The notes below the pieces were generated by a model. The model ran no database searches. It worked only from the letters and a program-made list of their open reading frames with translations, and was not told where the DNA came from. Source: Owenia fusiformis (taxonomy: Eukaryota > Annelida > Polychaeta > Sabellida > Oweniidae). From it: DNA of 64,000 bases. This document shows positions 1-64,000 of the stretch, piece by piece. Each line of letters opens with the position of its first letter. Positions within the stretch are counted from its first letter, which is position 1. A program made the position numbers and the translations under genes. The stretch spans positions 1,245,730 through 1,309,729 of the forward strand of contig CAIIXF020000007.1 of the NCBI GenBank assembly GCA_903813345.2, written 5' to 3'.

Positions 1-3000
1 GATCCTACCCTCCACAGCAGCAGAGATCGGCGACATTTTGGAAATGTGATCTATGACGACACTTGAGTCCAAGTTACCTGTAAAAGATATTAAAATGTAT
101 TTTTATCAGTATACATGCGTTGTAACATAGCATAGTTGTAATGACTGAACCTAAGTAGCCATTATACAAGCGGACATTTTGTTTAAATAACATCTGATCA
201 TGTCTGGATTTCTGTCGCCATTGACCTTAATTCTTCTTGCCTTTTAAGACCCAGATTGCGGTACCATATAATGAACAAAAAGAGGATTCATGAGTAGATT
301 CTGACTCTGTGATCATGTACGCTAGAACCCTTACTTTGTAACTCATGGCTTATCTTGTCCTCTTTGATCATAGTATAACCATCACCTCCATCTGCTAAGA
401 ATGTTGACATGGCGACCTTGTAAACCTTGTCCTCTTTTAAAGCCTCATAGACCGGAGTGTCACAGTCGTCAGAACACTGAACCATAATTGACAACACTCG
501 TGATCCAACAGGCCTCTGTGTACTAGCAACAATCCTCATACCTTAAACAATGGCTATTGGTCTAAATAAGTTGAAATATTCACATTGGAAAAAATATGTT
601 TTGAATTTTTGATACATATACACTGTAGTTTTCCATGGTGAAGCTATGGTGGGGGAAAGGGGGTATTAGACATTGTTTCCTTTAACGTTAGATCATGGTT
701 TTGGGATACATGGGATTTGTTTTTCTTATGAATGCTATATACTAAGAGTTTGCTTTTTCTTGCTATGTCCCATAACATACGGTGACTATCCAGGCCCGGT
801 ACATCGCGAGCAAGTTCCCGTTGATATTGCGAGCAATGAGCTCATGTTAGACATGTTAGAAACGGGGCCTTGAGGGATATGATAAAATATAGTCATAGTT
901 GAAGAACGTCGTTGCTCTGCAATTGAAATAGCCAGTGTACTAATAGCTAGTGTAAAGTTTAATAGCCAGTGTAAAGTTGTACGAAGTTTCACTTAGCAAA
1001 ATTCCATAGCAAATTTCCTATTTCAATATTATCATATCTCTCAAAGCCCTGCTTCTAACATGAGCTCATTGCTCACAATGTCACGGGGCCTAGATAGTCC
1101 CCGTGTAACAACTTTTGGTCCTTTTCCCTTTGACACTTGTGCTTAGGCAATCTGATATGAATTCTATTTTCATCTCATCTGAAGGAGTTTTATTATTTTA
1201 TTTATCATTAATGTAGTATAATCATCTAGTGTTACATTTATAGGGTTGGCACTAGATACCCATTTATTCACAATTTTCGTTCTTTTAGGCCGGAATCTTG
1301 TTGCCATAATGTTTAGTGATGAGTGGTGATGGGAATTGGTCCAGAGTCCTCTACACTGTTATCGCTGAACAAATGACTATACAAATGAGTTCAATACGTG
1401 TAATAAAAAATGTCACAAACGAATTGCCGAAGTTTTGTTGAAACAATTTCGTTTGATTATTGATTAATTTGATATATATATCCTCACCTGCTACCTGGAT
1501 AAAGTTGGGGCGGCCTATAAAAGACAATGAGTGCTCTATGACCTTCCTTAAGGTTGTTCCATTAAGTCCAATTACATCGATTGTATTCCTAAATGGAAGA
1601 ACCCGTTGAATATCTTCAATTGATACCTCACCTGAAATATTATGAGATTTACGCATTTTAAAATGCGATTAGTATTATGGAATTATGTACAATATCACAG
1701 TGGGATCGTGGTTTCTCAATTGCAATGTGAATTTTAGAGTATAAAATATCCAAAGTTAACTTTATGAATTATTCTTACCTCCACCAGTATTAGAAATGGG
1801 TATTCTAATACTCCCTGCGTTCATAATTGCAATTGCGGCGTCGGTCCATCCGTTGGACTCGGTTGCATATTCGAGCATTTTGTGCACCATAGCGTCGGTT
1901 ATCAAATTGCCAAAGTTACATTCTTCTTTCTTACAAGGCTGACTATCCAGCATGACACGCGTGGTGCCAATTACCTTAGACATCTCAGCACTGAATTGTT
2001 CTTTCTTTTCAGTGATTTCCTTCATTACAACTGGATCTATTCAAATATTACTTCAGAATTTCAAACACATGATTAAGAATCACTCAGGTGAAATATGACA
2101 TCAAATGAATACAACTTGATAAAATTCAGGCCAAAATCCAAGACTCCTTGAGCAGCCATCACATACATTCAATGTTCTAAAGGGATTAATGAAATCACAT
2201 ATGATATAAGACGAGCTGGTATCAGCCAGATATGGTAAACACCTATTTCCTGCTGAATGTCCGAATGTCATGTAATCCGGTATGGCTTGGGTCAGATGGG
2301 ATACCTTATCATATGTCATAGCTGCACATAGACGCACGTACTCACCCTTTGTGACGTTTGAACTGAGCAAGATAGGGTTTCCAGTAAATGAAATAATTTT
2401 GCCATCATCATCAAAATTGATTGTTATTTTCCCGAGGTATTTCCCAAACATGTAATCCTGAACAATAAGAACTTTCATGCCTGGTTGAACTTCGGAATCA
2501 ATGACAATGGGGTATGGTCCTTCTACTTGGTCCTCATTGGTTGGTGACGTCCCTAAAACATAGCGGACTATATTTAGGTCTCATATAGTCTGTGTGTGAT
2601 ACCAATCCATGAAAAAGATAACAAACTTCGATTACTAGTATATCTAAAAATGAAATTGGATACGTAGTGGTGATTCCGTCGCACTTATTTTAAAAACGGA
2701 AAGCTATATATCATGGTCTCGCGATGTTGCTACCATTGTATAGAAATGTATGCGTATGTCCACCAACTATCATATCAACACCAATCAGTTGCTTAGCGAG
2801 AGTCATATCAACATCAGCCCCTCCATGACTTAGCACAATGATTTTATTGACCCCTCTGCCCTTTACAGCGTCGACCTCTTTCTGAATGCTCTCATAAGCA
2901 TCTTCAAAAGTGATAGTAGGGCCTAAAATAAATTCGGCGCTTTGTTATTTCACGAATGTGACTTAACGTAGAGGGGGCAGTCATAAACTGAGGATATGAT

Positions 3001-4257
3001 AAATCAAATACTTTTGGATCACCCCTCGTATAATGTCATTTTATTATTATTGAGAGCTAATATATAATGCCTTAAGGAACACTGTTACCTTTTTATGGAT
3101 ATTTTTATGCAAATGAGGATAACAGGGCTGCTCTGTGGGACTAGCATTACTCTCTTCGGAAATTTTCATTGGATAAGTAAATTGATAATTGTAAGTGATC
3201 CAAAAGAGTATTTCCAGTTCCCAGACTTATTGAAATGCTGTATGGGGAATGTACATATCATTTCGAATAATTAACAGAACTAGGCGACTTGAAATCGACG
3301 ATACATTGTACCTGGCTTGGAGATGCTTGGTGTGTCAATAGTGGTATATCCAACAATTGCTACCTTATCACCTCCAAATTCAAACTCTACAGACGGGGGA
3401 ATTCTACCCCTGAGTTGATCATCCTTTGTCACATTAACGTTAGAGCTGATCACTGGGAAGTTAACAAGATTTAGAAAGTTCGCTATAGGAGAAGGGCCAT
3501 TATCAAACTCGTGGTTTCCAAGGACCTATCAACAAAAATATAACAAACTGTGTAAAGGTCCGGCCATGTGCAGTATGGCGAGTGATTTTAGACAGTCATA
3601 TCTTTCACCATGAGTACTTTCTGGCCATAAATACAGTGATATTTTTATCATCATGGGCACTTCACTTGAAATAAAACATATAATTTTAATAAAAAACACT
3701 CTATTTATGCCCAGAGGGTACTCAAAATGAAAGATATAACTGTCTAAAATCACTTGCCATACTACACATGGACCATTGAAATGATTTTTAAATGGAAATA
3801 CGATTTAGCAATTGAAGGTTTATTTTGTGAAAGTATCGAGTTCTAGTTATACCAGTTTAGTTGGCAAATTCAACATTAATGTGAAGAAAAATGAATAGTA
3901 AATGTCTCATAAAAATCTCACCATGGCATCATACCTAAGAAGATTCATAAACCTAGCTATGACTGTTTCACCGAACACAGTATACCAAAGAGTACCCTGC
4001 CATTGATCCCCAGCATCCAACAATAGTACATTTTTATATGACTTTCTGATCTCCTTAACCTGTGTCGCGATTCTCGCTGAACCACCGTAGCAAGCGTTTT
4101 GTGTTGACCAATATTCGGTACAAATGCCACCATATTTGTTGAATTCGTCGAAATGTGCGTGAATGTCGTTAGTGTGTATTATAGTCAGTTCAAATCCAAG
4201 AACAATTTGGGTCAAAGAGATACTTAATAATCCCAATGTAATCATGTAGGAAAACAT
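1..4257 (-). CDS. NT5E-like: Ecto-5'-nucleotidase (CD73/NT5E-like), C-terminus cut by window edge
   Basis: Hydrolyses extracellular 5'-AMP to adenosine at the cell surface; family members are metal-dependent and usually GPI-anchored. Exons in gene order: 3922-4257, 3312-3525, 2734-2922, 2346-2552, 1779-2036, 1488-1631, 335-541, 1-77 (continues off the left edge). All junctions have GT/AG sites and the phases add up, giving 544 residues here against 574 in human. Residues 1-21 form a hydrophobic signal peptide. Metallophosphatase motifs are intact: TNDIHAHFDE, DAGDQWQGT, GNHEFDNG, then GHTHTFLYN near residue 245. The C-terminal nucleotide-binding domain shows GNPILL and FLADGGDGY, the latter matching human FLANGGDGF with Tyr for the adenine-stacking Phe. 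The last visible stretch, ISKMSPISAAVEGRI, aligns with the human ISKMKVIYPAVEGRI. The GPI signal is not in view. It lies downstream of the ABC transporter on the same strand. Confidence 0.95.
779..1105. mobile_element. Hairpin MITE in nucleotidase intron
   Basis: About 327 bp with imperfect inverted arms. The left arm runs from the GACTATCCAGGCCC near 784 to the TTGAGGGATATGATA near 890. The right arm is its reverse complement, from TATCATATCTCTCAAA near 1032 to GGGCCTAGATAGTCCCC near 1100. Both arms contain ATGAGCTCATG-type sequence. It has no coding capacity and sits in the intron between exons 6 and 7. The family was not identified and no clear target duplication was seen. Confidence 0.6.
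3557..3774. mobile_element. Short hairpin MITE in nucleotidase intron
   Basis: A 218-bp inverted-repeat unit with arms of about 65 bp. The left end GGTCCGGCCATGTGCAGT mirrors the right end ending CACATGGACC, and the inner parts GATTTTAGACAGTCATATC and its complement also match. It lies just upstream of the splice acceptor of exon 2. No target duplication is visible, so the boundaries are approximate. Confidence 0.6.
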
Positions 4258-5663
4258 TTCTCAATCTTTTGAGCGAGGTGAAATCGTATCAGTTCAAGAT
4301 GCCTGTCTCGATATAATCCCGTTACCTTATACATTTGTAATTTAGTCTTGATTAAAATCTCATTAAAAACATAGATGTCAACTAGCTGACATGTAACATT
4401 ATTTTTGCTTTACCATGTTTAAATAGTAATAAGAACGCCTGGCTGATTTATTGATAGCCGGTAGAAAGAACAAGTAATCTCTTTTTCCCCTGATAACATT
4501 TTCAATTCTCAATAATTTTTCCCAGGATTTTCAAAGCATTCGTTAGATACCATAATATTTTGTTCAACTTATAACCAATCTTCATTTATAGTTACACCCT
4601 TTCAAAAATGATGGTCAAATTCTGCTAGGCTACCAATTTTGCGTCTTTTTCTGAAAAAGATAAATCATTGAGCTATTTTATGTCAATGTTCTGACTGTAT
4701 TTCAGCCTCAATATCGTTTGTTTTGTCCCTTAAGTGTGCTTACATGTTCTTATTGACACTGTTAATTATAAGATGTCACGTTTTATAATCACGTACGATG
4801 AAAGTGTCCAAATCTACAACCACTCGGAAATATTAGGTCGAGAGAAATTTATTAGTGCTGGATCAAGTCTTCAAAGGTACTTAAGTCGTAAAATGCGAAG
4901 GAAATCTAACATCACGGCTGTATGTATTTTCTGAAAGTGGGGTATTTGTCAATTCTAGGAGCAGACCTGAAGGACCACCGACCCACTTTGGCCGATCTCA
5001 ATAACACCCTGTAAAATTGGACTTTCGACTTTGTTTACACTAATACATAGCAGAAATGAGTCAGAAAAACGGAATTATATAACAATTAAGATATCCTTTT
5101 TTATTAGTACTTGAACGCCCCATAACTTTGTATGACGACCCTCTTTAAATGATATCAATTCAGACAAAACAATTAATTTTACTTACAAGTATTTATACAT
5201 CTCTTTCAGAACTCTGAATATAATATTGCAAATTACATTTTTCAATAAATAAGAACTTACTTATTTTCTTATAAATATAAGCTCATTAAAATGTTCTAAA
5301 AATAATTGTGCATCATTTATAATGTGCATTGTGAGAGGTTATCAGATGCAATAGCAATTGTCAGTGTGATATTCTGTGGCCTCAACTATGGTATCTATAC
5401 ATGACTATACATGTATAGTTTCATTATACTTAAAAGCATTGGAAATTCACAATTATCACATATTCCGTTGTCACTCGGGTAACCAATGAAGTTTGCATTC
5501 TTGCCTTGGAGCCTGCTCTGCTACATGTTGCAAACGCTGGTACGGTTAACTGTTCATAGTTGCATTCACCGCGTTGCACTAACTTGGTTGTACATATAAG
5601 TCGCATCAGCTTTACTTTGTCCCATAAGTTTGTTGCATATATGATTCTCAGGTAGAGGGGGAG
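4258..5663. other. Intergenic spacer between nucleotidase start and transporter end
   Basis: AT-rich spacer of 1.4 kb. It must hold the promoter and 5' UTR of the nucleotidase and the 3' UTR of the transporter, both on the minus strand. I see no exon-like or repeat structure. Short ORFs here lack splice context or homology. Confidence 0.5.
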
Positions 5664-16520
<10,857 letters not shown>

Positions 16521-17435
16521 CTTTGAGTTTAATAGCAATTAGTTTTAAGCTTCTGGTTGCTGTTGTGCTTTGGATTCACACATCTGGACTGCGGATGAGC
16601 CAACAACGGTCCAATATCGAGACGTATTTTATCCAAGATATAGGCTACATGTACAATTCCAGAGTATTGTTTCTTTAGAATTATACACGTTCCTGGGCCT
16701 ATGCTATTTCCCAATTTGGGTGAAAGTGGTAGCCTCAAAAGAAATTTCACTCAATTTTTTAAGTGATTTCCTTGAATACTTCACGATCAATCGTCGTACT
16801 GATATTAGATATTGCGTCAGCTGATCGGAATCCGAGGCATTCCGGCGTTGGCTCGTGTCTTATGCTACATGCACATCTAGGTGTGCCAAATTATTAAGTG
16901 GAATTTTCAAAGGCGAACGGGGATGCCTTACAAAGACGCCGTTACCAAGAAAATATCAGGTTATCTTGAGATTCTCCACGTGTGCATATCGATAAATCAC
17001 AAAGAAATATTTTACAAACAAAATAAATTCAATTTGCTAGTGTCTGAACATTTGGCGGAAATAATATCCAATCTGAACTTTTGTAACAAAAAGGGGCGGA
17101 GTTAGATATTCATCCGCGGCCATGTGCTAGAGCAAATCACTGTTCCAAGAAACTTATAGGTTTCTTGTTTTAATTCACTTCCTTGTTTTTAAGTTGACCG
17201 GCGCGCTACATAAACAATTCGCTGAAAGTTGATAAGTATTGGCTCTTGTCCATATACTTGAAGGACTTCCTGATTTGAACCGATAAACAAGAATAAATCA
17301 AAAACAATTGAATCAGTGCATACCGACGATCATAAGTTTCTCTAAAAGATATAGAATCGTCTAATTTAGACCTTTTAACATATAGATAGATAGGTACCAA
17401 CTGCTATAGAGTTATATAGCTCTGATAGAAAAAAT
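16521..17435. promoter_or_regulatory. Head-to-head promoter region of transporter and acyl-CoA synthetase genes
   Basis: The start codons of the minus-strand transporter (16518-16520) and the plus-strand synthetase (17436-17438) face each other across 915 bp. The region must hold both promoters and 5' UTRs. Either gene could have an extra non-coding first exon here. No TATA or other defined element was singled out, so the call rests on gene geometry. Confidence 0.5.
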
Positions 17436-20400
17436 ATGTATTCTCTCAAGAAAACACTTTACCAGTTAGTAGTTGAGTCGGCAGAGAAGTTTCCATCAAG
17501 GGACGCCATCGTCTGCATCGAGGATAATGTCAGAGTAACATTTTCTGAGCTTAAACAAAAGGTAAAGTGACTTTAACTAGGCTAGCATTCACGCACAGGG
17601 AGAATTTTACTTTAATTCAGTTACAAGACAGTACAGCATTTAACAATGCTTATGTAAATGAATATGTGAAGGTGACAATAGTACATAAATTATATAGTTG
17701 GATTTTTTGCCTACATTAGGTTGATAGTTTTGCCGGCGGTCTTGCCGAAAGTGGTGTTTCCTCGGGTGATAATTTCGTTATCTGGGGACCTAACTGCTTG
17801 GAATGGATAGTCGCACAATATGCCGTGAGCAAAGTGGGGGCAATCTTCACTGGCCTCAACCCAACGTATTCTCCCGTAGAGGCAGCGCAAATATTGAATC
17901 AGGTAAGTTATTATAAACTTTTACTGGCGTTTGATAATATATTTTCGTTTTTAATCCCTTAACAGATGATTAGAGGTACATTTAATCCTATTTCACATAC
18001 TTGGACTTGCAATTATAGAATAAAAAAAAAGCTTGCTGACGTTGATCTCAAGTTTTTGAAAGTGAATTTTACATAAGTGCTGGTGATACGTCTTGCATTA
18101 TCCAAATATCGCTTAGTACGATGTCTTCTAAACTGAACGATCGTAAGCTAATGCTTTATAATACATACTTTTTAATCATTTATTTCATTAATTAAATTTA
18201 TGGTAAATTATACATGTTATACCGCCTAGATTTGAACATAAACATTGTTGGCAGTCTTAAATATCAATGATAATGCTTTATTGACATGTTTATTTTAGAT
18301 CAAGTGTAATACAATTTTATGCTTATCCGTTGGGGAGAAAAGTACGTATGGTATTCTACGGGCGATATGCCCCGATATCATGGAGCAAGAATCCGGGAAG
18401 ATTCAATGCAAGGCGATACCGACACTTCGGAGGGTAATTGTGGATTCGGCGGAAGCTAAACCGTATGTCAAGTTTTGTTTTTTATAAGTTATAAGTTAAA
18501 ATTCTTGCACCTTTATAGTTGATAGTATTTGGTATGTAAAAACAATATAAAGTTAAACATACTCCATGTCCTTCTAACATGTCGAATGTACGCTACAAGG
18601 TTTCAGTCTCAAGGTTTCGGATGTTAACTTGACTTGCAAATAAAACTATTTATATATATAACGACAGTTGAACAAAGGGTCATAATCAATCACTCTTAAT
18701 TTTGAATACATGGCTCCCTATGCGAACAATAATATAACAGAGAGATTAAGCTAGCATATAAAATCGAAACGGCAGTGTACGTACGTATTGTACGTATCAA
18801 TTACCCATAGATATACGAATGCATGTAGCGTTTTCATATAAATAGCCGTCTAGCTCCAGTGTTTGTTTAGACAACGCCTTGCCATAGCGTGTAACGATTC
18901 TATAGTATGTCATTGCTGTAGTTCTATAGCTGTTTTTCTAATACATAATTTTAAACGAGCTCGTTTCGTAAGATTTTGGGGGCTAAATCATGCATGACAT
19001 ACATCATCTTTTTCAGAAACAATTCCACTGTACATCGAAATCAAAATTCAGCATATTATTGAATAAACAGGAGTAAAATGGTTCCCATTGATAAACATTG
19101 CAAGCTTTTGCTCTAGATCTCTATTAAAGATTGAACGCAGTACGCCACACGCCGTACTATCTATATTATATATTTTGTTTAAATTGGCGGCGTTTTTATG
19201 ACTCTGGTTATCATAGAATTCGCTCAAATGTTTTACTTTAAATTTTAATTTTAGCATTACCTGCAATCGACATTTCAACATACTGTTATATAAATAAAAT
19301 AATGTTAAATTCACGAGTAATTTTTTTCTCACAGAGGCACAGTTAGGATGGAAGAACTTATGTCTACAGAACAGACAACCAGTATTCAAACAGATGATCT
19401 GAATCCGGATGACATAGCAACGCTACAACTGACTTCGGTAAGACACTAGTATTGGAACGATCACAAATAGAAATTTAGAATTTCATAGGGTAAACCACAA
19501 TTAAGAAAATGTGTAAAAACGATACATAAAAATCTTATAAGATAACCTGGGATGATAATATCAGTATTTACCACTCGAATATGTGTTGTTTTTCATTAGA
19601 TTTTATGAAATGTAATTAACATACACGCTCCAGGGTCAACTTCCCTGAAAGATGGAGATATTAGATTTAGTTTTACATTCGTCTGAGAAAACACCCGGCC
19701 CATGGGACTTTTCTTTTTTACCTACGTTTTTTTCAATTTTACATAATCATCCCCATCCTCATCATTTGTTCTATAGGGCACGACTGGACAACCGAAAAGT
19801 GTCTCGCTCACTCACAGCCAAATCATTAGCAGCGCCTATATGTCGGGAACAGTATTCGGTAGTGACAAACAGGTAAGGGGCGCAATATGCGCAGAGTGAG
19901 ATAACCTTAGATATCTTTGTGTACAACATTGTTCAGAATCCAATGTTTCGTAAAAAAAATTGCCTAGATTACACTTTTTAAGACATTACTTAAATTATGG
20001 TTGAGGAGGACACAATGGCTTGTAGCTAGACTATCTGCTCCTTAAAAGATGCATTAATTCTCCAAGACTATTTCAGACTCATAAACTCTGTATGCCCGGA
20101 CCCTTGTTCCGCTGTGGCATCATGGTGGGTGCCAGTGTGACGATGGCGCTGTTTGGGACAACCTTAGTGTTACCCTCAAGGATGCCAAATCCTATGACAA
20201 TGCTGAAAGCAGTCCAGGATGAAAAGTAAGTCATAATTCAATACTACATTTAGCCTTGCCCAAGTTTGTATCATTATTTTTTATTTATCTTGATTTTCAA
20301 TTATATGCAAAATAAAGTAAGAAAATAATAAAAAGACGCCGCCTTTGGCAAGGCTATACAACATTTTGATTTGTTTTATGATTATAAGACATATATTGCT

Positions 20401-23400
20401 ATAATAGTATCCTTACTGTCTAAACAAATTTAAAAGCGACATTTTCGAGTTGACGTTATTTCGTATGTCACGTTCGAATTATACGGCATTCATGTTAATT
20501 GTCTATTTTGCAGATGCACTGTAGTGTCCGGGAATCCACCTATGATAGCTGCAATTTTGAAACATCCGCAATTTTCCACTTTTGACTTGAGTTCATTGGA
20601 AATAAGTGAGTTATCTTTTTTCTTTTCTTCAAGTATCACGATAGTTCATTGATCACTTTCATCACACTATTTCTGGTTATATATACTTAAAATTTTCATT
20701 TTTCTAGAATATAACCCTTACTCTGAATTTATAATTTTAGTTTTGATAGGCGGTGCGAAATTGTCAGCATGGATGCTCGGACAAGTGAAGGAGAAAATTA
20801 ATCCAAAATATATATTCGTAAGTTTCATGAATAAGCATCTAAATTATGTATATAATAGTTTTCCATTGTTTAAAAATTGGCATATACTGGGGCCTGGTAG
20901 TAGACAACATATTTAAGCGTTTTGCAGCATCTACGTGTACTACCCCGATATATATTGGTATAACGTAAGGGGGTTTAAGAGTCTTATATATCATGACTGT
21001 TTTTCAGAGAGCTGTCCTAATGACGGAAGCATCGGGAATGTGCATACATAGCACGAAACAGGACACATTCGAACAGATAAGAGATACCGACGGGAAGCCC
21101 ATTCCAGGATTAGAGGTAAATTTAAGATCTGTTTACGGGTCCGTTGTTTACTTTAAAATTAAAAATAAAGATCGACTCACTGAAACTCACACATTGCTGT
21201 GCCTAATATAAAAAAGGTACGACGCGACATCTATAAATACTGAGAACGTTTTTAAGAAATATACAGGGTGGGCCAAAAAACCCACCCCCCTAGCCAATAT
21301 TTCTGATAAATATTCAATTTTTAACATGCACACCAACAATGATATATCATTTTAAAGATAATTTAATTTGCAACAAAATGATATATAATACAACAATTTT
21401 CAACAACTCTGGCTTGAGATATAACCATTTGTGTGACATGGGGGTCAAAAAACACCTTTTCAATTTTCATCAATTTTGCGAACAATTGCCTATTTCTACC
21501 AAATTTTAATAAATTACAACATTGTCATGAGTTTTTCATAATTGGATATTATATATTGTTTTCATTCAGTTTTTGAACCACACATGCTCAATATACATGT
21601 GTATGCTTATAAAACTAATTCATTTCTTCTTCAGTCTGTCCAAATATGGCTCAATAGACTCACCCCCGGACCTAACTTCTGATTTGATTTCTCGCTTAAA
21701 ACGCGAAAGCCATTGGTATAATTGATTGACCTCTGCAGAAGTACCATCCAACACCTAATTATTCATTTTTTCTGTTTGTCTACACCCCTGATGGTCTAGG
21801 GATCTCCATAGGCCAACTGTTCTAAATGCCCCAAGTACTATACATGTAATCAAAAGGCTATACTCTATATCAGTAAGCAAGAATAGTGACTTTTGCGATA
21901 AAAGGCTACTCAAATCGAGATGACATTTTACTGAAACGTAGGTGGTGTCCACTCGGTGTTTCCCAAAAAGGAACAGGCCATACAGGCCCTGTTTTTGAAC
22001 CAGGAGCAAAAATATACTCTGAATGTTAATGACATGAGGTGGTAAAAAAGGACTCTTCAAGAATATAAAAAACATATGAAAGAAATTTCATTTTCTGATA
22101 GAACAGTGCTCCATCACACAGGTCCAATGCTACCCTGGAGTTTTTGGAGATTCGAAATGTCACCATCTCTGGCCCAGAAAAATGGCTTACTGGCAGTCCA
22201 ATTGCCAATAATGTTGATTACCATACCTGGGGGCATCTAGAACAGTTGGTATTTAAATATACCCAGCCTATCAGGGATGTAGAGGAACTAAAAAAAAGAA
22301 TAACTAGTAGTTGAATGGTACTTCCGCATACATCCATCAATTATGCCATCAACCAATGGCTTCCGTGTCTTAAGCGAATAATCCAATCAGAGGATGGGTC
22401 CGGGGGGGGGTCTATTGAGCTATTTTTGGACAGACTGAAGAAGAAATGAATTAGTTTTATAAGCATACACATGTATATTGAGCATGCAAGGTTCAAAAAC
22501 TGAATGAAAACAATATATAATATCCAATTATGAAAGACTCATGACAATGTTGTAATTTACTAAAATTTGGTAGAAAAAGGCAATTGTTCGGAAAATCGAC
22601 GAAAATTGAAAAGGTGTTTTTTGACCCCCATGTCACATAAATGGTCATATTTCTATATGGGGTTGTTGAAAATGGTGCTATTATATATCATTTTGTTGCA
22701 AATTAAATTATCTTTAATATGATATATCATTGTTGGTGTGATTGTTAAAAAATAAATATTTATCAGGAATATTAGCTAGGGGGGTGGTTTTTTTTGGCCC
22801 ACCCTGTATATTATAAATATGCAATGCATATAAATAAGCGACATCTTTAAATGGCTGTAACATTTGTGAGAAGAAACAATGGAGATCAACTTTAATACTG
22901 TATTGTATTGTATTGTATTGTAAATAATGAGTAGTAACTGGGTATATTCCTCCAGATTGATAGAAAAATACATTTCCTTTGTATTCAAAGATTTCAAACA
23001 GTGCCTATGGTGTACATTATTTTTTAACAGGCGAAGATTGTTGGCGTTCACGGCGAATCTGTGGAGTATGAATGTATAGGTGAGCTCTTCTTAAGAGGAC
23101 CGAATATCATGAAAGAGTACTTCAACAACCAACAGAAATCAAATGATGCTTTAGAGGACGGTTGGTTGAAAACAGGGTGAGTACAGTATCATCATTTTGT
23201 ACATATCTGTTGCAGCAAAGATAGTTTGGAAGAGGTTGAAGTTCAAAGAGAAATATTTATTACATTTATCTTAAAATAATGGCAACAATAGCATCTGGTG
23301 CACAAACAGTTGTCTTAATTTGAATTGTTGTGTCTTGTATAGCGATTTGGCATCCATGACAGAAGATGGCTTCGTTACAATAGTGGACAGAAAGAATGAC

Positions 23401-24665
23401 ATTATCTCTCGAAATGGAAATGTTGTTTACCCATCAACGATAGAGGCAGCAATAAGAACGTCTAAAGCTATCGCTGATGTGCAGGTAAAGTTTCACAATT
23501 GATTATTGCACAGCAATCCAGAAAAAAATAACAAAAACTGTTCACGTAATCTTGCAGCATCCTCTGCTTATTTTTCATTTTTCATTCTCGTTCTACTTCT
23601 TGGAACCTTTATGAGTGTGTATTTAAACGGGTGGGGCATATACATACATTTGGGCTAAATACAAGCCTGCTTTTAGAAAATGGTCGATGTGAACGAGTAA
23701 AACGTTCTCACGTACAATAGAAACGAATTAGAATACAATATTCTAGAGCATTCGAAGGGTTTTACTAAAAACCTTTCTGAGAAAAATAGCGTAAACACAT
23801 TTCTTCGTCTTATATCATATTTGTCGATTGCACAACACTATTAATAATTTTAAGTTGTCTTGTAATCATAACAGGTTGTTGGTGTCCCTGGTCAAAATGG
23901 TGAAGAGATATGTGCGTTTGTCAAATGCAATCCTGGTGCAGAGACAGTATCCATTGAAGATATAGGGAAGATCTGTCAAGAGTCGGTACGTAGGATACAC
24001 CTCTATATTTGTTGAATTTATATGTGCGTCCATAATAATATGATAATATGATAATGATTTGGTTTAAATAATTAATGAGTGCAAATACCATTATTTTCTG
24101 TGATGGTTCTACTGTATAGTGTTTTATCTGGGCCTACACATGTAAGGCCTTAAAATGGAATTATTATTTCCAAACTAGAATGTATTTTAGAATTTATATA
24201 TTACTTTTTCCAGAGAGTAGATAGCCCTACCCAGTTTATGATTGTTGACGAATTCCCAAGAACTCCAACAAAAAAGGTAGTCGATAAACAATATTCAATT
24301 TTGTATGAGCTTCATCATAAAAGTTGATTCATACGTATCACGTGACCATATAAAATACATGTAGATTTTTGTTTAGTGCTTGCAACTATCGTCACTCTCA
24401 TGATTTGACACTGGGAGAAAGCGACGGAATTATTACGACTATTGATATAAGATACATGATCAGATAATCAGTTATGTGACATTTTACCACAATTTTAATA
24501 GATTCAGGCAGAAACAATAAGTTTTATTCAGAGATTTGCGAGTTCTATTTTTGATGACCATCTACTACTACAAGTAAATACAAAATTTCGACAAATAATT
24601 GTATTTTTCAGGTGCAGAAATACAAACTTCGTGAGCTGTTTCTCCAACAGAATCGGCAGAACTAA
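17436..24665 (+). CDS. ACSF2-like: ACSF2-like acyl-CoA synthetase, complete
   Basis: Adenylate-forming enzyme of the ANL superfamily, closest in recognisable blocks to acyl-CoA synthetase family member 2 (medium-chain fatty acid activation). Exons: 17436-17561, 17720-17902, 18299-18462, 19335-19437, 19777-19872, 20077-20225, 20514-20605, 20741-20817, 21008-21115, 23031-23176, 23343-23484, 23875-23985, 24214-24276, 24612-24665. Phases close to 537 residues plus stop. Motifs: phosphate loop LTSGTTGQPKSVSLTH (split by an intron after LTS), TGDLASMTEDGFVTIVDRKND, and C-terminal Lys in TPTKKVQKYKLRE. The usual YGTTE block reads VLMTEASG and the GGENIYP block reads NGNVVYP, so substrate or activity may have shifted. 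No clear mitochondrial presequence is seen at this Met. An AATAAA lies about 14 nt after the stop, and others follow near 25.36 kb. Confidence 0.93.
21264..22806 (+). mobile_element. Mariner-like transposon with ~500-bp terminal inverted repeats
   Basis: A 1543-bp element in the intron between synthetase exons 9 and 10, flanked by TA. The ends are CAGGGTGGGCCAAAAAA and its complement. The inverted arms run about 21264-21770 and 22285-22806, unusually long for mariner. In the loop, 22102-22314 (+) holds a 71-codon open relic of a mariner transposase C-terminus: NSAPSHRSN at the position of the catalytic QDGAPxH (Asp replaced by Asn), NNVDYHTWGHLEQLVFKY matching the LTPCDYFLWGHLK block, and VEELKKRI. 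The N-terminal half is gone, so it is not autonomous. Confidence 0.85.
22897..22922. repeat. TATTG microsatellite
   Basis: A short run of the pentamer TATTG, about five copies with flanking partial units, in the same synthetase intron just outside the mariner-like element. Too short to be of functional note. Confidence 0.7.
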
Positions 24666-25509
24666 AATGGACATTAGCAATAAAAAGTGCTAAGAGAACA
24701 TTCCAAGTTTCTTAACTTCATATTCTCCTTGGGTTCTCCAAGGTCTTACTGCCAAGGTGGTATTGTGTAATGAATGGTGATCAGAGGATTAGACAAAGAT
24801 AATTAACACTTCAAGGATTAATTGAAAAAGTAATGCATTTATTCTTTGACCATGTCATACATTTTGATAACAAAATTCTGCCATAATATCCTTTATTCCT
24901 CAAAATTACACTATCAGAATGGAATCTACACAATGCTGTAACTGCACCGTCTACACTATGTTGGTATTAACAGTGCTTTTGCGATCTTCTGAACACAATG
25001 GATTTTGTCCATTTAGAAATCTCGGAATATATTTTATATATGTGACCCCAATACTGTATATAAAATCCTATACACGTGAAAAATATTTTTGATACTTGAA
25101 AACTGGACATTAAGTTTTCCCATGGTATATTTTCATACAGACTTCTTTCGCTCTATTGTGAAATATGAAAGTTCAATGAATACGCGTCCATACACTGTGC
25201 ATTTTTTGTTTTAACCATTTTATAGCTCTCTTGTGTTCAGTTTAGAAAGATAAGGAACATTTTCAGTGAATTCTGTTTTGAATTTGTTCACGATATATTT
25301 TAATATCTTTAATTTATTGTTATACAATATTGTGTATGAATATTTAAACAGTTTAAAAAAACTAAATAAATCTTAGCATACTTTTATAAATAATAAATAT
25401 TGTTGGCTTCTGTAATTATGACCAGCATAAAGCAATTCCGGCTGCAATATCCCAGTATTTTCTCAAATTGTTCGAAGATTGTTGTTGAATGCACATCGCC
25501 AATGGGTTG
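24666..25509. other. 3' UTR and downstream spacer of the synthetase gene
   Basis: AT-rich, non-coding. Possible polyadenylation signals (AATAAA-like) occur at about 24678, 25365 and 25392. Nothing else recognisable. Confidence 0.5.
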
Positions 25510-26440
25510 TTCTTCACCTCTTGTCCCATTGGTTTATTGCATGTATATGTAGCTATACTCAAACTCATTACTCACTTCCTGCCCCATTGGTTTGCATGTA
25601 TATGTAGCTATACTCAAACTCATTACTCACATCCTGCCCCATTGGTTTGCATGTATATGTAGCTATACTCAAACTCATTACTCACCTCCTGTCCCATTGG
25701 TTTGCATGTATATGTAGTTACTCAAACTCATTACTCACCTCCTGTCCCATTGGTTTGCATGTATATCTAGCTATACTCAAACTCATTACTCACATCCTGC
25801 CCCATTGGTTTGCATGTATATCTAGCTATACTCAAACTCATTACTCACCTCCTGTCCAATTGGTTTGCATGTATATGTAGCTATACGCAAACTCATTACT
25901 CACCTCCTGTCCCATTGGTTTGCATGTATATGTAGCTATACTCAAACTCATTACTCACCTCCTGTCCCATTGGTTTGCATGTATATGTAGCTATACTCAA
26001 ACTCATTACTCACCTCCTGTCCCATCGGTTTGCATGTATATGTAGCTATACTCAAATTCATTACTCATTTTCTGCCCCATTGGTTTGCATGTATATGTAG
26101 CTATACTCAAACTCATTACTCACCTCCTGTCCAATTGGTTTGCATGTATATGTAGCTATACTCAAACTCATTACTCACCTCCTGTCCCATTGGTTTGCAT
26201 GTATATGTAGCTATACTCAAATTCATTACTCACCTTCTGCCCCATTGGTTTGCATGTATATGTAGCTATACTCAAATTCATTACTCACCTCCTGTCCAAT
26301 TGGTTTGCATGTATATGTAGCTATACTCAAACTCATTACTCACCTCCTGTCCCATTGGTTTGCATGTATATCTAGCTATACTCAAATTCATTACTCACCT
26401 CCTGTCCCATTGGTTTGCATGTAGCTATACTCAAACTCAT
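25510..26440. repeat. 56-bp minisatellite, about 16 copies
   Basis: A tandem array between the two convergent genes. The unit is about 56 bp and includes CCCATTGGTTTGCATGTA, then TATGTAGCTATACTCAAA and CTCATTACTCACCTCCTG. Copies differ by only a few substitutions and two or three short indels, so the array is young or homogenised. Each unit has an ATTGG (inverted CCAAT) and TTTGCAT. Open frames through it are by-products of the repeat. Confidence 0.95.
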
Positions 26441-27116
26441 CAATTTGATATCAACTGTTCTCTTCACAAATTATACATGTATATGTTTGAAGAGATCTAA
26501 TGTTACGTGTTTTTCTCAGAGCTTAACGGATTAATACTTATTATCTTACTCGTACCCGACACACAAATGTCAGGTAATGGACTTCTGTCTATTGACTGTC
26601 CTCAAATCATTGTTCATACATTCTTTGAGATATAAAACGTTACTTAATCCCCCCTGAAAACTATTTGTCCTAACACCAGTTGGCTGACTAATCAATTCGG
26701 ACTTTTTCACAGTAGCAGTGACGTTCATGCTAACGTGGGCCCCATTCATGTAGTCCGGAAGTAGTCCTACTCAAATATGTGTTGTCAACTACCCTTTCAG
26801 TAGTTCCATCTTTCTAATAGCTAGTACTCCTTGGTATCTCTTGACTTTAGAGTAGTTGTTAGCATTGAATTACACATATGTTCATAATAATGTTCATTTT
26901 TAAAATATCTATCGCCACTGTGTCCCATTCTCGGTTCAATTAGACAATGAATCCTCTTGGCACAGTAAGAATCGGTGTCAAATCCAATAGGAGTAATAAG
27001 TAGTAACGTTTCCTCCAGCCCCTGGACTTTGGACATTTGCTTTCATTGAAATATGTTGTAATTCTGGTACATACATCACTTAATATGTACACGATTCTGG
27101 ATGTATATATCCAAAG
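26441..27116. other. Spacer / ERG 3' UTR
   Basis: Sequence downstream of the ERG stop codon (minus strand), presumably its 3' UTR, running into the minisatellite. No coding or repeat structure seen. Confidence 0.45.
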
Positions 27117-30100
27117 CTATGCTTGCACTTGGGTTCGTGATTTATATGGTTTTGTGACAACCTGTAAGGTCTTAGGTCTTTGAACCCTGTCTACATTTAA
27201 CGGATGCTGCATTGAAGGTGGCGGACCACTGATATGAGGGTATTTTGGTTTATGACCTAAAATCTCCAATATTGCATCTACAGTTGTGCACAAATTGTAT
27301 TCAAATCTCTGCATTCTCCTGAAATAAATAGTATACCTTAATTGTTCTGTATATTTCAAGTTATTGAATGATTCGTCTCGTGCCAATACAGAATATCGAG
27401 AGCAGAATATATCCTGTATTGCACTTCAAATCATTCCATAACGATCTCCATAATGAACTTATTATTAGGCCAATACATTTTACTTGGGAAATAATCCCTA
27501 GGAAATATTCTCAGTATTCTCTTCATTACTACTGAAATTGTCCACTCCATACCAATATTTTCTGTATTGCTACGGAGATGATCAATGTGATAATTTCAGT
27601 AGCAATACAGATTGGTACAGCACAAGAACTGACAAATTATAGGGCTTCATTTTACAGAGCATACGATTATTTTTTTCTTGAGCAATCATGGTTTACTTTT
27701 TGTACACAAATGGGGGATGTTTCATGAGTAAATTGTTTCATTTGTTCCGAGAGTTCAAATGGCACGTTATTAGAAATATCCGGTTTGATGTTTCCTCGTA
27801 TGCTTTGCTTATTTACCATTGATATACAAAGCCAATAGAACCTTTCCCATGATACTTAATTTAGTACTCAATTCATATAAGAGATTCATTAACGAAAGTA
27901 TACATTTACAAAATGTCACATTGATATTTAAATTAGTGTTAACGAATTTAAAAAATCATGATCTGTTCGGTCATATGCGATTTGCAGGAAATGGGTTTAT
28001 ATGTAATGATTGACACTTGTAAATTTAGTTGAGCAACATTTATGAAAACTTACTGTGTTATATCTGTTAGTTGTGCATCTATATGAGACATTTTAGTTGA
28101 ATGATTTCCATCTATTGTTTCTTGGTGGACTTCGTAGTCTATGGGAGATGCAGCGTGGTATGATATGGGACCTGTAAAAAGTAAATACGGAACAAATGTT
28201 TACTTGCTGGGTTTAGAATAGGGCCTGTCAAAAGTGAATAAGGTTAAGCATGTATGTTATAGAAGACCTACAATACATACATAGTTCACATGAACAGGAT
28301 GGGACTTACCAGTGCTAGAACTAGATTTTGGAATGTGTGAGGTTGAACTGGAGATAGATTCTATAGGTGACAACCCGTGCTGTGTAGTTACATGGGGTTT
28401 CGATTGTGAAGTAGCTTTTGTCAATAAGGGTTTAAGGTGAACGGGTTGAGAAGTTGGTCTCTTTCGTATAATACTAGATGTGCCACTATATAATGTCGGA
28501 ACGCTACCACCTACAATCATAAAGAGTTGAAGAATGATAATGCATAAAGGATCAGATGAAAAATAAAACTCATAATGACTTTTTATTTGACCTTCTTCTC
28601 TTAACGAACCTATTTAAAATCAAGTAGTCTAATGATTACAATTAAAATAATTTGTTTAATTAAGTCATATTCAATATATGAACTAACAGTTTTGAATTTT
28701 TCTTACTTAAAGATGGATTTCTCTCATCTCCTGAAATACTGTCTTGTAGTTGTAATGCTCGCTTTTCTTCCGAACGTTCTATACTCAATTCTAAAATGCC
28801 AGGGGATGTGTCATCGTCACTACTATCGAGCACATGACTATGGCGTCGTCTCTCTGGTGGAGGTATACCGCGTGGTGATATACCCCTTGATAAGCCCCGT
28901 TTACCTGAAACATAGCGTTGAACCTGTAGTATCATCGATGAAAGCTATAGAGTTCCATGATTATACATAGCTTTTTAAAAAGAAGAGGGCATCAAATTAT
29001 AATTTCATCTAGATTGTTTGTATATTATATCTAGTAGCATTTTATGGTTTGGCTGTTTTGAAAGATATGAGTAAAACACGCATTTATATAGTTAAAATAT
29101 CTGTTTGTGTTTTAAAAATAACACATACAGAGCAGTCACGTCATACGTCTCACATAAGTTAACGTTTGAATTCAAATTACCTTTTGACTGAAGTCTGGGA
29201 CGTTTCTGTCTGATAAATTTTAGTGTTTCTTCTGGCATTTTTGTCGAGGCTGTTCTATGTATAAATTCTCCCTACAATTATTTAATCAAAACGTTAGTAG
29301 TACTATGCAACGGAATATAGATATCACTAGTATAGTCACACAGGCCATTTTATAGACTTTTACGAAATAGTGCCATTACATAACGTTTGATTTCGCCAAG
29401 TATAAAGACAAAAAGACGAGGAGCTTCTCAAAGATGTTTTTGATATGATCAGATCATTTTATTGATTTTACAAGATCAATTACTGTAGCTACCAAAAACG
29501 CCGTTGAAATGAAAGTAAATTTCAAAGTTTTTCCTGCTCTCATCATTATATATGATGCCCATTTTTAAAAAATCAACCAGTTCTGACTTTATTCAAAGAT
29601 AATCTGATTTATAAAGTTTTCTGCCAATAAATGGAAAAGAGGGGCGTCGCCTTTGTATGATTGATAAAGATGTGACCTAAAGGAGATTTGAAATCAAAAT
29701 TTCAAATTTTTGATTTGATTTCACTTATTTATTATTATAAACCATTATATACTATCGCTTCTATACTATGCATATATGCTATCGTTAGTAAAAACAGTGA
29801 CAAATTATTTTACTTATACGGACTATACTATACGTATAACCTTTACTCACCTCACCAGGGATCTGTAATGGAAATTACGATAAAGCGATTAGTAATGGGT
29901 ATTTATAATAATAATATACGAAAGATTTGTTTAATAATTACAGTAATTAGACTAAAAGTGCAGCTTGCCATATCAATCTACAAGTCAATATCGAGTTTAC
30001 TTCTACGGATGTTAAACATTTATATTAATTACTCTAACGCTTAAGCATATAAGCTTTTCCCCTATAGTTCTATATATAAAATGAAAAGAATCGAAGTAAG

Positions 30101-33100
30101 CATTACTTTAACTGTAGCCATGGACTTCAAACGATTAGAAGTCCATGCTGTAGCCAAAGTATCTAAATGAATACAATTCGACACATCAAAGGAACGTACA
30201 TGTTTTAAGTTAAATGTTACGTGAAACGATTTCAGGAAGTTTTGAGCGAATTCAGGATAGACGTCGAGTATCTCTTGAAGGTCGTCCAGATCAATCTTGT
30301 GAAGGTCACAATATGATAAAGCCCTAATACAATAGCTTGATTTAGACACACCGTGGACTTGATTTGCTTCCAATATATCTCCACCAAATATGTCATCCTT
30401 TCCTAAAACAAGTGAACATGTATATAAGTTTTGTATATTGGATGTACATTCAAGAATAGAATTGTTTCCTTGAATTAATAGTGACTTATCAAGTAGGATA
30501 ATTAGATGGCAATCAATGTATTTGTTGTACATATTGTACACTATACTAGTATACTACTTCATGCATACTTTTTATTTGATCTGAGCAACATAATAGTATG
30601 TAAAGCTATGCGTTCACTCCTGATAAAATACATACCGAGAATAGCCATAACTATGTCATCTTTTAATATTTCAATGGAACCTCTGGCTATGAAGTAGAGG
30701 GACTCTAGAATGTCACCCGGATGTATAAGTGTATCGCCAGGGGGCGCATGTGTAGACCGGAACTTCATCGAAAGAACTCTTAGGCAACCTGTAATAAGCA
30801 TAAGATTTTAGGTGACTACTATGTATTAAAATTTCTAAACTATTGTTGGTCACGATTGACTCTTGCAAGATTTCAGTTTCTCCAACTTTGCCTAGGTGCA
30901 CCATTAAAAAACTACCGTGGAAATCGGGGAGATTAAATTTTGTGGGTATATTTTAACATTTATGTCAAATTCATTTATTGTGCCTCATTACTATAATCAA
31001 GTCTCACCAGGGCTTGCCACTTTGAAAGCATCGCAATTGTTGAGAAGTTGCCTGTTCAGATGTAAACAAATGTCAGCTTGGAGGCAATCTGGGAATCCCT
31101 TTAAAACCTGGAATCAAATCAATATACATGTATTTATATAATGATTTATTAAAGAGTCCACTGCAGGATTCGAATTTCGATAATTAGCAAATTACAAAAG
31201 TAAAGAGAACTTAATATTCGGTCCGAAATTCTCTAACGAACACGATTACTCAACGTTAAACATACAAAAACTTTCTATGCACAAATTTTAATGTAATTAT
31301 TAAAGAACGTAAAAGAGTCTTTTTAAAACAGTATACCCATGCAATACTGGCATGGGCGGTGATTTGAAATTCGAATATACGGCATCAAATTTCTTGCATA
31401 TCAGCAATAACAGAGAATATCATAGGCAAGTTGAAAGTCTGTAAATCTTGTACAAATCGGTTAAACATCCTAAACACAGATAAACAGATGAGAAACGGTT
31501 GGAATATTGATTCACATACATCTTACCTGAAGCATTTCAGGAATTTATTTTGCCAAATAAGATCTTAAAGTTAAGAAATAAGAAATCAAGTGCAGTGGCT
31601 ATGGCCTTCTAAGAAACATCTTCAACGTAAATGTATGTTTCATTTACAAGTATAAAGTTCCAAATGGAAAATATCAAAATGTATTATTTAAACACGGTTA
31701 GAATGATGAAAACTTTAAAGTACAGCCGGTTAGAATGAAATAAACCCCAACATCCAATACCAGGAAACGACGTATGAAGATGATTATATGTAGATATATT
31801 TTATTGGCATTCATAGATATACCAATGTTCATCATTATGACATAGTGCATTACGGACTGCCAATTTTAACAAAAATCACGGAAGTATATGAATAAAGTAT
31901 GAAAATAATACCTACTCCATTCATATCGATGCCATTTGTATACGACCAGCTATGCTGATGTGATTCAACAAGCCTCGCGGCCAATGTTTTAGGGATGTGA
32001 TGGAAGTTTATGAACTCCTTAATACTGGTTTGCCTCTCATGATATTCTTCTGTCCCTTGGTATAAACGCAACATTATGGAGGATACGTTCCCGAAGATGG
32101 CGGCACTCATTAATGCTGAAAGCAGACGATACATAATCTCAATATAACACAGTTAACCCCTTTAAAGGAATAAGTGATTCCTTCAGGGGTTTTAAAGATA
32201 TCCATTATGGGTGACCAAAATTGAGCTGAAAGCAATGGATCGCATGAGTTTTCCCTATGGGAAAACAACATGGGAAATATTGTCTTCCACTTTATCTAAA
32301 AGGAATTACTTATTATAAACTGTGTGTCAAATTGCAAACTATTGATGCAACAAAAATTGAAAAAGCAGGGGTGGACGGGGTTGAAAATCAGGACAATATT
32401 TCAGAAAAAAACATGTGGGTGGGTTGTTTGCATCTTCCCTGTCTAAATGTCGAACATATTTTATCATCTCTATGAATACTTTTCCTGGAGGTAATACATT
32501 GGCTTAACACTCTACATTCTAACAAAATTCTACAAATGACTGTCTGAAATCTATTGTGATACTAATTCCCTCCTCTTAAGACAAATCAAAATAGATAAAA
32601 CCAAAGCTATACCTATTGAATAAAATTGATCTTACAAACAAGAAAGTTAATTATTCAAGCAGTGGTTAACTAGAAAGAAATTATGTAGTACACTCCCCTC
32701 CATAAGTTTGGCAACGTTAGCTCCCCCATTGAACTACGTGTTAAAGCCTCTTTACTTTTGAATTTTTATTTACCTTACCGGCGATGAAATAACTCATAAT
32801 ATTGATGGAAACGTAACTTGACTTTATTTACAATACCTCCAAATTTTCTCAATTTTGTTCCTCAATTACAATAGGTCGAAAATTGATGATAAATTTGATG
32901 ATTTTTTCAAGTCTCGAAAATCAGCTCTTATTGAAATATTATTTGCGAAATAAACAAACCGAGTATTGTTTTGTAAATATTACCGTGACAATATTGTGCA
33001 GTTAATTTTTTTTAAAGCAGACCTAAATGAGAAGGTTAAATCAAGGTAAACTTTTTGCTCGTCCCCTTCCCCTTCAAAATCTTACATTTTTGAAAATTCT

Positions 33101-36100
33101 AAAAGCGTTCGTATTTAAACAATTTAAACTGGAGCCGTTACGCAATTGTGACATCATAAATGCGCATGTTCCATTGAATTAAATTCGAAATTTTGGTGGG
33201 ATTCTGATCATTATTTTAAACGTTATCCCAATTTCAACGAACCATGTAAGTGTATGTGTTACGTCTATTACAGCGTATTTGACGATGTCGGGGTACATTT
33301 AATTTTTTTTTGTTTAAAATATGATAGATCCCATCAAACTTTTCAAAGAAAGATAATTTCACTGAAATGCAAATAAAAAATACTTCAAGATGATATACAA
33401 GGCATTAACATGACAAAATGTCACCACTTAGTTAGGTCATCGAAGGTCAAATGTCAAATCTTAAGTCAAATCTAAAGTCAGATTTGAACTTCTGAGAACA
33501 CGTAGATGATTTTGAAATTTTTTTTAGTCAATTTGAAGCCAGTTGAAAAAAGACCTTTTTGACCTTGAGAAGGTCATTGAAGGTCAAAGGTCAAATCTAA
33601 AGTCAGATTTGAACTTCTGAGAACTTGTAAAGTCAAATTTCAACTTCTGAAAAGATGTTGATGATTTTGAAAAAAAAATTGGTCAATTTGAAGCAAGTTG
33701 AAAACAGAACTTTTTGACCTTTTTTTACCTTGAGAAGGTCATTAAAGGTCAAATGTCAAATCTTAAGTCAGATTTGAATTTCTGAGAACATGTAGATGAT
33801 TTTGAAAAAAAAATTAGTCAACTTGAAGCAAGTTGAAAAAAGACCTTTTTGACCTTTTTTGACCTTGAGAAGGTCATTGAAGGTCAAATGTCAAATCTAA
33901 AGTCATATTTGAATTTCTGAGAACATGTAGATGATTTTGAAAAAAAATTAGTCAATTTGAAGCAAGATGAAAAAATACCTTTTTGACCTTTTTGACATTG
34001 AGAAGGTCATTGAAGGTCAAATGTCAAATCTAAAGTCAGATTTGAATTTCTGAGAACATGTAGATGATTTTGAAAAAAAATTTAGTCAATTTGAAGCAAG
34101 TTGAAAAAAGACCTTTTTGACCTTTTTTGACTTTGAGAAGGTCATTGAAGGTTAAATGTCAAATCAGTCAGATTTGAATTTCTGAGAACATGTAGATGAT
34201 TTTGAAAAAAAAATTTAGTCAATTTGAAGCAAGTTTAAAAAAGACCTTTTTGACCTTTTTTGACTTTGAGAAGGCCATTGAAGGTCAAATGTCAAATCTT
34301 AAGTCAAATCTAAAGTCAGATTTGAATTTCTGAGAACACGTAGATGATTTTGAAAAAAAATTTTAGTCAATTTGAAGCAAGTTGAAAACAGACCTTTTTG
34401 ACCTTTTTTGACCTTGAGAAGGTCATTGAAGGTCAAATGTCAAATCTTAAGTCAGATTTGAATTTCTGAGAACACGTAGATGATTTTGAAAAAAAAAATT
34501 GTCAATTTGAAGCAAGTTGAAAACAGACCTTTTTGACCTTTTTTGACCTTGAGAAGGTCATTGAAGGTCAAATGTCAAATCTAAAGTCAGATTTGAAGGT
34601 CAAATGTCAAATCTAAAGTCAAATCTAAAGTCAGATTTGAATTTCTGAGAACATGTAGATGATTTTGAAAAAAAAATTAGTCAATGTGAAGCAAGTTGAA
34701 AAAAGACCTTTTTGACCTTGAGAAGGTCATTGAAGGTCAAATGTCAAATCTAAAGTCAGATTTGAACTTCTGAGAACATGTAGATGATTTAGAAAAAAAT
34801 TGAAGTCAGTCTAAACAGTATTTGTTAAGTTATAGGAAGTTGTAAGAAATTGTTACAGACGCCGGACGCCGGACGCCGGACGCCGGACGCCAACCTCCAA
34901 CCTCCAACCACCAACCGCCGTCGCAAAAAAACGGAGACCATAACAATATGTCACCACTTTTGGTGGTGACATAATAAAACTAGTTAGCTTTTCAAATAAG
35001 GCAGAGATTAACACTTAAAGCTGAGATTACCCCGCATTTTCCGAATTGTCCCAAGGTCCGTGCACGTCGTAATTATGTCTGATTATAGCATTATGAAATT
35101 AGAAAACGAGGATTGTGTATACATGGAGGTAAAATATTGAGATTCAGACACCGTGGCTTGCTTTAATTTCTCAAAGTATAGAGGTGACAAATCACATTTT
35201 GATTTATCAGGATTCTTTTTTATCTAGCTTATGGGATGGAAGATGCTCTTCCCTATTTGTGTAATTGGACATTTGAAAGAAAGCCAGTGGGGCTTGGCAC
35301 AAATGATTCTGGCCCAACTTGACCCCTTTTACTATGGGCATCAAACCCCAAAAGCTATCAAACCCCAATAGTCCAACTGATCAGTGTATAATGCGAGGCC
35401 ATGTAAAGTTCTTTAAAAAAGATAAAAGACGTGTCAGCTATGCACAGAACAAAGTACAGTTGCAGTTGAGGATGCCAAAATGTCTCATCTGACGGCCCGA
35501 ACAACGAATTCAAAGAACAGAGATGTGTTTAATTGAATATCACAGATCTTATTTACTAAGACAAGATGTTTACCTCAGGGAGGATATGTCAGGAAAGTAA
35601 ATACCAACGATCTGCAAAAACGACAGTTATTCAATTCAACTTGGAGCTATCATTTGCTTATTCTTGCTAGCAGAATCGACCAGAGAACAAGCTGGGAAAT
35701 TATGTAGCTTTGCATTTTATATCTAATTGTAGTATATATGTAAAACCAGAAAACCATCAAGAACATGCTGATATTGCATAGTCACTTTTAATACGTTGCA
35801 TGGGTTTGATCTAACGGGAACGTAATTGAAAAGCCAGACAATATTCAATTTGCTTCTACAGTCTATAATAGCGAACTGATTTATAATTTCGCGGCATGTA
35901 GGCCATGTGGATTGTTCTTCAAATGAGTTACAATTTCACAATGGTCACAAACAAATTGAAAATAGCCAGTCGAAATATGAAGATGATTGTTGTCATGATG
36001 AATGACATCATTATGCAGCATCAATTTCGATACGGATCTTTGAAAGAGTACGTGGAAACACATTTTACTAAAAACGTAAATTACTTGTGCCATTGTGCGC

Positions 36101-39100
36101 TGGTTTTCAAATGCTGTCTCGTCTGCTTCGAGATTACAAATCTAAAATTGAAGCAGGACAGCTCCGTATGTTTTTCAAACTTTTTGAGAAGCCTCAATTT
36201 ACACGTCCCGCACTTATTTTGTGAAAAATAAACTAAAATACTTACATCCTAATAACATAGCGAATATTCCGAAGACCTTCTCAGCGTTGGTATTTGGACA
36301 GATGTTCCCAAATCCTATGGACGTCAAACTTGTAAATGTAAAGTACAACGCAGTGATATACTTAGTCTTTAATGGAGGCCCACTACTTGTATCGTTGGGA
36401 AGATATGGGTTGTTTGTGTCCCTTGCTAAAGCATCAAGCCAACTTATTGGCGCATGTAACGTCTGGCGTTCAACGTACGCGATGGCGTAGAATATACACG
36501 CCAACCAGTGAGCAATAAGGGTGAAAATCGCCATCAGTAACAACAGGACAGCGGCTCCGTATTCTGAATACTGGTCGACTCTCCTCGCTACTCTCAACAA
36601 TCGAAGCAACCGGGCAGTCTTTAGGACACCCGTGATTGTCATTGTCTGTAAAATAACACACAGATAACATTTTATTTATAGCGTAACGCGTAATGTTTTA
36701 AAAAAGAATACCTTGATTTTTAAAGGTTTAACATGGAGGAACCCTCTGAAAGGGTGTACTCAATGCAGGAAGAGAGTCGTTAAAACTTAACTTCCGGTTT
36801 ACATTTTAAACATATTATTAAGACCAATAGGGATATGCAATGTACAACCTCTCGAACATTGGTCCTATAATTGCATGACATTCGAATCAAATATGGTGAT
36901 ATGATATACTCGTATATAACTTCAATACTGGGTAAAACATCTCCGATAGTTCGTACAAATCAGATATAGCAAAGGAAAAAATGAAACGTTGCAAAGGCAA
37001 CTTAGTCTATAACTTAGCCTATTTAACGATGACTTATTCAAATATATATTAATTGGCGACAAGTATAAACGCCACACGTATGTCTTGGAATAGGGAATGA
37101 ATGTAATTGAATCGAATGCGAATTCTACCGACTAAGCCCAAAGTTGTAAGTAGCACGATATCCGTTGGGTAAATTCTCATAATTACTAGATCTAGCAACG
37201 TAAACATGCAATGAATTCTATTCCAAAATGTCAGGATATCTAAATAAAGCTGACTTACTTATTTTTGTTAGATAACAATATCATTCTGAGAAATGAAAAG
37301 CTTAATAAAATGTCTTTACAGAGAGCCACGCTAGAAATTTCATTGAGTTTCATACTACTGTTTGCCTTATACACTCTGCACAGTAACGATAATTGATTTG
37401 ATCTCCCTTCCGTAATTTTTATTCATAATATGGAACACGAACAGCTTTTAGCTATAGACTTGCCATTAGTGGAGAATGGATCGTAATGTGATTATATAAG
37501 GACACCAGATTATATAATATTGACAAGATCTATGAGAGATGCTATTGTCGATGTCTGAGATCCATGATCGCCTTTAGCTCCAACGCTTCTACCAACTGCT
37601 TCTGTACCTTCATACTGTTACTCCAGACTTAATCAATAGACCAGATGCGAGTAGAAATAACCTTGATTTACGTCATTAAATATTCAAAATTCATTGTATT
37701 TGAAATCTACATTTAAAAGTACATCTAGAAATATGGTTTTGAAAATTATTTATCAACTTTGAAAATTTAATTTTTGGGGAAAATGTGATTTCTAGTTCGG
37801 GGAGATTCCCCATAGACCCCATGTTACAAATAATATTTTATTTTACCGGACATATTTCAGTTTGCATATCTATTAGATACATAAGGTGATATGAACGTTG
37901 AATCACTAAAACTGATAATATTTAAGTTAAAAGGGGTGTTTCTACTATACCCCCATGCTATCTGACCCGAATGAGCCACCTGGTGGTGAAACTGTTAACT
38001 ACCTACTCGCATCTTGGTTATTAGATTTCTAAAGTTAAAACGATTTCGATACCAACTCTATGCGATGCATGTCTCCATTGTGATCTCATTCAATGATTTC
38101 AAATAATGGCCAATTTTGGTTCATACATAGCGCATAGAAGTAGATGGCAAATCACACTTACGTCACTAGTTCCCGAGCCAAAGAGCAACAGGTCAAATGG
38201 AATAGCTGCAATGGCATCAATGAGAAACCAGCTTTTCACATAATTTACTGCAATTTTCTGAGGGTCAGACTCGACTTCACCATTAGCAACATACGTGGTA
38301 CGAAAGTTGATCAGAATGTCCGCTATAAACATCACATCCACAATGAGGTCGATGATGACAAGTGGATCGGCTTGATTGGTCTTCGCATTTTGGAGCCTCG
38401 TGGCTGAGTTTTGATTCAGCTTCATTCTAGCCTCGTCCTCGTTGAGGAGGAAGGCGGCGACGTACGGGGTGAATACAGCAGTGTAAAGCACGAGCAGCAG
38501 AATCATCCAATCCCAAACTGCCTTAAAGGGCGAGTAGTGGAGAATGATGCATTTTGGCACACTTCTTGTTTGAGGGCGCCATTCTTGCGCCTGGTCAACC
38601 GTACTGGTTTCGTTATCAGCCTCACCATTGTTACTTTTGTCATCTTCTTCTCCAGAGTCTTGTTTGAAGGAAGTCTGAAACACATAAAACATTCCAATAA
38701 ACATTTAAAACAATTATATTTTATACATCGAGGTCATAACAACATCCTTACACTTTGTTTTTCTCCTCATCGCCATTTGCCAAAATATATGAAAGGAGGT
38801 TTGTTTAAGAATAAGCCACAGTAGCATAAAAGCAAATGATTTTAAGTGATATGCCATGATATCAATACCTTTTATGATTGGTCGTAAAGAGGTATACAAT
38901 TTACACAGTTTATATACGGAAAACAATTAATGGGCGGCTATATTCATTGGATTTCGGCATTTGGTTGCCATGATTGTCGATTCATGCATCAATGCGAGTG
39001 AGTTGGAGGTGTATCCCGAAATTCATGGTATATCTTTGATTTTTGAAGCTACGAATTCAAACAATAATATGCTTTATAAATACTGCATTTTATATGTCAT

Positions 39101-42012
39101 CCAAAAATTGTTAAAGACAGTGACGTCATCAATACAAGACACGCAAAATGTCATGAAACTACTAAAAGTCTTCTGAAATCAAGTCTGTATTGAATTTAAT
39201 GCAGCGAGCATTACACGAGATAAAAGTAAGCTTGAAAGTACTAATGACGAGCCTTGTAATATCTAAAGTAGCTCAAAATTGCAACAACAAGGTGGAGATT
39301 TCTGTTTCATAATGATCTGACGAGAAACGTAATTCTACTTAGATACATTGAGGAGCTAATAATAAATCAAATGTTGCGAAGACAACCAAAGGCCATTGTG
39401 GCGTTCACTGATAAGAAGTAAGTTGCGTTTTCAGTTCGTCATTTAATGAAGGATTGAATGATGTGTTTCGGGCCTAATAGAGTGAAAGGTTTTCAGCTAA
39501 ATATGCAGCATAGACATCGATATTCAACAAAACAAAAAACTCCACTCATAATCACAATTAGACAGTATTGATAATCACAATTAGACAGCTTCAATAATCA
39601 CAATTAGACAGTATTGATAATCACAATTAGACAGTATAGATAATCACAATTAGACAGCTTCAATAATCACAATTAGACAGACAATTAGACAACAATTACT
39701 TATTACAGTTAGGCAGTATAATAATCACAATTAGACAATACGCATATCCAAAAGGTACAAAGGTATTTAATCAAAAATGTACCATAAAAAGACTTACAAC
39801 AATAAAAACACCCGGGAATTCAGTTACATTACGTATATTTTCAGTTTCCAGTTCATACGTACATCGGATAATTCTACTAACATAGCTTTGAACTGACTAC
39901 GATTCCTAAAGAGAGCATCGTCCTCGATTGGTTCAGAGCTAGACTCTGAGCCCGGAGTATTTTTTAGTAGATTGAAATTCAATCCGGAAAATTACAAATG
40001 CTTTTAACGCTTCATAAACGCTTCAAATACCTATATATGTGTATACTAATTTATTAGAAACAGGATATTCTTATACTAATCATGACTATTAACGCAGGTT
40101 TACGAGATAAATTCAAATTTATCACTAACACTGATTTAACACTTACATCTGTTTTCATCTTTATTTCTTTTAAGCTAATTAGACTAGGCGTGCCTTTGTC
40201 ATTCAGCAAGTACGTTTAAAGATCAAGACAAAGGGTTATCGCGATGCGTTTTCGATCATTTCGGATGCGGGTATCGTGCTACAGCAGGTAAAGGGTATAC
40301 ACTCATTAGCTTTAATAATATGAAATTTGATTTATTTTGGTATTATGTCTATTTAAAAAGATTTATATAATATCTTCTCTCTTAAAACCGTCTCTTAACT
40401 TCCGAGAGTTAAAGAGCGGAACATTATATTTGCTGTACGAGTAGTGACTTGCTATAGCAATGAATGTAAATGTGAATCGAGTGTCGGAGTGTAGTAATGT
40501 ATATGAAGCTCTCTTTTAACAAGCGTTTGAAGAGGCTATAGTATACACATGAAATAAGAGGATACCCATAGATTCACAGAGTTCTTAAGATTCTTAAGTC
40601 TAGCTCATTTGACAGAATTCATTTTTGCAATCTGGCTTATCAATGATCGATAGTGTCATGTTAGATTCGGATGGTACGATATACAGGGTGGGCCAAAAAA
40701 CGCCACTTTTTTCAAGACACTATAACTTTTCTATTTTCCAACCTACATACACCAAATTGTGAAGTTATATAGTGCCAGGGTTTCTTAGTAATAATATAAT
40801 GTAACAAGTCCTTCAACTTGGATTACACTTGATCTAAAAGAGAACTTCAATTGGTCTGCCACCCTCTTTAATGAAAGCTTTTAGTCTTAGTCACCTTGCT
40901 GATATAGCAGTATCAATGGAATATTGGTTAGGTTTGTTTCAAACTGTATTAATTGCCAGCTTTAATTTAGCAATTTTTTAGATTGGGTGCCTTCATACCA
41001 TCTCCTGGAGACCTTCCCATACCCTCTACTCACTGGGGTTTTCATCAGTTCAGGAACATTTTGCAAATTATGTTCATTTCTCATGGCACACCTCGAATAT
41101 CTGCGAGACCCTGGTGCCATTTTTTATTCAACTAAAGGTGTACGATTCATAATCGATGGTTAGATAACAACTTCAAGTTTCATTATGTATGCAAATTATG
41201 ATTTAGTATCAAAATTAAAAAAGTTATAGCATTTTTTTAAATGGCGTTTTTTGGCCCACCATGTAAGTACATTGTACTTTTATTATAATTTATACATAAT
41301 ACTTCTGTCTCTTTGGGGAGAAAGTTCCTGAATAAGTTAGTGTTCAGACCCAAATACGGAATTTATCTTTTTGCAGAATTTTGGGCTGTTAATTGTATTT
41401 ATTCGCTACATAGAAAGCATATATATATCTCATGTTTTATCTGATATTTTAGGAAGCCCATTCCGTGAGTAGTTGGCTACGTGTCTTGTCAATTAAGATC
41501 AAGAGAAATGAAAAATAAGTATCAATTGAATGGACAAGAAAATATTAAGATAATCTTCGATGTATCTTACAGAACAAACTTGTTTATTGTCATACATGAA
41601 GAAATGACCCGCACGTTTAAGGATACGATACAACCATGCACTTCTGCACATTTTCTTTATTACGCCAAGTAAAAATTATCATAAGGAAAAATGCCGAACA
41701 TCTTAAGGGGAATAACATTAAATTACATGTACCCTTTTGAATCTAATCGTATTGAACCCAACCTTGAAGGTATATAATCATGAAAGGAAATAAAATCATG
41801 AAATATACTTCAATTCTCAGATTGATTTTTTCTAATTAGAACCTGTATTCAACAAGTGCATCGCATGCGTGTGTAGTTCTGAAACTCCAGATTAAATTCA
41901 TACGTACGAGTCCATGAAATCGAACAAGCTCGACGTGCTTGCCGAAGTCCAACCCCCTTCTCCTTTTCCCGAGCACATTCATAGTCCTCTTTTCAACATC
42001 AGTCGAATCCAT
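27117..42012 (-). CDS. KCNH (ERG): ERG-type voltage-gated potassium channel (KCNH2/6/7 family)
   Basis: Forms the ERG/IKr-type delayed rectifier in the plasma membrane. Exons in gene order: 41908-42012 (possible alternative start), 38162-38674, 36246-36645, 31916-32115, 31008-31107, 30636-30788, 30185-30402, 29851-29862, 29181-29271, 28707-28904, 28310-28510, 28054-28171, 27117-27318. Phases close exactly; 801 residues from 38674 onwards plus 35 from the first exon. Seen in order: [13 protein letters not shown] before S1; S2-S3 with INFRTTYV; S4 [15 protein letters not shown]; pore TSIGFGN; S6 [11 protein letters not shown]-linker [12 protein letters not shown]; cNBHD with [14 protein letters not shown] and [15 protein letters not shown]; a Ser/Arg-rich tail ending RTQVQA. 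Human ERG block order is kept throughout. The N-terminal PAS (eag) domain is not in the window. The donor of the 30185 exon may instead be at 30107, which is also in phase. Confidence 0.93.
29851..29862 (-). CDS. KCNH (ERG): Candidate 12-nt microexon of ERG (IPGE)
   Basis: On the minus strand, CCATTACAG precedes and GTGAGTAAAG follows a 12-nt stretch coding Ile-Pro-Gly-Glu in phase 0. Human ERG1 has MIPG at the equivalent place just after the cNBHD (NLRDTNMIPG). Both neighbours, the exon ending at 30185 and the one starting at 29271, are also phase 0, so inclusion or skipping keeps the frame. Strong splice sites and the matching residues make this more than chance, but only a transcript can prove it. 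Confidence 0.6.
32116..36245. other. ERG intron (apart from the tandem-repeat element)
   Basis: A 4.1-kb intron between the pore exon and the S6 exon. Outside 33418-34974 it is AT-rich with no exon-like or RNA-gene structure that I can support. Confidence 0.5.
33418..34974. mobile_element. Tandem-repeat-carrying element with hairpin end, copy 1
   Basis: About 1.56 kb in an ERG intron. The left end has ATGTCACCAC. The body is about nine diverged copies of a 135-175-bp unit containing GAAGGTCAAATGTCAAATC, GATGATTTTGAAAAAA and TTTGAAGCAAGTTGAAAA. Then comes a unique stretch (GTCTAAACAGTATTTGTTAA), a short GGACGCC array at about 34860-34890, and an end hairpin ATGTCACCA-CTTTTGG-TGGTGACAT. The 11-bp ends are inverted. 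No coding capacity. A second copy with the same order of parts lies at 56301-56934. Confidence 0.8.
36646..38161. other. ERG intron
   Basis: A 1.5-kb intron between the S1-S3 exon and the S4-pore exon. Nothing recognisable beyond splice sites. Confidence 0.5.
39547..39745. repeat. 23-bp minisatellite, about 8 copies
   Basis: Tandem copies of a unit built on ATAATCACAATTAGACAG followed by variable TATTG or CTTCA. Several copies are exact; the right end is scrambled with short duplications of AATTAGACA. Confidence 0.9.
40684..41263. mobile_element. Mariner-type MITE
   Basis: A 580-bp element flanked by TA. The left end CAGGGTGGGCCAAAAAACGC is mirrored by GCGTTTTTTGGCCCACCATG at the right. The outer 17 bases match the 21264-22806 element almost exactly, so both probably used the same or related transposase. 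The interior gives no confident transposase match. Confidence 0.8.
41908..42012 (-). CDS. KCNH (ERG): Candidate alternative first exon of ERG
   Basis: A 35-codon ATG-initiated frame ([18 protein letters not shown]...) ending at a GTACGT donor in phase 0, exactly the phase needed by the S1 exon at 38674. The upstream sequence ends in AG but its pyrimidine tract is poor, so it may be a true first exon and not an internal one. If so it gives a PAS-less ERG isoform, as vertebrate ERG1b does from an internal promoter. The peptide is basic and has no strong match. Confidence 0.5.
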
Positions 42013-45000
42013 CTTATTTGTTGAGTCCCTTTCAGATGCCCATCAATGTCAAACAAAAATATAGGCCACGCAATCTCTTCACACTTTTACTCCGTAGCCG
42101 ATGTTCTACTTATTTAGTTTTCTCACACCCTTTGAATAAAGCTAATGGTTGTGTTGCGATATCCATGCAATAAGTGCTCCTTGAGAAAAATATAATTTGT
42201 AGAGAGAGTGTGATTTAAGAAGACATGCTCATATAATTTGTATCGGTCTTCCAATCTCACTCGCAAGTCGCAATTGCCTCAAATTGGTCGCGGTCTCCAA
42301 CAGGTCGATGATACTAATAACGTTTGTAAATCACTTAGCCTGATATAGGTAACGAGTTGACAATGTTTTTAGTTTTTTATTATTTCCGCTTTACTGTGAC
42401 TTGCAATTGCGGACGTTTATATCAGTAAGCCCTCCTCATTCGACTGTATCACAAATCACGGCCTTCATCATCGACACGCTGCAGCTATACGGTTCTATGA
42501 ACTATTTCTCCCCTATTAGGGTACGTGCATCTACTAAATTACTTTCAATTGTGGATCATTATCCTTGATGCGTTGAGTTATCACTTAATGTCAAATCACG
42601 ACAACTATGATCCTGATAAGCTAGAATATATTACGAAAGAACTCGTGTTCAATTAGTTTGTAAAGCTTCTATTTTGCATTTCAGGATAAGCCAAAAAATC
42701 AAATATAAGAAAGACAATTTAACATGTATCCACCATCCTCGCTCTATTGATCATTATGTCTTTATTACAGAATGTATCGTATTGCTATTTAACAGCAGTA
42801 ATCAGCAACAGTTTGAAATGTAACATTTGATTTACAATTCAAACCTTACAAATCACTCCGAATTTAGCGAATGGCATTTTATTCAAAGAGAATAATGTTC
42901 ATTTTTCAAGAACAAATATTAAAAATAGCCTCCTGGCTATAAGAAAAGCTGATGTTTCAACAGGTGTGGATTTCAATCAAGATATTTCCTTTGCAAAAAC
43001 ATACACAATTGCAAACCAATGTTACAGATTCAAAAGTTCCTAGATAGATACGTATTGATCATCAATTCTAAGTATTATAACTACAATGAAATTCAGACGC
43101 ATCCTATCATGTTAGCCTGATGCAATCGACCCACCTTGCTTGATACTTAACTTTGGTTCTACAAAATCGACACGCGCTTTATATTCATCTTATATATTTT
43201 TACATTTACATACTCCATTCATTCACAGGATATCGTCTATAATGATCTGAACAAAGGATACATCCAAGGGCAATATAAGTACTATTATAACGATTCACGA
43301 TTCTGTCTTGACATGTGGGATGATATGCTTGGGAAAATTTAAATATTACACTTTTCGCAATCAGTTTGGAAACCCAAAATTATCAAATTGGACTAAGTCA
43401 TGTTTCATGTTCGAATTTTTATCTAGCATGCCAGTAAAAATAAGGTATATATCAATTTATATAATCAATAATCAATTATAACATGTTTCTCATTTCACTT
43501 AATGTTGAAAATCAGAATTAACTTATATAGATCGACCTGGCCTGATGCTTTCTCTCAATATCAATTACTCTCAATCTCGTATATTCTGATTCGTGTAGGA
43601 ACTAATACATTACAAGGGGTGTGAATATTAGTATCGCTGAATTCTCTGACAGTGTTTGCGTTTGGAGCATTTTTATGCATCATGCAAAAGGTCGATTCCA
43701 ATGTGTATGTATAAGTCTGATACTCCTTAATGTTGAGTAATGTAGAAAATTTTCACAATTGATGGCGAGCTGGCGAGGATAGTCACACGAAATGATTGGA
43801 AAATAGAATATTTTGCAAGAATGCTACCCCGAGCGTTTCAAATTCTCTTCTAGTCTCGTAAGTATGAAATATAGCCTAATGATTATGCCATTTGCCCATT
43901 GAGTTAATTTGATGAGCTCAAGTAGACGCTTAGCAGCTTTTACGGTTTGCCATTTGTAGCAAGAAATGTAGCTATAGAAAGAGAAGACCCCAGGGATCAT
44001 GTAAGCAATGGATGCAAGCATTGACTGTGTAGATGGACAATGTTGTGGCAAAGCTCTGAAGGTTCAACTGCAATCCATTGACCCCTGTGATCACCTCGTC
44101 CCAAATCTCTCTTCCTCTTACGCACGGTCCTGTTTCTCCCATCTAATCAAGTATCAAAAAGCAAGTCGCTTACATCTGAGCCTTTTAATAATGTGGCATT
44201 GCTTTTATCAGTCTTGATCAAATAATAAATATTATTTTGATATTATTGGATTTTAGTTCGCTGCTAATGCACTATAGCCCTAGTATATGTATGCCCCGTG
44301 TTTTGGCGGTTGACGGTTTCAATAGATCATACTCGAAATCAAGACTCAAAACAATTTACTGAAACAAAAAATCGTGTACCAAATTATCAGCTCCACATCC
44401 ATAAATAATGCCAAAAATCTATTTTCAATCTAAGATTAGCTATAAAATAACAAAATCCAGCCTCTGTATCGATCAATTAAGCCGTCTGATCAAATTAGAG
44501 CTACCCATCATCCTAATAAGGAAAATTGCAAAAGAATTAGTAGGAACATTATGTTCTGTCCCCCAGGACGCTACGCGTGGTTCGTTTTTCAATTACGTTT
44601 CGAAAGAAATCTGACACCTTAATTAAAGGAGAATATTCTGTAGGACTTAAGCTGCAGATATGTTCAGTATATTCAATATGGAGAAGGCTATTAATTTTTT
44701 TATATCGACAGGTTGATCATTAAAACATACATTTCTATCAAATACAGATGTCGCGTTGACCTTATTTGGTAAAAAATTTGAACTGATGCACATTTGACAA
44801 ACTTGACTTGCTTTACAACAATGTGAGGAGGCCAGCATGCGTGAAGGGGCTTGGAACAGTTATATATCGGTAACATGGTTACATTTATATCGGCCAGATG
44901 AAGCAGGTTACATAGAATAAAATGTTACGCTTCGATGACAGAGATGAAGAACACTCCTCGACAAAATTAAAATATTATTTTTACTTGCTAGGTCAATGGA

Positions 45001-46141
45001 TATGGTTGCATCAAAAAGCCTATATCAATGAAATGCTGCTCCTACAAGATTTCAATAGTCAATAATATCAATACATCATAATTTTGTTGTTTATTTTCTG
45101 AATGTGAATGCTTCTACTTTACCCCAGTGACTGTAATCGCATCCTTTCTATAAATACATTGACATACTGTAGGACGTTGATCCTTGCCTACGGTAATGCC
45201 TCTCCGCATCTACCGTATTATTAGTAGACCTGTTTTGAAATATTCTTAATCTTAGGTTTCAGAAAAGATGGTATCAGTAGCTAATATATAGCAGAAGATC
45301 ATGCCATCTATTTGCAGTATATCGTTTTAAACTTATTCTCCATGTTGCATTGAATACTTTTTCAAATGCTAAAAGCGGAATTCGATACGTTACAAGTACA
45401 TTTTGATATTGTTTAACTTCTATAATCACAATCAAATTGTTCACATTTAACTAAGGGAATTGCTGATATGTGATAATGGAAAAATCATCCCTGTAGTCAA
45501 ACTGTTATTCACCTGAGAGTACAAAATACGAGTTGTATAATCCATAGCCAACGGGAACGTGCATCTAGACGTATGGAATCCTATTGGGTAATAAATATCA
45601 TTTGATGAATAACCCAAGGGGCATCAGTCGCATTTTAATGAAAATAACAAAGTAACTTGGCATACATTTTGATGATTAAATGTCAAAGTAACTGCGAATG
45701 ATAACATGATAACTGCAAATATAGGTTTAAAGTATCCAAATACAGGGGGCGGAGACGCATGGAGTATTTTTGTTTGAAAGCAGAGGTAGGTGTAGTTTTA
45801 TTAAGTACAGTGCGTTTTACTTTACTAGTTACTAGTTTTTCTAGTATGTGGGGTAAACCAAAGATATGTTGTGATGTTGAACAAAATTCTGTTGTTAACC
45901 CCACTTTTTGTGTGTCAATTTTAACCATTGAATGTTTCCCCCATGTATAATGAGCATATTGGCAGATGAGGAAGTACTAAAAAATGTTGTCAGACGACAA
46001 AATAAAACTACATCTACATACTTTTATTGAATAAGACATGCCGTTTCGTATTATTTCATGTGTTTACGTGACGTTAAAATATTCTGTTCGCGTTCCCAAC
46101 CCCTGAAATATCCCCATGTCGAGAAGTGGTGTAAACAGTAG

Positions 46142-47789
46142 CACCCTGGGTATAGTCTGTCACGTGACTTCATGGATGACGTGTGCGCGAGTGATTCGCA
46201 TTTTCTTTCGCTTGAGGTTTGTAATCACACTTTTTACATGTTTTAAGATTTTGTATCTCTGTGAAACTTGTCCCGTACCATCAATGTCTGAAGACGATCT
46301 AATTCACCAAATATCTCATCCAAGCTTGTCCCGGTTAAAGAGAAATTCGCACTTTTGTGTCTCGCAAAATGACGTGTGCGCGAGTAAATCGAATTTTACG
46401 AAGGATGGGTGCGCGAGTCTAAAATATTTTTATTCACTTGAGACAATTCTGCAAGCTAAGGCAGAATACAACTCACGTGACATTTGTTTTTGTCATCTTA
46501 AAGTAGTATGTTAAAGAATAGTTTGCTATTTTGTAGATGTTTCATGTATGGCACATACATGTCTACGTTTAATGACAATAAATGTTTTGAAATAGCTTGT
46601 AGGGCTGTCCGGCATTGCAGGTGAATTAAAATTTGAACCAAAAATTGAATTAAATTTTTGGCGGTCTCATAAAACCGGCAGCATATTCATTTATTGACAT
46701 CCCATACAAGGGGGGGGTCAGAGTTGTTATGTGGTTACTCGGCATCCGCCACGATCAGAACCATGTAAGGAATAGTAAGGGGAAGCCCATGATACCAAGT
46801 AATATCAAATAATTATAGGAGCTTCTAACTTCTTCCGCATCCCCACCCTTGGTATACGCAGCTGACAAAATGGATCGGTACGGGTCAAAAGCTGGACCGG
46901 TACGGGTTAACGGTTTTATTTGAATTTAAAACAGCTATAACTTGCTCAATATTGACTTCTTCGTATCTAAGTTGAAATATATGATCCCTCCGAATGATTT
47001 TAAGTACCCCCAAAGTTCACCCGTACAGGTCCAGCTTTTGACCCATACCGGTCCATTTCGTCAGCTGCGTATACCAAGGGTGGGGATGCGGAAGAAGTTA
47101 GAAGCTCCTATAATTATTTGATATTACTTGGTATCATGGGCTTCCCCTTACTATTCCTTACATGGTTCTGATCGTGGCGGATGCCGAGTAACCACATAAC
47201 AACTCTGACCCCCCCCCCCCTTGTATGGGATGTCAATAAATGAATATGCTGCCGGTTTTATGAGACCGCCAAAAATTTAATTCAATGTTTTGGTTCAAAT
47301 TTTAATTCACCTGCAATGCCGGACAGCCCTACAAGCTATTTCAAAACATTTATTGTCATTAAACGTAGACATGTATGTGCCATACATGAAACATCTACAA
47401 AATAGCAAACTATTCTTTAACATACTACTTTAGGATGACAAAAACAAATGTCACGTGAGTTGTATTCTGCCTTAGCTTGCAGAATTGTCTCAAGTGAATA
47501 AAAATATTTTAGACTCGCGCACCCATCCTTCGTAAAATTCGATTTACTCGCGCACACGTCATTTTGCGAGACACAAAAGTGCGAATTTCTCTTTAACCGG
47601 GACACGCTTGGATGAGATATTTGGTGAATTAGATCGTCTTCAGACATTGATGGTACGGGACAAGTTTCACAGAGATACAAAATCTTAAAACATGTAAAAA
47701 GTGTGATTACAAACCTCAAGCGAAAGAAAATGCGAATCACTCGCGCACACGTCATCCATGAAGTCACGTGACAGACTATACCCAGGGTG
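46142..47789. mobile_element. Young palindromic transposable element, 770-bp arms, CAC ends, 5-bp target duplication
   Basis: Two near-identical inverted arms of about 770 bp (46142-46911 and 47020-47789) surround a 108-bp spacer. The differences are few substitutions and length changes in a G/C run. The outer end is CACCCTGGGTATAGTC on both arms. The five bases AGTAG occur immediately outside both ends, a clean target-site duplication. The same 128-132-codon open frame appears in each arm simply by symmetry and resembles nothing. Arms contain ATGACGTGTGCGCGAGT-like boxes repeated about three times. CAC ends with a 5-bp duplication recall Transib-type transposons; the family is an inference. 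Confidence 0.85.
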
Positions 47790-48649
47790 AGTAGAAGGAA
47801 CATGCTTGGAACACGCCTTGAATTTCAAAGGTATGGAGTTCTCATATGATTTGGATTCAAACTGGTTCGCAGGTACGCTGTAATCGCGCTGACTTGGAAT
47901 TCTCCCATAGCGCGTTTTGGCTTGTTTGGGGCCCGTTTCCAAATCAGTTTATTTTTTCGAAACAGAAGTGTATTTTTTCTCTATTGAGTCCTCTAGAGGG
48001 ATAACTCTCTGTCTGTTCATTCGCCAATGTTTTGGAATTAATGGAAAGTTTTAAATATCAGTGTTGGGAATTGAACAGAAAACCATTCAGACACGCAACA
48101 TTTAGGGAGGAACTCAAAAACATAAGCAGATATCCCCTTCGCATCGCCGATGGGTTTATGTTGATTTTGCGGCATGCACTTACTGTAAAGGTTTTTAGCC
48201 TTTCCCTCCAATCAATATCCCCATCCCCAATCAATATCCCCATCCCCCTCAGCTTTATTTGTTCAATTTGTTTGTAACTCTTTAAGGGGCAGAATATTGA
48301 CATCAGCAATAGGTCCTCTTATATAATCACTTGTAGCTCGATTTCTAAGGAGTCAATTCATTAGCGCATGGCACATAAGAATTACACTGAACGTTTGACA
48401 TGAGAACTACTTCTTGTTTTTGCTATAGATTTCCAAATATTGCTAAATGACATAAAGGAAGTGTATTGGAAAATATATCTCCCTCGGGATAAATCCTATA
48501 TCCAAAGCCAACCGTACATACCAGATAATCCCAAACATTCTATCTTGTAAGATTCTAGAATTTTAAAAATCGATAAAGATTAATTCAAAAACTTTAAATT
48601 TGAATTTCTTCACTTTCTTCACCTCAAGAATTTTTTTTAATATAGTCAT

Positions 48650-49069
48650 CTAGTTACTTTGACGAAACGTCAATGTTACAAAATGGAAAACCTGTTTGTC
48701 TCAGTTACAAAATGGATGAACTATCTGGATACGAGTTTTTGTTTCCTAGATTTTTAGATGAAGGCATTATTCATACAATTAGTCGCTCGCTTTTGTTACA
48801 TTGACGGAAGTCCACGTAAAAGTGACATTGGTAGTATATGGATTTTCGTCAATGTAACAAAAGCAAGAACTAAATATATGGATTGCAACTTCATTTACAA
48901 ACCCAATTTTAAATCGAAGGCATTTTTAAGCTTCAATATATTTCCAAGCGTGCCAAATCATAATCTGCGACTTAACTTTTAAGTAGCCCTAGGTTTACTC
49001 AGAAAACAAAAGACTCGTATCCAGGAAGTTCGCCCATTTGTTACATCGCAGTTCCGTCAAAGTAACTAG
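48650..49069. mobile_element. 420-bp MITE with nested inverted repeats
   Basis: Termini CTAGTTACTTTGACG and its complement, followed by further inverted matches (GGATACGAGTTTTTGTTTCC against its complement near 49010). The interior also contains the inverted pair CTTTTGTTACATTGACG and CGTCAATGTAACAAAAG at about 48790 and 48850. CTAG is palindromic and may be part of the ends or a 4-bp target duplication. Confidence 0.75.
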
Positions 49070-51011
49070 TTTTGGAACAGTGATAGTGAAAAAAAGGTTA
49101 TATGAAGATTATATGTAAAAAAATGTAAAGTTGTATGGAACTTGACCGGGGTGGTGTTTGTCTCAGATCTCGGCGATAGCCGGTTTGATATACAAAAAAT
49201 CAGATCGTTTAGAGTGATAACATTTTTATTGACGAGTTGATATCAAATATGAACACAAGTGAGCGATATCAGCCGAATATGAGGCGGATAAACGATATTC
49301 TGAAAAACATCACACGGATCTCGATAATATCAGAAATATCACTGGGTGTTATTATATAGATACAACAATAATTGAGGGATAAACAGAGGTTATCTAATGG
49401 GAAGATGGAATATGAATTTTATTCCTAGGAAAAATAAGAAATTGGCTAAGTAAAATATTATATTGACCGAGGGCAATAGTTCGACTGTCAATATATTTTA
49501 CGAGACCAATATCATATTTTCTCCCCTTTTGTATGTCATCACCCAATGATAGTGACCAAAAATGATTCAATTTAATTCATCATTTTCAACTATTAACGTC
49601 AAGTTAACGTCAAATAGAGCAAAAAACGTAAAAATCGGAAAAAGTTCTTATTCGGGATTTTGGCTTATACGGATCAAATACGGGATGTGATATGGGATAT
49701 ATTGACTGATAAGGGATCTGATGCGGGATTTTTGAATATCAATTCTCTTCCCTGTTTATTTCTCAGGGAAATTCATGTTATTATGGAATAAATATCGATT
49801 ATTTACTGGGGAGGATTCAATATGGGTTTGATTCTGAGGGAAAATATGCTATTTCCCGATGGCCCGGATATGCGTTACCCTTTAATAGGCTTACAATGTT
49901 ACTTTTTACGTTCCGAAATCTCTATTTTCAATTTTGTTTAGAAAATATGTTTTGCACATAAGAACATCATTAAAGCACGATTTATCGACCCAACTGAACG
50001 TAATAGGAAAATTTGTTTGTAGTCTGGAAGAAATATAGGGTATTTTGAGGATCAATCGTTTTCTTCGGATTACAATGTTTTTTAAACTTTTCAGCATGAA
50101 TATAGGGTTGGGTCCTCAAAACCACGGAATGCCGGAGCGGCACCCTTGGGCAACTCTCTACAGAGCATTTCTCATACCCCCTAATAAAATCTACAGGGGG
50201 TACTATAAGACGCCTTTATATCTCAGACACTAATAATGATATTGACTTGAAATTTTCAGGAAGTATTCTCGGTATGATGTTTGATCCGTATGACAAAAAT
50301 TAAGAAAAAATATATATCCGTTGCTATAGCAACAGTAATAGAACACTATTTCTTACCTTAAAAATGCATTATTTTGTGTGGTTTCATAATTGTCTTCATA
50401 TTCTCGATTCTTAAACTATCAGAAGCACATAATATGATTAAAAGTGAAGATAAAATAATTCATCATATCATTTGTGTAATATGTCTAACATTTCAGTTGC
50501 TATGGCAACATCACTTGATAATCAGGTTCTTACATTTAACTTTCTTTAATGAGTATAAAAGTGGTCCAAAATAACACTTTTGGAACATTATGTACCTTAA
50601 AGATGAAACCATGTTTCTTCTGAAGTAAATAGTCAAATAAAATTCTACAACTTTATCTTAATCCCTTACCAAAGCCCCCAAAGTTTGACAATTTGGGGAA
50701 AACAGGCAAAAAACATTCAATTCCTAGGTTCAAATTAGTAATGCATTGGGATTCAACATCAATTAGTATCCAAAAGACATCTACTGACTTTGCTTGATAT
50801 TACAATATGAAGATTTTAATTATAATTATTTGACACTCGAAAGTATTTTTATAATTTAGAACACTAGCCCATAAAATGTTAAAATATGGTTGTGGTCAAT
50901 TTTATCATTTAGCAGCATTCATTAGACAAAAGATCAATGCATTTAAAACATATTCATTGTAATTCATTCATTACCATAATCTAGTATATAGGACACTGCA
51001 CTTTTTTATAT

Positions 51012-51670
51012 TTAACTTCTATATCTAGTACATGTATCATAATGAAGTCTAATGTTATCATACCGTAGAGAGGTTGGCATAGTCTAGACAATGGCATAAT
51101 GTCTAATTATTACAACCATTAGTTTTTCTCATCTGAGCAATGAGACTATGATGGTTATCATGGATGAGTATAGTTCTATATAATATGTAAGTTTTATATC
51201 TAGTATATGTATCATAATGACATTTAATGTTATCATACATTAGAGAGGTTGGCATAGTTTAGTGATTTGCATTAATGCCTAATTATTACAACTTTTGGTT
51301 TTTCTCATCTGAGCAATCAGACTTTAATGGTTATTATGAATGAGTACAATTCTGTATGTATATTTTATATAGATATAGTACATGTATCATAATGAAATCT
51401 AATGTAATCTTACAATAGAGGTTGGCATAGTCTAGACATTGGCATAATGTATAAATATTATAAGCATTAATTTTCCTCATCCGAGCAATCAGACTATGGT
51501 TGTTATCTTGCACAAGTACAATTCTATATGTAAGTTTAATATTTAGTACATGTATCATAATGACATCTAATGAAGTGTAACCATATAATAGAGAGGTTGG
51601 CTTAATCTGGACATTGGTATAAAGTCAACACATATAAGCATATCATCTCATTAGTCAGGTGTTGGTGGTC
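51012..51670. repeat. ~173-bp tandem repeat, nearly four copies
   Basis: Copies start at about 51012, 51188, 51361 and 51533, each with AGTACATGTATCATAATGA, GAGAGGTTGGCATAGTC and CTCATCTGAGCAAT-like sequence. Divergence between copies is moderate. Inside the foldback-like element. Confidence 0.85.
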
Positions 51671-52028
51671 ATCATGCACAATTGTATCCTGATGTGTTGG
51701 GTCAGTCATTTTGGCCGTCAATGTGCAAATCATGGCAAAAGTTTCTGTTATATAAAACACTTACTCATCATCTGAACAAATAGTAGAGTCCTTGTTAAGT
51801 TATGAGGCGTCAGAGCCAGGTGTTTGAAAACTAGCCAAAAAGATTAATGTCAATCACTAAAGATGATGTCTTCAAATTTTCAAGACTCCTTACAGGCAGT
51901 TACAGCCAGGCTGTTCAGCTGGGTCATTCACAACAAGCAAAAAGCTCTTAGTTCTCATCATGTGACTATATACGTAGAATCCTTATAAAACCATGAAGCA
52001 TCAGAGCCAGGTGTTGGAAAGTAGCTAG

Positions 52029-52252
52029 CTAGTGTGAGTGAGTGTGCTCGTGTAAGGTGGCATCTTTGAATGAGTGAGTGTGCTTGTATAAGGTGGCTTC
52101 TTTAGGTGAATGAGTGTGCTCGTGTAAGGTGGCATCTTTTGATGAGTGAGCGTGCTTGTGTAAAGTGGCATCTTTGGGTGAGTGAGTGTGCTCGTGTGAG
52201 GTGGCATCTTTGGGTGAGTGAGTGTGCTTGTGTGAGGTGGCATCTTTGGTAT
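52029..52252. repeat. 36-bp minisatellite, about 6 copies
   Basis: The unit includes GAGTGAGTGTGCTCGTGT and AAGGTGGCATCTTTGG. Because 36 is divisible by 3 it stays open in several frames and gives repetitive pseudo-peptides; there is no sign of a real gene. Confidence 0.9.
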
Positions 52253-54134
52253 ATTGTATGTTGAGTAATAGGTGGTTTCTGGAGTTAATGGCAAGTTTAC
52301 GATCTAACCACGAATGTTGAGAACCAAATGTTGGCGGCAACTGGTCACACGTCACACTTGCAGCTGTGAGCAATGGCAAACCTGGTCAGACTTAATGCAT
52401 ATTGCTGCTTGGTTGACCAATGGAAAGCCATCTTTAGTTGTTTTCAATAATAAACATTTTAGCTAGTTTTCAAAACCCTGGCTCTAAATTGTAAATGATT
52501 CTGCTGAATGGCTTGTAAAGGATTCCAATGTCTGGATTGTATGCAAACCTTGCTAGTCTCCACTGTATGATTGCATTGGATTTCAGACTTGTACTAAATA
52601 CAAGATTAGCATATAAAATATAGTGTCCTATATACTTAACATTTGAAGATGTTTTAATGCCTTGGTTTGTATATATTTCTAACTTTAAATGCTGCGAAAT
52701 GGTAAAATTGACCACACCCTCTTTTCAACATTTTTATGGGAAAGGATTCTAAAATGTTTCGAATAAAATACTTCCCATCATCTAATAATTAAAATCTTCA
52801 TATTGTTATATCAGACAAAGCCAGTAGATGTTCCTTGAATACTAATAAGTGTTGCATCCCAATGCATTTTTAATTTGAACCTAGAAAATGAAGTTTTTTT
52901 TGCCAGTTTTCAACAATCATCACATTTTTGGGGCTGTGGGGAGGGGTTCTACAACTCAAAGATATACATTTTTAACAAATTCAAGTGACTATTTACTTCT
53001 AAAAGAGTTTCTTTACCTAGAGAACATACCTTTAGAAAAAGTATTACTTTGGACCACCTTTATACTCATTAAAGAAAGTGAAATGTAAGAACCTGATTAT
53101 CAAGTGATGTTGCCATAGCAACTGAATTGTTAGACATATTACATAAATGATATGATGAATTATTTTATCTTCACCTCTAATCATGCTATGTGCTTCAGAT
53201 AGTTTAAGAATCAAGAATATGAAGAAAATGCTGAAAACCCACAAAATAATACATTTCTAAGGTAACTAATAGTGATCTATTACTGTTGCTATAGCAACGG
53301 ATTAAGATTTTTTCTTGATTTTCACCATACAGATTAAGCATCATACTTAAACTAATTCCTGAAAATTTCAAGTCTATATCTTTATTAGTGTCTGATATAT
53401 AAAGGTGTCTTATAGTACCCCCAGTAGATTTTCTTAGGGGGGGTATAAGAAATGGTTTGTAGAGAGTTGCCCAAGGGTGCCGCTCCGGCATTCCATGGTT
53501 TTGAGGTCCCAACCCTATATTCATGCTGAAAAGTTAAAAAAAACATTGTAATCCGAAGAAAACGATTAGCTTTGAACTTTCTGCCAGAATATTGGCAAAA
53601 ACTTTCAGGAGGTGAATACGATTTTCGTGAGAGATTGGGAGGTGAGTGCGGGATTGGGCGGGATAATACGATTTTTTTCAATACCAAAAATATTCCCGGG
53701 TGTTATTGAGGTAAATAGGGGATATCGTATTATTTTTTGAGGGATGCCATTTTTACCCATGAGTGAATATCGCAATCTCCACGAGTGAGCGCAGCGCAGA
53801 GGGTACTATTTTAAAGACGTCGTCTTAGTTGGATACAATTTTAGTGGCGCATACCAAAATTATCTTGTATTATTATCGCCATATATATTCTATAGTACAA
53901 CGAATGATCCCTTTTATCGGGTATGCGCTACAAATATGTGAATATGATTGTGTGCACAGCATCCCTTTAGTTTATGAAATATCACAAATTCAAATTTAAA
54001 AATAACCGCTGATATCCGCATCTTGTTTACATGATATCCGCACCGCTTATTTTCGTATAGCACAATCTGGACAGGGTGTAATGTGAACTTCAGATTGACG
54101 AATTTATGGAGGGTGGCAGTTACAAAGGACTTAC

Positions 54135-54242
54135 CCCACTTGCTGAGCGTTTCTTAGAGGCTTCGTCTGAGTCGGGCCGCGGAGTACTCCCCCTGCCTCC
54201 CAGTTCCCTCAAAACCTTCAGCATGATGAACTTATTCTTTGC
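54135..54242 (-). CDS. KCNH (ERG): Candidate upstream exon of ERG (post-PAS linker)
   Basis: A 108-nt stretch bounded by TTACAG and GTAAGT on the minus strand, open in phase 0 at both ends, so it can join in frame to either 42012 or 38674. It codes AKNKFIMLKVLRELGGRGST, then an Arg/Ser-rich piece. It is GC-richer than its surroundings. The start resembles the AKTFRLKLPALLAL block that follows the PAS domain in human ERG1, which is the basis for assignment. No start codon context, so earlier exons must exist to the right. Confidence 0.5.
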
Positions 54243-55394
54243 CTGTAATTAAAGAAAAACGTTTTACTAATTTTCAAGCTGAAAATTGTATCCCACTTTT
54301 CCTATCCTGCGGTACCTACATGTATATGTACTTTAATTTCCCGAGTACATATCGTATTCGTAGCTATAGCCTGCAAAAAGAAAATGGTGAAATATTTTAT
54401 TAACCTTCAAGCTTAAAAATGTACCCCACCACGCTTTCCATCCAAGTCCCGCGGTCCCTTCATGTTTGAATCTAGGTACCTTAGCTTCCTAAAGCACATA
54501 TCTTACACTTTTCCTGCAATTAAAGAAAAATAGTAAAATATTTGATAAACCTTCAAGTTGAAAAACGTATGCCCTCAATTACTAGTCCTTAGGATCATTA
54601 CCATAAGTGTTTTTCATGTAATCATTTCATTATTTCAAATATAAACATATATCAAAATACAATCAGCTAATTGCCAAGGTTTTTCAACAATGAGTGTTTC
54701 ATGACAGGTCTTAATGAAATAACAGTCCTGTCTGCTTGTTTTACCTGTGTTCCAAACATATTAGCTCCAGGTATCATATATCAGCCTCGTATATTGTTAA
54801 TTGTACTTTAGGTCGAGTCAAACTAAAAGTGTTTATATCCTTTCGTGTTGAAGAAAACTGACTTATGATATAAAGAAAGAAGACTTTATATGTAGAGGGC
54901 CCCATGTGCCAAGATGCAACCAAAAACCCTTGCATTGTATCTCTGTTTCTCTTTTCCTTCAAAACGCCACCCAGGAGAAAAAGTGTGAATGACATTCCGA
55001 TTCCTTGTTGATAATGATAAACGCAGCTACAATTATATCGGGCTACAATGATATCAAAACATGAGAAAATCATGAGAAATGTTATGCCATTCGCAAGAGC
55101 GTTGGTGATTGTTTTTTAATCAAATTAACAAAGCTCATTGGTGCCTCGTGTTGCCTCATGTTGCCAGTAGAGAGATCATTAAAAGAATACATCTACATAA
55201 TTGATCAGAACACATCACGCTAGAAGATCATTAGGGATTAGAAAGCAAGGATTATCTATTTTTTGCATGGGATCTCACCATCCGATTTGGTTTCGATCAT
55301 TAGCACTTTACAGCTGGTTCGAATGTGGGACACAACCCTGGGCCCAACCCAAAACAAAGATGTCATACATCGAATTCAATTAACAATGAATGAG

Positions 55395-56170
55395 ACTCCC
55401 ATACTGAGTTTGTGAGAATCTACATGCACCCCATATCGAGTTTACGTAATTAAAAGTGTTGCCCACATGCACTTTATATTTACAAAATTCATGATATTGC
55501 GACCTCATTCGAGTTTGCGAAAATCACAATGTTGCCTATGCCATGTTTAAGAGAATCAAAAGGCAACCAGAAACTTTAAGAAATTTAATGTTTTGTCCAA
55601 ACTGAGTTTGAAAGATCAAGAAGTAAGCCAAATCAAGTTTACAAAAATTAAAATGTAGCCTGAACTGATCATGAGTTTATGAAAATAAAGATATTGTCTG
55701 AACAAAGTTGAAGGAAATCAACATGAGCTTGAACCGAATCGAGTTAATGAGAAAGAAAATGTAGTCCGAATTTGAAGAGAATCAATAAATGAAACAGTGA
55801 CTGAACAATCAAATTGTAACACGAACCAAGTTTATAAAAGTCAAGGTTTTGCCCAAACCTTGGTACAAGAATCAACATGTTGCCCAAATGAGTTTATGAT
55901 GAGAATCAAGATGTAGTACAGATTGAGTAAAGGAAAATCAAGCGAGGTAAGGAGAACCAATAAATACCCTGAACTTAATCAACGGGAATCGAATTGTTTA
56001 AACCAATTTTGGGGGAATCGAGATGTAATCTCAACTGAGTTTATTTGAATCAAAATGTTGCCTGAACCGAGTTTACAAGAATCAAGATATGTAGTGCGAA
56101 CTAAGTTCAAGAGAATCAAATTATTTCCTGGACCAAGTTTACAAAAATCAAGATGTAGTCCTATGTAAGT
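55395..56170. repeat. Highly diverged ~34-bp minisatellite, about 22 copies
   Basis: A long series of imperfect units of the form GAGTTTACAAGAATCAA, then GATGTAGCC or ATGTTGCC, then GAACC, spaced about 33-35 bp apart. Copies vary so much that a strict repeat finder may miss the array. It is an old array no longer homogenised. Confidence 0.75.
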
Positions 56171-56300
56171 ATACTGTGTGGCCCAAAAATCAAGAACCAA
56201 GACACACGCAGACAAGCCTATGATGCAGTGACCTTAACCAAGATTTATATCTCAATCATGTCAAAGATAATCCCAGATGTGAATGTGGAAACATTGCAAA

Positions 56301-56934
56301 ATGTCACCACCTAGTTGCGCACAATAGATTTTGAATTCCTGAGAACTTGTAGATGACTTTGAAAAAAACTGGTCAATTTGAAGCAAGTTGAATTTTTGTC
56401 CTTTAGAAGATCATTGAAGGTCAAATATTTTGTTGACCTTGAGAATATCATTGAAGATCAAACGTATAGTCGGAATTGAACTTTTGAGAACATCCAGATG
56501 ATTTTGAAAAATAAAATGGTCAATTTGAAGCAAGTTGAAAAAGACCTTTTTGACATTGAGAAGGTCAAATCTCAAATCTAATGTCAGATTTGAACTTCTG
56601 ATAACTTGTAGATGATTTTGAAAAAAGGGTCAATTAGAAGCAAGTTGACAAAATAACTTTTTGACATTTTTTTACCTTGAAATGTCACTGAAGGTCAAAT
56701 CTTAGATATGAAGTCATATTTGAAATTTTGAAAACTGAAATGAAAATGAAAATGATTTTGATAATAACTGAAGTCAGTCTAAACAGTATTTGTTAAGTTA
56801 TTGGAAGTTTTAAGAATTTGTTGGAGACGCCATCCGCCGATCGCCAACCTCCACCCGCCGATCACTAACCGCCGATCGCCGTCACAAAAAGACGGAGACA
56901 TTACCAATATTTCACCACTTTTCGGTGGTGACAT
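56301..56934. mobile_element. Tandem-repeat-carrying element with hairpin end, copy 2
   Basis: Same architecture as 33418-34974: left end ATGTCACCAC, here about four of the GGTCAAAT/GAAGCAAGTTGA units, the GTCTAAACAGTATTTGTTAA stretch, a GC-rich GCCGATCGCC-type short array, and an end hairpin closing in GGTGGTGACAT. Shorter by fewer internal units, which shows that the repeat number varies between copies. Confidence 0.8.
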
Positions 56935-57101
56935 AAAACCTATAAAATATATATGTAACACTTCATTTAGGACAATCAAAGCAGAGGACTTAGGCAATGT
57001 CCTCTTGTCCAATCCGTTTCGTTTACTCAATATAATGTATGATAATGTTGCATATTTAAACGAATACAATAATCTAATAATAACCAAGTTTTTGTACATA
57101 C

Positions 57102-57240
57102 AGTAGCTCATCTTAGTTCGATCATACTTTTCCATTAGCTTAGTTTGTTCTTCACAATAAGACATCTCGTGATCTTTGATATTGTTGATGGGAGCATTTT
57201 TCCATATATCATATGTTCTTTTGTACAACTTCTCGAATTC
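57102..57240 (-). CDS. Unrecognised protein-coding exon
   Basis: A 139-nt exon with a good acceptor (pyrimidine-rich, ending CATCTAG, directly preceded by an in-frame stop) and a GTATGT donor. It codes about 46 charged residues: EFEKLYKRTYDIWKNAPI, then NNIKDHEMSYCEEQTKLMEK and YDRTKMSY. The composition and splice sites look like real coding sequence, probably helical. I do not recognise the family. It could belong to a gene lying to the right on the minus strand, to a gene nested in the ERG locus, or to an ERG 5' exon, though it does not resemble the PAS region. Confidence 0.45.
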
Positions 57241-60200
57241 CTAGATGAGAACGAAATCTGTAAAACTCCCACGAAGCCTGTTAATAATTTTGACACGTTC
57301 TTCTGTCTTGTTCTGATTTAATTCTTTAAATGCATCTGATAGACCATTTGGGAATCAGTTTGTTTGATTTTCAATACGTCTGAAGATTACTTACTTACAA
57401 CTACAGAGTATAGGGCAAATCTGGAAATTGACGGGAGGCAAAACATTTTTGTCTGAAATACACAAGGCCTGTGTTTGAAATTTCAACCAGAAAGCCAATT
57501 TGTTTAACTTGATTCGAAGTTCTCTCAAGGGGCTGTCCTCTCCCTTTGGATCTGATATTCGTCACAAAACAAATCCCCCCCCCTTAAAATTGAACGGACA
57601 ATTATGTCCATGGGAAATTGAAATAATGTGAAATAAGCTAGGTAAGTTGGGAGAGTCTGGGTTAACCGAACTATAATTTATTAGACCCTGCTCATTGAGA
57701 AGTACGCCATATCTTGAAAAAATTCTAGAAAACTACAGGGTATCTCAAAAATGCAAAACATTCAAAGTCATCACACTCACCTCAAGTATTGCTTATATTT
57801 CTTATAGTTTGTCAACGGATGGATAATTCAATTTATAATAAAATTATGAAATATACTAGTAATATGATATTAATTCATAATTATTTGAACCATACAATAA
57901 TATTGATAAATGGATCGAAGTGTTTTCAAAATTCACCAATTCTTATCTTTGAACTGTTGGTTAATCACAATGCTTTTCAAGTATCTATCTCTTTGTATTA
58001 ATATTACTTTCATTTAATGTAAAATCAGAAATCACACCATTTAGTTTTCACTAAAATCAGTGTTCAAATTTAAGTGGAAAACGAAATTCATGGTATTTCA
58101 ATATCAACTTTTTGTTTTGTTTTTGTTTTCTATCATGATTTCCAAAACATTTTAACATACCTAGTACATTGAAAAATCAATTCATCAAAAAACGTCAATA
58201 AACTTAAAACTTTCAAGGGCAGAATTTCTAGGCAACTTTTATGCAAAATGATGTGTCAAGAAATTTTGTGTTTTAAAGGATGTAAAACTGATCTTGATGA
58301 CCAAAATGCCACTAAACCGCAATTTCAGTGCTGTTCAAATGATCGGTCGATATGATCGCAGAGTACACGACGCTTGATGTGGTACGTCGATGTTGTCAAA
58401 GCCAAATATTCAAGTCAATGATTGAAATATCAAAATAAACACTTACCCCGCCATTATGAAAGAATGAATAGATAACTGCAGCAACCTTCTGATACTGACC
58501 AGTACCGTGTAACTGTTTTTATGTGGTCCCGATGTTTTTTTAAATTGAAATTACTGTTGTTACGTACAGCTGCTTACAGTTACTTCACTTGATCACAACT
58601 GTCCAGCAACAGTTTATTCCACGTGGTCCAAATATGTGTAACGTAAATTGAAACTGATCATGAGTCTAATTACTAATTTATTCCACGTGCTATGTGCATA
58701 TAAATCACTGTCCTGTCTACTCACAATTTAAACCACGAGGCTAACTCCTATTCAGTAACAATTCGTATGGTGTCTGCCAATAATCACTTTTTACTGACCA
58801 GATGAATAAGATATCTTACTTATTAAAAATGAATTTAATCTATTGCATTAAATTTATAATTATCTACATTGTATATCTCTTACACTATTCTTTGTTGAAT
58901 AAATGCTAACTTGCCTAAAAGACCTGCTGAGTAAACTGTTTGGTGTATGTCAAATAGACGTATTCAATAAACCGTATGCCAGAATGGAATTCAAATGATG
59001 ATTAGAAAGACTGAATTCAATCCAGCATCCTTCCACTTAAGAACCCGTTATCAACATATGCGTAAAAAGAGTTCCATAAATCAGATTCCGTGTCCAAACT
59101 GCCCTGTCTTAGCATGATTACTGCGAGACAAGTTTAATTGCAGCTAGTGTCAAAAGCTGTCACATTGATTCAAGCAAATACGCTACAAGGGAGAGATTTC
59201 AATTCAAAGGTCTTTAGAACCGTCACGTAATCTACCAATCACCCCTCGATTTAAGTAAATTAGTTAGACCAGAATCTAAACGTAATTACTCTTCAAGAAT
59301 CAAAAGCACGCTTAACCTTACCAACCCGGAGGAATTTCCAGATGGATAGACCGAATTACGGGGATAATATGCGGCTTTCTACAGACTGGAATGGTTAAAA
59401 CGATATTAGATTTTGTTCTGATTGTCCCTGTTTTATATTTCAACTAACGATAATTCTGCCTTTCAGCAAAACAAGTAGAGCGAGTATTTTCTGCAGTCAT
59501 CAAGTTGATTTTAGTCTAACAAACGCAATTACTGCATTCAAAACGAACACCAAATGGATGATATAATTATTTTCTATCCTGATTCACAGTAAGAGATCTA
59601 TATAATATCTAACGTTTATATGTTTTTTTAGATCAACGACATTTATGAATATCATAAAACGAGCTCATCTTGCACGCGGAATAATTATGGAACTGTCTTT
59701 ATTTGTCCTGATATGAAAGCTTCGTAATGCCGAAAATGGGTTGTTGCTTTTGGAACATACAAGTCTCTATTATCCATTTAATGGATTCCTTTTTAAATCC
59801 ACTGACTTTATAAACTCAAAGACTGTCTACAAGAATGATGCCACGGCATTTTTGACAAACGATAAGTGGATGATAAACAATTAAATTATATTTGAATAAT
59901 TTGTAAATTGCTTTCCCCTGGCTTTGAGCTTTCGATCATATGTTCCGGCCAATTTTAAATACGGTGTTTCATTTCTCTCATGCTGACAATTAGGTTGAGT
60001 TTGCAATCTTATCAACAACAGATGTAAGAAGGACAATACAAGGAACAACAATACGTACGTGAGGTATTGGTATTTCTATCAAAGGAGAATGTTTACGTTA
60101 AGATCCGATACATTGTAAAACAAAAGTTAACATTAGGAGCCATCGATACAGAAAATATCACAATCGATTTACCCCTGAGGGAAAATAAGTAGATGCTCTT

Positions 60201-60693
60201 TAGTATTTACCGGTATTACAGAAACCGAAGTCCCCGATATTATTGTCCCTCTTTTAAGATACAGATAGCTTGAGATAATTGATTATTAACTAATTGATGC
60301 ATTTGAGGTGGGGTCAGCTATTTGACTTGCCCATATTGCTTTTATTTCAGGGCATTCAATGGCTCTTATTTCACACAATCCCATTTTTAGATTTCATGCA
60401 AACTGATACATAGTATTTTTTCAAACTCCAGGAAGCCTAAAATAGTTTATTAAGACCCAGTTTATGATGCTACTATAAAACTAGATCAGAGTCTATATTG
60501 TCATAAGCTCATATTTCAATATCTATGTTAAAATAAGTGATGTACTATTTCTATGTACTATTTCTTTAAGTATTATCCACCTTAAACAAATATTTTAATA
60601 ATATTTCTATGTCAAACATTTACAAAGATGAACTTAAGAAGACAATTAACGTTATCCAATAACATATTGTGAGCCCTCAATAAAATATATATT

Positions 60694-61062
60694 CAGGGTG
60701 ACATAAAACGCCAGATCTCTACTTTCTCAGTAATAAAAGATATTTTGTGAAAATAGAGTGTTTAATACACGAACGACTATTGTGCTTGGATGGCAATAAC
60801 AACTTTCAGATTTAGAGATATCATGTTTTCGGTCCAGGTATGCTCGAAATCGTCAAAAAAATCAAAAGTACAATTTGTGTTGGAGCATGCCTCCACAGAA
60901 AACGAGTTATCTCTAAATTGCAAAGATGATGATACTATGCAAGTATACCGATCCTTCATGCATTGAACACTCTATCAACACATAAAAAAAATTACGGGGA
61001 ATCTTTAATCATTAAGCAAATTATTTTGAAATTAGAGGGTGACGGTTTTTGTGTCACCCACT
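60694..61062. mobile_element. ~370-bp MITE with CAGGGTGACA ends
   Basis: The left end CAGGGTGACATAAAACGCC is mirrored, less perfectly, by GACGGTTTTTGTGTCACCCA at the right. Nested inverted pairs inside (ATTGAACACTC-like, and GAGATATCATGTTTTC against its complement) extend the hairpin. The flanks do not show a clean TA duplication, so limits may be off by a few bases. Confidence 0.65.
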
Positions 61063-62289
61063 ATAATAATCCAATATAATATGGAATAATGTAATATAAA
61101 GTAATATACTATAATACAAAATCTAAAACATAACAGGATTAAGTATAATATAATTCATGTTAGAATGTAAAATATTTTAGTTTTTTAAAAGAGTCTTGAT
61201 AATATTTATAAGTATAATTGATTCTCGCGAACGGAGACATTTAAAAGTTTAATTACTGTAAGGATGTTGATTATTGGAATCAATTCTAGCCTATTCTAAA
61301 TGTTGTTCAAGTTAACATCATACATTACCCGGTTTATCCTTTATTATTCCAAGTTCCAATCGACTAAACGATTGTTCCTTTTTAATCGGAATCCAATATA
61401 TTTCACTCACGATAATTCTAGTTGGGAGTCGCAAACTCACATTCCCAATACAAAACAAAATTGTAAAATTGAAGTAGCAAAATGGCTTGGAGAATCAATC
61501 ACAAACCATTATAATAGCTTTAGTTGACGAAAATCTATACAAAGCCAATACTTTCTATTCGATCTTAGATAAACATGAAGACAAAATGATACAATGGCCA
61601 GAAACTGCACGGCTGTGTCAACTTAGTTCTTGGAAAATAAATCCCCTGGTACTAATTAGTATGTCATCTGCATTTAAAAGGAAAAAATGATATGTTGGTA
61701 GATTGTCGCGATATTTCATGATTTACATGATTCATTTTTTGTCGTTTAGATTTTGGGCGAATGATCCTATAGTATTATTAGCATTAGTACACATCCGGGT
61801 CTTTTAAGGGTAAAACTGATGTTTGGGGATTATGAGAGATATTCCCAGATTTCACTAACATACTTGTGCATACTCACTTGATATTTTCTGACACGACGGA
61901 TTTCCTTATTTTGTCTCTTGCTTCCGCCTTTAGCACGAACTAAGAATTTACGTCAACCGGCCAACTGACGAAGTGGGGTTTTAGATTATTTCAAACCGAC
62001 TTAATGTTGATGAATTAGCTGTCAGAAACCTAAATTCACTATCTCATTTGATTCAGCTTGAGCTTATCCTAGTTTGGGCTAAATTAACACATGCTCATGG
62101 CTAATGACACCATGGACTGAAAATGACACCTTGGACGAAGTCAGCTAAAAAGTGTACGAGAGTAAAATAAAAAATATGAGTTTCAATATTTACATTAATA
62201 ATTTATTCTTTGACGAACGAAGAGTGTCCAGAATGTACTTGTAAAGTATACACAGTGATAAATATCGCACTTTGAAGAGCAAAATTGAA

Positions 62290-62720
62290 AATAGTCATCA
62301 TGTAATTTACCCCGCATGCCAAACCCTAATCAGTTGTTGCCGCTGGACTTTCTTTGCATGTGAAAAAATTCAAGTTGAACAGATAAGCAGTTTTCCTGGA
62401 ATTCTCATGACAAGATCTATCGAAAAATTAAAAATGACAACCAAATAATTTACCAAGCTTGCCAAAAGCCGAGACAGATCTTGGCACTAGTCTGCTCTTG
62501 CATCTTTTAAAATTTCAAGTTGAATAGACAAGAATTTTTCTTGTTATTTCTTGATGACAAGAATTATGAAAAAATTCAAAATGGCGGATTCATCAAGTCA
62601 TTCAAATGGCCACCATGTAAATTACCCAGCATTCCCCAAAACCTACAGTCTTACATGTTTAAAAATTTCAAGTTGAAGCTCTTTCCTGGAATTTTGAAAG
62701 AAAAGATTTTAAAAAAGTAT
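62290..62720. repeat. ~150-bp tandem repeat, three diverged copies
   Basis: AATTTACC followed by GCATGCCAAAA-like sequence recurs at about 62301, 62446 and 62617, and TTTCAAGTTGAA-like sequence at 62371, 62517 and 62671, each followed by TTCCTGGAATT or a worn version. An open frame across it is incidental. Confidence 0.7.
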
Positions 62721-64000
62721 TTATGTACGGTTTATCGCTCTGAAGATATGCATATCTCGGTCCCTATAGTCCCACATGTAGATAGATATGCATATCTCTC
62801 TCTGGATAAACTCCCAAACCTCCCAGTACATAACTCATATTTATCGCATACGTGGACGTGTTTCAGGTACATAAAGCATGTTTATAAAGAATAAGAAGGA
62901 ACATGCTGCCCTCGGTACAGAACTATTATTTTAGCCTCAGGATAACCCAAATATCCTGAACCTCACATAATCATATACATGTAAGGATAATCTCTATACA
63001 TTCATTAAACAAATGACCTTGAAAAGATGTCCCCTCACCTTTTAGTGATCATCTAATGCAATGAATATTGCCATATGTGAAATAGTTCCTTTCATGTTCC
63101 CATTTAGGTTGACGATTTCCAGGCGAGTTTGAGCCATAAACCATCTGACACGCCATTTACCGAAATCGGATTAAAATACGAAAAAAATCTAAATTATATT
63201 CACTTACCCAAATTGCATGAGTTATACTCTAAAATAGACATTTTCATATATCAAATAATTTTTATCTGATTGTGATCAGCCGTTCAGTGTTATATGAAGG
63301 GTACAAGACGAATGGGTCCTGGGGCACTAATCAGAGACATATTGAAAACGATATTGTTAATTCAGGCGTATGATAAAACCACTGAGTCAATGATATGATG
63401 AATTAGCTGAGGTTTACAATACACTGTCTTCATTGTAGAACATGATTTCTATGTCAGACAACATAAATTATATTATGGTACCAAAAGTACGAACTCTTGG
63501 TAAAGGTTTTAAGTTTTATTTTAAAAGAATCCAGATGAGATTAGACCAATCAAAATAATTCAAAAATCTCGAAATCGGTTCGAATATCTCTTGCTCACAG
63601 CGTCGAAACTTAAAACAAGTAGTTTTCGGGAATCTCTCTCTAAATATATCTTATGCCGATTCATTTTTGACTTATGAAGTTGCTCGATCATCATTATTAC
63701 GAACTTGATGACTAAGTCGGCTGGTGTCATGCGTAAAAGTGCAAATGGTAACGGTGCCATGTCAGACATTCAACTGTTGTATTCTCTTTAAAGCAACATC
63801 GTGATTGCAGTTAAGAATCGTGTTTTGTTAAGTAGGTTCAATCGATCCGGAATTGTATCTCGATCGTTAATACCAGGTTAAGTCTGACATCTATTATACG
63901 AATACTACCTCTAAAGTAACAATGATATCGCGAGTACATTCACTCTGCACTCGATTACGCTGTTACCGAAACGGATCAGTGGGGTATTGAATCGATGATT

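Follow-up and report, generated by a model that had tools for sequence, protein, structure and literature searches.

Galileo, a foldback-like transposon of the P superfamily in Drosophila, has terminal repeats that are very long and vary in length, and in it internal sequence, and transposons inserted into one repeat, join both repeats (PMC4168063). The part of that paper concerned with this structural variation offers gap repair with template switching as its explanation (PMC4168063). In sae2-deleted yeast, according to the relevant section of PMC10622511, breaks near imperfect inverted repeats lead to inverted duplications, and mismatches in the repeats are corrected. As for the enzymes that might move such elements, passages of two further papers describe a CAC tip and 5-bp duplications in Transib, ProtoRAG and the protostome RAG-like transposons (PMC7204232), mostly CA..TG tips and duplications of 2-5 bp in the related CMCT transposons, and a branch of hAT, hAT5, that is defined by 5-bp duplications (both PMC12730594).

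Where the end product alone survives, the origin of very long inverted repeats is hard to trace. In the genome of Owenia fusiformis we find a family of elements, A, whose asymmetric, partly extended and fully palindromic forms coexist as near-identical copies, and in which the turning point of the palindrome is narrowed down to a few tens of bases. The account that joins our results, in which A is mobile, a second element B is nested within it, and the palindrome arose by backward copying at B, is in our judgement very probably correct.

The starting point was the window, the whole stretch of 64,000 nucleotides that was analysed (C7:1245730-1309729; G+C ∼35%), in which positions 46142-47789 form a 1648-bp near-palindrome. 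The first-pass annotation had described here a near-perfect palindrome of 1.65 kb with arms of ∼770 bp, a 108-bp spacer and AGTAG directly outside both ends. The palindrome (arms 98.5% identical, with two gaps), the arm length and the flanking AGTAG are all as described, but the arms are separated by 103 bp rather than 108. Read on either strand, the outer ends are CACCCTGGGTATAG. The repeated GTGCGCGAG boxes reported in the arms are real and belong to three imperfect 29-bp repeats per arm, all of which lie within the ∼327-bp part that is common to the ends of the family; the box is a possible protein-binding site. Not visible at that stage was that the centre of the palindrome is itself a second, nested foldback element. 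The features, with coordinates in the window, are as follows:

46137-46141, + strand: left target-site duplication AGTAG (from the sequence; 5-bp duplications occur family-wide)
46142-46911, + strand: left arm of the palindrome, consisting of the left-type arm of A and the left stem of B (arm comparison)
46142-46468, + strand: 327-bp terminal inverted repeat, common to both ends of the non-palindromic form
46142-46167, + strand: left terminal 26 bp, CACCCTGGGTATAGTCTGTCACGTGA (genome-wide tip search)
46176-46204, + strand: subterminal repeat 1, with a GTGCGCGAG box
46369-46397, + strand: subterminal repeat 2, with a GTGCGCGAG box
46402-46430, + strand: subterminal repeat 3, with a GTGCGCGAG box
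46844-47082, + strand: nested foldback element B, 239 bp, with ends CACCCTTGGTATAC, at the palindrome centre
46912-47014, no strand: 103-bp spacer between the arms, within B
47060-47094, + strand: turning region, the last 23 bp of B followed by GGGATGCGGAAG
47015-47789, - strand: right arm, the left arm copied inverted
47501-47529, - strand: subterminal repeat 3, right arm
47534-47562, - strand: subterminal repeat 2, right arm
47727-47755, - strand: subterminal repeat 1, right arm
47764-47789, - strand: terminal 26 bp, right end
47790-47794, + strand: right target-site duplication AGTAG (from the sequence)

The 26-bp end of this palindrome recurs throughout the genome. We searched 498 Mb in 525 contigs and found 144 ends with at most two mismatches (67 and 77 on the two strands) and none with the reversed control, which excludes chance. 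A second list, limited to perfect matches preceded by a pyrimidine, holds 62 ends, and a search with the left arm returned at least 40 places at 99-100% identity, these being the 40 scored among 1396 first-look candidates and including some that are the two arms of one copy. From these 62 ends and a listing of 100 of the 144 we assembled a partial inventory of 46 two-ended copies, in which L002-L008 are excluded as repeats of L009-L015, and L013 and L031 are the same copy. Exact 5-bp target duplications flank 43 of the 46 (31 of 34 in an earlier set); the copies lacking them are L022, L042 (6 bp, AACGTT) and L069. The duplications are varied in sequence and mostly AT-rich, and in 23 of the 43 copies the next base is G (P ∼1e-7 relative to base composition), which points to a mild target preference.

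A is a real, young, non-autonomous family of DNA transposons, presumably cut-and-paste and of the ordinary foldback kind, with an unusually clear record of palindrome formation. Many copies with the same ends bear out the earlier reading that the element is mobile, young and non-autonomous and has inverted repeats of exceptional length, and the genome search with the arm that had been proposed as a check did yield many copies with identical ends and varied 5-bp duplications. The cut-and-paste mode is read from these duplications, because no transposase was found in the copies read. The window copy encodes none: its two frames of more than 120 codons are mirror images of each other in the arms and match no Pfam family. 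A scan of the window against Rfam gave nothing at the gathering threshold. Searches of open-licence papers found no description of family A; the strings CACCCTGGGTATA and CACCCTTGGTATA occur there in three papers, whose titles have nothing to do with transposons.

Most of the A copies examined are not palindromes. Among the 46, 33 are non-palindromic, and 26 of these have terminal repeats of 317-333 bp that are 95-99% identical, except in L026 (83%). The typical asymmetric copy consists of a left inner arm, a 239-bp B unit and a differing right half. Five copies have extended arms of 367, 504, 514, 577 and 735 bp at 99.2-99.8% identity, and these arms look younger than the 327-bp repeats (∼97%). 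Eleven copies are palindromes with arms of 800-830 bp and a total length of 1600-1660 bp. The remaining arm lengths are 163 bp (L048) and 281 bp (L069), and 406 bp (L042) and 676 bp (L011) in two interrupted palindromes.

The unit at the centre of the palindrome has a history of its own. The tips of B, CACCCTTGGTATAC, equal those of A in 12 of the first 13 bases, and exact ends of this type number 748 genome-wide (control, 0). Two B copies, in L017 and L018, were read from end to end and likewise have a foldback structure, and the hairpin of B, folded as a single strand with four extra bases, has an energy of -73.7 kcal/mol, compared to -24.5 for shuffled sequences (z -14.8). All five other B copies inspected, three outside A and two elsewhere within A copies, have 5-bp duplications (AATCA, TTATA, ATATT, ATGAG and GTACA). 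At its main site in asymmetric A, B has ATCCC on both sides in direct orientation, exact in 20 distinct copies and with substitutions in L027, L063 and L067. B is thus a nested foldback transposon of a related family, inserted in A with a 5-bp duplication. The duplication is the one line of evidence for this insertion, because no A copy empty of B at that point was found (the empty-site pattern had 0 matches at up to two mismatches). A candidate third tip family, CACCCTNGGTATAW, gave 81 matches compared to 15 in the control and was rejected, as by eye 54 of the 81 are CACCCTTGGTATAT, which we read as B ends decayed at CG. L070 is a 4.7-kb copy of B with another element nested at 483-4601, which has 1.1-kb repeats and broken frames.

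The junctions of B show which form of A came first. We compared these in 38 distinct copies (39 rows, since L013 and L031 coincide), 23 asymmetric and 15 palindromic. In the 15 palindromes, B is bordered by CTTCCGCATCCC and by its reverse complement, exactly so in 14 and with one substitution in L060; in the window copy, GGGATGCGGAAG to the right of B matches, as its reverse complement, the CTTCCGCATCCC that flanks B on the left at 46832-46843. The ATCCC duplication around B is gone from the palindromes, including the window copy, and the left half is present twice. Genome-wide, the left junction of B occurs 65 times at up to two mismatches, as 16 facing pairs (15 of which were fetched, the pair on C2 near 1596600 being left out) and 33 single junctions, two of which belong to one copy, L031. 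Because only asymmetric copies still have the duplication around B, theirs is the older form. The palindrome is derived from it: the right half was replaced by an inverted left arm, with the turn within the terminal repeat of B. The terminal 23 bp are identical between the two arms of B, and in 11 of the 15 palindromes the right arm of B retains its own alleles at the first three sites, counted from the tip, that tell the two arms apart, which places the turn in these within the last 23 bp of B. In the other four, left-arm alleles occupy the right arm of B from the tip inward, at one site in L019, two in L028 and three in L017 and L042. Such graded replacement would follow from trimming or correction of the annealed arm ahead of further copying, or from conversion that proceeded inward at a later time.

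Two other explanations of the palindromes were considered, and we regard each as highly improbable. If the palindrome were ancestral and the asymmetric copies were decayed palindromes, one could understand that palindromes are numerous (16 facing pairs) and that 11 of them are uniform in length. The asymmetric copies, however, own a separate right half, and decay cannot create a duplication such as the exact ATCCC around B in 20 distinct copies. Palindromes are also hard to sequence and assemble, and this general difficulty might suggest that they were produced by read or consensus errors. Such an artefact is at odds with the presence of palindromic loci at 16 separate places, with the real substitutions that separate the two arms, and with the target sites, as an exact duplication borders 12 of the palindromes on both sides and differs in sequence among all 12. 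Derivation from the asymmetric form is the reading that we follow below. The 12 different duplications allow either that the palindromes moved as such or that they formed in place.

Diagnostic sites at 282-334 distinguish the left from the right ends of A. Right ends of asymmetric copies are right-type in 18 of 22 cases. Left-type right ends occur in the other four (L025, L031, L055 and L059), all of them arm-extended copies; some right-type sites occur in left ends in three of 19 rows (18 distinct), namely L032, L059 and L069. At sites 282-304, both arms carry the same haplotype in all 12 two-armed palindromes, although one arm of L061 is gapped at 282. Three different rare recombinant haplotypes are found in the palindromes L012, L028 and L060, and that of L060 is also found at the left end of L032, an asymmetric copy. 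L021, L028 and L062 have private variants common to both arms, and the divergence between arms within a copy is lower than that between copies (0.0057 versus 0.0070; 10 copies, permutation P 0.0002). The data indicate that palindromes were born repeatedly or that, after a single origin, their arms underwent conversion, and fit both alike. Two variants recur in right arms across palindromes (207 in L021 and L065; 490 in L017 and L028), which argues for some common descent and against fully independent births. Over the outer 280 bp there is no majority difference between the left and right repeats, which points to ongoing exchange.

These results suggest how the palindrome may have been built. 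A transposase encoded elsewhere, and not found here, would insert A with a 5-bp stagger. The trigger would be an excision gap, or another break under repair, in which the growing strand could copy the left arm and B and then anneal through the hairpin arms of B, so that the left arm would template the second half of the palindrome in a presumed polymerase step. The product would rejoin by way of the 327-bp repeat, so that the 5-bp duplication is kept. The graded replacement in the right arm of B, the partly extended arms and the variants common to both arms of a copy indicate that copying of this kind, or arm-to-arm conversion, happened repeatedly. In the yeast fold-back duplications, as far as the section cited describes them, there is likewise a break near an inverted repeat, an inverted duplication and correction of mismatches (PMC10622511); those events are chromosome-scale, whereas in A the copied segment goes no further than the tip of the element, and its target duplication is preserved. 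The closest published precedent that we found is Galileo, the terminal repeats of which, like those of A, tend to recruit internal and inserted sequence (PMC4168063). From what the cited text gives, Galileo differs from A in its duplications of 7-8 bp and its P-type transposase, A having 5-bp duplications, other tips and no transposase found, and unlike Galileo, the arms of A can lengthen until the whole element is a palindrome, with its turn at a hairpin element nested inside. The coexisting forms of A are a natural series for palindrome building by break repair, and one that could be used to test whether breaks made by a transposase drive such building.

The enzyme that moves a family with CACCC tips and 5-bp duplications would also matter, and we looked for it inside the larger copies of A. 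Chosen frames of L024, L029-L031, L033, L034, L055, L056 and L070 were scanned against Pfam, and other frames were inspected by eye. No transposase between A ends was recognised in the longest copies read, and none of these copies (L029, L031, L055, the B copy L070 and others) was recognised as an autonomous partner. L031 (7.2 kb) and L055 (4.3 kb) were enlarged by other inserts, and four chosen frames from the inserts of L031, L055 and L070 (one from the last, and three from L031 and L070 together) match no Pfam family. By eye, L031:1525-6375 is a nested element with inverted repeats of several hundred bp and broken frames.

Some copies of A do carry coding sequence. The right half of L020 has a C2H2 zinc-finger open frame at 3566-4069 (+), 167 codons from its ATG and read towards one end, with an apparent splice acceptor upstream (by eye), and L034 has a C2H2 zinc-finger frame at 719-1147 (-). 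In full or in part, the C2H2 frame occurs at seven places, all in A by coordinates, five of which were fetched. No close relative of the protein was listed outside A, the rest being at most 39% identical (150 of 2230 candidates scored), so recent capture of a host gene is not seen; the capture could be old. The protein may be an accessory product of an autonomous element that is now missing, or else an exon captured long ago. Reverse-transcriptase frames are found in L056 (Pfam RVT_1, E 1e-28) and, as another such frame, in L024; L030 has a weak RVT_1 piece below the cut-off, and L033 resembles these by eye, although its scanned frame has no Pfam match. L035-L038 are similar in length to L056, L030 and L033 and have the same arm length, and all seven have an exact 5-bp duplication. 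It seems that the sub-family of L056, L030 and L033, and perhaps L035-L038, captured a piece of non-LTR retroposon reverse transcriptase and moved with it.

We weighed four proposals for what moves A and B, and none of these is favoured by the evidence as it stands. The tips of A and B are CACCCTG and CACCCTT, both followed by GGT at positions 8-10. The Transib tip consensus is CACWATG, Transib prefers GC-rich targets, and hAT tips usually begin with CAG. The first-pass annotation had suggested a Transib/RAG-like transposase, or an unknown one, as a possibility; the Transib/RAG link has the CAC and the 5-bp duplications behind it and is otherwise not supported: at positions 4-5 the A tip has CC rather than WA (T and G at positions 6-7 agree), and the duplications of A are AT-rich and varied rather than GC-rich. 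A hAT tip would likewise be expected to start with CAG, not with the CAC seen here. The protostome RAG-like consensus, CACTWMCAAACKTYKBB, has AAA at positions 8-10, which A and B lack (as given in the cited part of PMC7204232). What A does have in common with the Transib, ProtoRAG and RAG-like elements described there is the combination of a CAC tip and 5-bp duplications (PMC7204232), but the rest of the tip consensus differs. The tips and the 2-5-bp duplications of the kindred CMCT transposons described in PMC12730594 also count in favour of such an enzyme. A profile search of the genome for RAG1 gave no match, as it did in every control genome. On balance, a Transib/RAG-like enzyme appears unlikely. 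A hAT5-type transposase, judged by the definition of that branch in PMC12730594, fits the 5-bp duplications of A and B equally well, and hAT dimerisation domains are common in the genome (137 places in a profile search). Nevertheless, no listed hAT gene lies near the listed A or B ends: by eye, the nearest listed hAT place is ∼39 kb from a listed A end, on C8, and ∼85 kb from the 100 listed B ends, which are all on contig C1. We hold a hAT5 source to be possible, if somewhat doubtful. It is a still more tentative suggestion, and probably wrong, that A and B belong to an unrecognised superfamily of animal transposons with CACCCTKGGTATA tips and 5-bp duplications, whose larger members encode the C2H2 protein and in which nested hairpins of the same superfamily repeatedly turn asymmetric elements into complete palindromes that keep moving. 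The 5.0-kb copy L029, finally, has between its A ends an rve integrase, which also shows a chromodomain-type match, and a match to a poxvirus-A32-like ATPase that is weak and below the cut-off, as would be expected if it were the autonomous partner and A a miniature Polinton/Maverick. This we consider highly improbable. The Polinton piece in L029 has its own 226-bp inverted repeats, with A sequence on their outer side, and breaks A at ∼421, where the flanks overlap by 6 bp, which identifies it as a nested insertion. Around six other integrases (L049-L054), the ∼2 kb of adjoining sequence showed nothing of A.

The insert itself is a truncated Polinton/Maverick at L029:919-4243. At least 11 other places have integrase frames that all equal one another in score and in identity to the L029 frame, and the Polinton therefore looks recently active. 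Two opposed Polinton integrase frames, 85% identical to that of L029, lie at C7:1313962-1315074 and 1320534-1321646, ∼4.2 and 10.8 kb past the right end of the window.

The window holds other features besides the palindrome. Exons of an ion-channel protein are located at 36217-38704 (-), the nearer exon found being ∼7.4 kb from the palindrome, and exons of an ABC transporter at 11694-12731 (-). A 55-bp tandem repeat occupies 25514-26423 (16.5 copies, 94% match), and a second tandem repeat, with a unit of ∼135 bp, occupies 33628-34597. By eye, the ∼135-bp unit is also present in the insert of the A copy L034 (1310-2107), and similar stretches are found in L031, L039 and L040; this is perhaps a dispersed element with a tandem array inside it.
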